From the NCBI GenBank assembly GCA_903875465.1, contig CAIQWB010000099.1, positions 124,001 through 188,000 of the forward strand: a stretch of DNA of 64,000 nt, in the 5' to 3' direction. Within the stretch, counting starts at the first letter, position 1. The number at the start of each line of letters is the position of its first letter. Shown here in pieces: positions 1-64,000 of this stretch. The notes under the pieces are model-generated. The model was not told the DNA's origin. It searched no databases and worked only from the letters and a program-made list of their open reading frames with translations. Source of the DNA: an uncultured Verrucomicrobia subdivision 3 bacterium. GTDB lineage: Bacteria > Verrucomicrobiota > Verrucomicrobiia > Limisphaerales > UBA11358. A program made the translations under genes and the position numbers.

Positions 1-774
1 CAAGTTAATGGTGGCCCATTGCACGGTGGCGAGGACTTCATCCAAAGCCACGGAGGAAGTATCGCCGGCTGGCTGATTGAGCCGGAGGCGGGCGAGGAGC
101 AGGGTATCGTCCAGTAGTTCCAGCAAACGCGTGCGGGAGATTTCAAACATTTGCTGCAACTCAGTGGCGAGCGCGCCGGAAGGCACTTCGCGAAAGGCGA
201 GGTCGGCGGCGCCGAGCAAACCATTGAGGGGGGTGCGCACCTGATGGGCCACGAGGGTTAGGAATTCGTTTTTGGTTTGGTTGAGGAGGGCGAGTTCATC
301 GTTGGCCTCGACCAGTTGCTGGCTGCGGAAGCGGATGGCTTCCTCCAGCAGGCGGCTGCGCAAGGCCCGGGTCTGTTCCTGCCGGTGATGGGCCAAATGG
401 GTTTTGACCCGGGCCAGCACCTCGACTGCTTGAAAGGGCTTGGTAATGTAATCCAGGCCCCCGGCGGTGAAGGCCTTGAGTTTGGCATCCGTCTCATGCT
501 GGCCGCTAATGAAAATGACGGGAATGTCCCGCGTATGGGCACCGGCCTTGAGCGTTTCGCACACTTGATAACCATCCATTTCGGGCATTTGGACATCCAG
601 TAAAACCAGATCGGGCAGGGCCCGGTCGATTTCCAGCAAGGCGCCCCGGCCGCTGCTGGCGGTGCGCACGGGATAGGCGTGATGGTGCAGGATATCCGAC
701 AGCACGCGCAGGTTGCCGGGAGTGTCATCCACCACCAGGATATCCTGGCAGGAAACGGGAAATTGGTCGGTCAT
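1..774 (-). CDS. Response regulator receiver / histidine kinase hybrid (3' part beyond window)
   Basis: The reading frame opens with ATG at 774 and runs off the left edge after 258 codons, so only the N-terminal part is present. Residues 10-125 form a receiver domain with the acidic pair D16-D17, phospho-acceptor D60 in a LLDVQMPEMDG motif and K112 in a ITKPF motif. A short coiled-coil linker (about 135-165) leads into a HisKA-type H-box with H177 (AHQVRTPLNG). The order REC then HisKA suggests a kinase whose own receiver controls or reports its state. The ATP-binding domain should lie to the left. The H-box has Gln after His where Glu is more common. The input signal cannot be told from this fragment. 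Confidence 0.88.
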   Translation of the reverse strand, partial: MTDQFPVSCQDILVVDDTPGNLRVLSDILHHHAYPVRTASSGRGALLEIDRALPDLVLLDVQMPEMDGYQVCETLKAGAHTRDIPVIFISGQHETDAKLKAFTAGGLDYITKPFQAVEVLARVKTHLAHHRQEQTRALRSRLLEEAIRFRSQQLVEANDELALLNQTKNEFLTLVAHQVRTPLNGLLGAADLAFREVPSGALATELQQMFEISRTRLLELLDDTLLLARLRLNQPAGDTSSVALDEVLATVQWATINL

Positions 775-1056
775 AAAAATCAAGGTTTAAGGTTGGCGGC
801 CAGCAGCCGCTGGCTCATGCAGAGACAGTGCGTCCGGGGGGCAGACAACGCCAAAAATAATCAGCAAGCGTGGCTAAAATAGCAACAAGCGCAGGTTGGT
901 GGAGGGCTGGGCCTGGAGGCGCGCCAACGTTAGCCGGCTGTCTGCCAGGCAGTGGGTGCAACTTGTCAATTGTTTGTAACGGAATCGTCACGGTGCTGTC
1001 GTTGAATGCAACGCAAGGGGGGGGCAAACTCAACCGCTGGTCAAAAGCGCTGAACT

Positions 1057-1893
1057 GTGGAAGTCAATCGCACAAATCAAAACCCCGGGAAACTGGCGGT
1101 GGGAAACCCCGCCGATGGCGTGCCCACGCTGGCGGAGCTCTGGCAGCGGCCGCTGCCGGGGTTTGCGGGTCAGCCGGTGCGGCGGGGCTGTTGTCGCGCG
1201 CTGGCCGCGCTGGGGCAGGGATGGTTGCGGGAGGCCACGGGCTGGGAACATATTCTAACGGGCAACGATCCGTTTATTCTCGCCCCCAATCACAGCAGCC
1301 GCGCCGAAGCCCTGCTCTTGCCGGCGTTGCTGGCGGTGCAACGCGGGGGGCGGCAGGTGCATTTTTTGGCCGACTGGAATTTTTTATTGTGGCCGCTGGT
1401 GGGCTGGCTGATCCAGATGAATGATCCGATCATTGTGACGCGCAAACCGGCGCGGCCGAAGTTTTTGAATGCCTTGAAGCCGTGGTTCAAGCCGGTGGCA
1501 TCGCCCTTCAAGGAAGCCCGGCGCCGTCTGCTGGCGGGCCAGTCGCTCGGGATTTTTCCTGAGGGCACGGTGAACACGCAGGCCGACCGCCTGCTGCGCG
1601 GACAGAGTGGCGTGGCGCGGCTTTCGCTGGAGACCGGCGCCCCGGTGATTCCCCTGGGGCTCCAATTCGCCGGGCCAGCCAAACGCTGGCTGGGAGCGGA
1701 AGTGATGACTTTGCACATTGGCCGGCCCATGCGGCCGATGAAGAATTATATTGGCACCACTGCCCCGGCGGCCGCGGTGCGCGAGTGGCACGAGCAAACC
1801 ATGCAGGCCATCGCTGAACTTTCCGGTAAAACGTGGCACCCACACAACCCCAAAACCAAATATGCCCCCGCTGATTCAAGTATTGCGAATTGA
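1057..1893 (+). CDS. PlsC-family lysophospholipid (1-acylglycerol-3-phosphate-type) acyltransferase
   Basis: This 278-residue protein belongs to the PlsC/LPLAT family, which acylates lysophospholipids or lyso-aminolipids at the inner membrane. Motif I is NHSSRAEA (N78, H79), an HX4E variant of the usual HX4D. Motif III is FPEGTVN around E169, and a V-I-P-L-G-L segment follows as in other members. The GTG at 1057 is the likely start because homology to the family begins soon after it. Its 3' end overlaps the next gene by 32 bp, so the two are probably translated together. That partner is a GNAT-fold acyltransferase, which suggests joint synthesis of an acylated amino acid or aminolipid. A general role in phosphatidic acid synthesis is the alternative. 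Confidence 0.85.
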   Translation: MEVNRTNQNPGKLAVGNPADGVPTLAELWQRPLPGFAGQPVRRGCCRALAALGQGWLREATGWEHILTGNDPFILAPNHSSRAEALLLPALLAVQRGGRQVHFLADWNFLLWPLVGWLIQMNDPIIVTRKPARPKFLNALKPWFKPVASPFKEARRRLLAGQSLGIFPEGTVNTQADRLLRGQSGVARLSLETGAPVIPLGLQFAGPAKRWLGAEVMTLHIGRPMRPMKNYIGTTAPAAAVREWHEQTMQAIAELSGKTWHPHNPKTKYAPADSSIAN

Positions 1894-2545
1894 AAACGAA
1901 AACGGCCGTCAACTGGCGCTCGAAGTCATGCGCGCCATTTACCGGGACGAAAAAAACTGGGTGCAGGCGGATGAAAAGCTCGTCGCCCGCGAAGAAATCA
2001 CGGACCCGGCGATTTCGTGGTTTGTGGTGCTCAGCGACGGCCGCCCGGCCGGGGTGCTGCGCGTGCTGTACGAACCGCCGCTGGATCTCTACCAGACGTA
2101 CGGTCTGAAGTTTGTCAACCAGGGGCTGGATATTGAGGCGTTACTGCGCCGCAGTCGCATTGCAGAAATTGGCCGGTTTGCGGTGCTGCCGGAGCACCGG
2201 CGCAGCGTGCTGGTGGCGGTGGCGCTCATGCGGGCGGCCGCACGGGAAACGGTGGAGCGCAATTTCAGCCATTACATCACGGATGTGTTTGAAGGCGAGA
2301 AGCACAGCCCTTATGAATTTCACACGCGCGTGATGGGCTTTCAATTGATTGCCACGCACGACACCGGGGAGCTGAACTGCCCGAACCGGCGCCTGACGAT
2401 GTTGCTGGACATCCGGTCGGCGTACCAGCGGTTGCGGCAGGAAAAGAGCTGGGCCTTCCGTTATTTGACCGAAGGCTGGGAACCGCAGTTGCATGAGCGG
2501 ATGGGGGAATCCTTCCGGCCGGTCGGGCAGCCAGTGGTGGTTTGA
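1862..2545 (+). CDS. GNAT-fold N-acyltransferase resembling FeeM/LuxI-type acyl-amino-acid synthases
   Basis: The protein has 227 residues from ATG 1862, which lies inside the end of the upstream plsC-like gene. The middle of the protein reads IAEIGRFAVLPEHRRS followed by a helix, matching the beta4-alpha3 acyl-donor binding region of GNAT-fold enzymes, especially the FeeM/autoinducer-synthase-like and exosortase-associated acyltransferase groups. These transfer a fatty acyl chain from ACP or CoA to an amino group. The overlap with a PlsC homologue parallels the OlsB/OlsA division of labour in ornithine-lipid synthesis (N-acylation, then O-acylation). That parallel is inference. A generic acetyltransferase role is the alternative. 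No signal peptide is visible, so it should act in the cytoplasm. Confidence 0.65.
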   Translation: MPPLIQVLRIENENGRQLALEVMRAIYRDEKNWVQADEKLVAREEITDPAISWFVVLSDGRPAGVLRVLYEPPLDLYQTYGLKFVNQGLDIEALLRRSRIAEIGRFAVLPEHRRSVLVAVALMRAAARETVERNFSHYITDVFEGEKHSPYEFHTRVMGFQLIATHDTGELNCPNRRLTMLLDIRSAYQRLRQEKSWAFRYLTEGWEPQLHERMGESFRPVGQPVVV

Positions 2546-3120
2546 ATTTTTGAGACGCGAGCGGCGCGGCCCGGAACTCTGCCGGGGTGTAATGTCTATT
2601 TCAAAGTTGGACTTTGCATTGGACCGGCGGTGGCATGGGTAATCGTTAGGGTAAATCGGGATGCTGCACCCCGGCTTAACTTAACTTAACATGCTGGTCA
2701 GGCAGTTCCGGGCCATGGTCATAAGATTGCGGGGGCAAAACATTAATCACTTTCGGTATTGTGCTGGATTGGACCGTAATGGAAGAAAGACTCGAAGGCG
2801 ACCTGGCCCGCTGCCAAAGTCCGTTGGCTAATGACACAATAGCGAGTGGTAAATAAAGGGTTGGCGATAGGGATTTCGTTGCGAATGGAACCTGCAAAAT
2901 TCAGGTAAAATCCAAGTCTCCAGCACCAAGAATTGGTGCTGGGATGCTGGCGATAAATGAGGTGTTTATTCCGTCCGTTCCGGAGGTTATAATAGGGAGA
3001 CTTACGGAAAAACCTCCACGGTGGCCCAAGTGCCATCCCGCCCTCTTTGCTAAGTGCTGGATCATGGGCTTTACGGCAGCGCCCGTCCAGCTATTGCGGG
3101 GTCACTCCGCGACTGACCGC
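2546..3120. other. Intergenic region, 575 bp, no supported gene
   Basis: It separates the rightward acyltransferase pair from a leftward isomerase gene, so it lies between convergent 3' ends. Short open frames exist but have no recognisable motif. It contains a small TTAAC tandem near 2677-2690 and the perfect hairpin listed separately. I see no convincing promoter or terminator. Confidence 0.5.
2920..2942. repeat. Perfect 10-bp inverted repeat with 3-nt loop
   Basis: CCAGCACCAA is followed by GAA and TTGGTGCTGG, giving a perfect 10-bp stem. No T-run follows on either side, so it is a poor intrinsic terminator. It could be a protein-binding palindrome or an RNA hairpin at the end of one of the convergent transcripts. 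Confidence 0.5.
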
Positions 3121-4161
3121 TCAGTGTTTCTTGGCAAAGGCGGCGTCGAAGGCGGCGGCGTTGGGGGTGAAATCGATTTGGCGCACGAAGGCGCAGGATT
3201 CGGTGGCGCCGTGCACGCGGTCCATGCGGCCGTCCTCCCATTCCACGGACAGGGGGCCGCGGTAGCCGATGTCGTTCAGGGCGACGATGATTTCTTCGAA
3301 GTTAATGTCGCCGTGGCCGAGGGAGCGGAAGTCCCAGTAGCGGCGGGCGTCGGTGAAATCGGTGTGGCCGCCAAACACGCCCACGGAACCATCGCCGTGG
3401 CCCCACCATACATCCTTCATGTGGGCATGGAAAATGCGGTCCGGGAAGTCGCGCAGGAATTTGACATAGTCCACGCCTTGATAGCCCAGGTGGGAGGGAT
3501 CGTAATTAAACCCGAAGCGCGGGTGATTGCCCACGGCGGCCAAAGCGCGTCGGGCGGAGGCGATGTCGAAGGCGATTTCGGTGGGGTGGACTTCCAGGGC
3601 GAAATTCACGTTCTCAGCGGCGAAGACATCCAGAATGGGCAGCCAGCGCTGGGCGAAGTCCACATAACCACGTTCCAAAAAAGCCTGGCTGGTGGGCGGA
3701 AAGGCATACAGCGCGTGCCAGATGGAGGAGCCGGTGAAGCCATTAATCACGGCGGGCGTGGTGTCGCCGGCGGCGCGGCCAGGCCGGGCGTTGAAAAATA
3801 TGCGGGCGGCGCGGGCGGTGGCCTTCACTTTCTCGGCGGCGCGCTGGCGGACGCCTTCGGGGGAGCCGTCGCCCCAGACATCGGCGGGCAGGATGGCCTG
3901 GTGGCGTTCATCAATCAAATCGCAGACAGCCTGGCCTACGAGGTGGGTGGAAAGGGCGTGGCAGGTCAAACCGTGCTGGGCAAGCAAGGCCCAGATTTTT
4001 TCCACGTAGCCGGGTTCGGCAAGGGCGCGGTCGACTTCGAAATGATCGCCCCAGCAGGCGAGTTCCACGCCGTCGTAGCCCATGGCTTTGACTTTGGGAG
4101 CGAGTTGGGCGAGGGGGAGATCGGCCCATTGGCCGGTGAAAAGGGTGACGGTTCTGGCCAT
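3121..4161 (-). CDS. Sugar phosphate isomerase/epimerase (xylose-isomerase-like TIM barrel)
   Basis: This 346-residue cytoplasmic protein starts at ATG 4161 ([12 protein letters not shown]). The open frame extends further upstream, but that part runs through repeat-like sequence and does not resemble the family. Expected AP-endonuclease-2/IolE-like barrel motifs are present: an [12 protein letters not shown] strand near the start, [21 protein letters not shown] and VEWEDG. Together these supply the Glu-Asp-His-Glu set that binds the divalent metal. Members isomerise or epimerise sugars and keto-sugars, and some act on 3-keto-glycosides. The neighbouring Tat-exported oxidoreductases and exported isomerase fit a sugar oxidation/isomerisation role. 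The substrate is unknown. Confidence 0.85.
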
Positions 4162-4679
4162 ATTTTTAATGGTTAATGGATAATGGACAATGGATAAATG
4201 ACGGAGGAATATTTGCAGTTGGTGCCTCATTGTCAATTATCAATTGACCGTTGGTTATGAGCAATGTGATCTAGGAGAAGTCGTTTGCCCGGGCGGTGAG
4301 GATGGTCAATTGACACCGGTTTTTAATTGGGAAGAAATCGGAATTTGTGCAACCCCAACAATGGTTGCGGTCGGGGACGGTTATCGGAGCGTTGGTGCGG
4401 GAGGCGGAGCAGGCGGAACGCCCGACGGATTTCGCTCATAAAACGGCCATTAGGCTAAACGAGGCATATAAAATGGAATAGTGGACGCTGCTGCTGGGGA
4501 AACCAAATACCTCACTGGCAAGGAATCCGCTTCCATGCTGGTCGACAGCTCCGAGTTGCCAAGGCTACTGACGAGTATCATCAAAACCACCCGGCGGAAT
4601 GATGTTTCGGCATGATTTTATTTTTGGCGCGGCTTTTGATTGCGTTATCCGGCCGGCCTGAGCCATTATCCCAATTCGC
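4162..4679. other. Divergent intergenic region, 518 bp, with repeat-like sequence
   Basis: It lies between the divergent isomerase genes and should hold promoters for both. Close to the leftward gene it contains an AATGGA-rich segment and an imperfect inverted copy, listed separately. GCAACC/GGTTGC near 4349-4368 could form a small hairpin. No coding sequence can be supported. Confidence 0.5.
4175..4245. repeat. Imperfect 18-bp inverted repeat, dispersed-repeat-like
   Basis: AATGGATAATGGACAATG (4175-4192) matches the reverse complement of 4228-4245 at 16 of 18 positions. The arms are separated by 35 bp. The low-complexity heptad-like pattern is typical of degenerate intergenic repeats rather than of an operator. 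The repeat sits directly upstream of the isomerase start at 4161. Confidence 0.55.
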
Positions 4680-5543
4680 ATGAAAATCCCACCGTTACTT
4701 TTGGCGGCCGCGCTTGGTTTCGCGAGCCTGAACCTGCTGGCCACTCCCATCCCCGAAAGCTGCCTGACGGGCGGCATCGCGATTGGGTGTCAGGCGTGGA
4801 CCTTTAATCAATTCTCAGTGATGGAGGCGATCGACAAGACGGCGGCGGCAGGTGGCAAGGTGATTGAATTTTATCCGGGCCAGAAATTCAGTCCGGACCA
4901 GCCGGACTTAAAATTTGATCATAACGCCACGCCGGAGATGATCGCCACGGTGAAGGCGCGGCTGGCCAAGGACGGCATTCGCGCGGTCAATTACGGGGTG
5001 GTGGGAATTTCCAAGGACGAGGCGGAGGCCCGGAAAGTATTTGAATTTGCCAAGACCTTTGAGCTTTATGGGATCACGACGGAATCGGTGGATGCGATTG
5101 ACACGATTGAAAAGCTGGTCAAGGAATACGACATTTGCGTGGGGTTCCATGATCATCCGCGCCAGCCGGGGAATCCGGGATACAAGATGTGGGATCCCAC
5201 TTATGTGTTGAGCGTGGTCAAGGACCGGGATGCGCGCATTGGGTCCACCGCGGATGTGGGGCATTGGGTGCGGTCGGGATTGGAACCGGTGGCGTGCCTG
5301 AAAATTCTGGAAGGCCATGTGATCAGCGTGCATCTAAAGGATCTGAATGAGAAATCGCCCAATGCGCATGATGTGCCCTATGGCACGGGGATTTCCAATA
5401 TTGGCGGCATTTTGGACGAGCTCAAGCGCCAGCAATTCAAGGGGAACGCCTCGATTGAATTTGAGTATAACTGGCAGAACAACGTCACGGACGCGGCCCA
5501 GTGCATTGGGTTTGTGCGCGGGCGGGGCGCGATGGTGCCGTGA
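4680..5543 (+). CDS. Exported sugar isomerase/epimerase-like TIM-barrel protein
   Basis: The 287-residue product begins with a Sec signal peptide (MKIPPLLLAAALGFASLNLLA, cleavage near TP or ATP), so the barrel should be periplasmic or extracellular. The mature part has the xylose-isomerase-like layout: GCQAWTFNQFS at the first strand, VGFHDHPRQ, TADVGHWVRSG, ISVHLKDL and SIEFEYNW. These carry the Asp, His and Glu positions that bind metal in the family. An exported member matches the Tat-exported oxidoreductase that follows about 190 bp downstream on the same strand, suggesting the two work on the same extracytoplasmic sugar or keto-sugar. The substrate cannot be read from the sequence. Confidence 0.82.
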   Translation: MKIPPLLLAAALGFASLNLLATPIPESCLTGGIAIGCQAWTFNQFSVMEAIDKTAAAGGKVIEFYPGQKFSPDQPDLKFDHNATPEMIATVKARLAKDGIRAVNYGVVGISKDEAEARKVFEFAKTFELYGITTESVDAIDTIEKLVKEYDICVGFHDHPRQPGNPGYKMWDPTYVLSVVKDRDARIGSTADVGHWVRSGLEPVACLKILEGHVISVHLKDLNEKSPNAHDVPYGTGISNIGGILDELKRQQFKGNASIEFEYNWQNNVTDAAQCIGFVRGRGAMVP

Positions 5544-5736
5544 TGGCTCGTAACCTTTTGGGACGAGGCGGCCACTAGAGATGGAAACCGGATGTGGTCC
5601 CGACCCCGGATGGGCGGCCGACTTTGAAAAAAATGTTGGGGACTTTGAAAAAGTTGGCGTGACAATGCCGCGAGTTTCGGGCAAGCATGGGGCTGGCCCA
5701 AAAAATTAACAACTGACTGAACTGCCATAAACAGCG

Positions 5737-7221
5737 ATGAAACCGACCATTAAGCCTGCCCGGACGGGCCAATCCCGCCGCCAGTTTCTCCAAACCACTG
5801 CCCTGGCCGCCGGGGCCGTTACTTTGGGTTTTCCGGCCCTCGTGCGCGGTCAAAACCTGAACAGCAAGTTGAACATTGCGGTGATTGGCGCCGGGGGCAA
5901 GGGGGCCAGCGACACGGATTGCTGCAACACCGAAACTATTTTTGCCTTGTGCGACGTGAACCGGAACAACTGCGCCGGGCAGCTGGAGAAGTACCCGGAA
6001 GCAAAGTATTACCAGAATTTCCGGCACATGCTGGACGAGGTGGGCAAGTCGATTGACGCAGTGGACGTGGCGACGCCGGATCATTTTCATGCGATTGCCG
6101 CAGCGGCAGCCATGGACATGGGCAAGCACGTGTACTGTCAAAAGCCGTTGTGCCAGACGGTTTGGGAAGCCCGGCAATTGCGGACGATGGCGGTGGAAAG
6201 GGGCCTGGTCACGCAGATGGGCAATCAAGGCAGTTCGCAGGATGGGCTGCGCCGGGGGGTGGAGGCCATTCAGGCGGGAATCATTGGCCAGGTCAAGGAA
6301 GCGCACATCTGGACCAACCGGCCCATCTGGCCGCAGGGCATTGACCGGCCCGAGGGTGAGGATCCCATCCCGGAAGGTTTGGACTGGAATTTGTGGCTGG
6401 GACCGGCCCCGGTGCGGCCTTACAAACGGGACGTGTATGATCCCTTCAAATGGCGTGGCTGGCTGGACTTTGGCACGGGCGCGCTGGGCGACATGGCCTG
6501 CCACACCGTGAATCTCACGTTCCGCGGCTTGCACTTGGGTTATCCCTCGGAAATTGAAGCGACCTGTTCGGGCGTGAAGGCGGAGACGTATCCGTTGAGC
6601 TCGAAAATCCGGTTTGAATTTCCCAAGCGGAAATTTTCCCAGGCGGCGGCGCATCCGTCGTGGTTTCACCGGCATGACACCCGGACCTTTGATGCGTGCA
6701 CGCTGTGGTGGTACGACGGCGGCCAGCCCAAGGAAGGCACGCGCGGCGGGCATGATGGTTCAAACAAGCCGCCGGTGGCGCTCACCGCGGATTTGGCGGC
6801 ATTTCGTGGCGAGGTGCCGGGGAGCGGCTGCCTGCTGATCGGCGACGGGGGCACGCTCTTTTCCCCGGATGACTACGGCACGGAATTTTATGTGAAGCTG
6901 AATGGCGACAGCAAATTCAGCCATTACAAGAAGCATCCGGCGGTGCAGGCGATTGCGCAGACGATTCCGCGCAACCTTCACAAAGGCGATGCGGACCGGA
7001 TGCACCATCAGGAATGGATCGCGGCGATCAAGGCGGGCAAGCCGGAAGATTGTTATTCGCGGTTTGATATTGGCGGGAGGCTGGCGGAAATCATGTTGCT
7101 GGGCTGTGTGGCGTTGCGCACCGGCAAAACCCTCGAATGGGATGGACCCAACATGAAGGTCACCAATGTGCCGGAGGCGGCACAGTACATCCGCCGCACC
7201 AACCGGACGGGCTGGATTTAA
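5737..7221 (+). CDS. Tat-exported Gfo/Idh/MocA-family oxidoreductase
   Basis: The N-terminus carries a twin-arginine signal (SRRQFLQ, then a hydrophobic stretch ending near VRGQ), so the enzyme is exported folded, presumably with bound NAD(P). The Rossmann motif is AVIGAGGKGA. The usual EKP motif appears as YCQKPL, which keeps the catalytic Lys but replaces Glu with Gln. The 494-residue length and the two-domain layout fit the exported Planctomycetes/Verrucomicrobia subfamily. Enzymes of this type oxidise or reduce a sugar ring hydroxyl, and the exported Zymomonas glucose-fructose oxidoreductase is a precedent. It lies between the exported isomerase and an MFS carrier. Confidence 0.9.
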   Translation: MKPTIKPARTGQSRRQFLQTTALAAGAVTLGFPALVRGQNLNSKLNIAVIGAGGKGASDTDCCNTETIFALCDVNRNNCAGQLEKYPEAKYYQNFRHMLDEVGKSIDAVDVATPDHFHAIAAAAAMDMGKHVYCQKPLCQTVWEARQLRTMAVERGLVTQMGNQGSSQDGLRRGVEAIQAGIIGQVKEAHIWTNRPIWPQGIDRPEGEDPIPEGLDWNLWLGPAPVRPYKRDVYDPFKWRGWLDFGTGALGDMACHTVNLTFRGLHLGYPSEIEATCSGVKAETYPLSSKIRFEFPKRKFSQAAAHPSWFHRHDTRTFDACTLWWYDGGQPKEGTRGGHDGSNKPPVALTADLAAFRGEVPGSGCLLIGDGGTLFSPDDYGTEFYVKLNGDSKFSHYKKHPAVQAIAQTIPRNLHKGDADRMHHQEWIAAIKAGKPEDCYSRFDIGGRLAEIMLLGCVALRTGKTLEWDGPNMKVTNVPEAAQYIRRTNRTGWI

Positions 7222-7245
7222 GCCGGGAAGTCAGGCATTAACCGT

Positions 7246-7267
7246 GGTTGGCACCCAGGCGCCAACC
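7246..7267. terminator. Possible stem-loop after the oxidoreductase gene
   Basis: GGTTGGC (7246-7252) pairs perfectly with GCCAACC (7261-7267) around an 8-nt loop, 24 bp after the stop codon. There is no clean T-run, so termination is only a possibility. Confidence 0.3.
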
Positions 7268-7461
7268 GCTTGGTTAAAAAGCGGGGGGAGGGGAGTTCCT
7301 TTTCCTCCCGCGGCGCAGCTTTACCTTGGGGAACTGCGGCCGGAACGACCGGCGCGAGAGTCACGGCGTCTGGCCGGGTAGTCAATTTACATTACTTCCC
7401 GGCGGATCGGGATAGCGCTAGGATTCACCGGGTTCCCCGAATGCGTTAGTTGAATTTAATT

Positions 7462-9036
7462 ATGAGTAACAATCCGAATAAAATCCTGTTTTGGGGCTGC
7501 TTTATCGCGCTCATTACCACCTCCTATGCGTTTATCAGCCGGATGATTCTGTGCGGCGGGCAGTTCGCCACGGACTTTGGGTTGGACAAGGTTTCGGTGG
7601 GGGAATTGCAAGGCGCGGGCATCTGGCCGTTCGGGGTGAGCATCATTCTCTTCAGTTTGTTTATTGACCGGATTGGTTACAAGGTGGCCATGGTCTTTTC
7701 CTTTGTCAGCTATCTGATTTACACGGCGATGGCATTTGCCGCCTATGCCTCCATCCATGGGCTGACGGGCGACGCCCTGGTGGCCGGCCAGAAACATGGG
7801 TATCAACTGCTTTACTGGGGCAGCATTATTTTGGGGCTGGGCAATGGCAGTGTGGAGTCGTATGCAAATCCGATTGTGACCACCATGTTCAACACGGACA
7901 AGGTCAAGTGGCTGAACCGGTTGCATGCCGGCTGGCCGGGCGGGTTGGTGCTGGGCGGGTTGTGCACGATTGCACTGGCGGATAACAAAGACTGGCGGAT
8001 CACGCTGGGGTTGATTTTGCTTCCGGCGATTATTTTCTTCCTGATTTTGATTAGTCAGACATTTCCCCGCAGCGAACGGGAACAGGCCGGGGTTAGCTAT
8101 GTTTCGATGCTCAAGGAACTGGGGGCGTTTGGCGCGCTGGTTGGTTTTGGCCTGGTGTTTGCGCAACTCGGCCAGCCGGATGTATTCGGCTGGGGCACGA
8201 ATGTTTCCTGGGTGCTGACGGGGGTGGTGGTGCTGGCTTTTGTGGTCATCACCAAGTCGGTGGGGCGGCTAATTCTGGCCTTTCTCATCCTCATCATGAT
8301 GCCGCAGGCCACCACGGAACTGGGCACCAACGGCTGGATCACCTCGCTGATGGAAGACCCGATGAAAGCGGCGGGCTATAATCCGGCCTGGGTGCTGGTC
8401 TACACCTCCTCAATCATGCTGATCCTGCGTTTTTGTGCGGGGCCGCTGGCGCATAAATTTTCCCCGGTCGGGCTGCTGGCGGCGTGTTCGGGGCTGGCGG
8501 CGCTGGGTATTCTGGCGTTGTCGCAGACGGCCCATGCGGGTACCGGCGTGATCTTTGCCGCCGCCACGTTGTTTGGCGTGGGCATTACCTTCTTCTGGCC
8601 GACGATTTTGGGGCTGACTTCGGAACAATGTCCGCGCGGCGGGGCGTTGACCTTGAATGCGATGGGGGGGATTGGGATGCTGGCCGTGGGGATTTTGGGG
8701 GCGCCGTTTCTGGGTTATATGCAGGAGACCTCGGCGACGCAGCAACTGGCCACGGCCAGCCCGGCCCTTTATCAGTCCGTTACGGTGGAAAAACAATATT
8801 TACTGGGCGGTTACCGGGCGATTGATCCGGTCAAGAGTGCGGCGGTGACCGATGCCGCGGGGGCGGCTGCCCTGCACACGGCCACCACGACCGGGCAGTT
8901 CACCGCGCTGGGCAAAATGGCCATGTTTCCCGCCTTCACCTTTGCCTGCTATCTGGCCCTCCTGCTGTACTTCAAAGGCCGGGGCGGCTATAAAGCAGTG
9001 GAACTGACGCAAACCGCGAGAAAACGCGGAAAATAA
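7462..9036 (+). CDS. Major facilitator superfamily transporter
   Basis: This 524-residue polytopic protein starts at ATG 7462. A TTG 12 bp earlier is in frame but less likely. About twelve hydrophobic helices can be picked out, with a SLFIDRIGYKVAMV segment matching the cytoplasmic loop 2-3 signature of MFS carriers. The C-terminal half has a long Ala/Thr-rich loop (about residues 430-485) before the last helix, which makes it longer than the usual 400-450 residues. Its place between two Tat-exported sugar oxidoreductases suggests uptake of the sugar, or export of a product, handled by this locus. The substrate is inferred only from context. Confidence 0.87.
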   Translation: MSNNPNKILFWGCFIALITTSYAFISRMILCGGQFATDFGLDKVSVGELQGAGIWPFGVSIILFSLFIDRIGYKVAMVFSFVSYLIYTAMAFAAYASIHGLTGDALVAGQKHGYQLLYWGSIILGLGNGSVESYANPIVTTMFNTDKVKWLNRLHAGWPGGLVLGGLCTIALADNKDWRITLGLILLPAIIFFLILISQTFPRSEREQAGVSYVSMLKELGAFGALVGFGLVFAQLGQPDVFGWGTNVSWVLTGVVVLAFVVITKSVGRLILAFLILIMMPQATTELGTNGWITSLMEDPMKAAGYNPAWVLVYTSSIMLILRFCAGPLAHKFSPVGLLAACSGLAALGILALSQTAHAGTGVIFAAATLFGVGITFFWPTILGLTSEQCPRGGALTLNAMGGIGMLAVGILGAPFLGYMQETSATQQLATASPALYQSVTVEKQYLLGGYRAIDPVKSAAVTDAAGAAALHTATTTGQFTALGKMAMFPAFTFACYLALLLYFKGRGGYKAVELTQTARKRGK

Positions 9037-9083
9037 GTTTACTAAATCCTTGAATCATTCTTAAAATAAACAGTCTAAGAACT

Positions 9084-9616
9084 ATGGATGCATCGAATGG
9101 AAAATCGGGAAAGGACGGCGGTTGTCACGGTGAATACTCGCTGGCCTTTTTAGTGCTGCGGCTGTGGCTGGGCCCGCGGGCTTTGCTGGCGGGCGTGGAA
9201 AAATATTCGGCCTATCGCACCGAGCAAAAACCGCTGCTGGATCCGGTGACGGGCATGGTGGATCCCAGCGGGGCCATGGTGGATGTCAAAATCAAGTATT
9301 ACTCGCTGACCAATTATTCCGGCGTGCCGGCGCCCCTGAAGGACAAATTCGCCAATGAACCCCTGCTGCCGCATTTCGCCCTGCACCAGTTCGATACTTT
9401 GCTGGGGCCGGCGCTCGTGATTTCGGGCGTGATGCTCCTGCTCGGTATGGGCACGCGCATCTCGCTCTTTATTCAGGGAATCATTTACTCCGCCCTGATG
9501 GTGGGGTTGCTGTTGATCCGCCAGGATGACGGCATCTCCTGGCTGGGCATTCATGTGGGCTTGGTGGCCCTGGCCCTGACGCTCGTGAAGAACAACCGCC
9601 TTTGCCTCTTGAAAAA

Positions 9617-9623
<7 letters not shown>
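9084..9623 (+). CDS. DoxX-like small membrane protein
   Basis: The 179-residue protein has four predicted transmembrane segments. One is near the start (LAFLVLRLWLGPRALLAGVEKYS) and three are in the second half, with a soluble loop of about 60 residues between. The pattern resembles DoxX/DoxD-type proteins, which sit beside oxidoreductases and are sometimes linked to quinone-dependent sulfur or redox chemistry. The stop overlaps the start of the next oxidoreductase gene by 7 bp, so translation is probably coupled. It may link the exported dehydrogenase to the membrane. That function is inference. Confidence 0.65.
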
Positions 9624-10948
<1,325 letters not shown>

Positions 10949-10970
10949 AATTGACCAACCCATTACTGAT

Positions 10971-11639
10971 ATGAAGCGCAATTATTCCTTTCCCGCCATG
11001 GCCGCCGTCTGTGCCTGCGTCCTGCAAGCCGTGCATGCCGACAACTTGGTGCCGTTGAAAACGGAACTGCCGCCGCCGTTGTTTGTGGGCACCCCGGTGC
11101 CGATCAAGCTGCCCAATCTGGAACCGGCTCACGAAGGCAAGCGGCCGGATTTTCTGGTGCCGGCGGGCACGGTGAACCTGGCCAAGGGCAAGAAGGTGAC
11201 CTCCAGCGACAGTGATCCGGTTACCGGCACGCTGGATTTGGTGACCGACGGGGACAAGGCTGGTGACGAGGGTTCCTGGGTGGAACTGGGACCCGCCAAG
11301 CAATGGGTGCAAATTGATCTGGCGGCCGAGGGCACGCTGTCGGCGATTATTGTCTGGCATTTCCATCAGCAGGCGCGGGTTTATCTGGGTGTGGTGGTGC
11401 AAGTTTCTGATGACCCGACCTTCAAGACCGGGGTCACGACGCTGTTTAACAACGACGCCAACAACGATCTGGGTTTTGGCGCGGGCAAGGATTACGCGTA
11501 CATCGAAACCAACGAGGGCAAATTGATTGATGCCAAGGGTGTGAAGGGCCGTTACGTCCGCCTTTACAGCAACGGCAACACCACCAATAAACTCAATCAT
11601 TACATCGAGGTCGAAGTATTTGGCAAACCTGCCGCCTAA
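10971..11639 (+). CDS. Secreted discoidin/F5-8-type-C-like domain protein
   Basis: ATG 10971 gives 222 residues with a short signal peptide (MKRNYSFPAMAAVCACVLQAVHA). The remainder resembles a galactose-binding-like beta sandwich: NLAKGKKVTSSD, then VTDGDK, WVQIDLAAEGTLSAIIVWHF, and a terminal GRYVRLYSNGNT with HYIEVEVFG. These are the landmarks of coagulation factor 5/8 C (discoidin) domains, which bind carbohydrate. It follows the second oxidoreductase by 22 bp, so it is probably its operon partner and may hold a glycan substrate at the surface. Its end overlaps the next gene by 20 bp. Confidence 0.75.
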   Translation: MKRNYSFPAMAAVCACVLQAVHADNLVPLKTELPPPLFVGTPVPIKLPNLEPAHEGKRPDFLVPAGTVNLAKGKKVTSSDSDPVTGTLDLVTDGDKAGDEGSWVELGPAKQWVQIDLAAEGTLSAIIVWHFHQQARVYLGVVVQVSDDPTFKTGVTTLFNNDANNDLGFGAGKDYAYIETNEGKLIDAKGVKGRYVRLYSNGNTTNKLNHYIEVEVFGKPAA

Positions 11640-13170
11640 ATTAGTCTGGCTGCTGTTTCTTGGCCTCACCGGTTTGGCGCTGGTGATCCGGTTGCCCGGC
11701 GCGGCTGGGCGGCCCATGCACACGGATGAGGCGATTAATGCCTATATCACCGGCCATCTGCTGGCGGGCGGAACCTACCAATATGATCCCCGGGACCGCC
11801 ATGGTCCCATCCTCTATGCGGTGGCGGTGCCCATCGCCCGGCTGGCGGGGGCGAAAAATCTGGCGGGCCTGACCGAGACCACGCTGCGCCTGGGGCCCAT
11901 TCTTGCCGGTTCGCTGACCATCCTGCTGTTTGGCTTGCTGGTGCCGGAACTGGGCTGGGCGGTGGCTTTGCTGGCGGCTTTTCTTTGGGCGGTGTGTCCT
12001 TTGCCAATTTATTACAGCCGCTATTTCATCCATGAAACGCTGTTTGTGGCGGCGAACCTGGGGTTGCTGGCGGCGGGGTGGCAATGGCTAAAAACCGGTT
12101 CTTTGAGGGCTGGGATCTTGACTGGTTTTTGGGCGGCACTCATGATTGCAGGGAAGGAGACCGCGGTGCTCAATTTAGCCGCGGCTGGTGCGGCCGGGGG
12201 TTGGTGGGTCTTGCGTCAGCGTTTTGGGCGGAACATTTTGCGACCGCGGTTGTTTGCGGTTTCGGGAGGTTTTATCGGCCAGCCGGCGCGCCGTCCCCGG
12301 CTGGAAATCAACGAAGCCTCCCACTTCATTCGCTGGCTGGGGGCGGGCCTCGGTTTGGTGGTCCTCGTTAGCTTCATCGTTCTCTTTTATACCTGGGGTG
12401 GCCACAACCGGGATGGTTTGACCGACCTCTTCCGTTCTTTGCCCCGTTTCGTAGCCCGGGCGGGTGGCGAGGGGCATGCCAAACCCTGGTGGTATTACCT
12501 GCAATTGCTGGGCGGGGGCTGGTCGGGCTGGGCGCTGGGGTTATTGTCGGTCGCCGGGGTGTTGGCGGCCATCAAAGGGGGGAGTGCCGGCGGCTTGTCG
12601 GCCTGGGTGGTTTATGGACTGGTCATCGCCCTTATTTACAGCGTCATTCCCTATAAAACCCCCTGGCTGGCCCTCAATTTATTTCTGCCGATGGTCGTGC
12701 TGGCGGCGGCGGGAGCGCTGGCATTATGGGAACTGGCCTCGGAACTCACCCAAACCCAGGGCGCACGACCTGCCTTGCTGGCGGGCGGGGTGCTGTTGCT
12801 GTTCCTTGTGGGACACGATGTGCGGCGGCGCGTCTTTCTGCTGCCTGCCGATGAGCGGAATCCCTATGCCTATGCGCACACCGGCGAGGATCTGTCGCGA
12901 CTGCCGGAACGGCTCCACAAAATCGCCGGCCCGCAAAGCACGCTGGCCGTGATTTCTGCCGATCCCTGGCCGCTGCCCTGGTATTTGCGTCGCTTTCCGC
13001 GGGTGGGTTACTGGCAGCCGGGGCAAAATCCCGGCCGGGCGAATTTGTACCTGACGTCACCCGAGGCGGCGGAACGTTTGAACGGCCTGACGGGGCACTG
13101 GCGGCCGGAATATTTTGGCGTGCGGCCGGGGGTGCTGCTGATTTTATGGACCCCGTTGCCCGCCCGTTAG
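11620..13170 (+). CDS. Agl23-like (TIGR03663) membrane glycosyltransferase, GT39-like
   Basis: The 516-residue protein begins at a TTG inside the 3' end of the discoidin gene. No ATG precedes the conserved N-terminus. The first periplasmic loop has HTDEAINAYITGHLLAGG and then YDPRDRHGPILY, the landmarks of the TIGR03663 'flippase-associated' family, a relative of dolichyl-phosphate-mannose protein mannosyltransferases. The Asp-Glu pair is the expected catalytic or metal site. About ten to twelve transmembrane helices follow, and the C-terminus is soluble. It should move sugars from a lipid carrier on the periplasmic side of the inner membrane. The acceptor is unknown. Confidence 0.82.
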   Translation: MANLPPKLVWLLFLGLTGLALVIRLPGAAGRPMHTDEAINAYITGHLLAGGTYQYDPRDRHGPILYAVAVPIARLAGAKNLAGLTETTLRLGPILAGSLTILLFGLLVPELGWAVALLAAFLWAVCPLPIYYSRYFIHETLFVAANLGLLAAGWQWLKTGSLRAGILTGFWAALMIAGKETAVLNLAAAGAAGGWWVLRQRFGRNILRPRLFAVSGGFIGQPARRPRLEINEASHFIRWLGAGLGLVVLVSFIVLFYTWGGHNRDGLTDLFRSLPRFVARAGGEGHAKPWWYYLQLLGGGWSGWALGLLSVAGVLAAIKGGSAGGLSAWVVYGLVIALIYSVIPYKTPWLALNLFLPMVVLAAAGALALWELASELTQTQGARPALLAGGVLLLFLVGHDVRRRVFLLPADERNPYAYAHTGEDLSRLPERLHKIAGPQSTLAVISADPWPLPWYLRRFPRVGYWQPGQNPGRANLYLTSPEAAERLNGLTGHWRPEYFGVRPGVLLILWTPLPAR

Positions 13171-14052
13171 GTGGCTATGATTCACATTCATAATCATCAT
13201 GCGATGGCGACGATTTTCCAGGTCCGGCTGGCCGGGGAAGAGGCCACCTATGCGGCGCAGGCCGCCCGGGCTTTGTTTGATGAGGCCGACCGCCTGGAAG
13301 GATGGCTGAGCCGCTTCAAGGCGAGCAGTGACATTAGCGCCATTGCCCGGCTGCAGCCCGGTGAAACCCTGCGCCTGAATGAGGCCACCTGCGAATGTCT
13401 GGCCCTGGCCCGGGAAATGGAGCTGGCCACCGAGGGGACCTTCTCGATCACGGCCGCCGCCCGGCAAACGCAACCGGAGCCGCCGCAATGGACATTGGAT
13501 CCCGGGCAGCGCCTGATTCGTTGTGAGGCCGGCCGGCTGGAGTTTGATCTGGGGGCCATCGGCAAGGGTTTTGCGCTGGACCGGATGGCCCTGGAGCTGG
13601 CGGATTGGGAGTGTCCGGCGTTTTTATTGGTTGCGGGTGGGAGCAGCATCCTGGCCGGCGAGCCGCCGGCGGGTATCCCGGGCTGGTCGGTGGGACTGGG
13701 GGAGGACAATAGCGAGCCCCGGCAGTGGTTGAAAAAGGGTTCGCTCAGCGGCTCGGGAGTGGCGGTGAAAGGGCATCATATCCTGGATCCACGCACGGGC
13801 GAGCCCGCCAAACTGCGTGACCGCGCGTGGGCAATGAGTCCCAGCGCCGCGGTTTCGGATGCTTTGTCCACGGCTTTCATGGTGCTGACGGAGCCGGAAA
13901 TTAACCGGATCATGCGCGGGCGGAACGAGTGGCAGGCCTTTCTAAATGACGACGGCAAGTGGCGTCAGCTCGACCCGGGCGGGCAACTGGCATTTGGGGG
14001 GCTGGCCCCCGAGACGATGTCCGGGGAACGTGCGTCTGGCAATTTGCCGTGA
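13171..14052 (+). CDS. apbE: FAD:protein FMN transferase
   Basis: The GTG at 13171 directly follows the upstream stop, and an ATG at 13177 is the alternative start. The 293-residue protein has the ApbE landmarks in order: RLEGWLSRF near the start, FDLGAIGKGFALDR, FLLVAGGSSILAG, HHILDPRTGEPA and the Mg-site segment AVSDALSTAFMVL. ApbE moves FMN from FAD onto a Thr of membrane redox proteins such as NqrB/C or RnfG. Unlike many homologues it has no lipoprotein signal or N-terminal membrane anchor, so it may act in the cytoplasm. No obvious flavin acceptor gene is nearby. Confidence 0.9.
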   Translation: MAMIHIHNHHAMATIFQVRLAGEEATYAAQAARALFDEADRLEGWLSRFKASSDISAIARLQPGETLRLNEATCECLALAREMELATEGTFSITAAARQTQPEPPQWTLDPGQRLIRCEAGRLEFDLGAIGKGFALDRMALELADWECPAFLLVAGGSSILAGEPPAGIPGWSVGLGEDNSEPRQWLKKGSLSGSGVAVKGHHILDPRTGEPAKLRDRAWAMSPSAAVSDALSTAFMVLTEPEINRIMRGRNEWQAFLNDDGKWRQLDPGGQLAFGGLAPETMSGERASGNLP

Positions 14053-14078
14053 CTGCCGTGACCCGGCAGTTTCGCCCC

Positions 14079-14094
14079 GGCACCGGCAGGTGCC
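14079..14094. repeat. Small inverted repeat between apbE and pheA
   Basis: GGCACC pairs with GGTGCC around a 4-nt GGCA loop. It lies in the 97-bp gap upstream of the pheA GTG start and is not followed by a T-run. It could be a weak transcription end or an untranslated-region hairpin. Confidence 0.3.
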
Positions 14095-14149
14095 GCCAAC
14101 CAGTAAACTAGTTTGATTCTTTCAGGGTTCTTTAGCATTCTGCTCGCTA

Positions 14150-15211
14150 GTGAACATCTCCGAACATCGTCAGGCCATTGATCAACTGGACACCCAGATC
14201 GTCCGGTTGCTCAATGAACGGACGCAACATGTGCTGGCCATTGGCGACATCAAGCTCAAGGCGGGCGAGGAAATTTATGCGCCGCACCGGGAGCGCGCGG
14301 TGTTTGAGCGCATTTGCCAGCGGAATGAGGGGCCGATTAAGAATGACCAGTTGCGGTCGATTTACCGGGAGATCATGTCCAGCGCCCTGGCGCTGGAAAA
14401 AACCATGACCATCGCCTATCTGGGGCCGGAGGCGACCTTCACCCACCAGGCGGCCATCCGGCGCTTTGGGTCGAGCCTGAATTACGCCGCGCAAAAAACG
14501 ATTGGGGATGTGTTCACCGAGGTGAGCAAACACCGCGCGGATTACGGCGTGGTGCCGGTGGAGAATTCGACCGAGGGGGTGGTGACCCACACGCTGGACA
14601 TGTTTGTGGACAGCGAGCTTAAAATCGTGTCGCAAATTGTCCTGCGCGTGCAACAGTGTTTGATGAGCAACACGCCGCGCGAGAAGATCAAAAAGCTGTT
14701 CGTGCATCCGCAATCCCTGGCCCAGTGCCGGGCTTGGATTCAGGCGCAGCTGCCGAAAGTGGAAATTGTGGAGACCTCCTCCAATGCCCGTTCGGCGGAA
14801 CTTGCCGCCGCGGAAAAAGGCGCCGCCGCCCTGGGCGGCGCGCTGGCCGCGGATAAATATCAATTGCAAATCCTGGAGCAGGACATTCAGGACAACGCGG
14901 CCAATGCCACCCGCTTTTTGGTGCTGGGCCGCGCGTGCAGTCCGCCCACCGGCGATGACCGGACGAGCTTGATGATCAGCGTGGCGGACAAGGCCGGCGC
15001 GTTGCACCAGGCGATCGCGGCCTTTCGCCGGCACAAAATTAATTTAACGAAAATCGAGTCGCGGCCGAGCAAGCGCAAAGCCTGGGAATATTTCTTTTTC
15101 ATTGACTGCGCCGGGCATTGCCAGGATGAAAAGGTGGCCAAAGCCATCGAATTGCTGGGGCGCCAGTGTAATTTCGTAAAAATCCTCGGATCGTATCCCA
15201 ACACCGAATAA
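14150..15211 (+). CDS. pheA: Bifunctional chorismate mutase / prephenate dehydratase (P-protein)
   Basis: The 353-residue protein starts at GTG 14150. Residues 1-85 form an AroQ-type chorismate mutase helix bundle (HRQAIDQLDTQIVRLLNER, then a conserved Lys in IKLKAGE). Residues 86-265 form the prephenate dehydratase (TIAYLGPEATFTHQAA, PVENSTEGVV, and NATRFLVLGR with the catalytic Thr-Arg-Phe). A C-terminal ACT domain from about 268 contains GALHQAI and the ESRPSK motif used for phenylalanine feedback. It makes phenylpyruvate in phenylalanine synthesis. It leads a close gene string that continues with the GYF/cNMP protein and kdsD. Confidence 0.95.
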   Translation: MNISEHRQAIDQLDTQIVRLLNERTQHVLAIGDIKLKAGEEIYAPHRERAVFERICQRNEGPIKNDQLRSIYREIMSSALALEKTMTIAYLGPEATFTHQAAIRRFGSSLNYAAQKTIGDVFTEVSKHRADYGVVPVENSTEGVVTHTLDMFVDSELKIVSQIVLRVQQCLMSNTPREKIKKLFVHPQSLAQCRAWIQAQLPKVEIVETSSNARSAELAAAEKGAAALGGALAADKYQLQILEQDIQDNAANATRFLVLGRACSPPTGDDRTSLMISVADKAGALHQAIAAFRRHKINLTKIESRPSKRKAWEYFFFIDCAGHCQDEKVAKAIELLGRQCNFVKILGSYPNTE

Positions 15212-15230
15212 CCCCCAACCCCCTGCCATC

Positions 15231-15944
15231 ATGGAAACCAACCCGCCACCCACCGACTATTTTATTTGGGGCATTGATTACGCGACCTATGGTCCGGTGC
15301 CGTTGCCCACACTGATCGAATGGATCAAAGACGAGCGGGTGTTTGCGGAAACCTGGGTTTATGCCCGGGCCGAGAATGTCTGGCGGCAGGCGAAGGACAC
15401 TACCGAACTGCGCGCTGAATTTAAAACGGCGGGCGCGGCGGCAACGACGGAACCCGCCACCACGGGCAACGGCATCAAGCCTGGTTCACTCCGCCGCATC
15501 AAGATTTTGGCGGGGATGAATGACTTGCAACTGGCCCATTTGGTCCAGTATTTGGAACCGCTCAAAGTCTTGCAATGGGCGTGTGTGTGCAAGCAAGGGG
15601 ACATTGGCGATGGCATGTATCTGGTGCTGGGCGGGGAATTGCGGGCCCGCTTGATGACCAATGGGCAGGAAACCATTCTGGCGACTTTTGAGGCGGGCGA
15701 GTTTTTTGGGGACATGGCGCTGTTTGACCGCGGGCCGCGGTCGGCCGATGTGATGGCCAACCAGGACAGCTTACTCTTTAAAATGTCCGTGAACAATTTT
15801 GAGCGGCTGATCAAGGATGCGCCGGCCCTGGCCACGCCGTTTTTGCAAGCGGCTGCCCGAACCCTCTCCGCCCGCATTCGGGCAGACAACAAGCGTCTTG
15901 GCCGGCTGACCCAGCAATTTTCCTCCAGCAGCGACCACCCCTGA
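15231..15944 (+). CDS. GYF_2-like and cyclic-nucleotide-binding domain protein
   Basis: The 237-residue protein has two parts. Residues about 8-60 (YFIWGIDYATYGPVPLPTL, then a Trp-rich segment) fit the GYF_2 fold. From about residue 90 to 215 there is a CRP-type cyclic-nucleotide-binding beta barrel with GDIGDGMYLVLGGELRARL and a FFGDMALFDRGPRSADV phosphate-binding cassette that keeps the Gly, Glu-like and Arg positions loosely. No DNA-binding helix-turn-helix follows, so it is probably a sensor or adaptor. It sits 19 bp after pheA and 2 bp before kdsD. The partner bound by the GYF part is unknown. Confidence 0.78.
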   Translation: METNPPPTDYFIWGIDYATYGPVPLPTLIEWIKDERVFAETWVYARAENVWRQAKDTTELRAEFKTAGAAATTEPATTGNGIKPGSLRRIKILAGMNDLQLAHLVQYLEPLKVLQWACVCKQGDIGDGMYLVLGGELRARLMTNGQETILATFEAGEFFGDMALFDRGPRSADVMANQDSLLFKMSVNNFERLIKDAPALATPFLQAAARTLSARIRADNKRLGRLTQQFSSSSDHP

Positions 15945-15946
15945 GC

Positions 15947-16987
15947 GTGCCAGCCGCCCAAACCCCGTCAACCCACCGCCGACTGTTGAAATCCGAGACT
16001 CCCCCGCCGCCCAGCGTGAATCACCTCGCCAAAGCCCGCGAGGTCTTTGACATTGAACTCGCCGCGCTTAAGGCGGTGCGCGGGCAACTGGACGAGGTTT
16101 TCAACGCGGTCGTTGAGGCGGTGGTGGCCACCCTCCAGCGCCGCGGCAAGATCATCATCGTGGGCATCGGCAAATCCGGCAACGTCGGCCGGAAAATCGC
16201 CGCCACCCTTACCAGCACGGGATCGACCAGCGTGGTGTTGGACAGCGTGGATGCCCTGCACGGCGATTTGGGCGTGGTCAGTGACGGCGATTTGATCCTG
16301 GCCCTCAGTTATTCGGGTGAATCCGAAGAGTTGTTGAATTTACTGCCGGCGCTCAAACGTTTCTCCGTCCAGTTCGTGGCCTTCACGGGCAACGCCAAAT
16401 CCACCTTGGCACGGCACAGCGACTGGGTGCTCAATCTCAAGGTGCCGCAGGAGGCGTGTCCCTTCAATTTGGCCCCCACCTCCAGCACCACGGCGATGCT
16501 GGTGATGGGGGATGCCCTGGCCATGGCGGTGTTGCAGGCGCGCGGTTTCAAACAAAGTGATTTTGCCAAGTACCATCCCTCCGGGTCCATTGGCCGGGCG
16601 TTGTTGCTCAAAGTGGGGGACATCATGCGGACCGGTCCGCGCAATGCCGTGGCGCGCGAGGATGTAACGGTCAAGGAAGCCCTGCTGGTGATGACCAGCG
16701 CCCGTTCCGGGTGCCTGAGCGTGGTGAACCAGAGCGGCAAGCTCACGGGTATATTTACCGATGGCGATTTCCGCCGGCACCTGGTGGTCAATGAACAACT
16801 GCTGGCCGAGCCCTTGCGGAGCGTGATGACCCCCCGGCCTTTGAGTGTGCGGGATGACGCTCTGGCCGTGGAGGCGCTGAAAGTATTTAACGAGCATAAC
16901 ATCGACGATTTGATTGTGGTCAATGCCCGCCGTGAACCGGTCGGCCTGGTGGACTTGCAGGATCTGCCCAAGTTGAAAATTGTTTAA
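15947..16987 (+). CDS. kdsD: Arabinose-5-phosphate isomerase (KdsD/KpsF/GutQ family)
   Basis: The GTG start at 15947 follows the previous stop by 2 bp. The 346 residues comprise an SIS domain (GIGKSGNVGRKIAATL, LSYSGESEE, FNLAPTSSTTAMLVMGDALA, and KYHPSGSIGR with the catalytic His) and two CBS domains from about residue 220. It converts ribulose 5-phosphate to arabinose 5-phosphate, the first step to Kdo in LPS inner core, and with hldD elsewhere in the window it supports a Gram-negative LPS. The N-terminal 25 residues are Pro/Ser-rich and probably unstructured. Confidence 0.93.
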   Translation: MPAAQTPSTHRRLLKSETPPPPSVNHLAKAREVFDIELAALKAVRGQLDEVFNAVVEAVVATLQRRGKIIIVGIGKSGNVGRKIAATLTSTGSTSVVLDSVDALHGDLGVVSDGDLILALSYSGESEELLNLLPALKRFSVQFVAFTGNAKSTLARHSDWVLNLKVPQEACPFNLAPTSSTTAMLVMGDALAMAVLQARGFKQSDFAKYHPSGSIGRALLLKVGDIMRTGPRNAVAREDVTVKEALLVMTSARSGCLSVVNQSGKLTGIFTDGDFRRHLVVNEQLLAEPLRSVMTPRPLSVRDDALAVEALKVFNEHNIDDLIVVNARREPVGLVDLQDLPKLKIV

Positions 16988-16995
16988 GCGCGGCC

Positions 16996-17187
16996 ATGAG
17001 TGTTAAGCTGGAATTTCAACCGGAGCTGGTCTGCACCGGCTGTGGCCAGGCCGGGGCCTTTGCCCTGGGGGACGGAGGCTGGTGTGCGGAGTGCTATGCG
17101 GAAGTGAGTTCCAGTTGTGCCGGTGGCGGCCAGGAGGCCGGGGACAACTCGGGAGCAGCATCGACATCACCCCCGGGAATCCGCTAA
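16996..17187 (+). CDS. Small zinc-ribbon-like hypothetical protein
   Basis: This 63-residue frame starts 8 bp after kdsD. It has CTGC at residues 13-16 and CAEC about 15 residues later, a plausible four-cysteine zinc knuckle, and then a low-complexity Ser/Gly/Ala tail. Position and cysteine spacing support a real small protein, but no family is recognised. Confidence 0.5.
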   Translation: MSVKLEFQPELVCTGCGQAGAFALGDGGWCAECYAEVSSSCAGGGQEAGDNSGAASTSPPGIR

Positions 17188-17257
17188 GCTGGGGCGTGTT
17201 GTTTGAAGATTCCATTCGCGCACGAACCGCCCCCGGCTGGTCCGTTTTCTTGGGGCC

Positions 17258-18154
17258 ATGAACTGGGTGGCCGCCAGTCTGCTTTCCGCCCTGTTTCTGG
17301 GCGTCTATGAACTTTGCACCAAACATGCGGTGCGGGCCAACTCGGTGGTGCCGGTCTTGTTTTTCAGCACCCTCACGGCCGCCCTGGTCTGGCTGGGGTT
17401 GTTATCCGTGCAAGGCTGGGTGCCCGGCCTGCTGCCGCCGGCCCTGGTGCCGGACTCCCTGACGTGGACCCAGCATGGACAATTATTATTCAAGTCGATG
17501 CTGGTCGCTTCCTCCTGGGTTTTCACCTATCTGGCGGTCAAGCATCTGCCTTTGTCCCTGGGTTCGCCCATCCGGGCAACCAGCCCGTTATGGACGCTCG
17601 CGGGAGCCCTTCTGATATTAGGCGAACGACCGACCAAACTCGAAATGCTGGGGGTGGTCACCACCCTGTTGTCCTTTCTCGGTTTATCGGTGGCCGGCCA
17701 GCGGGAGGGGGTGCATTTTCATCGGAACAAATGGGTCGGGTACATTCTCATTGGCACTCTGCTGGGAGCGGCGAGCGGTCTCTACGACAAGTACTTACTG
17801 GCCCGGCAGCATTTTAGCGTGCCCACGGTGCAGGCCTGGTTCTCCCTTTATCTTTGCCTGTGCTTTCTGCCCGTGATGATTGGCTGGCGGGAACGCTGGT
17901 GGTCGCGCGGACCCTTTCAATGGCGCTGGAGCATTCCCTTGATTGCCCTGGCCCTGCTGGTCTCCGATTACATTTATTTTAGCGCGTTGCATGACCCTGC
18001 CTCGCTGGTGTCCCTGGTGATGAGTCTGCGCCGGGGCAGTACCCTGGTGGCCTTTGCTGGAGGGGTATTCTTGTTTGGCGAGCGCAACCCGTGGCAAAAA
18101 CTGCCGGCGGTCCTGGGGATTCTGGCGGGCATGGCCCTGACCATGCTTGGCTAA
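17258..18154 (+). CDS. EamA/DMT-superfamily transporter
   Basis: The 298-residue protein has ten hydrophobic helices in two repeated halves, as in EamA (DUF6) transporters. One half ends with SPIRATSPLWTLAGALLILGE and the other with SLRRGSTLVAFAGGVFLFGE, the matching loop-helix signature that marks the internal duplication. Such carriers export or import small metabolites. The substrate cannot be inferred. Its stop overlaps the end of the convergent Yip1-family gene by 4 bp. Confidence 0.85.
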   Translation: MNWVAASLLSALFLGVYELCTKHAVRANSVVPVLFFSTLTAALVWLGLLSVQGWVPGLLPPALVPDSLTWTQHGQLLFKSMLVASSWVFTYLAVKHLPLSLGSPIRATSPLWTLAGALLILGERPTKLEMLGVVTTLLSFLGLSVAGQREGVHFHRNKWVGYILIGTLLGAASGLYDKYLLARQHFSVPTVQAWFSLYLCLCFLPVMIGWRERWWSRGPFQWRWSIPLIALALLVSDYIYFSALHDPASLVSLVMSLRRGSTLVAFAGGVFLFGERNPWQKLPAVLGILAGMALTMLG

Positions 18155-18786
18155 TTGCCGATCAGATCAATAATGCTGCGCCCCAGGAAGCTGTGCGCAA
18201 AGCCCGCGTTGCCCTCCAGATACATCGCCGTGATCACCCGCACCAGGCAGGTGGCCAAAAGCAGCATGAAGGCACTGGACAGAAACAGGCCAAAGGCATG
18301 GGTCGGATCCGGCAGCAAAAAACGCGGCAGGCCGTCATAAAGCACCCAGATGGAGAGAACGATGCCAATGGCCCAGGGAATATACGGACTCATGGCCGGA
18401 AACACATCCAGCAGGCGGAGCAAAAACAGCGGGCTTAAACTGCAGACCACCACAGTGAGGGAACGGAGGTAGGTATACGTTTCCCGGCAATGATGGGTGC
18501 GGCCCATCACTTGCAGGAGTTTGGCGCTGATCAGGATCATCACCAGGTTTAAGACGGACTGGATGATCTCATACGCGATGGCATGATTGAGGGAAAAAGC
18601 GCGGTTGTCGTGAAACGCCGGCTGCCACTTGCCCCAGTGGACCAGTCCCCAGCCTTCCAGGCCGGCGGTAATGACCATCATCGGCACCAAGCGCAGGAAA
18701 AAAACCCGGGCCAGCCCGGGGTTTTGCAGGGCCAGCCGGTCCCAGGCGGGCGCTCCCTCAAACATGAAAATGAAAGCCTGGAACAT
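18151..18786 (-). CDS. Yip1-family integral membrane protein
   Basis: The 211-residue protein starts at ATG 18786. It has a soluble start and then five or six hydrophobic helices with a hydrophilic loop (TYTYLRSLTVVVCSLSPLFL), as in the Yip1/DUF1282 group found in many bacteria with unknown function. It ends 4 bp inside the convergent EamA gene and lies 81 bp after the squalene/phytoene synthase gene on the same strand, so the two could be co-transcribed. Confidence 0.65.
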   Translation of the reverse strand: MFQAFIFMFEGAPAWDRLALQNPGLARVFFLRLVPMMVITAGLEGWGLVHWGKWQPAFHDNRAFSLNHAIAYEIIQSVLNLVMILISAKLLQVMGRTHHCRETYTYLRSLTVVVCSLSPLFLLRLLDVFPAMSPYIPWAIGIVLSIWVLYDGLPRFLLPDPTHAFGLFLSSAFMLLLATCLVRVITAMYLEGNAGFAHSFLGRSIIDLIGN

Positions 18787-18867
18787 AAGTCAAACATGCT
18801 AAACCATTTGTCGAGCCTGCGCAAGTTGCAATCCGGGCCGGTTAGCGGTGCATCGGTGCGGCGAGAT

Positions 18868-19866
18868 TCAACGCAGCAATTTCTGCCAGGTGCCGGGAAA
18901 GGGATAAAATACCACGGATCGCAGCAGCATGCCCCGCACCTCGCGCCGCGACATTTTCACCCGCTGCCGGAGTTCCGCGCCCCGGGCCGCCCGTAATTTT
19001 GCAATGGTTGGCATGCCGATCAAAATCGGCCAGGCACAGCCTAACCGGACCCGCACACAACGGCGGGGCAGGGTGTTGGTGTAATGCCAGCCGGCCCGCA
19101 AATGGGCCTCGGCCTGGTCCAGGTAATGATGGAATAGCGGCAGGAAACGGCCTTCATTTTCCGGCAACCAGAGGGTCTCCGGGCTTAAGCCGGCGGCCGT
19201 CAGGGTGGTCCGGGGCAGGTAGCAGCGCCCCTGGCCAAGGTCGCCGGGCAAATCCCGGAGGATGTTCACCAGTTGGAGTCCTTTGCCAAAGCGAATGCCC
19301 TCTGCCAGCAGTTGCGCCGCATCCAGCGGCGCTTGGGGAAAGAGATGGGCGCGGCAGATGCGGGTCCAGAATTCCCCCACACAGCCTGCCACCCGGTAGG
19401 TGTAATCATCCAGTTCCGCATCCGTGGCCAGGGTGATGATGTGCTGCCCGCCCGCGCCGGCAAACCGCCGTAAATCCAGTTCCTGCCCGCTCGTGATCAC
19501 CTCCAGCACACTGCGTACCAAGGCCAAATCCGCCGGGTCTAGTTCGCCCAGCAAGGCCAGACTGGCTTCCACCTTCTCCAGCAGCACCCGCTCCGCCGGC
19601 AACCCCTGCTGCCGGGCTAATTCTTGGAAATTTAGGACAGTGTCCGTCCGACCCGCAATCCGCTCCGCCAAAGATTGGAGCGCCGCCAGGCGTTGGTCCA
19701 CCGGCAAAATGTCGGTGTCCGCAAGGGTGTCCGTGGTGCGGGCCAGCAAATAGGCGAGTCCGATTTGCGGGCGCACCTGCTTCGGGAGCACTTGCAGCGT
19801 CAGGTAAAATGAGCGCGAAGTGGCCTTGAGCAGGTCGCCCAGTAATTCCCGCCGCGATGCGGACAT
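18868..19866 (-). CDS. Squalene/phytoene synthase family protein (HpnD-like)
   Basis: From ATG 19866 (MSASRRELLGDLLKATSRSF) the protein has 332 residues, and homology to trans-isoprenyl synthases begins at once. An ATG 27 bp earlier is possible. Longer upstream frames would overlap the divergent secreted-protein gene. The two Asp-rich motifs are DTLAD in the segment ARTTDTLADTD and the second motif in NILRDLPGDLGQG, which bind the diphosphates through Mg. The YTYRVAGCVGEFW segment is also typical. It couples two isoprenoid diphosphates head to head, giving squalene, presqualene diphosphate or phytoene. No hopanoid or carotenoid partner genes are visible here, so the product is open. Confidence 0.88.
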   Translation of the reverse strand: MSASRRELLGDLLKATSRSFYLTLQVLPKQVRPQIGLAYLLARTTDTLADTDILPVDQRLAALQSLAERIAGRTDTVLNFQELARQQGLPAERVLLEKVEASLALLGELDPADLALVRSVLEVITSGQELDLRRFAGAGGQHIITLATDAELDDYTYRVAGCVGEFWTRICRAHLFPQAPLDAAQLLAEGIRFGKGLQLVNILRDLPGDLGQGRCYLPRTTLTAAGLSPETLWLPENEGRFLPLFHHYLDQAEAHLRAGWHYTNTLPRRCVRVRLGCAWPILIGMPTIAKLRAARGAELRQRVKMSRREVRGMLLRSVVFYPFPGTWQKLLR

Positions 19867-20035
19867 CGCCGGAGTGATAAATGTTATCCCCATGCCCGTC
19901 CAAATTAAAGTGTTCCACCCCGGCCACGCCATTAAAATAGTGGAGGCAATTTTGGTTGCGGCCACGAGGCGGCGGTGGCGGGCCACCGGCTTGCGCCTTG
20001 ACAAATCCGTGCCAGCATTCTTCATTCTTAGCATC

Positions 20036-21601
20036 GTGAAACGCCCGATGTGGCACCCTTTCCCTCGCTTGGTTTGGTTGAACTGCCTCTGGATGGTTCT
20101 GGCGGCCCCGGCCGCCACCTTGTATGTGGACCAGAACAGCGCCAATCCCACGCCCCCTTATGGCGATTGGTCCACGGCCGCGCTCACGATTCAGGCCGCC
20201 GTCGATGGCGCCACCCAGGGGGATTTGATTTTGGTGAATGACGGCTTTTATCAGGATGGTTGGCGGACGACCACGACCTCGGGTTTGCCCGCCCGGGTGG
20301 AAACCAACCGCTTGGTGCTGGCCAAACCCGTGACGGTGCAAAGCCTGAACGGTCCCAGCCGCGCCTTTATCAGCGGCAACTCCATGTATCGTTGTGCGTG
20401 GTTAACCAATGGGGCGGTCCTTAGCGGGTTCACTTTGATTTATGGGGCGGCCGGTTGGAGCCAGCCCGGCTACGGCAGGCTGTTTACCACGGTCTCGGGT
20501 GATGGCGGTGGGGCTACGGGCCCGTTAGTCGGTGGTGGCATTTTAAATAATTGTTTGCTGGAGGCCTGCACGGCGACGGGTAGCGGCGGCGGGGCCTATG
20601 GGCTCACGCTCCAAGCCTGCGCCATCAGCGACAATCAGGCGACCAACGGTGGCGGCGCGGCGGCTTCCACGTTGATTAACTGCCTGGTTACCGGCAATCA
20701 GGTCCAGGCTGTTCCCCATACACCAAGTGTCCCAGGCACGGTTTACGGTGGCGGTGGTGGTCTCTTGGTCTGTTCGGCAATGAATTGTTTGATCACCGGC
20801 AATCAGGCTTTTGAGGGTGGCGGTGCTTTTAATTGCCCGCTGCTGGTCAACTGCACGATTGTTAATAACTCCGCCTCGTTCTATGGCGGCATCTGTCCAA
20901 ACCTTGATTCCTCCCGGGTCGTGGACGGAGTCACCAATTGCCTCATTTATTTTAATGCTGCCGGTACCAATGCCAATTATGGTCCTGGCCCCTACAACAA
21001 CCTGTCCTTTGGTTACACCTGCACCTTGCCGCTGCCGGCCGGTTTCGGCAATCTTACGAATGCACCCACGTTCGTCGATTTTTACGGCGGCGATTTGCAT
21101 CCGGATGCCGGTTCCCCCGTGATCAATGCCGGGCTCAATACCATGGTGACCAACCTCGTGGATCTGGACGGAAATCCGCGCGTGGTGGGCGGCACGGTGG
21201 ATATGGGGGCTTTTGAATACCCAACCCCGACCTCGCTGATTTCCTATGCCTGGCTGGAAAATTACGGACTACCCACCGACGGGTCGGCGGACTCCCTTGA
21301 CCCCGATGGCGACGGCATGAACAACTGGCAGGAGTGGGTGGCGGGCACCAATCCCACCAACGCCGCTTCGGTGCTGAAACTATCAGCACCAGTGCCCAAT
21401 CAACTGCCCCGAGGCTGGAACGTGCGGTGGCAAAGTGTCGCGGGCAAAACCTACTTTTTGCAACGCAGCCCCAATCTGGCCGACCCGGCTGGCTTCACCA
21501 ACATTTGCAGCAATCTCACCGGACTGCCGGGAACCACCGCCTGGTTCGATGCCACCGTCACGAATGGGGCCAGGTTTTTCTACCGAGTGGGGGTGCAGTA
21601 A
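20036..21601 (+). CDS. Secreted right-handed beta-helix protein with choice-of-anchor-Q-like and Asp-rich repeat segments
   Basis: GTG 20036 (MKRPMWHPF) gives 521 residues and a good signal peptide ending near APAA. An ATG at 20048 is the alternative. Residues 25-400 contain Asn/Gly-rich rungs (GGGAYGLTLQACAISDNQ, NCLITGNQAFEGGGAF) of a parallel beta helix. PVINAGLN with DMGAFEY is the choice-of-anchor-Q-like signature, and DPDGDGMNNWQEWVAGTNP is a calcium-binding thrombospondin-3-like repeat. The end (TYFLQRSPNL to ARFFYRVGVQ) resembles a module found in two other proteins of this window. Probably a surface or extracellular polysaccharide-interacting protein; no catalytic site is evident. 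Confidence 0.82.
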   Translation: MKRPMWHPFPRLVWLNCLWMVLAAPAATLYVDQNSANPTPPYGDWSTAALTIQAAVDGATQGDLILVNDGFYQDGWRTTTTSGLPARVETNRLVLAKPVTVQSLNGPSRAFISGNSMYRCAWLTNGAVLSGFTLIYGAAGWSQPGYGRLFTTVSGDGGGATGPLVGGGILNNCLLEACTATGSGGGAYGLTLQACAISDNQATNGGGAAASTLINCLVTGNQVQAVPHTPSVPGTVYGGGGGLLVCSAMNCLITGNQAFEGGGAFNCPLLVNCTIVNNSASFYGGICPNLDSSRVVDGVTNCLIYFNAAGTNANYGPGPYNNLSFGYTCTLPLPAGFGNLTNAPTFVDFYGGDLHPDAGSPVINAGLNTMVTNLVDLDGNPRVVGGTVDMGAFEYPTPTSLISYAWLENYGLPTDGSADSLDPDGDGMNNWQEWVAGTNPTNAASVLKLSAPVPNQLPRGWNVRWQSVAGKTYFLQRSPNLADPAGFTNICSNLTGLPGTTAWFDATVTNGARFFYRVGVQ

Positions 21602-21610
21602 GCCATCGAC

Positions 21611-22000
21611 CTAACCTGAAATCAAAATCATATTGGCATACTGTACCGTGTCGCCCGTGCGAATCAAGCCGATGGCATGGGGCACGCGTAATTTGAAATC
21701 CACATGGGGTTCAAATGTGAGCGGAATGCCCGCCAGTCCGGCGGCGAACGCCTGGCGGGTGGCGGCGGTGTTGTTTTTCTCAAATTCGGCCGCCATGAAT
21801 GCTTGTGTCGCTTGAAAATTGCCCCGAATCGCCGCCAGCACTTGCAAGACGCTGGGAAGATTGTCCACCAGGGAAATATCCACCGTCTCAATCTGCGGCC
21901 AGAAGGGAAAGCCGCGGTCGGAAATGACCAGGGCATTGGTGTGCCGGACCCGGGCCAGGAGCGACAGAATTTGCGGATTCAAGATGCCAGTGTTTATCAT
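21611..22000 (-). CDS. rbsD: D-ribose pyranase (RbsD/FucU family)
   Basis: The 129-residue protein starts MINTGILNPQILSLLARVRH, where the final His is the catalytic residue of RbsD, and ends with DTVQYANMILISG, the conserved C-terminal strand. It interconverts the pyranose and furanose forms of ribose or a related sugar so that a kinase can use it. The gene is the last in a leftward string after rpe and a phosphohexomutase, consistent with pentose/hexose phosphate handling. No ribose transporter or ribokinase is adjacent, so a FucU-type mutarotase role is possible. Confidence 0.88.
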   Translation of the reverse strand: MINTGILNPQILSLLARVRHTNALVISDRGFPFWPQIETVDISLVDNLPSVLQVLAAIRGNFQATQAFMAAEFEKNNTAATRQAFAAGLAGIPLTFEPHVDFKLRVPHAIGLIRTGDTVQYANMILISG

Positions 22001-22018
22001 GCGGGAAAGCTTTGGAAA

Positions 22019-23440
22019 TCAGACGCGTTTTGTCAACGCCACACCGAGGCGCAGCAACCGGGCCAGGCCGGCCGGGGAGGAAGCCTCGGCGTAGATGCGC
22101 AAAACCGGTTCCGTGCCCGAGCCGCGCAGCATCAGCCAGGAAGTGTCTGCCGCCACGAATTTCACGCCATCGCGGTCGTCCACCCGGGCCAGCCGGGAAT
22201 TTAATAATTTCGCCGGCGGATTTTCCCGCAACCAGGCCATCAAGGCCGCCCGCTTTTCCAGCGGAAAATGGGCGTCGTGCCGGCCGTAGTGGTGGGGTCC
22301 AAATTCTTTTTCCAAACCCGCCCAAATGCGGTTCAGCGGGCGTTTTTCCAGGGCCAGCATTTCCAGCAGGAACAAGCCGGCCGCCAGGCCATCGCGTTCC
22401 GGGATGTGTCCCGCAAATCCCACCGAGCCGCTTTCCTCCGCGCCAAACAAGGCGCCCGGGCGCATCAGTTCCGGCGCGATAAACCGAAACCCAATCCCCA
22501 CCTCGGTGAGCGGCAGTCCCCAAGCGGCGCACATTTTATCCACCATGGCGGTGGTGTTATACGTTTTGGTCACCGGGCCGCGCCCGCCCCGGTTGCGCAC
22601 CAGGTGATGCAGCAGCAGGGCGATGACTTGCTGGTTGGTCAGGGGATTACCCCGGCCATCCATGCCCCCGATGCGGTCGGAATCCCCGTCGGTGACCAGG
22701 CAGATGTCATGCGAATGCTTCCTTAATTGCGCGGCCCCCAGGGAATAATTTTTGGGCAATGGCTCTGGACAAATGCCGCCGAACAACACGTCGTGACGGC
22801 CATTCAGCGTCGTAACCTGGCAGGTGGATCCGGCCAGCAGGGTGGCAAAACAACCCGCCCCCACGCCGAACAGCGCGTCATGCGCCACCCGCAGTTGCGA
22901 CTGCGCGATCAGCGGGAAATTCACGAGCTTTTTGATGGCCCGGAAATGGGCCGGCCGCACATCGCGCAGAGTAATCCGCCCGGTGCGCTGGCCTTCCGCC
23001 AGGGGCAGGGTGCGCACGGGGTTGCGGTCCAGCAGGGCTTCCACCGCCTGGCAGGTGGCGGCATCACTCGAGCCGCCGAAATGGGATTTTAATTTAAATC
23101 CGTTAAAGGCCGGCGGATTGTGGCTGGCCGTGATCATCACCCCGCCCACGGCCTTAAGCTGTTTCACCGCGAACGATATACAGGGGGTGGGCACGGCCAC
23201 CGGCGAGAGGACCACTTGAAATTCATTACCCGCAAACACCTCCGCCGTGATGGCCGCGAAGCGGTCGGATAAAAAACGGCGGTCATAGCCAATGATTACT
23301 GTGTGGTTGGTGTCCGGAACCGGGTGGGTGCGCCAGTAATCCGCCGTGGCTTGCGCCACCCGGGCGACATTGGCGAAGGTGAAGCCCTCGGCCATTACCG
23401 CCCGCCAGCCATCGGTGCCGAATTTAACGGAGGTTGCCAT
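22019..23440 (-). CDS. Phosphohexomutase (phosphoglucomutase/phosphomannomutase family)
   Basis: This 473-residue alpha-D-phosphohexomutase has all four active-site loops. The phosphoserine loop is MITASHNPPAFNGFKLK, the metal loop is VTDGDSDRIGG, the sugar-selecting loop is GAEESGSVGF, and the phosphate-binding loop is LRGSGTEPVLRIY. It interconverts hexose 1- and 6-phosphates for glycogen, exopolysaccharide or LPS precursors. GAEESGS agrees better with the phosphoglucomutase/phosphomannomutase group than with GlmM, but the exact sugar is not settled. It lies 9 bp after rpe and 18 bp before rbsD. Confidence 0.92.
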   Translation of the reverse strand: MATSVKFGTDGWRAVMAEGFTFANVARVAQATADYWRTHPVPDTNHTVIIGYDRRFLSDRFAAITAEVFAGNEFQVVLSPVAVPTPCISFAVKQLKAVGGVMITASHNPPAFNGFKLKSHFGGSSDAATCQAVEALLDRNPVRTLPLAEGQRTGRITLRDVRPAHFRAIKKLVNFPLIAQSQLRVAHDALFGVGAGCFATLLAGSTCQVTTLNGRHDVLFGGICPEPLPKNYSLGAAQLRKHSHDICLVTDGDSDRIGGMDGRGNPLTNQQVIALLLHHLVRNRGGRGPVTKTYNTTAMVDKMCAAWGLPLTEVGIGFRFIAPELMRPGALFGAEESGSVGFAGHIPERDGLAAGLFLLEMLALEKRPLNRIWAGLEKEFGPHHYGRHDAHFPLEKRAALMAWLRENPPAKLLNSRLARVDDRDGVKFVAADTSWLMLRGSGTEPVLRIYAEASSPAGLARLLRLGVALTKRV

Positions 23441-23449
23441 GAGACCGCT

Positions 23450-24157
23450 TTATAAAGCCAGTTGGGGATTCTTTTCGATGGCCAGGTCCGCCAGGGCGGG
23501 ATCATATTGGTTGACCACCTTCTGCATTTTGCGCACGGCCGCGCGCAAATTGGGGGCCTTGAACAGCGTGGTGCCACTGACAAAGGTGTCCGCCCCGGCG
23601 GCGGCGCATTCCCCGGCGGTTTGATGATTGATGCCCCCATCCACTTCCACGCGGTATCGTAAATTTAATTCCCGCCGCCAGATATTCGCCTGCTGCACCT
23701 TGGGCAGGGTCTCATAAATAAAGGACTGTCCGCCAAACCCGGGATTAACGGTCATCACCAGCAAACAGTCGATCAAAGGCAAATACGGTTGAACCTGCGC
23801 AATGGGCGTGGGGGGATTCACCGCCAACCCCACTTTTTTGCCGAGCGACTTGATTTTCCAGATTAACGGGATCACCGCCTCGCCCAGTTCCACGTGGATG
23901 GTGATTTGATCTGAACCGGCCTTGGCAAAGGGTTCCAGCAAAATGTCCGGCTTGGAGCACATCAGGTGCACGTCGAAAAAGAGCTTGGTCAATGGGCGCA
24001 GGGAACGCACCACCTCGGGACCGAACGAGATGTTGGGCACGAAATGACCGTCCATAATATCCAGATGCAGCCATTCGGCCCCGGAACGACCCGCCCGTTC
24101 GGCCTCGCGGCCAAAGCGGGTGTGATCGGAGGCCAGCAATGAAGGCGCAATAATCAT
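23450..24157 (-). CDS. rpe: Ribulose-phosphate 3-epimerase
   Basis: The 235-residue TIM barrel starts MIIAPSLLASD, the standard N-terminus of Rpe. Metal and catalytic positions are present in HLDIMDGHFVPNISFGP, FFDVHLMCSKP, VMTVNPGFGGQSF and VEVDGGIN. It interconverts ribulose 5-phosphate and xylulose 5-phosphate in the pentose phosphate pathway. It heads the leftward rpe-phosphohexomutase-rbsD string. The 384-bp region upstream, shared with the divergent sigma factor gene, should contain its promoter. Confidence 0.96.
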   Translation of the reverse strand: MIIAPSLLASDHTRFGREAERAGRSGAEWLHLDIMDGHFVPNISFGPEVVRSLRPLTKLFFDVHLMCSKPDILLEPFAKAGSDQITIHVELGEAVIPLIWKIKSLGKKVGLAVNPPTPIAQVQPYLPLIDCLLVMTVNPGFGGQSFIYETLPKVQQANIWRRELNLRYRVEVDGGINHQTAGECAAAGADTFVSGTTLFKAPNLRAAVRKMQKVVNQYDPALADLAIEKNPQLAL

Positions 24158-24541
24158 TGCGGGATTCTAAGCCGAGTGGACCGGCAATGAAAAGTTGAAG
24201 CTGTGGGAATTTTTAACCGCGGAAAAGCGTTGGTGGGTGGCTGTTATTTGCTTAACCTGCTTAAATAGAATGGGTAACGAATATTGGTGGAGCCGGTGCC
24301 GGTGGAGACGGGATGGGCCAGGATGGGGGTGGGCCAGTCGGTTGGTGAGACGGGGCGGTGGAAGTCGGCGCTGCATTTTTAATGTGAGTTGAGGGAATCC
24401 CCTAAAGTGTCGTCCGGAATACTTGGAGCAATATCCCTGACCAACGAGACGGCCCCCGTTGAGCGCCCTGGTTTCTCCTCCCAACAGAAAAATTTGAAAA
24501 ATAGTTTGTCCACTTTTGCGCTGGGCGGAGATAAATAGGGG
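24158..24541. other. Divergent intergenic region between rpe and the sigma factor fusion, 384 bp
   Basis: It must carry promoters for both genes. TTGTCC near 24507 and GATAAA near 24531 have an acceptable spacing but lie very close to the ATG at 24542, so I do not call a promoter. A purine-rich GGAGATAAATAGGGG segment precedes the sigma factor start and could serve as its ribosome binding site. No small gene is supported. Confidence 0.45.
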
Positions 24542-26950
24542 ATGACCGATGTGGCAGACATGGATTTGGTGCGGGAATTTGCCCGCCTCCATTCGGAGGC
24601 GGCGTTCACCGAACTGGTGCGGCGGCACCTCAACTTGGTGTATGCCATCGCCCGTCGCTGCACCGCGAGCGACAGCGACGCGCAAGATGTGGCCCAGGCT
24701 GTGTTTGTCATTCTCGCCCGCAAAGCTGCCGGACTGCGTCCCCGCACGGTGCTTACGGGCTGGCTGTATGAAACTACCCGCCACACCGCCGCATGTTGGC
24801 AACGTACCAATCTCCGCCGCCAGTGGCGCGAACAGGAGGCCTATCGGCAATCCACTTTGACCGAAACGGGCAATGCCGCAACGGACTGGCACCGCCTATG
24901 CCCGCATCTGGAGGCTGCCATGGCGGAACTGGGCGAAGGTGACCGCACCCTGCTGGCCCTGCGCTATTACGAAAATAAAAGCGCACGCGAATCTGCGGCG
25001 CTGTTGGGAATTCAGGAAGCCGCCGTCTACAAGCGCACCACCCGGGCGGTGGAAAAGCTGCGGAACCTATTCAACCGCCGGGGGGTGGCTCTTTCCGCAG
25101 TCGCCATCGCCGGGGCCATGTCCGCGCATGCCCGGCAGGCGGCGCCCGTGGGGTTGGCCCCCCAAATTTGCGGACTGGCGGCCCCCGGCGCGGTGCTCAC
25201 GGGGGTGACCACCAGTTTGGCCCAGGGAACGCTCAAGGCGCTGGCGTGGGCAAAATTCAAAACTTTGCTCAGCCTGTGGGCGGTTGCGACGCTGGCGGGA
25301 AGTGTGGTGGTAATGGCCGTATTAAACCTTCGGCCGCATAAAGCCATCCCTGCGGTCAGCAAGCCGATGGAAGTTCCGCGCGAGGTGATGACCGATACGG
25401 CTTTGATCTCCCTGGATTCACCGCCGGGCGGATTAGCCCTCCAGCCGGACGGGAAAATTGTCGTTGCCGCCAGTTTGTTCGGAAACTTCATTGATCCAGG
25501 GTCGGGCCGGCTCGGTTATTTTGAGCGCGGCGCCATCCGGCTGAATACCAATGGTTCGTTGGATCGCAGCTTTTACTGTAGTGGTGGATTTTCCGCGAAT
25601 GATTCCAGCCGTGCGCATGTCACTGCGCTGCCGGATGGAAAGCTCCTGCTGTCCGGTCTCTTCGATTCGGCGGAAGGCCGGCCGCGGCCTGGTTACGCGC
25701 GCTTCCTGGCCGATGGCAGTGTGGATGAATCGTTTGTGCCCACTGGATCCACCAATGCAGCGGGGCCGGTCTTGCAGCGGACATATCTGCCGGGTGGCAC
25801 TTACCCGGCGGCCGCTTTGAACGATGGCCTGGTGGCGGTAATGGCCAATCAGCCGCTGTCAGCATTTCGGCTGGATGCCGGTGGCCGCTTAATGCCGTCC
25901 GCCACCACTAATTCCGCCGGGACATTTCCGCCGCATGCGGGTTTGATCTGGACGCTTCAAGGCGCGGGTTTTTGGGGGAACTGGTGGGGGCATCAACCCG
26001 TGGACTGGAAACGCACGGCCCCCGCCCGCCGCCGGCCGCTCGTCAAGCCCTCCGGGCAATTACCATTTGAAGATTGTGCGGAGGCCCCTTCGGCCACTGA
26101 TGCCGCCCGGGTTTTCCAAGCACTTTTTGCCGAAGTGCCCTTCGCACTGTGCCGGGTGGCGGTGCCGTTGCCCGATGGCGGGGCGGTGCTGGGGATTCAA
26201 GACGAATTCATCAACGGCAGTATCGTGGCGCCCGGCCGGTTGATGCGCTTTGACCAAAACTGGCGGCCGGATTTCAGTTTCACCAACCGCTATGCAGCGG
26301 ACCTGCGGGGCAGCCTGACCATCAAGCGATTAAGGGACGGGAAGTTGCTGGTGGCGGGTGGCTTTACCACCATGAACGGAGCCGTTTTCCCCGGTTTGGT
26401 GCGCTTGTGGGCAAACGGCCAGATTGACCCCGGTTTTCATTGCCAGGTGGGCGAGGTGCAATTTGGGCGGCTGATCATGGACATGGCGGTGCAGGATGAC
26501 GGGCGGATTGTCATCTGCGGGCCATTTACCGTGGTCAACGGGGTCCACCGCCAGCATATCGCGCGGCTTAATCCGGATGGCTCGCTCGACGATACCTTTC
26601 AGAGTCCATTCCTGAGCCCGGTGGAGTTGCAAGCCAAGCGGCGCTTCCCCGTCTATCATCTAGCCAACAAAGCAACGTCCACGGCAACCAATCTGCCCGC
26701 CCCGCCAGCGGACCCGTTGCCCGCCGAAACGATTTGGATTACCTCGCTCAATTATCAAGGCGGCACCGCCGTGATTCAATTCACGGGCCATCCGAATACG
26801 ACCTATATTCTGCAAGCCCGAGATGGGCTGGCGGAGTCCAGCTGGAGCAACCTCAGCACCAACCGGGCCGATGCGGCCGGGAAGGGCGGCTTCCGTGATG
26901 GCACCGTGAAAAACCATCCAGCCCGTTTTTATCGGCTGGCCACGCCTTGA
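24542..26950 (+). CDS. ECF-type sigma factor fused through a membrane helix to delta-60-repeat propeller
   Basis: One 802-residue frame. Residues 1-85 are sigma region 2 (FTELVRRHLNLVYAIARRC, DAQDVAQAVFVILARKA) and about 115-170 are region 4 with a helix-turn-helix (SARESAALLGIQEAAVYKR). An Ala-rich linker leads to a hydrophobic helix at about 240-262. The remainder has at least five delta-60-type propeller repeats (LQPDGKIVVAAS, LPDGKLLLSG, DGKLLVAGGFTTMNG, QDDGRIVICGPFTVVNG) and a C-terminal secreted-protein-like module ending HPARFYRLATP. The layout implies a sigma domain held at the inner membrane by an outside sensor or binding domain, with release perhaps by proteolysis. No anti-sigma gene is adjacent. 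Domain identities are well supported; the regulatory model is inference. Confidence 0.88.
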   Translation: MTDVADMDLVREFARLHSEAAFTELVRRHLNLVYAIARRCTASDSDAQDVAQAVFVILARKAAGLRPRTVLTGWLYETTRHTAACWQRTNLRRQWREQEAYRQSTLTETGNAATDWHRLCPHLEAAMAELGEGDRTLLALRYYENKSARESAALLGIQEAAVYKRTTRAVEKLRNLFNRRGVALSAVAIAGAMSAHARQAAPVGLAPQICGLAAPGAVLTGVTTSLAQGTLKALAWAKFKTLLSLWAVATLAGSVVVMAVLNLRPHKAIPAVSKPMEVPREVMTDTALISLDSPPGGLALQPDGKIVVAASLFGNFIDPGSGRLGYFERGAIRLNTNGSLDRSFYCSGGFSANDSSRAHVTALPDGKLLLSGLFDSAEGRPRPGYARFLADGSVDESFVPTGSTNAAGPVLQRTYLPGGTYPAAALNDGLVAVMANQPLSAFRLDAGGRLMPSATTNSAGTFPPHAGLIWTLQGAGFWGNWWGHQPVDWKRTAPARRRPLVKPSGQLPFEDCAEAPSATDAARVFQALFAEVPFALCRVAVPLPDGGAVLGIQDEFINGSIVAPGRLMRFDQNWRPDFSFTNRYAADLRGSLTIKRLRDGKLLVAGGFTTMNGAVFPGLVRLWANGQIDPGFHCQVGEVQFGRLIMDMAVQDDGRIVICGPFTVVNGVHRQHIARLNPDGSLDDTFQSPFLSPVELQAKRRFPVYHLANKATSTATNLPAPPADPLPAETIWITSLNYQGGTAVIQFTGHPNTTYILQARDGLAESSWSNLSTNRADAAGKGGFRDGTVKNHPARFYRLATP

Positions 26951-27034
26951 GGGCCAGGACCGGCGAGGCAGGTCATTATTCCCTGTCATTGCGGCACCGT
27001 TCGGGACAGCCCTGACAAAATCGTTAAAGATGCT

Positions 27035-27062
27035 TTGCCTCCGCGCGGTTGTCGGGTAAAAG
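27035..27062 (+). promoter_or_regulatory. Possible sigma-70-type promoter for cstA
   Basis: TTGCCT (27035-27040) and TAAAAG (27057-27062) are separated by 16 bp and end 16 bp before the cstA ATG. Both hexamers match the consensus only partly, so this is a weak call. Confidence 0.25.
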
Positions 27063-27078
27063 ATTTCCCGGTCAACAC

Positions 27079-29412
27079 ATGAAAAAAATCTTATTCCAGG
27101 CTGGCTGGTTGCTCATCGCCCTGCTGGGCGCGTGGGGGTATTTCACCCTGGCGGTGCGGCGCGGGGAGCCGGTCAATTCGGCCAGCTTGCTGATTGCGGC
27201 GGTGTGCACCTATGCGATTGGCTATCGCTTTTATTCCCGCTGGCTGGCGGTTCGGGTGCTCATGCTCAATGATCGCCGTGCCACGCCTTGCGAAACCCAT
27301 GAGGACGGCAAGGATTACTGCAAGACGAACAAATGGATCGTGTTCGGCCATCACTTCGCGGCCATTGCCGGACCGGGGCCGCTGGTGGGGCCTGTGCTGG
27401 CCGCCCAATTCGGGTTCCTGCCGGGGGCACTCTGGATTCTGGTGGGCGTGGTGCTGGGCGGGGCGGTGCAGGACATGGTGATCCTGTTCTGCTCCATCCG
27501 CCGGGACGGCAAATCCCTGGGCCAAATGGTGAAAGAGGAGCTCAATACACCCGCCGGTTTGATTGCCACCCTGGCGATCCTTGCGATTCTGACCATTCTC
27601 CTCGGCGTGCTGGCCTTGGTGGTGGTCCGGGTGCTGGCCGAAAGTCCCTGGGGCATCTTCACGGTGGGGGCCACGGTGCCGATTGCCTTGCTCATGGGCA
27701 ATTACCTGCGCTTTATCCGCATCGGCAAGGTGTTGGAAGCCTCGGCGCTCGGGGTCACGTTATTGTTGCTGGCGGTCTGGGGCGGGAAACTGGTTTACCA
27801 AAGCCCCTACTGGTCGGGGGTGTTTGGCCTGCACGATATTAATGTGGCCTGGACCATCATCGGGTACGGGATCATTTCCAGCAGTCTGCCGGTCTGGCTC
27901 CTGCTGGCCCCGCGTGATTACCTGAGCACTTTCATGAAGCTCGGCACTATTTTCGCTCTGGCCGCGGGCATTTTATGCACCCTGCCGCAACTCCAAATGC
28001 CGGCGCTCACGCAGTTCGTGGACGGTTCCGGATTGGTGGTGGCGGGCAAGATTTTCCCGTTCTGTTTCATCACCATCGCCTGTGGCTCCATTTCTGGTTT
28101 TCACTCGCTTATTGCCAGTGGTACGACGCCCAAGATCATCAGTCGCGAGGGCTATGCGCGGTCGATTGGCTATGGGGCCATGTGCCTGGAGTCCTTCGTG
28201 GCCATCATGGCCTTGATCGCCGCGTGTACTTTGGAACCGGGTGTTTACTTCAGCATGAACATCAAGGGTGAGCCGGCGGCGACGGTGGCTAAAATCACTG
28301 CGCTCGGTTATCCCGTGACCAGCGACCAGATGAATGACCTGGCCAACCAATTGGGTGAGAAAACCTTGTTCGGCCGCACGGGCGGGGCGGCGACGCTGGC
28401 GGTGGGGATGGCGCATATTTTCTCCAAAGCGGTCGCCGGTCGCTGGCTCGATCTTTGGTACCACTTCGCCATTATGTTTGAGGCGCTCTTCATTTTGACG
28501 ACCTTGGACGCGGGCACGCGGGTGGGGCGTTACCTCATCCAAAGCCTGCTCGGCCAGGTGTGGCAACCGCTCGGTGATGTGAAAAATATTCGGGTCGCGC
28601 CCTTTGCAAGCGCCTTGATGGTCGGGGCTTGGGGCTATTTCTTGATTCAAGGCGTGCGCGATCCGCTCGGCGGCATTAACTCCCTCTGGCCGCTGTTCGG
28701 CATCGCCAATCAATTGCTCGCCACCATCGCCCTCTGTCTCGGCACCACGATTATTCTGAAGATGCAATTGCAACCCGCTGCCGCCGCGGGCACCAGTCCG
28801 CGCCGCCTGGGAAATCCGGCCCTCATGCTCGTGACGCTCATTCCTTTATTGTGGCTGGTCAGTGTCACGTGGACGGCCGGTTTGGAGAAGATTTTTCACC
28901 CTGACCCACGCATTGGCTTCCTTTCCCAAGCCCAGGTGTTGCAAGCGAAGATCAATGAAGATCTCGCCTTGGTCGCCCTGCCTGCTCCCGCTGTGGCCAC
29001 CCCTGATGTAACCCAGAAACTTGCCACCGCCCAGGCCGACTTGTCCAAGAGCCGCACCCTGCGTTTTAACAACCTGCTGGATGCGGGCGTGGCGGCTACC
29101 TTCCTCGCGTTGGTGCTGGCCATTCTGGTGATCAGCTTGCGCGAGTGGTATCTGCTCTGGTCGCGGAGCAAACCCACCGTCCTGCACGAGACCCCGCCAG
29201 TGTGGCTGCCAGATTATGCGGTGGCCGAGGGCAAACCGCTGCATTTGGCCGGGGCGGCGGCGCTGGCAATCACGCTGGCGCGGGAATTATCCGGCGAATC
29301 CCAGCTCGACCGCGCCCGGGAACAGGTCTGCGCCTGCACGGCGGCCAGCGATGCGAAGCTCTACGCGCAGGTCACAGAAGAACGCTTCAACGGCGTGAAA
29401 CGCTGCTGTTAA
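27079..29412 (+). CDS. cstA: Carbon starvation protein A family transporter
   Basis: The 777-residue polytopic protein starts at ATG 27079 (MKKILFQAGWLL). It carries the CstA landmarks GYRFYSRW, HHFAAIAGPGPLVGPVLAAQFG, CGSISGFHSLIASGTTPK and TTLDAGTRVGRYL, with about 16-18 helices. CstA proteins take up peptides or pyruvate during carbon limitation. It is somewhat longer than the E. coli protein because of an Ala/Pro-rich periplasmic loop near residues 630-670 and a soluble C-terminal tail containing several cysteines (CACTAASD and a final CC). The tail may be a CstA-associated cytoplasmic regulatory part. Confidence 0.93.
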   Translation: MKKILFQAGWLLIALLGAWGYFTLAVRRGEPVNSASLLIAAVCTYAIGYRFYSRWLAVRVLMLNDRRATPCETHEDGKDYCKTNKWIVFGHHFAAIAGPGPLVGPVLAAQFGFLPGALWILVGVVLGGAVQDMVILFCSIRRDGKSLGQMVKEELNTPAGLIATLAILAILTILLGVLALVVVRVLAESPWGIFTVGATVPIALLMGNYLRFIRIGKVLEASALGVTLLLLAVWGGKLVYQSPYWSGVFGLHDINVAWTIIGYGIISSSLPVWLLLAPRDYLSTFMKLGTIFALAAGILCTLPQLQMPALTQFVDGSGLVVAGKIFPFCFITIACGSISGFHSLIASGTTPKIISREGYARSIGYGAMCLESFVAIMALIAACTLEPGVYFSMNIKGEPAATVAKITALGYPVTSDQMNDLANQLGEKTLFGRTGGAATLAVGMAHIFSKAVAGRWLDLWYHFAIMFEALFILTTLDAGTRVGRYLIQSLLGQVWQPLGDVKNIRVAPFASALMVGAWGYFLIQGVRDPLGGINSLWPLFGIANQLLATIALCLGTTIILKMQLQPAAAAGTSPRRLGNPALMLVTLIPLLWLVSVTWTAGLEKIFHPDPRIGFLSQAQVLQAKINEDLALVALPAPAVATPDVTQKLATAQADLSKSRTLRFNNLLDAGVAATFLALVLAILVISLREWYLLWSRSKPTVLHETPPVWLPDYAVAEGKPLHLAGAAALAITLARELSGESQLDRAREQVCACTAASDAKLYAQVTEERFNGVKRCC

Positions 29413-29416
29413 CCTC

Positions 29417-29989
29417 ATGAAACTGGGACTTTATGGCGGTTCTTTCAATCCGGTGCACCTCGGTCACCTGTTGGTGGCGCAGGCCGCCTTGGAAGAGCTG
29501 GGCCTGGACCGCATCATCTTCATTCCCGCCGCCCAATCACCCTTCAAGCTGGACAGCCAGCATGCGCCGGCGGCCGCCCGCTTGCGATGGCTTCGGCTCG
29601 CCCTGGCTGGCCAGCCTGGCTACGAGGTGGACGACCAGGAGATCCAGCGCGGCGGCGTTTCCTACTCCATCGACACCCTGCGCGAGTATTCCCGGCGCTT
29701 TCCCGGCGCTGAACTCTTTTACCTTATCGGCGCGGACAATGTGGCCAAGCTCAACGAATGGCGCGAACCGGCAGAACTCGCCCGCCGGGCGGAATTTGTG
29801 GTGGTTCCGCGCCCGGGCGGGGAACCAGCGCAATTTCCCGCACCTTTCCGGGGCCGGACGCTGACCGGATTCCCGCTGGGGCTGTCCTCCTCGCAAATCC
29901 GCGCCCGGGTTCAGGCCGGCCGTTCGATTGAGCTCCTGGTACCGGCGGCGGTCGCGGAAGCCATTAAGAATTCCGGCATTTACCGTTAG
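29417..29989 (+). CDS. nadD: Nicotinate-nucleotide adenylyltransferase
   Basis: The 190-residue enzyme starts 4 bp after cstA. The nucleotidyltransferase motif GGSFNPVHLGHLLVA contains the HxGH signature, and LSSSQIRARV is the ISSTxIR-type motif that binds ATP phosphates. SYSIDTLREY and FYLIGADNVAKLNEW are typical NadD segments. It makes nicotinate adenine dinucleotide in NAD synthesis. The rsfS gene follows about 130 bp downstream, the common bacterial nadD-rsfS pairing. Confidence 0.95.
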   Translation: MKLGLYGGSFNPVHLGHLLVAQAALEELGLDRIIFIPAAQSPFKLDSQHAPAAARLRWLRLALAGQPGYEVDDQEIQRGGVSYSIDTLREYSRRFPGAELFYLIGADNVAKLNEWREPAELARRAEFVVVPRPGGEPAQFPAPFRGRTLTGFPLGLSSSQIRARVQAGRSIELLVPAAVAEAIKNSGIYR

Positions 29990-30084
29990 CCCCGGCGCAT
30001 TTTTAGGGAAATTACGCCTGAAACCAGCCCGGTGCCCCCCCGGCTGACTGCCCGCGCCATTAAAAAAACCGCTAAATCCCTGTA

Positions 30085-30108
30085 AATTTGCCGGGTTTAT
30101 GCTAAAAT
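30085..30108 (+). promoter_or_regulatory. Possible extended -10 promoter upstream of rsfS
   Basis: TATGCTAAAAT contains a TGnTAAAAT extended -10 element with -10 hexamer at 30103-30108. There is no good -35. Its position argues that the ATG at 30123, not the in-frame ATG at 30099 inside this element, is the rsfS start. Confidence 0.35.
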
Positions 30109-30122
30109 GCGTCCTGAAAATT

Positions 30123-30533
30123 ATGGATTCAAAAAAGCTGGCCCAGTTCTGCCGCGATTATGCAGACAATAAAAAGGCCGAAAAACTCGCGGTCCTGGAC
30201 GTTCGCAAAATCTCGTCCGTGGCGGATTATTATGTGATTGCCTCGGGCAGCAGTGAGCCGCACGTGCGGGCGATTGTGGAGGAAATCACGAATAAATTGC
30301 GGGAAGACCATGATATTCGCCCTCGTGCGGTGGATGGCACCCGGCAGGGATCCTGGATCGTGCTCGACTTTTTTGACGTCATTGTTCACGTGATGCGCCA
30401 GGATACTCGGGAGCATTACGACTTGGAAGGCCTGTGGAGCGATGCCGCGCGGGTGAAAGTGGTCAAGGCCAAGGCCGTGCGGGCTTCCAACGCCAAGCCG
30501 CGGGTCAAGAAGGTCAAAGCCGTCGCTGAATGA
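30123..30533 (+). CDS. rsfS: Ribosome silencing factor RsfS
   Basis: From ATG 30123 the protein has 136 residues and begins MDSKKLAQFCRDYADNKKAE. It carries the RsfS/DUF143 core: DVRKISSVADYYVIASGSS, then VDGTRQGSWIVLDFFDVIVHVM and REHYDLEGLW. RsfS binds ribosomal protein uL14 and blocks subunit joining when nutrients are scarce. A Lys/Ala-rich C-terminal tail (residues 112-136) is an extension beyond the core. It follows nadD, its usual neighbour. Confidence 0.95.
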   Translation: MDSKKLAQFCRDYADNKKAEKLAVLDVRKISSVADYYVIASGSSEPHVRAIVEEITNKLREDHDIRPRAVDGTRQGSWIVLDFFDVIVHVMRQDTREHYDLEGLWSDAARVKVVKAKAVRASNAKPRVKKVKAVAE

Positions 30534-30566
30534 GGCGACCGGGCCGGTCGTCAGGTGGCGGCCCGC

Positions 30567-30851
30567 TCAACTCGATTTTTCGGGGATATCGTGGGAGGCC
30601 TGCACCATGGCATCCAGAAGTTGCTTGAACTCCTCCAGTCCGGTGGAGGGGATGATAATCGTATCCCGCCGGCCGCCCACATCTTCAGTGATGCGTAAAA
30701 AGCGGCCCCGGGGGTTTTCCTTCAGGGTGAAAATAAACGTTTTGCGCTCAATCTGAATTTCGCCGGAATGCAGGGTGTCCTCGGCCACCGGCGGTTTGGA
30801 CGGGCTGTGCGGATTTCTGCCGTAAGGGGACGGGCGTTCGTTTGAAATCAT
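30567..30851 (-). CDS. Pur-alpha-like DNA/RNA-binding protein (DUF3276)
   Basis: The 94-residue protein has one PUR repeat: GEIQIERKTFIFTLKENPRG, then RFLRITEDVGGRRDTIIIPS and a C-terminal helix (GLEEFKQLLDAMV). This matches the DUF3276 group of bacterial PUR proteins known in Bacteroidetes and spirochaetes, which bind single-stranded nucleic acid as dimers. The N-terminal 25 residues are Pro/Ser-rich and probably disordered. Its end lies 33 bp from the convergent rsfS end. The targets are unknown. Confidence 0.85.
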   Translation of the reverse strand: MISNERPSPYGRNPHSPSKPPVAEDTLHSGEIQIERKTFIFTLKENPRGRFLRITEDVGGRRDTIIIPSTGLEEFKQLLDAMVQASHDIPEKSS

Positions 30852-31009
30852 AACATTTCCAATAAAACCCAGTTATCTCCCGTAAAAATCGTCCCAAACG
30901 CCATTTTGTCAAATGATTTTTGACATGATTTAGGTGGTGAAACGCCCCCCGCTCCGCCAGAGTTGCTGACGGGGCGAGGGGCGTGACAGTGGCCAGTACC
31001 GCTGGGGTT

Positions 31010-32338
31010 TTACAAAATGTTCGCGGCCAGTTCGGCCAGTTCGGAACGCTCGCCTTTTTGCAATTCAATGTGCGCGGCAATCGCCTGGTCCCGGAAGCGG
31101 CTGACCACGTAGTTGAAGCCGTTTGAGGCGGAATCCACATACGGATTGTCAATCTGGTACGGGTCGCCGGTGAATATTATTTTAGTGCCACTGCCCACCC
31201 GGGTGACAATGGTTTTGGCTTCGAGCGGAGTGAGGTTTTGGGCCTCGTCCACAATCATGAACTGGTTGGCAATGCTCCGGCCCCGGATATAGCTCAGCGC
31301 CTCCACCACAATGCTGCCGGAGCGCATCAAATCGGTGCTGCGCCGATGATCGTGGCCCATGTTTAAATCGCTCAGCAGTTCCAGGGCGTCGTGGATGGGC
31401 TGCATCCAGGGGGCTAGTTTTTCATCGAGGGACCCGGGTAAAAAGCCGAGCTCCTTGCCCATGGAAATTGTGGGACGCGCCACCACCAACCGGCGGAATT
31501 CCCGGTCGTTCACCACCTGCTTGAGACCGGCGGCCATGGCGATGAGCGTCTTGCCGGTGCCCGCCTTGCCCATCAAGGTCACGAGCTTGATGCGGTCGTC
31601 CAGCAGCGCGTCCAGCGCGAAATGTTGTTCCCGGTTGCGGGGTTTGATGCCCCACACGCCCTCGCGGCAATCCAGGATGGGGACCAAATATTCGGCCGTG
31701 GCATCCACCTTCGTCAGCGCGGTGCGCTTGGGGTTCACCTCATCCACGAGGGTGCAATATTCACTGGGGAAAAACCGTTTGTCCGCCGGCACCTTTAATC
31801 TGCCCTCGGTGCGGAACTGGGCCATTTTTTCCGGCGAGACGGTCCAGTCCAGCATGCCGGTGTACAAATCAGTGATAAAGACGCGGTCGGTCTCGTAATC
31901 CTCGGCCTGCAACCCAAGGGCATCGGCCTTGATGCGCAGGTTGATGTCCTTGCTCACGAGAATGGCCGGGTTTTTGGGTTGGGCTTTCTGGATGCTCGCG
32001 GCCATGGCGAGAATGCGGTTGTCCACCGAATGGTGATGAAAACCATTGGCACCGTCACCATTGGCCGCCTTGCCATTGGCGGGTTTTTTGGGAATGGCAA
32101 TGCGCAGTTTGCCGCCGTTGGGCAGCGCGACCCCGGCGCTCAGGCTGCCGTCCCCGCGAAACCCGTCCAGCAACCGCGACACTGTCCGGGCATTGCGGCC
32201 CAATTCGGTGGACTCGCGTTTGAAACGGTCGATCTCCTCAATGACCTCGATGGGCAGCAGGACCGAGTTTTCCTTAAAGTTCAGCAGCGAGTTGGGATCG
32301 TGGAGTAGAACGTTGGTATCAAGGATGTAATTTTTCAC
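31010..32338 (-). CDS. PIN-domain PhoH-family ATPase (PhoH2/YlaK type)
   Basis: The 442-residue protein has an N-terminal PIN nuclease domain (MKNYILDTNVLLHDPNSL with catalytic Asp, and a second acidic cluster at IEEIDRFKRES) to about residue 150. The PhoH ATPase domain follows with Walker A LMGKAGTGKTLIAMAAG near residues 252-268 and a FMIVDEAQNLTPLE Walker B. Such PIN-PhoH fusions unwind and cleave RNA. It is translationally coupled to the upstream GST-like gene through an ATGA overlap at 32335-32338. Confidence 0.93.
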   Translation of the reverse strand: MKNYILDTNVLLHDPNSLLNFKENSVLLPIEVIEEIDRFKRESTELGRNARTVSRLLDGFRGDGSLSAGVALPNGGKLRIAIPKKPANGKAANGDGANGFHHHSVDNRILAMAASIQKAQPKNPAILVSKDINLRIKADALGLQAEDYETDRVFITDLYTGMLDWTVSPEKMAQFRTEGRLKVPADKRFFPSEYCTLVDEVNPKRTALTKVDATAEYLVPILDCREGVWGIKPRNREQHFALDALLDDRIKLVTLMGKAGTGKTLIAMAAGLKQVVNDREFRRLVVARPTISMGKELGFLPGSLDEKLAPWMQPIHDALELLSDLNMGHDHRRSTDLMRSGSIVVEALSYIRGRSIANQFMIVDEAQNLTPLEAKTIVTRVGSGTKIIFTGDPYQIDNPYVDSASNGFNYVVSRFRDQAIAAHIELQKGERSELAELAANIL

Positions 32339-33006
32339 TTGGTCAGTTCGGCGAGTTTAAGCACCGCCAGCCGGCGGTGCCAGTTTTGGAGGTTAACCTG
32401 GGTCTGAGGGAGTTGGTAATGTTTGGAAAACAACAGGTTCTCCAGCATTCCAAACAACTCAAAATCAACAAAGCGCGGTTGCGCGCCAAGCAGGTAAGGG
32501 CCGGTTTGCAGCATTTGCTCAAACGGCACCAGACTGGCGGCGAGCCGGGCCAGCAACTCATCCGCCGTTTGCCGCCAGTGATCCAGGCAGCCGCGACCAA
32601 ACTTGCGCTCCTTGTGGCGCACGTAAAACACCTGGTCCGCCTTGACCACAAATTCCCGGTAATGGGCGTCATTCAAGCGGAACGTCAGATTCTCCACCTC
32701 ATTCTCGATATAGCGCCAGAGGATGGCTTGCAGGCCCTCCAATTCCGGGGGGAACAGCCCGAGTCGCAATTTTTGATCAAGATATTTGGCAAGGTCCTGG
32801 GTTTCCTCGCCCGATTCAAACACCACCCGCCGGCCATCCTTGAGGAGGGGCACGCCGTAAGATTGTTCCTTGGTGAGGCGCCAGACCAGGGTGCGATCGC
32901 CGGTGCGGGGCAGGTTGATGATTTTATAACGGACGCCGGAATATTCCAGAATTTGTCGCTGTACGAGGCCGTACGGACTCCATGGAAATTGGATCAATTC
33001 AATCAT
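32335..33006 (-). CDS. Glutathione S-transferase-like protein
   Basis: ATG 33006 (MIELIQFPWSPYG) gives 223 residues. The N-terminal thioredoxin fold has SPYG where glutaredoxin-like members have CPYC, then a cis-Pro segment (SYGVPLLKDG) and an ESGEETQDLAKYL glutathione-binding loop. The C-terminal half is helical, ending with the N-capping-type segment PRFVDFELFGML. The substrate is unknown, and absence of a Cys in the first motif favours the Ser-type transferase or a binding role. Its stop overlaps the phoH-like start. Confidence 0.8.
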   Translation of the reverse strand: MIELIQFPWSPYGLVQRQILEYSGVRYKIINLPRTGDRTLVWRLTKEQSYGVPLLKDGRRVVFESGEETQDLAKYLDQKLRLGLFPPELEGLQAILWRYIENEVENLTFRLNDAHYREFVVKADQVFYVRHKERKFGRGCLDHWRQTADELLARLAASLVPFEQMLQTGPYLLGAQPRFVDFELFGMLENLLFSKHYQLPQTQVNLQNWHRRLAVLKLAELTK

Positions 33007-33146
33007 GTAAAAAGACACGGATCATTGACGCCGTCACATTAGGTGGGACCATTCCGCCTGACAAGGGGAATTCTGCGAAACCGCGAATAAAATTTCCGCA
33101 TATAAATTCCGCTTGCATGAAATTCTGCTGGTGGTTGAATAGTCTC

Positions 33147-34631
33147 ATGAAGACACCCCTCCTGGCCAAGGTTGTTGCGCTGGCCGCCGGACTGTGCGTC
33201 GTTTGGTTGCCGGGCGTGGCGCCGGCCAAAACCCCCGCGCTGCAATATCACTTCACCGTGGACGAGACGAATGTTTATGCGGTGGAGATTACCGTGCAAG
33301 GGGAAAATGGCCAGCAGGTCACGAGTGGCAACATTTTCATCGCGACCACGGAACTCAGTTCCAATGCGGCCACCCTAACCTGGCACAGCAACTTGCACAC
33401 GGAAAACCGCCAGCCCTTTCAGCCGGGCATGGGGTATTATGGTGGTCCCTACATGGGTCCCATGAATGGCTTTCCCCGGGCCGCACAAATCATGCTGGAT
33501 ACACATGGTCACGTGTTGCGTTCCAGCGGGGACTACAGCCTGACGGTGCCACTGGGCGAATTGGTGACCACCCTTTATCCGCCGTTGCCCCTCCAAACCG
33601 GCAAGGCGGAGGAGCTCAAGGATGAGGCGCTGGTCATGGACTCCCCCCAACTGTTGGGTCCCATTCAAGCCCCCCCGAGCCCATCCCCTTATGGCGGGGG
33701 TTTCTATATGGGCAATGAGTTCCGGAACCGGCCGGCCACTCTGGCGGTGGCCCGCGGGACCCGCTGGCAGATGGTGTCCAACACCCCGGCGGCGCTCACG
33801 CTGGAAAAGCACACCACGCTGACAAGTTTGCTGGGCCATGGCACCCAGCCACGCCTCAGCGCCCAGGCGGAAGCACGGCTGGAATTTAATCTAACTAGCG
33901 GCCGCTTCGAGAACCTGGCCGGCACCGCCGCGCTGGTTTCCGTCACCGAAACCACGTCGCGCCAGTCGCAAATCCACTTTAAATTTCGCCGGCTCAGCGG
34001 CGATGAACTGGCCGCCGCCCTGGTTCCCCCGCCACCGCCCGTGGTCAAACCTCTGACGGAGGCCGAAATACAGAAGCTGGTCGCGGACTTGAAAGCCGAC
34101 GACGATGCCACCCGGCGGGACGCGATGAGCCGGCTAAACGGGGCGACCGTGACCAACACGCCCGCGGAATTACTCAATCTGCTGGCCGGCGCCACGTCCG
34201 AAACAGACTCGTTTCCGCGCATGTGCGCCATGAATTTCCTGGCCGATCATGCGACCACCGAACAGGTGCCCACGCTGATTAAATTGCTCCGGGACTCGGA
34301 TGTGAGCATCCGTCAAAATGCCATCAAAGCCCTGACCCGGCTGCACGACGAGCGCGCCATCGAACCGCTGGCGGATCTAGTGGCGCGGGGCGGTTCATTT
34401 AACCAGGAGGCAGTCACCGCCCTGGGCAGTCAGGGGCCGGCGGCGGAAAAGGCCGTGCTCGCCCTCCTTAATGAACGGGCCACGGACACGCGGGAGCATG
34501 CCTGCGAAATTCTCCGTAAAATCGGGACCCGCGCCAGCCTGGATGCCCTGCAAAAGCTCATGGCCGATCCGGACCAATCCCTGAGCCAGGCGGCCGTGGA
34601 GGCGGTGCGGGCGATTAACGCCCGGCCGTAA
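33147..34631 (+). CDS. Exported HEAT-repeat protein
   Basis: ATG 33147 (MKTPLLAKVVALAAGLCVVW, cleavage near APA) gives 494 residues with a Sec signal peptide. An upstream ATG at 33117 is in frame but would put a Trp-rich segment before the signal. The first 330 residues look like beta-sheet-rich exported sequence with no family I recognise and a Gly/Tyr/Met/Pro-rich stretch near residues 90-110. From about residue 340 to 490 there are four to five HEAT/PBS-lyase-type helical repeats (LIKLLRDSDVSIRQNAIKAL, IEPLADLVARGG). It probably mediates protein contacts in the periplasm. It overlaps the convergent ligase gene by 17 bp. Confidence 0.72.
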   Translation: MKTPLLAKVVALAAGLCVVWLPGVAPAKTPALQYHFTVDETNVYAVEITVQGENGQQVTSGNIFIATTELSSNAATLTWHSNLHTENRQPFQPGMGYYGGPYMGPMNGFPRAAQIMLDTHGHVLRSSGDYSLTVPLGELVTTLYPPLPLQTGKAEELKDEALVMDSPQLLGPIQAPPSPSPYGGGFYMGNEFRNRPATLAVARGTRWQMVSNTPAALTLEKHTTLTSLLGHGTQPRLSAQAEARLEFNLTSGRFENLAGTAALVSVTETTSRQSQIHFKFRRLSGDELAAALVPPPPPVVKPLTEAEIQKLVADLKADDDATRRDAMSRLNGATVTNTPAELLNLLAGATSETDSFPRMCAMNFLADHATTEQVPTLIKLLRDSDVSIRQNAIKALTRLHDERAIEPLADLVARGGSFNQEAVTALGSQGPAAEKAVLALLNERATDTREHACEILRKIGTRASLDALQKLMADPDQSLSQAAVEAVRAINARP

Positions 34632-36021
34632 GGCGTTTTTTATCGGCCGCCACCCCTTCGCGGCGCATGACTTCAAGGCGGCCGCTGATGCCCATGATGA
34701 TCATCCACATCATCAAATTACGCGGCTGGACCAGCACCCGTTCGAGCGTGCTTTGCTCATAGTTAAGCGCGCACCCAAACATGATGCCCAGGGCCAGGCA
34801 TCTTCGAAAGCCATGGCCGAAATACCAGACGGCCCGGAAATTGCGATACAGGCCCACAAAGATTAGCAGCAGCCAGCTATTGAGACCCACATAACCGGTT
34901 TCCGCGAGCATCAGGTAATAATGGCTTTCCACCACGGAATTGAGGGCGGATTCATCCGGCTTCTGGCCCATGCCCCGGATCCAGTCATAGTAAATTTCGG
35001 CGTATCGAAAAGGCGGGTTCACCACCAAGGCATAGTTATTCCAGCCAATGCCCAGTGGATTGTCACTGACCATCGCCCGGCAGGCATTCTTCATGACTTC
35101 GCGCAATTCGCCGCTGGCCTGGTTGCCCTTGTCATTAAAGCGGGCAATGAGACTGTCCAGCGCGAGCGTGAGTCCGATGCCGCCCAAAATCGCCAGCGCG
35201 GAGGTGGTCAGTACCCGGCGCTTGGTGATTTTGTCCAGCAGGCTGGCACCCACCACCGCCACGGTGCCTGCGCCGAACATCACCAGGGCGCCCCGGGAGA
35301 GCGTGCATTCCACAATCACCCCGCAGAACATGAAGGCGAACATGATGAAATTCGACCATCTGAACACCGGCCCCAGACCGGTGGCCAGAAAGATCATGCC
35401 TAATAGCACGGAATACATCGCCAGCGGGTTTTGATGCTCAAAGGTGCCGTGCACCTGGTACGCCCCCTCCAGGTATTTCATTTTGAGACAGACAAACAGT
35501 TGCCAGGCCATGGTCACCGCCATCACCCGTACGAAGTGTTGGAAATCCTCATCCGTGCGCAGGGTGTTGAACGTGGCGATCATCAGCAACGAGGCGAAGA
35601 TGCTTTTGTGGGCGGCCATCAAGCCGTAATTGAGATTGGGCGCATGAATCAGCGAGAGCATGGACATGGCGCAGTAAAACAGGTAAAAGCCCATCCCCGG
35701 GGGGATCAGGCGGAACGATCGGGGATCCTCCCGCCACTTGGCCACAATCAGGGCGATGGCGAGGGCGTGGTTGAAATAAAAGTGATAACCCTTGGTGTGG
35801 CCCCGGTAGGTCTCAATGGAGGCCAGGGTGAGACCCCAATTGCCCGGCGCCAGCAAGCCGTTGATGGTCATGAAGCACATGATCCCAAAAACGGCGCGTT
35901 GCGCGCCCGGTTTGCCCTGGATCATAAAACCAATCAACGGGCCGAGAATAAAAAATATCGGTCCGATTCCCGCCAGTTTGATGTAGTCCAGGCTGGTCAA
36001 CCCCCGCAGCCTAAACCACAC
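34615..36021 (-). CDS. O-antigen ligase / Wzy-like polymerase family protein
   Basis: The 468-residue protein has about twelve transmembrane helices and a large loop of about 70 residues between helices near the end (NPLGIGWNNYALV, SHYYLMLAETGYVGLNSWLL). That loop with NPLGIGWNNY and H-Y-Y-L-M-L-A-E-T-G is the Wzy_C/WaaL signature. It polymerises lipid-linked repeat units or moves them to an acceptor in the periplasm. It diverges from the WecG-like, GT4 and Wzz-like genes, which together look like one exopolysaccharide locus. Confidence 0.85.
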   Translation of the reverse strand: MWFRLRGLTSLDYIKLAGIGPIFFILGPLIGFMIQGKPGAQRAVFGIMCFMTINGLLAPGNWGLTLASIETYRGHTKGYHFYFNHALAIALIVAKWREDPRSFRLIPPGMGFYLFYCAMSMLSLIHAPNLNYGLMAAHKSIFASLLMIATFNTLRTDEDFQHFVRVMAVTMAWQLFVCLKMKYLEGAYQVHGTFEHQNPLAMYSVLLGMIFLATGLGPVFRWSNFIMFAFMFCGVIVECTLSRGALVMFGAGTVAVVGASLLDKITKRRVLTTSALAILGGIGLTLALDSLIARFNDKGNQASGELREVMKNACRAMVSDNPLGIGWNNYALVVNPPFRYAEIYYDWIRGMGQKPDESALNSVVESHYYLMLAETGYVGLNSWLLLIFVGLYRNFRAVWYFGHGFRRCLALGIMFGCALNYEQSTLERVLVQPRNLMMWMIIMGISGRLEVMRREGVAADKKRLTAGR

Positions 36022-36143
36022 CGGGCGGGCAATAAAGCGGCAAGTGCGATTTTAGGGGCCGGAAAGTACCCCCCCCTCCCGGGCCATCGATCCGAACAAT
36101 ATTTTGCCACGGACTGGTGGTTTCCAGACTTGGTTTTTTCCGG

Positions 36144-37637
36144 ATGATGTGGTATTCCCTCCGGGTGGTGACGCCTGTTTCGCAAAAATTAGCAGTGAAT
36201 CGCCGTGATCCGATTGCCATCCTGGGGGTGCCATTCGACAATGTGACGACCCCGGAAACACTCGAGATCATTGCCGAAATGATTGCCTCGGGGCAGCCGC
36301 ATTGCGCGGCGACCGCCAACGTCGATTTTATTGTCCAGGCCCTCGAGGACGTGGAGTTGCGCCGCATCCTGTTCGACATGCACCTCATCCTGGCCGATGG
36401 CATGCCGATTGTTTGGGCTTCCAAGTTCCTCGGCAATCCCTTGCCGGAACGGGTGACCGGCTCTGGTTTGATTCCTTTGCTCCTGGCGGAGGCGGAAGCG
36501 CGCGGCTGGCGCGTGTTTTTTCTGGGCGGCACCAACGAAAGTGTGGCCGAGGCGGCGGCCAAAACACGCGCCAAACATCCGAATTTGCAACTGGTCGGGG
36601 CCTATTCGCCGCCCTTCAAACCGCTGCTGGAGATGGACCATGAGGACATTCTCCGGCGCATCCGCGAAGCCAGCCCGGATATTTTACTCGTGGCGTTTGG
36701 TTGTCCCAAGCAGGAGAAATGGATCAACATGCATTACCGGCAGTCCGGCGTGCCCTTCAGCGTGGGTGTGGGCGCCACCATTGACTTTCTGGCCGGCACC
36801 TTCAAGCGCGCCCCTCTCTGGATGCAGAAGACGGGCACGGAATGGATATTCCGGATGTTGCAGGAGCCCAAGCGGCTGATCAAACGCTACGGCAAGGATT
36901 TGTGGGTGTTCGGCCGGGTGATCTGGCAGCAATGGTGGCACTTGCGCCAGCGCAAGCAATCCGGCACCCCCGCCCCCCGGCCGGCGGTCAGCCCGGATTT
37001 GCCCGGCGTGGTGGTTATCAAATTGCCGCCCTCCCTGAGCGCCGCGGAGGTGCAGGCCCACCGCGCGGAATGGCTCCAGGCGGTGGAGCAGCACGATGTG
37101 ATCTTTGATCTGGCCGGCACCAAAATGACGGACAGCACCGGCGTGGGCCTGCTGATCCGTTTGCGCAAGCGCTCGCGGGAACTGGGCCGGACGATGGTGC
37201 TCGTCGCCGTCGGTCCGCAACTCCAGGGCGCGCTGGCCCTCATGAAACTGACCGATTTCTTTGCCCTCGAACCAGACCTCACCTCGGCGCGGGTGCGGGT
37301 GCAAAAAGAGATGGGTGGCGCCCAGTTGTCCGTCCGCAGTCTCAGCGACAACATGATCATCCGCTGGCAGGGTGAAATCACCTCGGAAACCACCTTGGAG
37401 CTGGCCCGGCGGACCGACGCGCAAATCAAGAAACTGAAGCCCGAGCAACGGGTGGTGATCGACCTGGCGGGCGTGGGTTTTGTGGACAGCACCGGGGTGG
37501 GCCTCATGGTCCGGCTGCGGAAAAGCTCCCTGCGGAGCGGGTTCAAACTCACCTTTGAGGCCCCGAATGAGAATGTGTTAAATGTACTGCGCCTGCTCAA
37601 AATTGAGGCGTTCCTGCTGCAACCTCCCTCCCCATGA
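36144..37637 (+). CDS. WecG/TagA/CpsF (GT26) glycosyltransferase fused to two STAS domains
   Basis: The start is uncertain: ATG 36144/36147, or a GTG at 36195 that would give the standard GT26 N-terminus. Residues about 25-250 form the WecG/TagA core (ILGVPFDNVTTPE, ANVDFIVQAL, LADGMPIVWASKFLG, GGTNESVAEAAA, FGCPKQEKWI, GATIDFLAGTFKRAP and the RMLQEPKRLIKRY tail). Two STAS domains follow at about 285-385 and 400-495, each with DSTGVGL and a hydrophobic helix with R-L-R-K. The enzyme should add ManNAc-type sugars to an undecaprenyl-linked acceptor. Tandem STAS domains suggest control through an anti-sigma-antagonist-like switch. The stop overlaps the GT4 gene start (ATGA). Confidence 0.85.
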   Translation: MMWYSLRVVTPVSQKLAVNRRDPIAILGVPFDNVTTPETLEIIAEMIASGQPHCAATANVDFIVQALEDVELRRILFDMHLILADGMPIVWASKFLGNPLPERVTGSGLIPLLLAEAEARGWRVFFLGGTNESVAEAAAKTRAKHPNLQLVGAYSPPFKPLLEMDHEDILRRIREASPDILLVAFGCPKQEKWINMHYRQSGVPFSVGVGATIDFLAGTFKRAPLWMQKTGTEWIFRMLQEPKRLIKRYGKDLWVFGRVIWQQWWHLRQRKQSGTPAPRPAVSPDLPGVVVIKLPPSLSAAEVQAHRAEWLQAVEQHDVIFDLAGTKMTDSTGVGLLIRLRKRSRELGRTMVLVAVGPQLQGALALMKLTDFFALEPDLTSARVRVQKEMGGAQLSVRSLSDNMIIRWQGEITSETTLELARRTDAQIKKLKPEQRVVIDLAGVGFVDSTGVGLMVRLRKSSLRSGFKLTFEAPNENVLNVLRLLKIEAFLLQPPSP

Positions 37638-38782
37638 AAATTGGCTTTTCCACCTCGGTGATTCAGCGCGGCAAAACCGGGGTGGCCCAGTATGTCTTTG
37701 CGTTGTTGCGCGCCCTGCTGCCCCATGCCCGGCAGCATCAGTTTTATTTGTTTGTGCTGGAGGAGGACCGCCCCCTGTTTGAATTCGCCCGGGCCGCCAT
37801 GCAGATCGTGGGGGTGCCGGAACAATTCCGGCCGGCCGGTCGGAATGTGCTCTGGCACCAGACCCACCTGCCGGGCCTGGTCCGTTCCCTGGGGCTGGAC
37901 GTTCTCCATGTGCCGAGTTACCGCCGGCTGCTCTGGCGCAAGCCGTGCGCGCTCGTCGCCACCATCCACGATCTCGCGCCGTTTCACATCACCGGCAAGT
38001 ATGACTGGAAGCGCATGATATACGGCCGGGTGATCGTCAAGCGCCTGGCCGCGCGCCAGGATGAAATCATCGCGGTGAGCGAAAACACCGCCCGGGACCT
38101 CGGCACCTATTTTGGCCGGGGCCGGGACTACGTCTCGGTCGTGTGGAATGGCATCGATCACCAGCGCTTTCAGCCCGGGGATGCCGTCGCCGCCAAGGCG
38201 GAGGCCGCCCGGCGCTGGCAACTGGACCGGCCCTTTTTTCTGTACGTCTCGCGGCTGGAACATCCGGGCAAAAACCATGTGCGGCTGATCGAGGCGTTTA
38301 ACCGTTTCAAGGCGGCCACCGGGTTGGACTGGCTGCTGGCCTTTGGCGGCAGTGACTGGCACGGGGCGGAGGCCATTCATGCGGCGGCCCAGGCCTCGCC
38401 CTATGCGGCGGACATCCGGGCGCTGGGCTTCGTGGATGACCCCAGTTTGCCTTTGCTGTACCGGGCCACGGATGTCTTTGTATATCCCTCGCTGTTTGAG
38501 GGGTTTGGCTTTCCGCCGATTGAGGCGATGGCCTGCGGTTGTCCCGTCATCAGCAGCACGCGGGGCTCGCTGCGGGAAGTGGTGGCCGACGCCGCGCTCA
38601 CCATTGATCCGGAAAATATTGCCGAACTGGCCGCCGCCCTCACCCGTTTGGCCACCGACGGCACCGCGCGTGACACCTGGCGCGCCGCCGGCTTTCGCAA
38701 CGCCCGGCGGTTTGACTGGGCGCAAAATGCCGGGCAGACACTGGCGCTCTATGAACGCGCGGTAAAACGCAGAAAAAGCTGA
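37634..38782 (+). CDS. Glycosyltransferase family 4
   Basis: The 382-residue GT-B enzyme starts in an ATGA overlap with the WecG-STAS gene. The N-terminal domain carries GVAQYVFALL, and the linker has SVVWNGIDHQRF. The C-terminal nucleotide-sugar domain has FLYVSRLEHPGKNHVRLIEA and the E-x7-E motif in LFEGFGFPPIEAMACGCPV. It probably extends the lipid-linked polysaccharide started by the neighbouring WecG-type enzyme. The sugar specificity cannot be read. Confidence 0.92.
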   Translation: MKIGFSTSVIQRGKTGVAQYVFALLRALLPHARQHQFYLFVLEEDRPLFEFARAAMQIVGVPEQFRPAGRNVLWHQTHLPGLVRSLGLDVLHVPSYRRLLWRKPCALVATIHDLAPFHITGKYDWKRMIYGRVIVKRLAARQDEIIAVSENTARDLGTYFGRGRDYVSVVWNGIDHQRFQPGDAVAAKAEAARRWQLDRPFFLYVSRLEHPGKNHVRLIEAFNRFKAATGLDWLLAFGGSDWHGAEAIHAAAQASPYAADIRALGFVDDPSLPLLYRATDVFVYPSLFEGFGFPPIEAMACGCPVISSTRGSLREVVADAALTIDPENIAELAAALTRLATDGTARDTWRAAGFRNARRFDWAQNAGQTLALYERAVKRRKS

Positions 38783-38813
38783 CCGGCCGGCCGGCGCGTG
38801 GTAATTTGACGTG

Positions 38814-40880
38814 ATGGACTCCTCAAAAACGAATGCAACCTCACCGGGCGGCGCCGCGGACGCGGTTCCGGCGGCGGCGGCGGCCCCGGCTGCCGAGGCG
38901 GGGGTGAGCCTGCCCTTTGACCCGGTGCGCCTCATCGCCGCGCTGATTCGCGGTTGGTATTGGCTGTTGATCAGTGGGGTGCTGATGGGGGGGGGCCTGT
39001 TCGCGTTGGGATATTACAAGCTGGAAACCAGCTACTCCGTCCAGGTGGAACTCATCCGCCGCGAGGCCAACACCATCATACGTGCCTCCGTGCTCGGCGA
39101 CGCCTTCAAGCCCCATCAGGTCACCGTGCAAACCATTGTCAATGTCATGCAGTCGCCCAAATTGCTGGACCGGGTCGGCAGCATGGCCACGCCGCCCATC
39201 AGCGGGATGGCGCTCGGCAAGCTCCTGACCATCAAACCCGAAAAGGAAACCGACCTGATTTCCGTCACCTTAAAATCCAAGCTCGGGGTCCAGGGCACGG
39301 CCAATTTGGTGAATCTCTATGCCCGCGAAGTGGTGGCGCTCACCGCCCAGATGCAGTCCGACGAGGCAGCGGAACTGGACAAGTTTTTACGCGAGCAAAT
39401 CTCCAAGATTGACGGCACCCTGGATGACATTAACAAGGAGTTGCTGGAGTTCAGCAAGGAAAGCGAGTTTTATGGGAATGACCGCGAACTGGAGGCCTAT
39501 CTGCGCGAATCTGGCGAAACCGAAATGCAGATTGAAACCGCCAAGACCCAGTTGGAAACCGTGGAGTTTCGCATCGGCAGTGTGGAGCGCGAACTCGCCT
39601 CCCAGGATCCGCAAGCCATTCAACTCAACCTGGCCCGCGCCCAGTTGAAGACCTTGAAAGCGGCCTATGCGGAGACCAGCCCCCTGGTCAAGAGCGCGGC
39701 CGACCATGTGGCGGCCGTGGAACAGCAGATCGCCGCCAGTGGCGGTTTGAAAACCAATTTTGACAGCAATTTTCAGTACAGCGAAAACACCATGGCCAAC
39801 GATTTGTACATGCAACTCGTTTCGCTGCGCGGCCAGCAGGAGGGGTTGATCAAGCAAATGGCGCAGTTAAAGACGTTCTTTACCAACACTCAGGAAAAAC
39901 TCCGGGGCGTGCCTGCCAAAACGCAGCATCAAGCGGCCATTGTGGCCCGGCAGCAATCCTTGCAGGCCACCCGCGACCTGTTCAGCGGCCGCCAGCATGA
40001 GGCCCAGATGTACGAGGAAAACTCCCCGGGTCTGTACCGCCTGTTTGCGCCCGCCTCGGAAGATAGCGTGGAGGTGAGCAACCGCACGGTGAAGATGATC
40101 CTGGCCGCCGTGGTCGGGGTGGTGCTGGGCTTGGTGCTGGCCACCGGAGTGGTGCTGGGCCGTGAATTACTCGATTTGCGGGTGATTTCCGCCGGAGATT
40201 TGCGCCGGTCCACCGGCGTGCCCATCCTCGCCCGCCTGCCGGTGCTCAGCACCCTGTCCGAGGTGCAACTCGCCCAGTGGCGCTTTCGCACCTGGGCGCA
40301 ACTCGTGCGGAAACTCAAGCTGCAAAATGCCACCCGCCTCACCCTGGCGTTTACTTCCACCCAGCCGGGCGAGGGCAAATCCACCTTTATTAAGGAGTTG
40401 CACATCGCCGCCCTGGACCGGCGCTTCCCGGTGGTGCTGGTGACCAACGCCCCTCCTGGGGTGGGCAAAGTTCGCTGCGTGCCCCTTGTTGAAGCCCTGA
40501 ACCGGCCCGAGCTCATCCTGGAGCATGTGAACAGCAGCCCGGACGTGGTAGTGCAATTAAATTTTGAAAGTGACTGGAAATGGACCCTCGAAAACCGCAA
40601 TCGCTGGTCCCGGGCCAATCTGGTCTGGCAGCAATTGCCCTCCCTCGCGCTGTTTGTGGAACTGCCGCCCATGGTGGATCTGGACGCGGTGCTCACCGCC
40701 GAACTCATGCCCATGACCCTGTGGGTGACCACCAGCGGCCGGTTGGAACAACGGGAACTGGCCGAGGCCCTGGAATTGGTCGAGGCCGGTGAGGTTCACT
40801 TGGTGGGCGCGGCGCTGGACTACGAATCGCCCGCCCTGGCGCGACTGTCCTTTTTGGGCAAGCTGGGCCTCCCGGTTTAA
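38814..40880 (+). CDS. Wzz/GumC-like polysaccharide co-polymerase with degenerate BY-kinase-like domain
   Basis: ATG 38814, one codon after an in-frame GTG, gives 688 residues. An Ala/Pro-rich head is followed by a first transmembrane helix (about 42-64) and a Wzz domain. A periplasmic coiled coil extends to about residue 410, and a second helix lies near 425-450 (KMILAAVVGVVLGLVLATGV). The cytoplasmic part (about 480-688) has a P-loop, STQPGEGKSTF. Unlike active bacterial tyrosine kinases, the Walker A' aspartates are missing (TNAPPGVGK follows instead), and no C-terminal tyrosine cluster exists. It should set chain length for the polysaccharide made by this locus, with the kinase part perhaps only a nucleotide-sensing adaptor. 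Confidence 0.88.
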   Translation: MDSSKTNATSPGGAADAVPAAAAAPAAEAGVSLPFDPVRLIAALIRGWYWLLISGVLMGGGLFALGYYKLETSYSVQVELIRREANTIIRASVLGDAFKPHQVTVQTIVNVMQSPKLLDRVGSMATPPISGMALGKLLTIKPEKETDLISVTLKSKLGVQGTANLVNLYAREVVALTAQMQSDEAAELDKFLREQISKIDGTLDDINKELLEFSKESEFYGNDRELEAYLRESGETEMQIETAKTQLETVEFRIGSVERELASQDPQAIQLNLARAQLKTLKAAYAETSPLVKSAADHVAAVEQQIAASGGLKTNFDSNFQYSENTMANDLYMQLVSLRGQQEGLIKQMAQLKTFFTNTQEKLRGVPAKTQHQAAIVARQQSLQATRDLFSGRQHEAQMYEENSPGLYRLFAPASEDSVEVSNRTVKMILAAVVGVVLGLVLATGVVLGRELLDLRVISAGDLRRSTGVPILARLPVLSTLSEVQLAQWRFRTWAQLVRKLKLQNATRLTLAFTSTQPGEGKSTFIKELHIAALDRRFPVVLVTNAPPGVGKVRCVPLVEALNRPELILEHVNSSPDVVVQLNFESDWKWTLENRNRWSRANLVWQQLPSLALFVELPPMVDLDAVLTAELMPMTLWVTTSGRLEQRELAEALELVEAGEVHLVGAALDYESPALARLSFLGKLGLPV

Positions 40881-40920
40881 GCTGGCGGTCCGTCCGTTGC
40901 AAGCCGGCATTGGCGAGGCT

Positions 40921-40936
40921 TGGCGCAAAGAAAGTT
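40921..40936 (+). repeat. Left copy of 16-bp direct repeat
   Basis: TGGCGCAAAGAAAGTT occurs here and again at 42501-42516 in the same orientation. The two copies bound a 1.58-kb stretch of visibly lower GC content. Confidence 0.75.
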
Positions 40937-41072
40937 TGAAAGTGTTTATTCGCTTCATATTTTAATGAGTGTTCAATTTCCTCTGAACTTTTTTAAGTCA
41001 AAGGCCATCGATCAATTTGGCCAGTACGAGTGGAAAGTGGACGGTAATCGTAACCGTAACGCCACAATAGTT

Positions 41073-41564
41073 ATGAAAAGTCTATCTCTATTGTTCAGCA
41101 TAGCACTGTTGTTGACTGGATGTGCGGCGATGGCTCATCCGTCCCGCTCCGACGTCGTGTCAAAACGATATGGGCGTGCAGACTTGGCTGAGTTGTTTGT
41201 CTCTTATGCCAGGAAGACTGACCTGCGCGAGATGAAGGCTTGGAAGGAACTGCTGCTGGATAAAACCCCCATCAAAACGGAGGGAGACTTGACCACGCCC
41301 ATCGAGTTGAGGGATCTAGCCTACTGCGTCCTCGAAGTCCATAGCGGCTGTTCCTTTGCGCCGTGGGAGGACAGGAGGGTGACGGCAATAAAAGAAATCG
41401 TTGCTTGCCAGACTTCGGATGGAGTGGCCCGGTATCATATACCGCGTTTGTCGGACGATGAGTTTCTAAACGTATACAACTGCGTTGATTTTTATATCGA
41501 AGGCTACGAACAGGGAAAGAAAGACTCCCAGCACTTTCATGCTCAAAAAGGGGACAGGCATTAA
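41073..41564 (+). CDS. Hypothetical lipoprotein
   Basis: ATG 41073 gives a 163-residue protein with a type II signal peptide (MKSLSLLFSIALLLTGC, lipobox Cys17). The frame extends further upstream but only through non-conserved sequence. The mature protein is mostly helical and charged, with RYGRADLAELFVSYARKTDL and four Cys residues after Cys17 (one each in YCVLE, GCSFA, ACQTS and NCVDF). No family is recognised. Base composition is less GC-rich than in the flanking polysaccharide and TonB genes, consistent with recent acquisition inside the repeat-bounded insert. Confidence 0.6.
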   Translation: MKSLSLLFSIALLLTGCAAMAHPSRSDVVSKRYGRADLAELFVSYARKTDLREMKAWKELLLDKTPIKTEGDLTTPIELRDLAYCVLEVHSGCSFAPWEDRRVTAIKEIVACQTSDGVARYHIPRLSDDEFLNVYNCVDFYIEGYEQGKKDSQHFHAQKGDRH

Positions 41565-41683
41565 GCTGTTGTCAACGGCAAGCTGGCTGTGGAGGGGAGG
41601 AAGGTTGCCAGAAAGTGGGGAGGGACAAAGCTTGACCAGACAAGGCTCTGAAATAAAGAAGGCGAAAAAACGTGCCAACCTTA

Positions 41684-41767
41684 AAAGGGTCAGTTAATGG
41701 GATTGTCATATTCTGCACAGCGTTTTTGCCACGACACCGGGTAATTGTCAGTCACTATAGACCCTTT
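41684..41767. repeat. Short inverted-repeat-bounded segment at the 3' side of the toxin remnant
   Basis: AAAGGGTC (41684-41691) is repeated inversely as GACCCTTT (41760-41767), enclosing 68 bp with no gene. The right end also forms CCCTTT-CT-AAAGGG. The segment begins about 12 bp after the toxin homology ends, so it may be a small inserted element. Confidence 0.4.
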
Positions 41768-41838
41768 CTAAAGGGGGAGCGGACAATCTCCTCCAAATCG
41801 GCCTGCGCCGAGGGCGAAATGATTACTTTCCAGCCCAT
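41755..41838 (-). pseudogene. Truncated ParE/RelE-family toxin remnant
   Basis: In the frame overlapping the antitoxin end, ATG 41838 begins MGWKVIISPSAQADLEEIVR, the typical first strand and helix of ParE/RelE-type toxins. After 20 residues the similarity stops and the frame ends at TAG (41755-41757) after SPFRKGL. A full toxin has about 90-105 residues, so the catalytic or gyrase-binding part is absent. The start overlaps the antitoxin stop by 16 bp, the usual type II toxin-antitoxin arrangement. Confidence 0.75.
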
Positions 41839-42008
41839 TGGGCGATTTTGGCTTTAATCGTTTCAATTGGCACACCTTCGCCGCGATCCAGTTCATCCAA
41901 CCCCTGCTGCACGGCCTGACGGAACTCCAATTCGTGGATGGCGTCGTCAATGGTGGCGTTCGGCGGTAACTTTTCCGCCACCTCCCATAGAATTTCCTTG
42001 GCACTCAT
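41823..42008 (-). CDS. Type II antitoxin-like protein (RelB/ParD-associated small family)
   Basis: ATG 42008 gives 61 residues starting MSAKEILWEVAEKLPPNATI. The pattern of a short helix, then DAIHELEFRQAVQQGLDELD, GEGVP and a final helix ending KIAQWAGK matches small antitoxins found upstream of ParE/RelE toxins. Upstream in-frame codons add nothing recognisable. The partner toxin downstream is truncated, so this antitoxin is probably an orphan. It might still protect against related toxins elsewhere in the genome. Confidence 0.72.
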   Translation of the reverse strand: MSAKEILWEVAEKLPPNATIDDAIHELEFRQAVQQGLDELDRGEGVPIETIKAKIAQWAGK

Positions 42009-42551
42009 GCTTTTAATGAATGACCGACAATTTGGAAAAAAGCCAGTCCCACCCATTTGTTCGTGCTCAGCAGACTCGCCCTCCATCCCCCCTCCGTTCC
42101 CTCCGTTTTCTCCCGATCAAAATGCCCGTCTTTTTTCGCAGGCTTTGCGTATTTCGCGGTTAAAAGCACGCCCTCAGGCCCCCATTTTATTTATAAACGG
42201 CTTTCCAAAAGCGGCTTATAAACATTTTAAATTTTTGGATCCTGGACAGATGATGTCCACCTTCCCCTGCTAAATTCGTGCGTGATGAATGTCGTAGTGA
42301 CAAGGTTAGCGGCCCGCCCGGTTAAAGCCCGGCGGCGCACCTCATGGCACCCGACTCCCGAATTCTGTCTTCTGGCTCCTAACGCCTCGCGCCTTTCAAA
42401 CGATATCACACTAAATCAAACCCTAGAAATTATCAATTCCGCTCCCAAAGGTAAAATCGGACGCCGGCCCGGGGCCTTCCAAGACCCGGTCAACCGTTGC
42501 TGGCGCAAAGAAAGTTGCCCGGAGGGCGTTTCTCCGGCATACTGGGTGACT
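42009..42551. other. Intergenic region, 543 bp, with the right direct-repeat copy
   Basis: It separates the leftward antitoxin from the rightward TonB-like gene. It contains an imperfect hairpin at 42189-42222 (TTTATAA paired with TTATAAA) and the right 16-bp repeat. The TonB reading frame stays open through much of this stretch, but the encoded sequence is not protein-like, so I place the start at 42552. Confidence 0.5.
42501..42516 (+). repeat. Right copy of 16-bp direct repeat
   Basis: TGGCGCAAAGAAAGTT, identical to 40921-40936. It lies 35 bp before the proposed start of the TonB-like gene. Confidence 0.75.
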
Positions 42552-43550
42552 GTGTCCGAGGCGGGCCCAAACATTCATTCATTGCGCCAGGGCCGTTCGG
42601 AAAACCGGCGGTTGGAGTGGGCGCTTGTCCTGTCGCTGGCCATTCATCTGGCCGGTTGGGGGGGGTACGAACTCGGCAAGCGACTCGGTTGGTGGGATCA
42701 CTGGCCCGTCATCGCTTGGTTGCATAAAACACTCCATTTAACCCCGCCCCCCGTGCCCGCCCCGCCACCCCCGGCGGTGCCCACCGAGCCCCAGCTCATG
42801 TTTGTGGAAGTGCCCCAACCCGATCCGGATCCGCCCAAACAGGCAAAATATTATGCCAACAACAATTCCCATGCCGCTAATCCGGACCCCGTCCACAATT
42901 TCGACACGCCAAAGCTGAACGGTCAGCAAAAGGACGTGCCCAAAACCGAAACCGCCCGGCGCACCCAAGTGGCCAAAACCGTGCCCCAACCGCAGCCGCA
43001 GCCGCCGCCCAAACCGGAACCCAGCCAGCTCACCCCGCCGCCGCCGGCTTTGAAACCGGGTGATTTGACCCAGGGCAAACCCCAGGAAGCCCAGCCTCAC
43101 CCCCAAACTCCCCAACCCGCTCATCCGCTGCGCCCCCGCACCCTCAAGCAGGCGCGAGAACAGGATCCCAACCACATCGCCGGGGTGGCCATGCAGCAGG
43201 ATGGCGGGGCGCACCGAGCGGCCATTCAGGCATTTGACGCCAAGGCCACCCCGTTTGGGGATTACGACGCCCAATTTGTGGAGGCTGTCACCCAGAAATG
43301 GTATGATTTGCTCGATAGCCAGGGCTTTGCCCGGGATCGCACCGGGCATGTGACCCTGCATTTCAACCTTAATTATGACGGCAGCATCTCCGATCTGACC
43401 ACCACGGACCAAAACGTGGGCCCGTTGTATGAATTGCTGTGCCAGCGGGCCTTGACCGAACCGGCCCCGTTCGCCAAATGGCCGGAGGAAATGCGCCGGA
43501 TGATTGGCGGCACCAAGCGGGAAATGACGTTTACTTTTTTCTATTATTGA
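42552..43550 (+). CDS. TonB-like energy transducer
   Basis: GTG 42552 (MSEAGPNIHSLRQGRS) gives 332 residues. A single N-terminal membrane helix (residues about 20-40) is followed by a long Pro/Gln/Lys-rich spacer from about 55 to 210, typical of TonB/TolA proteins that span the periplasm. The C-terminal domain has GHVTLHFNLNYDGSISDL and CQRALTEPAPFAKWPEEM, as in the TonB_C/TolA-like fold. With ExbB and ExbD encoded directly downstream it should transmit proton-motive force to outer-membrane receptors. A TolA-like role in envelope integrity is the alternative, because no TonB-dependent receptor is adjacent. Confidence 0.8.
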   Translation: MSEAGPNIHSLRQGRSENRRLEWALVLSLAIHLAGWGGYELGKRLGWWDHWPVIAWLHKTLHLTPPPVPAPPPPAVPTEPQLMFVEVPQPDPDPPKQAKYYANNNSHAANPDPVHNFDTPKLNGQQKDVPKTETARRTQVAKTVPQPQPQPPPKPEPSQLTPPPPALKPGDLTQGKPQEAQPHPQTPQPAHPLRPRTLKQAREQDPNHIAGVAMQQDGGAHRAAIQAFDAKATPFGDYDAQFVEAVTQKWYDLLDSQGFARDRTGHVTLHFNLNYDGSISDLTTTDQNVGPLYELLCQRALTEPAPFAKWPEEMRRMIGGTKREMTFTFFYY

Positions 43551-43572
43551 ACCACGGTTGGCAAAGTTATTT

Positions 43573-44166
43573 ATGGATATATTAATCTACGTGTTACTTG
43601 GACTCACCTCGGTGATCGGCCTGGCGATCATCGGCGAACGCGCCCTGGCCTTGCGGTGGCCCAAGGTGATTCCCCCGGAAATTGCCGCTGCCCTGGCTTC
43701 CTGCCGGACGCGGGCGGACGTAAAGATGCTGGCGCGGGTCTGCGAGAGCCAGCCCTCACCCCTGGGCCGGTTGCTGAAGCAGGCGGCGGAGCACCTGGAC
43801 TGGAGCAAGGAGGAAAATGTGGAATCCCTGCAAACCGCCGCGCGTCATGAAATTGTCCGGCTGGAGCGGCGTTTGGTGATCCTGGAAATCATCGTGGGCA
43901 TTGCCCCGCTCCTCGGGCTGGTGGGGACCATCATGGGCATGATGACCCTGTTTGACAATGTGGGCCAGACTGGCCTGAATGACGTGGCCCGGCTGGCCGC
44001 GGGGATTGGGTTGATCCTCAAATCCACGCTGATCGGCCTGCTGATCGCCATCCCCGCGCTGATCGCCTGGAGTTATTTTAGCAAAAAGGTCGAGGTCTTC
44101 GCCGTGGAATTGGAAGCCTTGTGCGAGGACTTCATCCGCCGGCAGTACCTCGACAAACGGCCCTGA
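43573..44166 (+). CDS. exbB: MotA/TolQ/ExbB proton channel protein
   Basis: ATG 43573 (MDILIYVLLGLTSVIGLAII) gives 197 residues; a TTG 15 bp earlier is less likely. Three membrane helices are present, and the hallmark segment IAPLLGLVGTIMGMMTLFDNV lies in helix 2, with a long cytoplasmic loop before it. ExbB/TolQ forms the pentameric stator channel that couples protons to TonB or TolA. It lies between the TonB-like gene (22-bp gap) and the ExbD-like gene (2-bp gap). Confidence 0.93.
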   Translation: MDILIYVLLGLTSVIGLAIIGERALALRWPKVIPPEIAAALASCRTRADVKMLARVCESQPSPLGRLLKQAAEHLDWSKEENVESLQTAARHEIVRLERRLVILEIIVGIAPLLGLVGTIMGMMTLFDNVGQTGLNDVARLAAGIGLILKSTLIGLLIAIPALIAWSYFSKKVEVFAVELEALCEDFIRRQYLDKRP

Positions 44167-44168
44167 TC

Positions 44169-44588
44169 ATGAATTTTCGCGTGCATAAACGGCGGTCCGC
44201 CCCCACGGTGATCATCGTGGCGCTGATTGACGTGTTGATTGTGCTGGTGATTTTTTTGATGGTCACCACCACCTTTAAACAACAGCAGTCGTTGCGGTTA
44301 AGCCTGCCACAATCGTCCCAGGCCCAGAAATCCGGGGCCAATGACAATCCCCCCTTGGTGGTTAGCATTGGGCCGGACGGGGAGTTTTTTGAGAATAAAA
44401 CCCCCCGGACCTTTGACCAAATTGAAGCGGACTTGCGCGCCGGGGTGGCGAAAAACCCCCAACTGGTCCTGGCCATCAATGCGGATGAAAAGGCACCCTG
44501 GGGTAAAATGGTGAAATTGCGGGATGCTGCCGCCGCTGCCAAAATCAAAACCTTGGTGGCGTTTACCAAAGACGCGGGCAAACCGTGA
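44169..44588 (+). CDS. exbD: ExbD/TolR biopolymer transport protein
   Basis: The 139-residue protein starts at ATG 44169 (MNFRVHKRRSAPTV). Its single helix contains the proton-carrying Asp in ALIDVLIVLVIFLMVTTTF, followed by a periplasmic domain with SIGPDGEFFENK and LVLAINADEKAPWG. It partners ExbB to energise the upstream TonB-like protein. The gene completes a tonB-exbB-exbD operon. Confidence 0.93.
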   Translation: MNFRVHKRRSAPTVIIVALIDVLIVLVIFLMVTTTFKQQQSLRLSLPQSSQAQKSGANDNPPLVVSIGPDGEFFENKTPRTFDQIEADLRAGVAKNPQLVLAINADEKAPWGKMVKLRDAAAAAKIKTLVAFTKDAGKP

Positions 44589-44716
44589 ACCTTAGCCGTC
44601 CCACCCGCCACCGGGATGGGCCCGCAGGCGTCAAATTGGGGTCAAATCGGGCTCGAATCGCGCAAACAACTGCAAAAGCAGTTGCGTCCCGTTAAAAATT
44701 GGCGTAAAAAATCCCC

Positions 44717-45661
44717 ATGCAAATTTCCAAGTTGAGTGTGACCGTGTGCGCCGCAGTGCTCTGTGGCACCTTGGCTGGGCTGCACGCCGCGGATGAAACA
44801 CCGGCCCAAGCGGCGGCCATGGCGGCCATCCGGCAAAAAATCGCCCAAGCCGACAGCTCCGCCAGCCCCTCGGCCAAGCCAGCCAAGGGTGCGGCCGCCA
44901 CCCCTGCGCCGGCCGCTGAAACTCCCGCCCAAGCGGCGGCCATTGCAGGTTTGCGCCAGAAAATTCAGCAAGCCGATGGCACGGCCACCCCAACCACGCC
45001 CGCCCCCATCGTGGTGGATGGCAAGGGTTTGGTCTCCCCGCGGGATGCCGCTGCGGATGCCGCCCAAGCCAAGGCCATTGCCGAGGTCCAGGAAAAGGCG
45101 AAACAGCAAGCCTTTGCCCTCGAACAAAAGCAGGCTGAGCTCACCGAGAAGCAAGCCAAAGCCGCTGCTGAAGCGGCTGCCAAGGCCGAAGCCGCCCGGG
45201 CCAAAGCACTTGCTGCCGAGCAGGCCCGCCAAGCCGCCGAAGCCAAGGCCGCTGCACAAGCGGAAGCCGCCCGGGTGGCCGCCGCGCAGAAGCAAGCCGC
45301 CCGTGAAGCCGCCCAAGCCAAACTTGCGGCCGATGCAGCAGCCAAAAAAATCGCCCTGGCCAATGCGGCCGCCCAAAAAGCGGCCGCTGAAAAAGTTGCC
45401 GCCGAAAAGCTGGCTGCTGAGAAAGCCGCCCAGGCGCAGGCCCAAGCCGCCGCCGACAAGGCCAAGGCCGCCCAAGCCGCTGCGGATGCCGTTTACTTCC
45501 CGGGCAAAGAACTGGGCTTTAAACCCATCCAAACGCCGGCCCTGCCCATCTCCGCCGACAAGCAGGCCAAGCTGGATGCCCTGCTGGCCAAATATCAGGC
45601 CGACAAGGTTTCCCCCGAAGAATATCACAAACAGCGCGCGGACATCCTGGCCCAGCCCTGA
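44717..45661 (+). CDS. Exported Ala/Lys-rich coiled-coil protein with SHOCT-like C-terminus
   Basis: The 314-residue protein has a signal peptide (MQISKLSVTVCAAVLCGTLAGLHA). Two similar copies of a 23-residue segment follow, ETPAQAAAMAAIRQKIAQAD and ETPAQAAAIAGLRQKIQQAD. Residues about 110-250 are a highly charged Ala/Lys/Glu helix resembling TolA domain II. The end, KLDALLAKYQADKVSPEEYH, is a SHOCT-like short helical module. It lies just after tonB-exbB-exbD, so a structural periplasmic role in the same envelope system is plausible but not shown. A bidirectional terminator follows. Confidence 0.7.
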   Translation: MQISKLSVTVCAAVLCGTLAGLHAADETPAQAAAMAAIRQKIAQADSSASPSAKPAKGAAATPAPAAETPAQAAAIAGLRQKIQQADGTATPTTPAPIVVDGKGLVSPRDAAADAAQAKAIAEVQEKAKQQAFALEQKQAELTEKQAKAAAEAAAKAEAARAKALAAEQARQAAEAKAAAQAEAARVAAAQKQAAREAAQAKLAADAAAKKIALANAAAQKAAAEKVAAEKLAAEKAAQAQAQAAADKAKAAQAAADAVYFPGKELGFKPIQTPALPISADKQAKLDALLAKYQADKVSPEEYHKQRADILAQP

Positions 45662-45681
45662 GCGCCCTTTTGAAAACAAAA

Positions 45682-45712
45682 AAGCCCGCTGGTTTTCGCC
45701 AGCGGGCTTTTT
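45682..45712. terminator. Bidirectional intrinsic terminator
   Basis: AAGCCCGCTGG and CCAGCGGGCTT form a stem around a TTTTCG loop. It is flanked by an A-run on the left and a T-run on the right, so it can end both the rightward Ala/Lys-rich gene and the leftward xylA transcript. Confidence 0.9.
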
Positions 45713-45725
45713 GCTTTGATAACGA

Positions 45726-47039
<1,314 letters not shown>

Positions 47040-47287
47040 ATGCGATATAGTGTCGTTGTTTGACTGTTGTATGAACTCTCAACGTGCTTAAAAAGCCCCG
47101 CCAAGTCCATACGACATTTGTCTGATATTCACCGCGCCCTGGCAAGCCGGAAAACTTCACTTTGACAAAAGGTCGGCGAAACCAAACACTTTCGCTGATT
47201 TATAAAGCCGCTGGGTATTCCGCCGTTGTTCCGCGCGCCACCCCGCCGCCGGCTCGCGGCTGGCCGACCGCTCGTAGAAACTGAAAC

Positions 47288-48454
47288 ATGAAACGAATCC
47301 GAAAAATGATGCTCATTGGTTGCGCTGTGCTGGTCTTTATCCTGGTGACATTTGGCGCCTTGCTGGTCTATGTGCTGCATGAGCAGCATGCTTACAATAA
47401 CCTGGTCGACACCCATGACTTATCCCAGCGCACGGCCCAGCTGGGCGTGAACTACCTGGCCCAACGGCCGCATGCGGGCTTGGTGATTGGCGTCTACCAG
47501 CAAGGGCGGGGCAATATCTGCGGTTTTGGCGAGGTCAGTGCCAGCCAGACCAATCCGCCGGATGGCCAGACCCTCTTTGAGCTGGGCTCCATTACCAAGG
47601 TGCTCACTGGCGTGACACTGGCCCAACTGGCGAATGCGGGCGTGGTCAAACTCAGCGATCCGATCAGTATGTATCTGCCCCCGGGCGTGGTCGCACCACA
47701 GAAAAATGGCGTGGCAATCACGCTGGAGCAACTGGCCACCCACACGGCGGGCCTGCCCCGGCTGCCTCCCAATTTGGCATACACGGGAACCAATGCCGCC
47801 AATCCCTATGCCCGCTACTCCGCCAGCGACTTGTATCAAAGCCTCGCCACGGTCACCCTCAGTGCGGTGCCCGGCAAAAAATCAGACTACTCCAATTACG
47901 GTTTTGGCCTCCTGGGCCATTTGCTCGCGCTCAACACCGGACTGCCCTTTGAAACCCTCGTCAAACAAAGTGTCTGCGATCCGCTGGGCATGACCGACAC
48001 CGTGATTCAGCTCTCCACGGAACAACGCAACCGCCTGTCGCCCGGCCACAATCCAGCGGGGCAGGTGGTCCCCAATTGGGACATGGATGCGCTGGCGGGG
48101 TGCGGGGCGTTCCGCGCCAATGCACGCGATCTCCTGGCGTTCATCGCGGCCAATGTGGCGACCAATCATGCGCCCATTTACCAAGCGCTGGCGGAAGCCC
48201 GGAAAAATCATTTCAAACAACTGGCAGGTGGTATCGGGCTCGGCTGGCAAATTTCCCAGACCGTGGATAAACGGGTGATTCACTGGCACAATGGGGGCAC
48301 GGGCGGCTACTATAGTTTCCTGGCCTTTGACCGCGAGCATCAGGTCGGAGTGGTGCTGCTCTCCAATTACGGCGATGCCTTTGCTGGCGATAACACCTTG
48401 GACAAGGCGGGGCTGGAAATTTTGAAGCTGGCCGGAAAAGTGTCCTGGCAGTGA
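47288..48454 (+). CDS. Serine hydrolase of the beta-lactamase/penicillin-binding-like family (class C fold)
   Basis: The 388-residue protein has an N-terminal membrane anchor (MLIGCAVLVFILVTFGALLV) and an extracytoplasmic domain. The three family motifs are present: S101-x-x-K104 (GSITK), Y201-S-N203 and H334-N-G336. This set is typical of AmpC/EstB/D-aminopeptidase-like proteins. It could be an esterase, a peptidase or a peptidoglycan-active enzyme. The sequence alone does not show beta-lactamase activity, and no ampR-like regulator is adjacent. Confidence 0.88.
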   Translation: MKRIRKMMLIGCAVLVFILVTFGALLVYVLHEQHAYNNLVDTHDLSQRTAQLGVNYLAQRPHAGLVIGVYQQGRGNICGFGEVSASQTNPPDGQTLFELGSITKVLTGVTLAQLANAGVVKLSDPISMYLPPGVVAPQKNGVAITLEQLATHTAGLPRLPPNLAYTGTNAANPYARYSASDLYQSLATVTLSAVPGKKSDYSNYGFGLLGHLLALNTGLPFETLVKQSVCDPLGMTDTVIQLSTEQRNRLSPGHNPAGQVVPNWDMDALAGCGAFRANARDLLAFIAANVATNHAPIYQALAEARKNHFKQLAGGIGLGWQISQTVDKRVIHWHNGGTGGYYSFLAFDREHQVGVVLLSNYGDAFAGDNTLDKAGLEILKLAGKVSWQ

Positions 48455-48649
48455 ATTGACTGCCTCCTGGTCTTTGTTCCTGCGCCGCCGGGCCGCACCA
48501 GCTGCCTGTCCACCCGGTAGGTCATGCCTTGACGGGAACGGCCGGCCACCCCATTTTATTGGAAGTATTCGTGCTTAAAAACGGGTGCATGGTTGCGTTG
48601 CCAATGCCCCGGCTTATGAAACCGCAGCGCTGATCGTTGATTCCGAACT

Positions 48650-49399
48650 ATGGCAGATTTATTTGGTTCCACCCGCACCGTGGTCAAAGGCCGTTATGCC
48701 CTGATTGCACCCGATGGTTTTGTCCCCAGCCATGTGCCGGGCTGGCAGCATGTCCGCGCCGTGATTAACATTTCCCCGGCCCTGGGCGCACGTTTTGTGC
48801 AATTGCAGGTAAACCTCGGGCGCGTGGGGGTGGGCGAGGGAAATACCGGCACTCATGAATTTTTTATTTATGTCCTGGAGGGCGGGGGCAGCATCTTGGT
48901 GGATCAAAAACGCCATCGCCTTGAGGCCGGCAGTTATGTGTTCGTGCCACCGGGGCTGGACCTGCAAATCAAAAGTAATGGCCTCGGCCTGGCCATCTTG
49001 ATTTTTCAGAAAATTCACGAGCGCGTCAAAGGCCTGCATCTGCCCCGCACCGTGGTTGGCCACGAGCGCGACTGCAAGGGGCAGCCCGTGGCCGGCCATG
49101 AGGACATCCGGCGGCAAGTCCTGTTGCCGGATGAACCGGAATTTGACCTGGCGGTGAATATTTGCACGTACCAGCCCGGTGCGGCCCAGCCCTGCGTGGC
49201 CTCCCAGGTCATGGAAAATGGCGTGCTCATGCTCAAAGGGCAGGGCGTGTACCGCTTGGATACGGATTATCATCCCGTGCAGGCCGGGGATGTGATTTGG
49301 CTGGCCCCGTACTGCCCACAATGGTTTGTGGCCATGGGTAAAACCCCGGCCAGTTATATTTATTACCAGGACATCAACCGCGACCCCATGCCGGTTTAA
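48650..49399 (+). CDS. Cupin protein related to (S)-ureidoglycine aminohydrolase, metal ligands substituted
   Basis: The 249-residue bicupin follows the AllE/YlbA layout: an N-terminal cupin (HEFFIYVLEGGGSILVDQKR), then a second cupin ending with KGQGVYRLDTDYHPVQAGD and APYCPQWFVAMG. In known enzymes the second cupin binds Mn through Glu, His and His in VETHVMEHG, plus a later Gln. Here the segment reads VASQVMENG, so Glu and both His are replaced by Ala, Gln and Asn, while the Gln in CPQWF remains. It is therefore a family member by fold but perhaps not an active aminohydrolase. No allantoin pathway genes are nearby. Confidence 0.75.
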   Translation: MADLFGSTRTVVKGRYALIAPDGFVPSHVPGWQHVRAVINISPALGARFVQLQVNLGRVGVGEGNTGTHEFFIYVLEGGGSILVDQKRHRLEAGSYVFVPPGLDLQIKSNGLGLAILIFQKIHERVKGLHLPRTVVGHERDCKGQPVAGHEDIRRQVLLPDEPEFDLAVNICTYQPGAAQPCVASQVMENGVLMLKGQGVYRLDTDYHPVQAGDVIWLAPYCPQWFVAMGKTPASYIYYQDINRDPMPV

Positions 49400-49471
49400 G
49401 GTCCGCAACCGGACGGATCTGGTCCCTGGCCAACGGCGCATTCGCCGGGCTTCCCAGCCGTGCGCGCCGCT

Positions 49472-50557
49472 TTATCGCGGCTGCTGCTGCGTGAGGCAGT
49501 GCAGCGAGCCGAAGCCCCAAACCAAATCCAGCGCGTGGATGCCCACCACCGGACGGTCCTTGAACAGCTCGCCCAAAAGGCCCAGGGCCACGCGGTCGTT
49601 TGGATCATTGAAGGTCGGCACGATCACCGCAGCGTTGCAGATGTAAAAATTCGCGTAGCTGGCCGGGAGGCGCACCCCCTCAAAAAACAGTGGCGCCGGC
49701 ATGGGCAGGGCGACCACTTCCGGCTTGGTCCCATCCTCCAGGCGCAAATCCTGGATGCGGTCCCAGTTTTCCGCGAGCGGCCGGTAATTCTCGTCCTTCC
49801 GGTTATTTTCCTTCACCAGCACGAGTGTATTCGCATTCACAAACCGGCAGATATCGTCGATATGTCCGTGCGTGTCATCCCCTTTGGGGCCCTTGGCCAG
49901 CCAGAAGATGTTTGTGACACCCAAATACTGCTTCAGGGTGGATTCAATTTCCGCACGACCCAAACCCGGGTTGCGCACCTGGATTTTTGGGTCCAGGTAG
50001 CATTCCTCGGTGGAGAGCAGCGTGCCGCGACCGTTGATTTCAATCCCACCCCCCTCGATCACAAACGGTTTGCCGTGGTATTCCGCCGAAAACAATTGTT
50101 TGCGCAACAATTTGGCCGCCGTTTCCGGCACCTTCGTGTCCTTGCGCCAGTTGTCATATTTGGCCCAGCCATTGAAATGAAAATGCACGATCGCCGTTTC
50201 CGCCTCTGCCTTGGAACCGCCCTTTACAAAAATCGGCCCCGTGTCCCGGGTCCAGCCGCGGTTCGTCGGATGCAGGACAAACTGGATTTTGCGCAAATCC
50301 ACCCCCACCAGCTTGAGCACCCGCCGGGCGGCCGTCTTGTCGGCCTCGTGCCGGATGATCAGCCGCACGTTTTCGCCAGCGGAAATTTTGCGGATCATCT
50401 CCCCGTAAATCCACGGAATGACCTCAAATTTACCCGGCCAGTCGGACTGGTTATGGGGCCAGCCCAGCCAGGTGGCCGCGTGCGGCTCCCATTCGGCGGG
50501 CATGGCATACCCCAGTTCAGTGGGCGTGGCGGCGGGCAGTTGTTTGGGTGACGGCAT
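49472..50557 (-). CDS. aguA: Agmatine deiminase (peptidyl-arginine deiminase family)
   Basis: ATG 50557 gives 361 residues; a TTG 42 bp upstream is possible. Family motifs are present: EWEPHAATWLGWPHN near the start, NRGWTRDTGPIFV, FVIEGGGIEINGRG, GDDTHGHIDDICRFV with the catalytic His, and the terminal GSLHCLTQQ with nucleophile Cys354. It converts agmatine to N-carbamoylputrescine on the way to putrescine. It is divergent from the deoxyhypusine-synthase-like gene over a 128-bp gap, which suggests joint control of polyamine metabolism. Confidence 0.92.
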   Translation of the reverse strand: MPSPKQLPAATPTELGYAMPAEWEPHAATWLGWPHNQSDWPGKFEVIPWIYGEMIRKISAGENVRLIIRHEADKTAARRVLKLVGVDLRKIQFVLHPTNRGWTRDTGPIFVKGGSKAEAETAIVHFHFNGWAKYDNWRKDTKVPETAAKLLRKQLFSAEYHGKPFVIEGGGIEINGRGTLLSTEECYLDPKIQVRNPGLGRAEIESTLKQYLGVTNIFWLAKGPKGDDTHGHIDDICRFVNANTLVLVKENNRKDENYRPLAENWDRIQDLRLEDGTKPEVVALPMPAPLFFEGVRLPASYANFYICNAAVIVPTFNDPNDRVALGLLGELFKDRPVVGIHALDLVWGFGSLHCLTQQQPR

Positions 50558-50685
50558 AACGTTGGCCGGGAGCTTAAAAAGTTTGTCCGCTGCTGGCAAA
50601 TGATTCCGGCTGCGCCGGCTGCGCTGCTTTGCACGGCTTTGCCTTGATTCCCGGCCCGGGGAAGGCTACGTTTGCGGAATCTAAT

Positions 50686-51693
50686 ATGGCCAAAAAATCA
50701 AAGCAGCCCGAAATTTCCGGCGGACCCGTGTCGCAATTCATTCAGCACCATTACCGGCACTTCAATGCCGCCGCGCTGGTCGATGCCGCCAAAGGTTACG
50801 TCGCCCACTTGGACAAAGGGGGGCGCATGATGATCACCCTCGGCGGCGCCATGAGCACCGCGGAACTCGGCCTCTCGCTCGCCGAAATGATCCGCCAGGA
50901 CAAGGTGCATCTCATCACCTGCACCGGCGCCAACCTCGAGGAGGACGTGTTCAACCTCGTCGCCCATGATTTCTACGAACGCGTGCCGCACTACCGCATG
51001 CTCACCGCCGAGGACGAACAAAAGTTGCTCGAGCGCCACATGAACCGCGTCACCGACACCTGCATCCCCGAGGGCGAGGCCATGCGCCGCATGGAAAAAG
51101 CCATGCTCGAGGTCTGGACCAAGGCCGATAAAAAGGGCGAGCGCTTTTTCCCCCACGAATTCTTCTATCAAGTGCTGCTCAGCGGCAAGTACGAGAAATA
51201 TTACCAGATCGACCCGAAAAACTCCTGGATGCTTGCCGCCGCCGAGAAAAACCTGCCCATCGTGGTGCCCGGCTGGGAAGACGCCACCCTTGGCAACATG
51301 TACGCCGCCGCCGTGATCCGGGGCGATGTCAAGAATGTCCACACCGTCCGCACCGGCATTGAATACATGACCTGGCTCGCGGAATTCTACACCCGCACCG
51401 CCACCAAAAAGAGCACCATCGGCATGTTCCAGATCGGCGGGGGCATCTCCGGCGACTTCCCCATTTGCGTCGTGCCCATGCTGCACCAGGATCTGCTCCG
51501 CACCAACGTCCCGCTCTGGGGTTACTTCTGCCAGATCAGCGATTCCACCACCAGCTACGGCAGCTATTCCGGTGCCGTCCCCAATGAGAAAATCACCTGG
51601 GGCAAGCTCGGGGTGAAAACCCCCAAGTTCATCATCGAATCCGATGCCACCATCGTGGCTCCGCTGATTTTCGCCCACGTTCTGGGCTGGTAA
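50686..51693 (+). CDS. Deoxyhypusine synthase-like protein
   Basis: ATG 50686 (MAKKSKQPEISGG) gives 335 residues. Landmarks of the DHS family are ITCTGANLEEDVFNLVAHDF, NLPIVVPGWEDATLGNMY, IGGGISGDFPICV and the C-terminal GSYSGAVPNEKITWGKLG, where Lys307 matches the catalytic lysine that carries the butylamine group. Bacteria lack the eIF5A substrate of the eukaryotic and archaeal enzyme, and bacterial homologues are thought to use small amines, giving homospermidine-type products. The divergent agmatine deiminase gene supports a polyamine role. hldD follows 3 bp downstream. Confidence 0.9.
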   Translation: MAKKSKQPEISGGPVSQFIQHHYRHFNAAALVDAAKGYVAHLDKGGRMMITLGGAMSTAELGLSLAEMIRQDKVHLITCTGANLEEDVFNLVAHDFYERVPHYRMLTAEDEQKLLERHMNRVTDTCIPEGEAMRRMEKAMLEVWTKADKKGERFFPHEFFYQVLLSGKYEKYYQIDPKNSWMLAAAEKNLPIVVPGWEDATLGNMYAAAVIRGDVKNVHTVRTGIEYMTWLAEFYTRTATKKSTIGMFQIGGGISGDFPICVVPMLHQDLLRTNVPLWGYFCQISDSTTSYGSYSGAVPNEKITWGKLGVKTPKFIIESDATIVAPLIFAHVLGW

Positions 51694-51696
51694 GTC

Positions 51697-52707
51697 ATGA
51701 TGACCCCCGATGATTTTTCCCCGGCCCGCGTCCTCGTCACCGGGGGCGCGGGTTTCATCGGGAGCGCCCTCGTCTGGGCGCTGAACCGGCGCGGTTGCGA
51801 TAATATTGTCGTGTGCGACCTCCTCGGCACCACCGAGAAATGGCGCAACCTTGTCCCGCTGCGCTTTGCCGATTATGTGGAGGCCGAGACCCTGCCCGCC
51901 CGGCTCCAAAACGGCTCGCTCGGCCGGTTCGACCTCGTCCTGCATCTCGGCGCCTGCTCCGCCACCACGGAAAAAGATGCCAGCTATCTCATTCGTAACA
52001 ATTACGAATTTACCAAGGAACTCGCGGTCTGGAGCCTGGCGAACAGCGCGCGTTTCGTTTACGCCTCCTCCGCCGCCACCTACGGTGATGGCTCGGCCGG
52101 CATGGCCGATGACGAGTCGAAGTTGTCCACGCTCCGTCCGCTGAACATGTACGGCTACTCGAAGCACCTCTTCGATGTCCACGCCCGGCACGCCGGCTAT
52201 CTCCCTCAGATTGTCGGTTTGAAATACTTCAACGTCTTCGGTCCCAACGAGGATCACAAGGCCGACATGCGGTCGCTCGTGCATAAATCCACCGCGCAAG
52301 TCCAGGCCGAGGGGCTTATCCGCCTCTTCAAAAGCCACCGGCCCGATTACCGCGATGGCGAGCAAAAGCGCGATTTCCTGTACGTCAAGGACGCCGTGGC
52401 CATGACCTTGCACCTCGCTGCCACCCCCGCCGCCGGCGGCCTTTTCAACATCGGCAGCGGCGGCGCCCGCACCTGGATCGACCTCGCCCGCGCCGTGTTC
52501 GCCGCTTTGGAGAAAACGCCCGACATCCGGTTCATCGACATGCCTGAGGTCATTCGCGACAAATACCAATATTTCACCGAGGCCAACCTCACCCGCCTCC
52601 GCGCCACCGGCTACACCGCCCCCGTGACCACCCTGGAAAACGCGGTGGCCGATTACGTCCGCAACTACCTCGTCCCCGACCGCCGCCTCGATCCGGCAGT
52701 GGCGTAA
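51697..52707 (+). CDS. hldD: ADP-L-glycero-D-manno-heptose 6-epimerase
   Basis: The 336-residue short-chain-dehydrogenase-type epimerase has NADP motif VTGGAGFIGSAL, the Ser in YASSAATYG, and YGYSK as the catalytic Tyr-x3-Lys. YFNVFGPNEDHKADMRSLVH and QKRDFLYVKDAV are specific to HldD/RfaD. It makes the L,D-heptose donor for LPS inner core. It directly follows the deoxyhypusine-synthase-like gene, probably in one transcript, although the two pathways have no known link. Confidence 0.94.
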   Translation: MMTPDDFSPARVLVTGGAGFIGSALVWALNRRGCDNIVVCDLLGTTEKWRNLVPLRFADYVEAETLPARLQNGSLGRFDLVLHLGACSATTEKDASYLIRNNYEFTKELAVWSLANSARFVYASSAATYGDGSAGMADDESKLSTLRPLNMYGYSKHLFDVHARHAGYLPQIVGLKYFNVFGPNEDHKADMRSLVHKSTAQVQAEGLIRLFKSHRPDYRDGEQKRDFLYVKDAVAMTLHLAATPAAGGLFNIGSGGARTWIDLARAVFAALEKTPDIRFIDMPEVIRDKYQYFTEANLTRLRATGYTAPVTTLENAVADYVRNYLVPDRRLDPAVA

Positions 52708-53198
52708 TAGCGTTTGAATTCCAGCGGGATTTCGTCTCCGGCTAAGGCCCAACCGGCCGTAATTCCTGAGGCCCGGCAAAGTCGCCCCGCCACGCAGCCC
52801 TGATCCACCTCGCATAAACCGCTTGAGCACTTTAGGGGCAACTAAAACCCTTCCGAATTTGACCGTCAATCGGTGATGTGGCACGGGTATTTGAAATTTG
52901 GAGTTTGAATATTCCCTGGAGCTTGGTGCTTGGACGTTGGCGCCTTCCCTCTCATCTAAACTGTCTAAAATTGAACGAAACGCGCTTTTTTCAATCAATA
53001 TCGCATTGTGAGCCTGAAATTATCCGACCCGCAACGAAACCGGCCGCCGCTCCGGAAGGATGGCGGCGCTCCGGTCGGCGAGGGTTTGGCCAAATCAGCC
53101 CGCCCGGTCCCCGGGGACCGGGTTTTTGCCGGCCTCGGGGAATTAACCGTTTGATTTTGGGCTCAAACCCGGTAATCTCCGGAGTTCAAACATTTGAC
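52708..53198. other. Intergenic region, 491 bp, with repeat-like segment
   Basis: It precedes the ABC permease/SPFH/P-ATPase operon and should contain its promoter. At 52888-52942 there is a low-complexity TTTGGA/CTTGG-rich stretch of the kind found as decayed dispersed repeats. I see no gene. A weak -10-like TAAAAT lies near 52968, but no convincing -35 accompanies it. Confidence 0.45.
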
Positions 53199-54161
53199 AT
53201 GCGACAATTTTTGACCATCGCGGGCAACGCGTTTATGGAACTGGTCCGACAGCCGGTCTTCCTGCTGTTGATGACCGGGTCGCTATTGTTTGAAATTTTT
53301 CTCGCCGTTCCCTATTACTTTGCCTTTGGCGATGAACCCAAGCTCGTTGAAAACAGCGCCCTCGCCGTCATGCTGCTCACCGGCCTGTTTGGCGCTGTGT
53401 CTTGTGCCTCGTCCTCCCTTGCCCGGGAAATTCGCACCGGCACCGCTCTGGCGGTTCTCTCCAAGCCGGTCGGCCGCACCCGCTTCCTCGTGGCCAAATA
53501 CGTTGGTCTGGCCGGGGCGCTCACCTTGCTGGCCTATGTCAATTTGATCGGCGTGCTGCTGGCCAGTTGGATGGCCTTTGACGCTTATGGCAAGACGGAC
53601 ATCACGGCGCTTTGTATCATTGGCGGGGCCGTGGCGGTGGCCTATCTGGCCGGCGGTTTTAGCAATTTTTTTCTCCGGCGTAATTTTGTGAGTGACGCCG
53701 TGCTCGCCCAGGTCTTCTGCGTCACCCTTGCAGCCATCTGGATCCTGCAATTCACCAAACAGATGGCCAGTTTGGGCACCGCTTCCCACGTGGACTGGCG
53801 CCTGCTGCCCGCCGGGGTTTTGATCCTCTTTGCCCTCTGGATTCTGGCGGCGCTCGCCATTGCCTGCTCGACCCGGCTGGACATTATCCCCACCCTGGCC
53901 ATTTGCACGGCTTTTTTTCTGCTTGGTCTAATGTCGGATTATTTCTTTGGCCGGAGCGCGGAAATGGGCAGTTGGTGGGCTTCCACGCTTTACACCCTCG
54001 TGCCAAACTGGCAGCTTTTTTGGCTCGCCGATGCCCTGGAAACGAGCAAAGATAACTTTCACTGGGATTACGTGGGCAAAGCCTTTGGTTATGTCATCGG
54101 CTATGCCGGGGCGGCCCTGGCGGTGGGCACGGCTTTGTTTGAAGAACGGGAATTAAGTTAA
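53199..54161 (+). CDS. ABC-2 type transporter permease
   Basis: ATG 53199 (MRQFLTIAGNAFMELVRQP) gives 320 residues with six membrane helices in the ABC-2 pattern: an N-terminal amphipathic start, a hydrophobic pair, and the SSSLAREIRTGTALAVLSKP loop where such permeases contact their ATPase. No ATP-binding protein gene is adjacent on either side, which is unusual. The stop is 1 bp from the next SPFH gene, so it belongs to that operon. The exported substrate is unknown. Confidence 0.8.
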   Translation: MRQFLTIAGNAFMELVRQPVFLLLMTGSLLFEIFLAVPYYFAFGDEPKLVENSALAVMLLTGLFGAVSCASSSLAREIRTGTALAVLSKPVGRTRFLVAKYVGLAGALTLLAYVNLIGVLLASWMAFDAYGKTDITALCIIGGAVAVAYLAGGFSNFFLRRNFVSDAVLAQVFCVTLAAIWILQFTKQMASLGTASHVDWRLLPAGVLILFALWILAALAIACSTRLDIIPTLAICTAFFLLGLMSDYFFGRSAEMGSWWASTLYTLVPNWQLFWLADALETSKDNFHWDYVGKAFGYVIGYAGAALAVGTALFEERELS

Positions 54162-54162
54162 A

Positions 54163-56034
54163 ATGGAACGCAACGTCCAAAAAAATGGTCTGGTAAATCT
54201 GCTGGCGGCGGGAATCGTGTTTGTCGCGGTTTTCTTCGTGGCGGTCTACGTCAACTCCCTGGCCGGGCGGGCGGCCGCCGTGTTCCTGGGCCTGAGCATG
54301 CTCGTGGCCCTGATCAGTTGGTTCCAAATGCGCCTGGGCGAAAATGAGCGCCTGGAAAAACTTGAAGTCGATGAACTGGCCCGGGCCAAGGGCGATTCCA
54401 CTTTGTTTGAGGCGCGTGACTCCGAAGTCTTTCCCGCCCGGCGTTCCCGGGAGCAATTCGAAAAGTTTCTCGTCCCCGCGTTCTGCGTACTACTGTGCCT
54501 CCTTGAAGCCGGCGGGGCCTGGCTGTTCTGGAATATCTCCGCCAAGCCGCTCCTGCCCCTGTACGGGGATCGCGCCCTCCCCACCCTGGCGATTTTCGCA
54601 GTTTTTGCCCTGGTGCTGTTCATCCTCGGCCGGTTTTCCGTGACGATTGCCCGGCTGGAAAACGAGCGTTTGCTCCGTCCCAGTGCCAGCTTTCTGCTGG
54701 CGGCGGCCTACATTTGCTTTCTCGCCGCCCTGGCCATCGCCGGGGTCAAGGCCGACATGCCCCGCGCCGACTTCTTTGTAACCCGTGGTTTGTGCGTGTT
54801 GCTGGGCTTGATGGCCGCCGAACTGCTTGTCACCCTGTTGTTGGAAATTTACCGGCCGCGCTTGAAAGGGCGCGTCGCCCGGCCCCTCTACGACAGCCGC
54901 CTGGTGGGTTTACTGGGCCAGCCGGAGGGCTTGTTCACCACCGCCGCCCAGGCGCTGGATTACCAATTTGGCTTTAAAGTTTCGGACACCTGGCTGTTCC
55001 AGATTCTCAAGCAGGGCCTCCCCCTGCTGCTGCTGGCGCAATTGGTGGTGCTGCTGTTGTCCTCCTGCCTGGTGTTCATTGATGCGGGCGAACAGGGGAT
55101 TCTGGAATATTATGGCCGGCCGGTCGCCGGTGGCGTGCTGCTGCCCGGCGCGCATTTCAAACTGCCCTGGCCTGTGGAAAAGGTTTACCGCTTTCGCACC
55201 GACCAAATCCAGTCTTTCTCCATTGGTTTCACGCCGGATGCCCAGAGCGAAAATGAGCGGGTGATTTTGTGGACCGTGGCCCATAACAAGGAGGAAAACT
55301 TCCTGGTCGCCAATCGCGAAACCCCCACGGTTAAGGCCAGTCTGGCCGACACCAATGACGTGCTCAAAGCCCCGCCCGTCAGCCTCATCACGGTCAGCAT
55401 TCCCGTGCAGTATCAAATTACCAGTGTGCTGGACTGGGCCTACCGCAACAGCGAGCCCACCAACCTTCTGGCCGATCTGGCCACGCGCGAGGTCGTCCGT
55501 TACCTTGCCTCGGTCGACCTGAACGACATCATGTCCCACACCCGTTTGGAAGCGGCTGATATTTTGCGCAAACGGATTCAAGCTTCCGCCGACCAGCTGT
55601 CGCTCGGGGTCAAAATCTTGTTCGTCGGTTTGCAGGATATTCATCCCCCCACCAAGGTGGCGGCGGATTATGAGAAGGTGGTCAGCACGGAGCAAACTCG
55701 ACTGGCGGCGATTTTGAATGCCCAGGCCCAGGCGATTCGCACCAATTCCCTGGCCGGTGCCCATGCGTTTGCCACCACCAACATCGCCGCCTCCACCCGG
55801 CAGCGCCTGGAAGTCGAGGCCTATGCCCGCGCCGCCTTGTTCACCAACCAGATTCCGGCCTTTGAAGCCGCCCCCTCCGTTTACCGTCAGCGCGCTTATT
55901 TCCAAGCCTTCGCCAGCGCGACCGCCAACGCGCGGAAATACATCCTGCTGGTGACCAACACCGACGATGTGATCATCTTTAACCTCGAGGATAAAATCTC
56001 CGAGGACATGTTGAATTTGAACGTAGAAAAATAA
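54163..56034 (+). CDS. SPFH/HflK-like protein with multi-helix N-terminal domain
   Basis: This 623-residue protein has an unusual architecture. The first 300 residues contain seven or so membrane helices in pairs, separated by a cytoplasmic linker with charged residues (LEKLEVDELARAKGDS). A last helix leads into an SPFH (band 7) domain from about residue 305: DAGEQGILEYYGRPV, LPGAHFKLPWPVEKVYRF, and later SVDLNDIMSHTRLEAADIL. Coiled coil follows. HflK/HflC normally have one helix each and form a cage around FtsH. A multi-helix SPFH protein next to HflC- and HflK-like genes suggests a specialised membrane microdomain or cage. Confidence 0.82.
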   Translation: MERNVQKNGLVNLLAAGIVFVAVFFVAVYVNSLAGRAAAVFLGLSMLVALISWFQMRLGENERLEKLEVDELARAKGDSTLFEARDSEVFPARRSREQFEKFLVPAFCVLLCLLEAGGAWLFWNISAKPLLPLYGDRALPTLAIFAVFALVLFILGRFSVTIARLENERLLRPSASFLLAAAYICFLAALAIAGVKADMPRADFFVTRGLCVLLGLMAAELLVTLLLEIYRPRLKGRVARPLYDSRLVGLLGQPEGLFTTAAQALDYQFGFKVSDTWLFQILKQGLPLLLLAQLVVLLLSSCLVFIDAGEQGILEYYGRPVAGGVLLPGAHFKLPWPVEKVYRFRTDQIQSFSIGFTPDAQSENERVILWTVAHNKEENFLVANRETPTVKASLADTNDVLKAPPVSLITVSIPVQYQITSVLDWAYRNSEPTNLLADLATREVVRYLASVDLNDIMSHTRLEAADILRKRIQASADQLSLGVKILFVGLQDIHPPTKVAADYEKVVSTEQTRLAAILNAQAQAIRTNSLAGAHAFATTNIAASTRQRLEVEAYARAALFTNQIPAFEAAPSVYRQRAYFQAFASATANARKYILLVTNTDDVIIFNLEDKISEDMLNLNVEK

Positions 56035-56043
56035 TTACAAGCC

Positions 56044-56949
56044 ATGAATCGTAATGTCCTGACCCTGGTAATCGGCGCCGTCCTGGTGGTGATCTTTGCG
56101 CTGTTGCTGTTTGTGTTCCAAGTCCGCAAGTCCGAGGTGGCGGTGGTTACCACCTTTGGCCGCCCGGTCAACAATATCACCGAGCCCGGCCCCTATTTCA
56201 AATGGCCCTGGCCCGTTCAAAATGTCTACAAGTTCGACCAGCGCGTGCAGAATTTTGAGGACAAGTTCAGCCAGACCTTCACCGCCGATAATAACACCCT
56301 GCTCTTGAGCGTCTATGTGGGCTGGAAAATCAGCGATGCCTCCGCGTTCTTCCGGAAAATCCCCGGTGCCTCCGTCCCGGCCGCCCAACAGTTGCTGGAA
56401 GGCATCCTCCGCAATTCCAAAAACCAGGTGATCGGCAAACATCCCCTGTCCGAGCTGGTGAATGCCAATCCGGCCGACTTGAAATTCGAGGAAATCGAAA
56501 CCAATATTCTGCAGGCCGTGGTCAGCGAGCTGAGCACCAATAATTACGGCATTGAAATTCAGTTTTTGGGCATCAAAAAATTGGGCCTGCCGGACAGTGT
56601 GGTGCAAACGGTGTTTCAGCGCATGACCTCTGAGCGCCAGGTCTTGATCAGCAAATTACAGTATGACGGCGAGGCGCAGGCCACCATCATCAAATCCGCC
56701 GCCGACCGGCAGGCCTCGGAAACCGTCAACAATGCCGTGGCCACCGCGACCCGCATCCGCGCCGAGGGCGAAGCCGAAGCCGCCCAAACCCTGCCCACCT
56801 TTGAGCGCAACCCGCAATTGGCCAACTTTTTGCTCCGGGTGGATGCCCTCAAGCAGTCCTTGGACCAGCGCTCCACTCTGATCTTCGACGAGCGCACCGC
56901 GCCGTTCGATTTGTTCCGCAGCCTGCCGGCCAATCCGCCCAGCCAGTAA
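56044..56949 (+). CDS. HflC-like SPFH-domain protein
   Basis: The 301-residue protein has one N-terminal helix (VLTLVIGAVLVVIFALLLFV) and an SPFH domain starting EVAVVTTFGRPVNNITEPGP, with YFKWPWPVQNVYKFDQRVQN as in HflC. The C-terminal coiled coil contains AEGEAEAAQTLPTFERNPQL, in the region where HflC has AEGEAEA. HflC with HflK makes a cage that controls FtsH proteolysis. FtsH is not encoded here. It lies between the multi-helix SPFH gene and an HflK-like gene. Confidence 0.88.
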   Translation: MNRNVLTLVIGAVLVVIFALLLFVFQVRKSEVAVVTTFGRPVNNITEPGPYFKWPWPVQNVYKFDQRVQNFEDKFSQTFTADNNTLLLSVYVGWKISDASAFFRKIPGASVPAAQQLLEGILRNSKNQVIGKHPLSELVNANPADLKFEEIETNILQAVVSELSTNNYGIEIQFLGIKKLGLPDSVVQTVFQRMTSERQVLISKLQYDGEAQATIIKSAADRQASETVNNAVATATRIRAEGEAEAAQTLPTFERNPQLANFLLRVDALKQSLDQRSTLIFDERTAPFDLFRSLPANPPSQ

Positions 56950-56950
56950 C

Positions 56951-58099
56951 ATGAAGCACGATCACGATCACCCGCATCCTCACGACCATGATCATGATCA
57001 TGGCCACGGCCACGGCCATGGGGAGCCCACCCTTGCCGCCGCCGCCGCGCCCACCCCGGTGCTGGCGGAAGACGCCAGTTCCCAGGCCTTGGAAGAGGCT
57101 CTGCGCAGTAGTTTCTTCATCGTCAAACTGGCGATGGTCATCATGGTATTGGTCTTTTTGGGCTCCGGCTTTTTCACCGTGGGGCCCCAGGAGAAGGCCG
57201 TCATTCTGCGCTTTGGCCGCCCGGTGGGTGAAGGGCAAAAAGCCCTGTTGACCGCTGGCTTGCACTGGGCTTTTCCCTATCCCATTGATGAAGTGGTCAA
57301 GATTCCCATCACTGAGAGCCAGGTCATTTCCTCCACGGTGGGCTGGTATTTCACCACTCCCGAGCAAGAATTAAGCGGTGAGGAACTCCCGCCCGGCCAG
57401 GGGCTCAACCCCGCCATTGATGGCTACCTGATCACCGCCGACCGGAATATTGTTCATTCCCGGGCCACCATTCACTATCACATCGTCGATCCGCTGCATT
57501 ATGTGTTCGATTTCACAAATGCCTCCGTGGCCGTGCAAAACGCCTTGAACACGGCCCTCGTGGCCACGGCGGCCCGCTTTAAGGTGGATGATATTTATCC
57601 GGACAACATTGCCTTTCAGGATGCCGTGCTGCAGCGCGTCACCGAACTGGCGGATGAGGAAAATCTGGGGATTTCCGTTGAACTCGGCGATGTTCACAGC
57701 ATTCCCCCGCGGCAATTGACCGCGGCCTTCACCCAGGTCACCACTGCCCGGGAAAATCGCAACAAGCTTCTAAACGACGCCCAAAGTTATAAGAATCAAA
57801 TGGTGAGTTCATCCAGTGCCCAGGCAGTGACCATCACCAACCGGGCTGCGACCGACCGCGATAATTATGTGAAATCCCTCACCGCCGAGGCCAAGCGGTT
57901 TACGGATTTGCTCCCCCAGTACGAGAAATATCCCAACTTGTTTGCGCAACAGCAGTTGGTTCTGGCCATGGCCCAGGTGCTCACCAATGTGCAGGGCAAA
58001 ATGTTTCTGCCGGAACGGCAGGACGGCAAACCGCGCGAACTTCGCTTACAGTTGAATCGTGAGCCGCCCCAGAAAAAGACTGGCGCGGCCGGCCAGTAA
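56951..58099 (+). CDS. HflK-like SPFH-domain protein with His/Asp-rich N-terminus
   Basis: The 382-residue protein starts with about 24 residues made almost entirely of His, Asp, Pro and Gly (MKHDHDHPHPHDHDHDH), a clear candidate metal-binding tail. One membrane helix near 55-78 precedes the SPFH domain (VGPQEKAVILRFGRPVGEGQ, LHWAFPYPIDEVVKIPITES). GYLITADRNIVHSRATIHYH is typical of HflK. The C-terminal region is a coiled coil. Usual HflK proteins have a Gly/Pro-rich rather than His-rich N-terminus. The next gene, a P1B ATPase 20 bp downstream, has a similar His tail. Confidence 0.88.
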   Translation: MKHDHDHPHPHDHDHDHGHGHGHGEPTLAAAAAPTPVLAEDASSQALEEALRSSFFIVKLAMVIMVLVFLGSGFFTVGPQEKAVILRFGRPVGEGQKALLTAGLHWAFPYPIDEVVKIPITESQVISSTVGWYFTTPEQELSGEELPPGQGLNPAIDGYLITADRNIVHSRATIHYHIVDPLHYVFDFTNASVAVQNALNTALVATAARFKVDDIYPDNIAFQDAVLQRVTELADEENLGISVELGDVHSIPPRQLTAAFTQVTTARENRNKLLNDAQSYKNQMVSSSSAQAVTITNRAATDRDNYVKSLTAEAKRFTDLLPQYEKYPNLFAQQQLVLAMAQVLTNVQGKMFLPERQDGKPRELRLQLNREPPQKKTGAAGQ

Positions 58100-58119
58100 T
58101 CCTGCCCTCGCCCAATACC

Positions 58120-60168
58120 ATGCAAGTCACCTCGCTTTTAAGTCGGCATGACCACGATCACAACCATGATCATGGCCACCATCATCATCATGAGCACGGC
58201 CCCGACTGCGGTTGCGGGCATGACCACGAGCACTCCACGGTGCATCTGTGGCAGGCCATTCTGGGCGCGGTTTTCGTGCTGAATGCCTTTGTGGTGGACT
58301 GGTTTTTTGAACAGGGCCACACCGTGGCCAGTGTCAGCGGATGTCTCGGGGCCGTGATTCTGGGCTATCCCATCGTTGTGACCGCCGTCAAGGATTTGCG
58401 CAAAGGCCGCCTGACCATCAATGAACTGGTCGCCATCGCCGTGCTCGCCGCGTTCGCTTCCGCCGCCTTTGGCGTGGGTGACTACAAAACCGCCGGCATC
58501 ATCGCTTTCTTCATGCTCATCGGCGAGCTCATCGAAACCCGCACCGCCGAGGGGGCGCGCAATTCCATCGAATCCCTGATCAAGCTCACGCCCACCAAGG
58601 CCCGGCGCATCAAGGCCGACCGCACCGAGGAGGAAGTCCCTGCCAGCCAGCTCGTCGTCGGCGATGTCATTCGCATCCGTCCGGGTGATAATGTGGCGGC
58701 GGACGGCGTCATTGTCTCCGGCCAGGGCTCCTTCAATCAAGCCACCATTACGGGGGAATCTCTCCCGGCCGATAAAAAGGCGGGCGACGAAGTGTTCGCC
58801 GGCACGCAAAATCTCACGGGCGTTTTGGAAATCAAAGTCAGCCGCGCCGGCACCGACACCACCTTGGGCCGGGTCCGCGAACTGATTCTCGCGGCCGAAA
58901 AAACCAAGCTGCCCATCATGAAGATTGTGGACCAATACATGGGCTTTTATACTCCTCTGGTCCTGGTGATCGGCGCGCTGGTCTGGGCTTTCACCCACGA
59001 CTTGAACCGCGTCATTGCCGTGTTCGTTGTTTCCTGTCCCTGCGCTTTCATTCTGGCCACCCCCACCGCCATGGTCGCGGCGCTCTCCGCTGCCGCTCGT
59101 TTGGGCATCTTGATTAAAAACGTGGCGGACATCGAACTGGCCGCCAAGATCAACGCCTTTGTTTTCGACAAAACGGGCACCCTCACCACGGGGATTCTGG
59201 CGGTCAGCCGGTTGATGCCCCTGGGCGACGCCAAGCCCGCTGAATTATTGTTGCTCGCCGCCTCCGCGGAAAAATACAGCAACCATCCCACTGCCAAAGC
59301 CCTATCCCAGCTCGCGAGCGAGGCGGGCGTGCCCCTGGCCGAACCCAAAGATTTTGCCGAGACCGCCGGTCGCGGTGTCAAGGCTCAGATCAATGGTGAT
59401 GCCGTGCTGGTGGGCCGCGCCCAATGGCTCAAGGATAACGGCGTCCCGGATGACTTTCTCAAGTCCGTGGACCTCAACGAGACCGAAGGCTGGAGTTTGG
59501 TGTTTGTGGCCCGCAACGGCCATTGCATCGGCTGGGTCGGCATGCAGGACCAAACCCGCCCCGAGGCCAGGGAAGCCCTGGCGGAATTGAAACTCGCCGG
59601 CGTCCGGCGGGTGGCCATGGTGTCCGGCGACCGCCAGGCGGTGGCCAGTCGCGTGGCGGGTGAGATTGCCTGTGAAGAAGCCAAGGGCGATTGCCTGCCG
59701 CAGAACAAGGTTGAGTTTGTCCGCGCCATGAAAGCCAAGGGCTACAAAGTGGCTGTGATCGGTGATGGTGTGAATGACGCTCCGGCTTTGGCGGCCGGGG
59801 ACATCGGTATTGCCATGGGTGCCGCTGGCAGCGAAGTGGCCATCCACAGCGCCACCATTGCCCTCATGAATAACGACCTGCGCCGGTTGCCGTTCCTCGT
59901 CAAGCTGTCCCGCAGCACCCGCCTGGTCATCAACCAAAATTTTCTCTTCGGCCTGCTGTTCATCGTCGTCGGCCTCTCCGCCGCCTCGTTCGGTTACATC
60001 GACGGCATTACGGCGGCGATTCTGCACAACGTGGGTTCACTCATCGTGATTTTCAACAGCGCCCGCCTTGTGCGCAAAGGCGAGGAACTGGAGCACTTCC
60101 AACCGGAACCCGCGCCCGCCAAAGCGGCCCCGGCCAATACTGGCCGGATGGAACCCAAGCTGGCGTAA
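58120..60168 (+). CDS. Heavy-metal-translocating P1B-type ATPase with His-rich N-terminus
   Basis: The 682-residue pump has a His/Asp-rich N-terminus (residues 9-40, with CGCGHDHEH) instead of a CxxC HMA domain. The core shows TGES in TITGESLPADKK, the metal-binding SCPCAFILATPTAM in the membrane, phosphorylation site DKTGTLTTG, the HP-type signature SNHPTAKAL and the hinge GDGVNDAPALA. The last helix reads HNVGSLIVIFNSARL, lacking the Asp typical of Zn/Cd exporters, so the metal is unclear; Zn, Co, Cd or Cu are possible. It is the last gene of the permease-SPFH operon. Confidence 0.93.
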   Translation: MQVTSLLSRHDHDHNHDHGHHHHHEHGPDCGCGHDHEHSTVHLWQAILGAVFVLNAFVVDWFFEQGHTVASVSGCLGAVILGYPIVVTAVKDLRKGRLTINELVAIAVLAAFASAAFGVGDYKTAGIIAFFMLIGELIETRTAEGARNSIESLIKLTPTKARRIKADRTEEEVPASQLVVGDVIRIRPGDNVAADGVIVSGQGSFNQATITGESLPADKKAGDEVFAGTQNLTGVLEIKVSRAGTDTTLGRVRELILAAEKTKLPIMKIVDQYMGFYTPLVLVIGALVWAFTHDLNRVIAVFVVSCPCAFILATPTAMVAALSAAARLGILIKNVADIELAAKINAFVFDKTGTLTTGILAVSRLMPLGDAKPAELLLLAASAEKYSNHPTAKALSQLASEAGVPLAEPKDFAETAGRGVKAQINGDAVLVGRAQWLKDNGVPDDFLKSVDLNETEGWSLVFVARNGHCIGWVGMQDQTRPEAREALAELKLAGVRRVAMVSGDRQAVASRVAGEIACEEAKGDCLPQNKVEFVRAMKAKGYKVAVIGDGVNDAPALAAGDIGIAMGAAGSEVAIHSATIALMNNDLRRLPFLVKLSRSTRLVINQNFLFGLLFIVVGLSAASFGYIDGITAAILHNVGSLIVIFNSARLVRKGEELEHFQPEPAPAKAAPANTGRMEPKLA

Positions 60169-60180
60169 TCTCTCCCCGCC

Positions 60181-60222
60181 ACCTCAGGTCGCGTATTCGC
60201 GAATTGAGGTCGGCGGGTTTTT
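60181..60222 (+). terminator. Probable intrinsic terminator after the P1B ATPase gene
   Basis: ACCTCA/TGAGGT forms an outer stem and TCGCG/CGCGA an inner stem around TATT, with a 2x2 internal bulge. TTTTT follows 7 bp later (60218-60222). It lies 12 bp after the stop. Confidence 0.5.
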
Positions 60223-60270
60223 AGTCTCCAGTGTTCCGCCGCCCCGTGCCAGCCAAGGTGATTCGGGGAA

Positions 60271-60933
60271 TCAACTGGCCGGTGGCCTGCCAAAATGCGC
60301 TGCGTGGGTGGCATAGGCCGCCGCATCCTGCAGCATCGCGTCAATCGTTGCGCTGATGGGGGTGGCCTTGGCCAGTCCGGAGAAAACCGCGCGGTCGCCA
60401 ATGTTGCTTTCCAGGACAAACGCCGGTCGTTGCGTCACCTGCAAGGCATGAAACGCTGCGGTGGAAGCGCGCACCCGTTGCTCAATGGCCGGAGTTTGGG
60501 CCTTGGCAAGCAGGTCTGCCGCCGCCAAACCGCCCGCCTGGGCCCCCACGGCGGCGGCGATTTCCCATTGATTGATTTTTTGACCCGCCCGCAAACCTGC
60601 TTCCGCCAGGGCCAGCCGCACCCGGTCCCCAGGCACTCCCAATTCTCTGGCCGCCACCGCCACGCAATTGGGCACGAGATATTCGGGACACCCCGGCTCA
60701 AACCAGCCGGAGTTTAGCATGAAGGGCGATCGAACAATGGTGCCGCTCCGCCGGTAAAACCAGTCCAATTGGGCGCGCGATACCGCCAGGCCGGCCTGAT
60801 CCAGCAGGGCAATCTCCCACTTAAACTCCACCGGCTCCTGCGCGTGGCGTTGCTGCAACGTGGCCCACGCCGGTTCCGCCCAATAACACCAGGAGGAGGT
60901 GACTTCCACGTAATAGGTGACTGTGATTTTCAT
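60271..60933 (-). CDS. DsbA-family (FrnE/hydroxychromene-isomerase-like) thioredoxin-fold protein
   Basis: ATG 60933 (MKITVTYYVEVTSSWCYWAE) gives 220 residues with no signal peptide. The thioredoxin-like motif has one Cys, C16-Y-W-A, where oxidoreductases have CxxC, so it may be an isomerase or transferase rather than a disulfide oxidase. The helical insertion and the later cis-Pro segment (QRPAFVLESNIGDRAVFSG) match the DsbA/FrnE group. The substrate is unknown. It faces the P1B ATPase gene tail to tail. Confidence 0.75.
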   Translation of the reverse strand: MKITVTYYVEVTSSWCYWAEPAWATLQQRHAQEPVEFKWEIALLDQAGLAVSRAQLDWFYRRSGTIVRSPFMLNSGWFEPGCPEYLVPNCVAVAARELGVPGDRVRLALAEAGLRAGQKINQWEIAAAVGAQAGGLAAADLLAKAQTPAIEQRVRASTAAFHALQVTQRPAFVLESNIGDRAVFSGLAKATPISATIDAMLQDAAAYATHAAHFGRPPAS

Positions 60934-61325
60934 AGCCGTGATTGGATCGGTTTTCGTTGCCTGGGCCAATTATGGCAACCCCGGAAACCGTTGGCCACTT
61001 TTTAACCCGAACTCCGAAATAAAAATGGCTGGGATGTGTCAAGATATTGGAGCAGAAACACTTTGGAAAAATTGCCGGCATACCCGCATTGGTCTGGTGA
61101 GACTACCGCTGCGCGCAGCGCACACCCTTAAATGGGCAACTGCTTGGCAGCGGCTTGGGAAGCCAATGTTCCCAAGCGTTTATGCCCCAGCGATGGATGC
61201 CGACCGGCTGTTTTAATTTCGGAGTTCGGGTTTAATGAATCCTTCGTGAAAAATCCACCCGCCCGGTCTCCCATCATCTCGCTTGGCTGCTTGAATTTTG
61301 CCGTTTCGCACCTCTCCACGTGCCG
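60934..61325. other. Intergenic region, 392 bp, mostly an inverted-repeat element
   Basis: It separates the DsbA-like and phospholipase-D-like genes, both leftward. Most of it is a 229-bp stretch bounded by perfect 17-bp inverted repeats, listed separately. No gene is supported inside. Confidence 0.5.
61004..61232. repeat. MITE-like element with perfect 17-bp terminal inverted repeats
   Basis: AACCCGAACTCCGAAAT at 61004-61020 recurs as its exact reverse complement at 61216-61232. Inside is an 8-bp perfect hairpin, CTTGGGAA (61154-61161) with TTCCCAAG (61169-61176), and a palindrome CTGCGCGCAG near 61109. It has no transposase frame, so it resembles a non-autonomous element or a decayed repeat. 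Confidence 0.6.
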
Positions 61326-62465
61326 TTATCGCATCGTGCGAAACTGCCGCAGGGCAATATACGGATCAATCCGCGCCAGCAAAAAATGTGCCCACCGATT
61401 CCGGGTGCGCTGCCAGAAGGTGAGAGATTTCCGCCAGCCGGCCAGTTCGATTTTGCGCGCATTCGTCAAGGCCGCCGCAAACAGCGCGCGAGCCGCGCTC
61501 CCGGTCCCGGAATCCTCGATCCGCACCATCAGTTCGTAATTCAAATTAAGACTTCGGATGTCCAAATTCGAGGAGCCGGCATATGTCACGCCATCCGCCA
61601 GGATCAGTTTACCGTGTAAAATTTGCGGCTGATATTCATAAATCTCCACCCCGGCCTTTAACAATTTCAGGTACAAACTGCGGGCCGCCATTTGCGAAAC
61701 GGGCACATCCGACCGCCCGGCGAGCAAGAGTTGCACCCGCCCGCCGCGCCGGACCACCCGCACCAAATCCCGCCGCACCCGGCGGGTGGGTAGAAAATAG
61801 GCGCTGATAATCCGCACCTCCCGGGCCGCCGCCAGATCATGGCTCAGGGCCTTTTGAAACGGGCTGGCCCCCCGCCCTGGGTGTGTGGATAAAAACTGGC
61901 CGGTCGCTGTCAGCTGGCGCGCCTGCTTGCCCCGGAACGGACGCAGGCGGCGCAGTGGCTGCCGCTGAAAATCCGCCAGGGCAAATAATTCTTCAAACGA
62001 TGCCGCCAGTTCACCCGCCAGCCCGGGGTTTTCCAGCCGCAAGCCCAGATCGTACCACCCGTGGGTAATGCCATCCCCGTCATATTCATCCGCGACATTA
62101 AACCCGCCCACGAACACCACCGTGCCATCGCAAACCAGTAGTTTGCGATGATCCCGCACCCCGAAGCGCCAGAGGTGCAGGGGATTGAACCGGCGCACCT
62201 CCCCGCCGGCCGCCACCAGCGGGTCAAAAAAATTGCCTGGCAAAAACCACGAACCTACCGCATCCACCAGCACCCGCACCTTCACCCCCCGTTCCGCCGC
62301 CGCCACCAGGGCGGTCCGCACCGCCCGGCCCAGTGTGCCATTCGCGTAAATGTACGTTTCCAATTGGATGGAAGTGCGCGCTGCCCCCAGCGCCGCGAGC
62401 ACGGCGGGAAAAATTTCCCGGCCCGCACATAACCATTGGGGGGCCGGTGGTGGGGTGTCGGTCAT
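61326..62465 (-). CDS. Phospholipase D-like / cardiolipin synthase family protein
   Basis: The 379-residue protein has two HKD motifs: DHRKLLVCDGTVVFVGGFN and, later, HGKLILADGVTYAGSSN, each with His, Lys and Asp plus the trailing Gly-Gly/Ser. The spacing of about 165 residues fits bacterial cardiolipin synthases of the ClsB type, which lack N-terminal membrane helices. It would make cardiolipin or a related phospholipid. The start overlaps the YacP-like gene stop (ATGA), so the two are coupled. Confidence 0.9.
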   Translation of the reverse strand: MTDTPPPAPQWLCAGREIFPAVLAALGAARTSIQLETYIYANGTLGRAVRTALVAAAERGVKVRVLVDAVGSWFLPGNFFDPLVAAGGEVRRFNPLHLWRFGVRDHRKLLVCDGTVVFVGGFNVADEYDGDGITHGWYDLGLRLENPGLAGELAASFEELFALADFQRQPLRRLRPFRGKQARQLTATGQFLSTHPGRGASPFQKALSHDLAAAREVRIISAYFLPTRRVRRDLVRVVRRGGRVQLLLAGRSDVPVSQMAARSLYLKLLKAGVEIYEYQPQILHGKLILADGVTYAGSSNLDIRSLNLNYELMVRIEDSGTGSAARALFAAALTNARKIELAGWRKSLTFWQRTRNRWAHFLLARIDPYIALRQFRTMR

Positions 62466-62956
62466 GGTTTGCGCGGGATCGGGGGCCGGTTCGAGCGCCG
62501 GAAAGCCTCGCGTTGCGCGCGGTTGTAATTTTCCAAATCCTCCTGCAAATCATCCCGCGCCCCCCCGATGCGGCGGATAAAATTTTCGCAACTCGAGAAT
62601 GAGCTGCCAAACCCGCTCACCAAGTCCCGCTCGGTCAGATCGTTGGTGACCACCAGCACCTCCCCAAAATCCTGGAACCGGTGCGCCGCCCGTTCGATCA
62701 AATCATCCGCCGTCTGGCCCGGACCGGAGAACAACACTTCCATCCCCCGGCTGGACTGGGCTTTCGGCGTGCCCGGCGGCGCGCCCGCCCCGTCAAAGAA
62801 AATCGTGATCGGCTCGCCCGTGGCATCGTGAAATTGCGTGAGAATCTGGACCAGTTCCTCCCGCGCCCGCGCCGAATGCCGCGCCGCCCCCGGCGCCAGC
62901 TCGGGCCAGGCATGCAGCAAACTGTACCCATCCACCAAAATTCGCACCAAAGCCAT
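62462..62956 (-). CDS. YacP-like NYN/PIN-domain ribonuclease
   Basis: ATG 62956 (MALVRILVDGYSLLHAW) gives 164 residues; longer upstream frames are not conserved-looking. Acidic positions of the NYN/PIN fold are visible in ILVDGYSLLH, PITIFFDGAG, GQTADDLIERAAHRF and VVTNDLTERD. YacP/Rae1-type proteins cut mRNA on ribosomes. Here the C-terminus carries a charged helix (DDLQEDLENYNRAQREAFRR). It is the first gene of a leftward pair with the cardiolipin-synthase-like gene. Confidence 0.85.
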   Translation of the reverse strand: MALVRILVDGYSLLHAWPELAPGAARHSARAREELVQILTQFHDATGEPITIFFDGAGAPPGTPKAQSSRGMEVLFSGPGQTADDLIERAAHRFQDFGEVLVVTNDLTERDLVSGFGSSFSSCENFIRRIGGARDDLQEDLENYNRAQREAFRRSNRPPIPRKP

Positions 62957-63162
62957 GCCCTGAGCATACCCTCTCCCCAACCCCTTGCGCAAGGGATGCC
63001 CGGCCACCCTTCCCGGCCGAATTGTCATCGCTCCGGATAGTGGACCCATGGAAAGGGCAATTTCATTTCATCGGCCCTTTTTTTCCCGCTCCAAACCCGT
63101 GTTGACAATCCCATCCGCCTGAAATACAAACGACTTGTGCAGCCAAAGCATTGTTCCCCGCC

Positions 63163-63447
63163 ATGAATTTCATTCGCTACTTTCTATACATCCTTGCTGG
63201 CGCGCTCACCTCGTCCGTGATTGGCGGCCTTTTTGCCGGCGTGATCGCGTTGGTTTCGCCCGATTTCGTCAAAGGCCTGTTTTCCCCTTCCGCCGGGGCG
63301 GATTTGCCGCGCTATGCCGCCGCCGTTGGGATGATTTGGGGCATTTTTCTCGGCACCGCCGTCATGGCGTTTTCCTTGTTATTAGTGACCGCCCTTCAGG
63401 TGGCCAAACTCATCAAGAAGAAATCCGATGAAAAACCGGATGCCTGA
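63163..63447 (+). CDS. Small two-helix membrane protein
   Basis: ATG 63163 (MNFIRYFLYILAGALTSSVI) gives 94 residues with two hydrophobic segments and a Lys-rich C-terminus (KLIKKKSDEKPDA). The frame is preceded by an AT-richer stretch that may hold a promoter. No family is recognised and the function is unknown. Confidence 0.6.
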   Translation: MNFIRYFLYILAGALTSSVIGGLFAGVIALVSPDFVKGLFSPSAGADLPRYAAAVGMIWGIFLGTAVMAFSLLLVTALQVAKLIKKKSDEKPDA

Positions 63448-63497
63448 CCCATTCCCCGCATCTCTCCGTCCAGCATCCTTGCCCCGATGAATGACCT

Positions 63498-63893
63498 ATG
63501 AACCCACCCACCGCCAATGCCCACTTCCAAGGCCTTCGCACCGTTCTTTACCATGCGCCTAATCTTGATCAGGCCAAAACCTGGTATTCCGCCGTGCTGG
63601 GCATGCCACCCTACTTCGACCAGCCCTTTTACGTCGGCTTCAATGTCGGTGGGTATGAGCTTGGCTTGGATCCCGATGCCGCCAGTACGCCCGGTGGCAA
63701 TGCCGGCACCATCGCCTATTGGGGCGTCGCCGATGCCCCGGCGGCATATGCCCGCCTCCTGTCCTTGGGGGCCACGGAGCGTTCCGCGGTTCAAGAGGTG
63801 GGTGCAGGTATTCGCGTCGCCACCGTATTCGACCCCTTCGGCAACATCCTCGGCCTCATCCAAAACCCCCACTTTAGCCTGCCGCTGCCTTGA
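63498..63893 (+). CDS. VOC-family (glyoxalase/bleomycin-resistance-like) protein
   Basis: The 131-residue protein begins with a VOC fold strand (LRTVLYHAPNLDQAKTWYSA), then VLGMPPYFDQPFYVGFNVGG and a second half ending VATVFDPFGNILGLIQNP. The DPFGN segment and metal-site Glu/His positions are partly conserved. Such proteins bind or isomerise small molecules. No specific substrate can be assigned. Confidence 0.88.
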   Translation: MNPPTANAHFQGLRTVLYHAPNLDQAKTWYSAVLGMPPYFDQPFYVGFNVGGYELGLDPDAASTPGGNAGTIAYWGVADAPAAYARLLSLGATERSAVQEVGAGIRVATVFDPFGNILGLIQNPHFSLPLP

Positions 63894-63903
63894 TCGCACC
63901 GGC

Positions 63904-64000
63904 TCAATAGCCCGAGCTGATACGGTAAAACCGCTGCGGAAAATTCGTGGCGGATAAATCAAAAAGTTGAAACACCCCGGTGGGATCCGCCACGGCATTG
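63904..64000 (-). CDS. C-terminus of a secreted protein with F-Y-R ending (5' part beyond window)
   Basis: The leftward frame enters from the right edge and stops at TGA (63904-63906). The last 32 residues include GVFQLFDLSATNFPQRFYRI followed by SSGY, the same kind of C-terminal strand seen in the beta-helix protein and the sigma factor fusion. It is probably the end of a large exported protein whose main part lies to the right. Confidence 0.7.
   Translation of the reverse strand, partial: NAVADPTGVFQLFDLSATNFPQRFYRISSGY

Follow-up and report, generated by a model that had tools for sequence, protein, structure and literature searches.

A family of GT26 glycosyltransferases carrying two STAS domains in Verrucomicrobiota and its possible control by a partner-switching module

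Introduction

The RsbU-RsbV-RsbW and SpoIIE-SpoIIAA-SpoIIAB systems of Bacillus are built from the same three domain types and use the same acceptor motif as the system described here, and the structures of RsbV and SpoIIAA match its STAS domains, but their output is a sigma factor, whereas no sigma factor was seen among the genes of the cassettes annotated in this study, in which kinase and phosphatase are moreover one polypeptide. Closer in setting is the SypA/SypE system of Vibrio fischeri, a partner switch with HATPase-type serine kinase and phosphatase that is likewise situated in a polysaccharide locus; Ser56 of the STAS protein SypA is the acceptor and SypA is the downstream output (PMC10120452, PMC8256260). 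Several polysaccharide loci, among them those of SypA and HmpV, are under the control of STAS partner switches with a final target that is not known (PMC10120452, PMC8256260), and SypA is a separate STAS protein, while the STAS domains described here are part of a glycosyltransferase. In the HsbR/HsbA/HsbD system of Pseudomonas aeruginosa a receiver fed by Hpt governs a PP2C/kinase protein, and HsbA, the STAS protein, in its phosphorylated form binds to a diguanylate cyclase, whose output it promotes (PMC6482189), indicating that a STAS switch can have an enzyme as target; this enzyme is bound in trans, in contrast to the glycosyltransferase considered here, which is present in cis. Finally, Anabaena all4160 is reported as a glycosyltransferase with a STAS domain (PMC8256260) and is involved in the formation of heterocyst envelope polysaccharide (PMC4390870), but its STAS domain is described as single and N-terminal, whereas the fusion of this study has two at its C-terminus.

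On the enzyme side the closest described protein is TagA/TarA of T. italicus, the founding member of the GT26 family, which has the same fold, the same Thr37/Asp65 pair and the same appendage arginines as the fusion. Thr37, Asp65 and Arg221 of TagA are important for activity, and both catalysis and membrane binding require the C-terminal appendage, through which TagA is reported to toggle between soluble, inactive dimers and monomers that are membrane-bound and active (PMC6493773). The TagA chains matched in our comparison are without STAS domains, whereas in the fusion these follow directly after the appendage. Partner switches in polysaccharide loci (Syp, Hmp) and one STAS-glycosyltransferase (all4160) are already on record; a literature search, with most subscription papers outside its scope, found no description of a GT26-STAS-STAS protein, of its linkage to a kinase/phosphatase cassette, of a catalytically dead offshoot or of a WecG with a STAS domain, and co-mentions of TagA and STAS domain were unrelated by title.

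Architecture of the fusion protein

The window, i.e. the whole stretch of 64,000 nucleotides analysed here, had been read from the sequence alone as encoding an intact GT26 core followed by two STAS modules. Pfam, an AlphaFold2 model and matches to PDB structures agree with this order and confirm that the GT26-STAS-STAS architecture and the coordinates of its gene are real. The gene and the parts of its product are:

36144..37637, forward strand: GT26-STAS-STAS coding sequence (P0001), 497 residues; an open, coding reading frame (Pfam, AlphaFold2)
36204..36797, forward strand: GT26 core, residues 21-218, holding T57, D85, R103 and Q190 (PDB alignment, VIA-align to TagA)
36798..36944, forward strand: C-terminal GT26 appendage, residues 219-267, with R237 and R244 (AlphaFold2 model, PDB alignment)
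36984..37313, forward strand: STAS domain 1, residues 281-390, predicted phospho-acceptor S331 at 37134-37136
37323..37625, forward strand: STAS domain 2, residues 394-494, predicted phospho-acceptor S449 at 37488-37490

The reading frame has an alternative start (GTG at 36117). In the 497-residue protein Pfam places PF03808 (WecG/TagA) at residues 80-249 (9e-63) and, at best placement, STAS stretches at residues 292-369 (PF13466) and 397-490 (PF01740, 2.4e-27). The AlphaFold2 model, calculated from an alignment of 60 relatives, is confident along the whole length (mean pLDDT 93.5, pTM 0.92). Both C-terminal segments are predicted as STAS domains in agreement with the structural matches, and Pfam, model and PDB matches together rule out a chance resemblance of these segments to STAS. 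Nor is the architecture itself a product of chance, since dozens of genomes have it.

Alignment of residues 21-220 with TagA (VIA-align) yields a Z-score of 23.4 and an rmsd of 1.3 over 197 residues at 32% identity, and in the alignment to 7mpk T57, D85, R103, Q190, R237 and R244 coincide with TagA Thr37, Asp65, Arg83, Gln167, Arg214 and Arg221. The protein thus has the profile of the GT26 family, the TagA fold and, according to alignment and family conservation, the counterparts of Thr37, Asp65 and Arg221 (T57, D85, R244). Judged by its sequence it keeps every GT26 residue checked and the catalytic part is intact; it is best read as a GT26 enzyme, a lipid-linked exopolysaccharide glycosyltransferase with predicted sugar transfer activity. 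The donor sugar is not assignable, since the fusion misses the NCBIfam equivalog cut-offs of TarA (136.8 of 350 bits) and EpsA (182.2 of 500 bits). The appendage ends as a long Trp/Arg-rich helix that runs into the STAS domains. As it leads straight into STAS1, the STAS domains are joined to the element that controls, in TagA, the change between dimer and monomer; by analogy this attachment may serve as a mechanistic lead, not as a result.

STAS domains and acceptor serines

Residues 276-389 (STAS1) match SpoIIAA and other STAS antagonists with Z-scores of about 12-13, and residues 392-494 (STAS2) match TM1442 (Z 15.5) and RsbV (Z 14.5) in VIA-align, the best matches of both folds including phospho-regulated antagonists. 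The motif DSTGVGL, already noticed in each module in the sequence-only reading, is present in both and stands at the N-terminus of a helix (H331-346 and H449-465 in the AlphaFold2 model), as in SpoIIAA. Each domain thus combines a STAS fold with a serine that follows an invariant Asp at a helix start (S331, S449), as is characteristic of the anti-sigma-antagonist type. Throughout the family the acceptor is Ser in 78 of 81 STAS1 and 70 of 74 STAS2 domains, with Thr in 3 more STAS2 domains, and the residues of DSxG are the most conserved of each domain, while the remaining STAS sequence diverges to about 39% mean identity. The two copies, described earlier as alike though not identical, share 29% identity in the window protein and 23.5% on average within one protein across the family. 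STAS1 forms a group of its own (support 0.99), as do the STAS proteins of the cassette described below, and the separate grouping of STAS1 and STAS2 together with their low mutual identity indicates that the two positions are old and distinct, which would allow different binding partners.

What could be the function of two such domains on a glycosyltransferase? In our view the protein probably comprises the output arm of a partner switch, fused to the exopolysaccharide glycosyltransferase that it would control. A different role would be docking. STAS domains are subunits of other complexes, as is MlaB in MlaFEDB (PMC7367683), and MlaB chains are found among the close structural matches of STAS2, so that the STAS domains might anchor the glycosyltransferase in a complex for biosynthesis, much as MlaB holds the MlaF ATPase, with the DSxG loop as an unphosphorylated binding surface. 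The retention of Ser, rarely Thr, in domains that otherwise diverge, the linkage to a kinase/phosphatase module and the score in the NCBIfam MlaB model (48.2 at a cut-off of 90 bits), by which membership in the MlaB family was rejected, make such a docking role unlikely.

Other STAS proteins of the same genome, a SulP-like transporter, a glutaminase-like-STAS-cNMP-like protein and a 171-aa STAS protein, look unrelated by sequence. The second of these (L058:919-2781, reverse strand, contig C32) is another enzyme-STAS fusion, in which the glutaminase-like and the cyclic-nucleotide-binding-like regions on either side of the STAS domain were judged from sequence.

Gene cluster and distribution of the family

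The fusion gene lies in an exopolysaccharide gene cluster with the following neighbours:

34615..36021, reverse strand: O-antigen ligase/Wzy-type polymerase (Pfam PF04932), divergent neighbour
37634..38782, forward strand: GT4 glycosyltransferase, in a 4-base overlap with the preceding fusion gene; downstream in most relatives
38811..40880, forward strand: chain-length determinant (Wzz/XrtA type) with Wzc-like C-terminal half (TIGR03007); position conserved

The PF04932 polymerase gene is kept beside the fusion in L092, L100, L103, L108, L149 and other loci. The 4-base overlap between the fusion stop and the GT4 gene probably leads to joint translation, and the product of 38811..40880 matches NCBIfam TIGR03007 with 6.8e-19, which is below the family cut-off. 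Elsewhere in the window (24542-26950, forward strand) a protein of 802 aa is encoded in which N-terminal ECF-type sigma-70 regions 2 and 4 are followed by DUF5122 beta-propeller repeats.

About 48 of 196 genomes of the order contain an orthologue with STAS, or a high-identity fragment of one at a contig end, and forms with one and with two STAS domains are present in other classes of the phylum; one orthologue, in G170, is a GT26 without any STAS domain, and this genome is also without the cassette. The best 80 loci in a scan of GTDB contigs, a selection that says nothing on absence outside the phylum, are recorded as Verrucomicrobia(ota), Limisphaerales, Opitutaceae, Akkermansia and the like, or as bacteria without taxon name. 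The idea that the fusion is unique to its source organism was therefore rejected: GT26-STAS and GT26-STAS-STAS recur across order and phylum, and GT26-STAS-STAS is a conserved family rather than a one-off.

The sole candidate outside the phylum among the matches listed is a GT26 protein encoded on a plasmid of Pelagibacterium sp. H642 (L274:11977-13068, forward strand) in a glycosyltransferase cluster. Its C-terminal stretch resembles STAS_2 (E 0.001, under the Pfam cut-off) and it is possibly an independent fusion in Alphaproteobacteria. The other plasmid GT26 matches listed end near the GT26 boundary.

A kinase/phosphatase cassette in the same genome

A SpoIIAB/RsbW-like partner kinase, on which the idea of control by partner switching depends, is indeed encoded elsewhere in the genome. 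A single strong RsbW-type protein was found (HATPase_c_2, 4.5e-24; next best 1e-8), a HATPase-GAF-SpoIIE protein of 610 residues encoded on contig C3. Two STAS genes (STASa/STASb) precede its gene and a response regulator gene follows it; also before it are an NTase/hexapeptide/partial-Bac_transf gene, the gene of a Bac_transf priming enzyme (sugar-phosphate transferase) and a PRK-like gene, a gene order that is found again in other genomes of the order Limisphaerales. The cassette thus comprises what makes up a RsbUVW-type module, a HATPase_c_2 domain with N-box Glu/Asn, a PP2C domain with metal-binding Asp and a STAS antagonist. The 48 aligned HATPase-GAF-SpoIIE sequences show no variation in N-box Glu/Asn, G1 Asp, GRG and the PP2C Asp residues, and activity is therefore expected of both halves of the enzyme.

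The possibility that C3 is a contaminant was rejected by tetranucleotide use: its correlation with the window is 0.93-0.96, equal to that of window chunks among themselves, while other genomes reach 0.43-0.89. Two further features of C3 deserve mention. Between the priming enzyme gene and a STAS gene lies a conserved cassette gene (L089:3244-4503, reverse strand), the product of which has hexapeptide repeats and a Bac_transf domain of which just the C-terminal half is present. In addition, the contig carries what looks by sequence like an IS21-like istA/istB pair (L089:11816-14115, reverse strand); as the cassette is located near the fusion in several close relatives, this pair suggests that the cassette may have moved in the window's genome.

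Association of cassette and fusion

Does the cassette belong to the fusion? Across the order a long match to the cassette HATPase protein was found in 36 of 48 genomes with the fusion as compared to 14 of 148 without it (p 7e-18 in a Fisher test that treats related genomes as independent and takes no account of genome size), and the same co-occurrence is seen when families are counted (21/5/5/31, p 1e-7). Moreover, the HATPase protein is present in 19 of 20 further genomes holding the fusion, and in the window's own genus, represented by 9 genomes, 2 have both and 7 have neither. Orthologues that had lost STAS domain(s) or acceptor are more frequent without the cassette (4/11) than with it (2/33), a post hoc comparison with p 0.03.

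Physical linkage is evidence independent of co-occurrence. Fusion and cassette reside on the same contig in G101, G068, G169, G173 and G172, and under a uniform 5-Mb model proximity within 30 kb in 5 of 36 cases has a chance of 7e-5. Genome G335, a single contig, has its genes for GT26-STAS-STAS, STAS, HATPase-GAF-SpoIIE and REC within 4.4 kb; in L156 STAS, HATPase-GAF-SpoIIE and REC are directly followed by an intact fusion; and in L244-L247 SpoIIE, STAS, Bac_transf and REC genes are found within about 8 kb of it.

These data also bear on the most conservative explanation, according to which the protein is an ordinary exopolysaccharide glycosyltransferase with inert add-ons and the kinase module a general stress regulator that travels with large polysaccharide clusters. 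The distribution of both partners is patchy, and the two could occur together in large genomes with large clusters, but the conservation of two-STAS architecture and serines over a phylum, the direct adjacency in several lineages and the one genome in which only fusion, STAS, HATPase-SpoIIE and REC stand together render this explanation very improbable. Control of the fusion by the cassette, the reading we prefer, has its own difficulties. In the window's genome the cassette is unlinked to the fusion gene, 12 of the 48 fusion genomes are without a full-length cassette protein and 14 genomes have the cassette protein without the fusion; furthermore, the cassette's own STAS proteins could be its real substrates.

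A catalytically dead offshoot that keeps both STAS serines

A further difficulty is posed by 11 loci that form one clade (GT26-core support 1.0; L177, L181, L184, L187, L188, L189, L193, L195, L200, L204, L205). In this offshoot Glu or Gly replaces D85 in the loci that have the segment, R103 is missing, and a deletion has removed the appendage with most of its arginines, while DSTG is kept in both STAS domains. Mean identity within the offshoot is 73-74% for STAS and 70% for the GT26 core, opposite to the pattern among the window's nearest relatives, where STAS domains share 55% and GT26 cores 84%. In five of the 11 loci (L177, L181, L184, L188, L189) the gene order is HATPase-GAF-SpoIIE, REC, pseudo-GT26-STAS-STAS, and in L193, which belongs to the window's genus, and L204, at a contig end, REC precedes the pseudo-GT26 gene. 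Most offshoot genomes have no intact fusion and keep an ordinary GT26. Upstream of the switch genes a MASE1-PAS-HisKA-HATPase-REC-Hpt hybrid sensor kinase is encoded in L188 (3633-6956) and L193 (6095-9412), suggesting a likely phosphorelay input into the stand-alone REC.

Conservation of STAS and DSTG in proteins that lack catalytic residues suggests that STAS-STAS appears to have a selected role without catalysis, and the offshoot shows that a fusion-type protein can also be kept for regulation alone. Here a switch is kept that has no enzyme to control, and information could thus flow from GT26 to the switch and not in the reverse direction: GT26 would be a sensor of lipid-linked or nucleotide sugar, and the STAS arms would titrate the HATPase kinase or displace STASa/STASb, by which the switch would learn about precursor availability and act on another target. 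The loss of catalytic Asp, Arg103 and appendage next to a twice conserved DSTG, the position of seven offshoot genes behind HATPase-SpoIIE and REC or behind REC, STAS domains no less conserved than the GT26 core and the scarcity of intact fusions in these genomes all favor such a sensor. We nevertheless regard it as rather unlikely for the window protein, as the GT26 residues checked are intact, the gene is set in an exopolysaccharide cluster and most members of the family have retained catalysis; the offshoot may also represent a later change of role.

A model for control of the glycosyltransferase

Partner-switch control of the glycosyltransferase, the reading we consider probable, is based on domain make-up, intact catalytic and acceptor residues, the presence of a partner module, co-occurrence and gene linkage. 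From these we infer phosphorylation of S331 and S449, an effect of it on the enzyme, the sign of this effect and the sugar transferred. In the model a sensor phosphorelay would act on the stand-alone REC and this on the HATPase-GAF-SpoIIE protein, which as kinase and PP2C phosphatase in one would phosphorylate and dephosphorylate S331 and S449 of the fusion and also STASa/STASb of the cassette. The phosphorylation state would alter binding by the STAS domains and thereby turn the attached GT26 on or off, most plausibly through altered membrane docking of GT26, its oligomeric state or its assembly with the priming sugar-phosphate transferase.

On a primed lipid, the sugar attached by GT26 enzymes is normally the second one. 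The sequence-only reading had proposed that partner switching controls the initiation of exopolysaccharide synthesis; acceptor serines, co-occurrence and adjacency support a switch acting on the fusion, but since GT26 carries out the second-sugar step, initiation is better placed at the priming enzyme of the cassette, its sugar-phosphate transferase. More tentatively, and with somewhat less than even confidence, the system may be viewed as a self-contained polysaccharide partner switch, in which the antagonist arm is covalently part of a lipid-linked glycosyltransferase, no sigma factor or transcription step would be needed, and from which a signalling lineage of pseudo-glycosyltransferases with dead GT26 and live STAS-STAS would have descended.

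Implications

A natural STAS-glycosyltransferase fusion, with kinase and phosphatase adjoining in some genomes, points to a specific type of target for STAS switches in polysaccharide loci, and the question can be tested with two or three purified proteins. The dead offshoot constitutes a natural experiment that separates enzyme from switch. If control of the fusion by the cassette is true, glycosyltransferases would by analogy be candidate targets also of the unfused switches SypA and HmpV, and it would suggest that exopolysaccharide assembly in these bacteria is controlled post-translationally, at the enzyme rather than only via gene expression.
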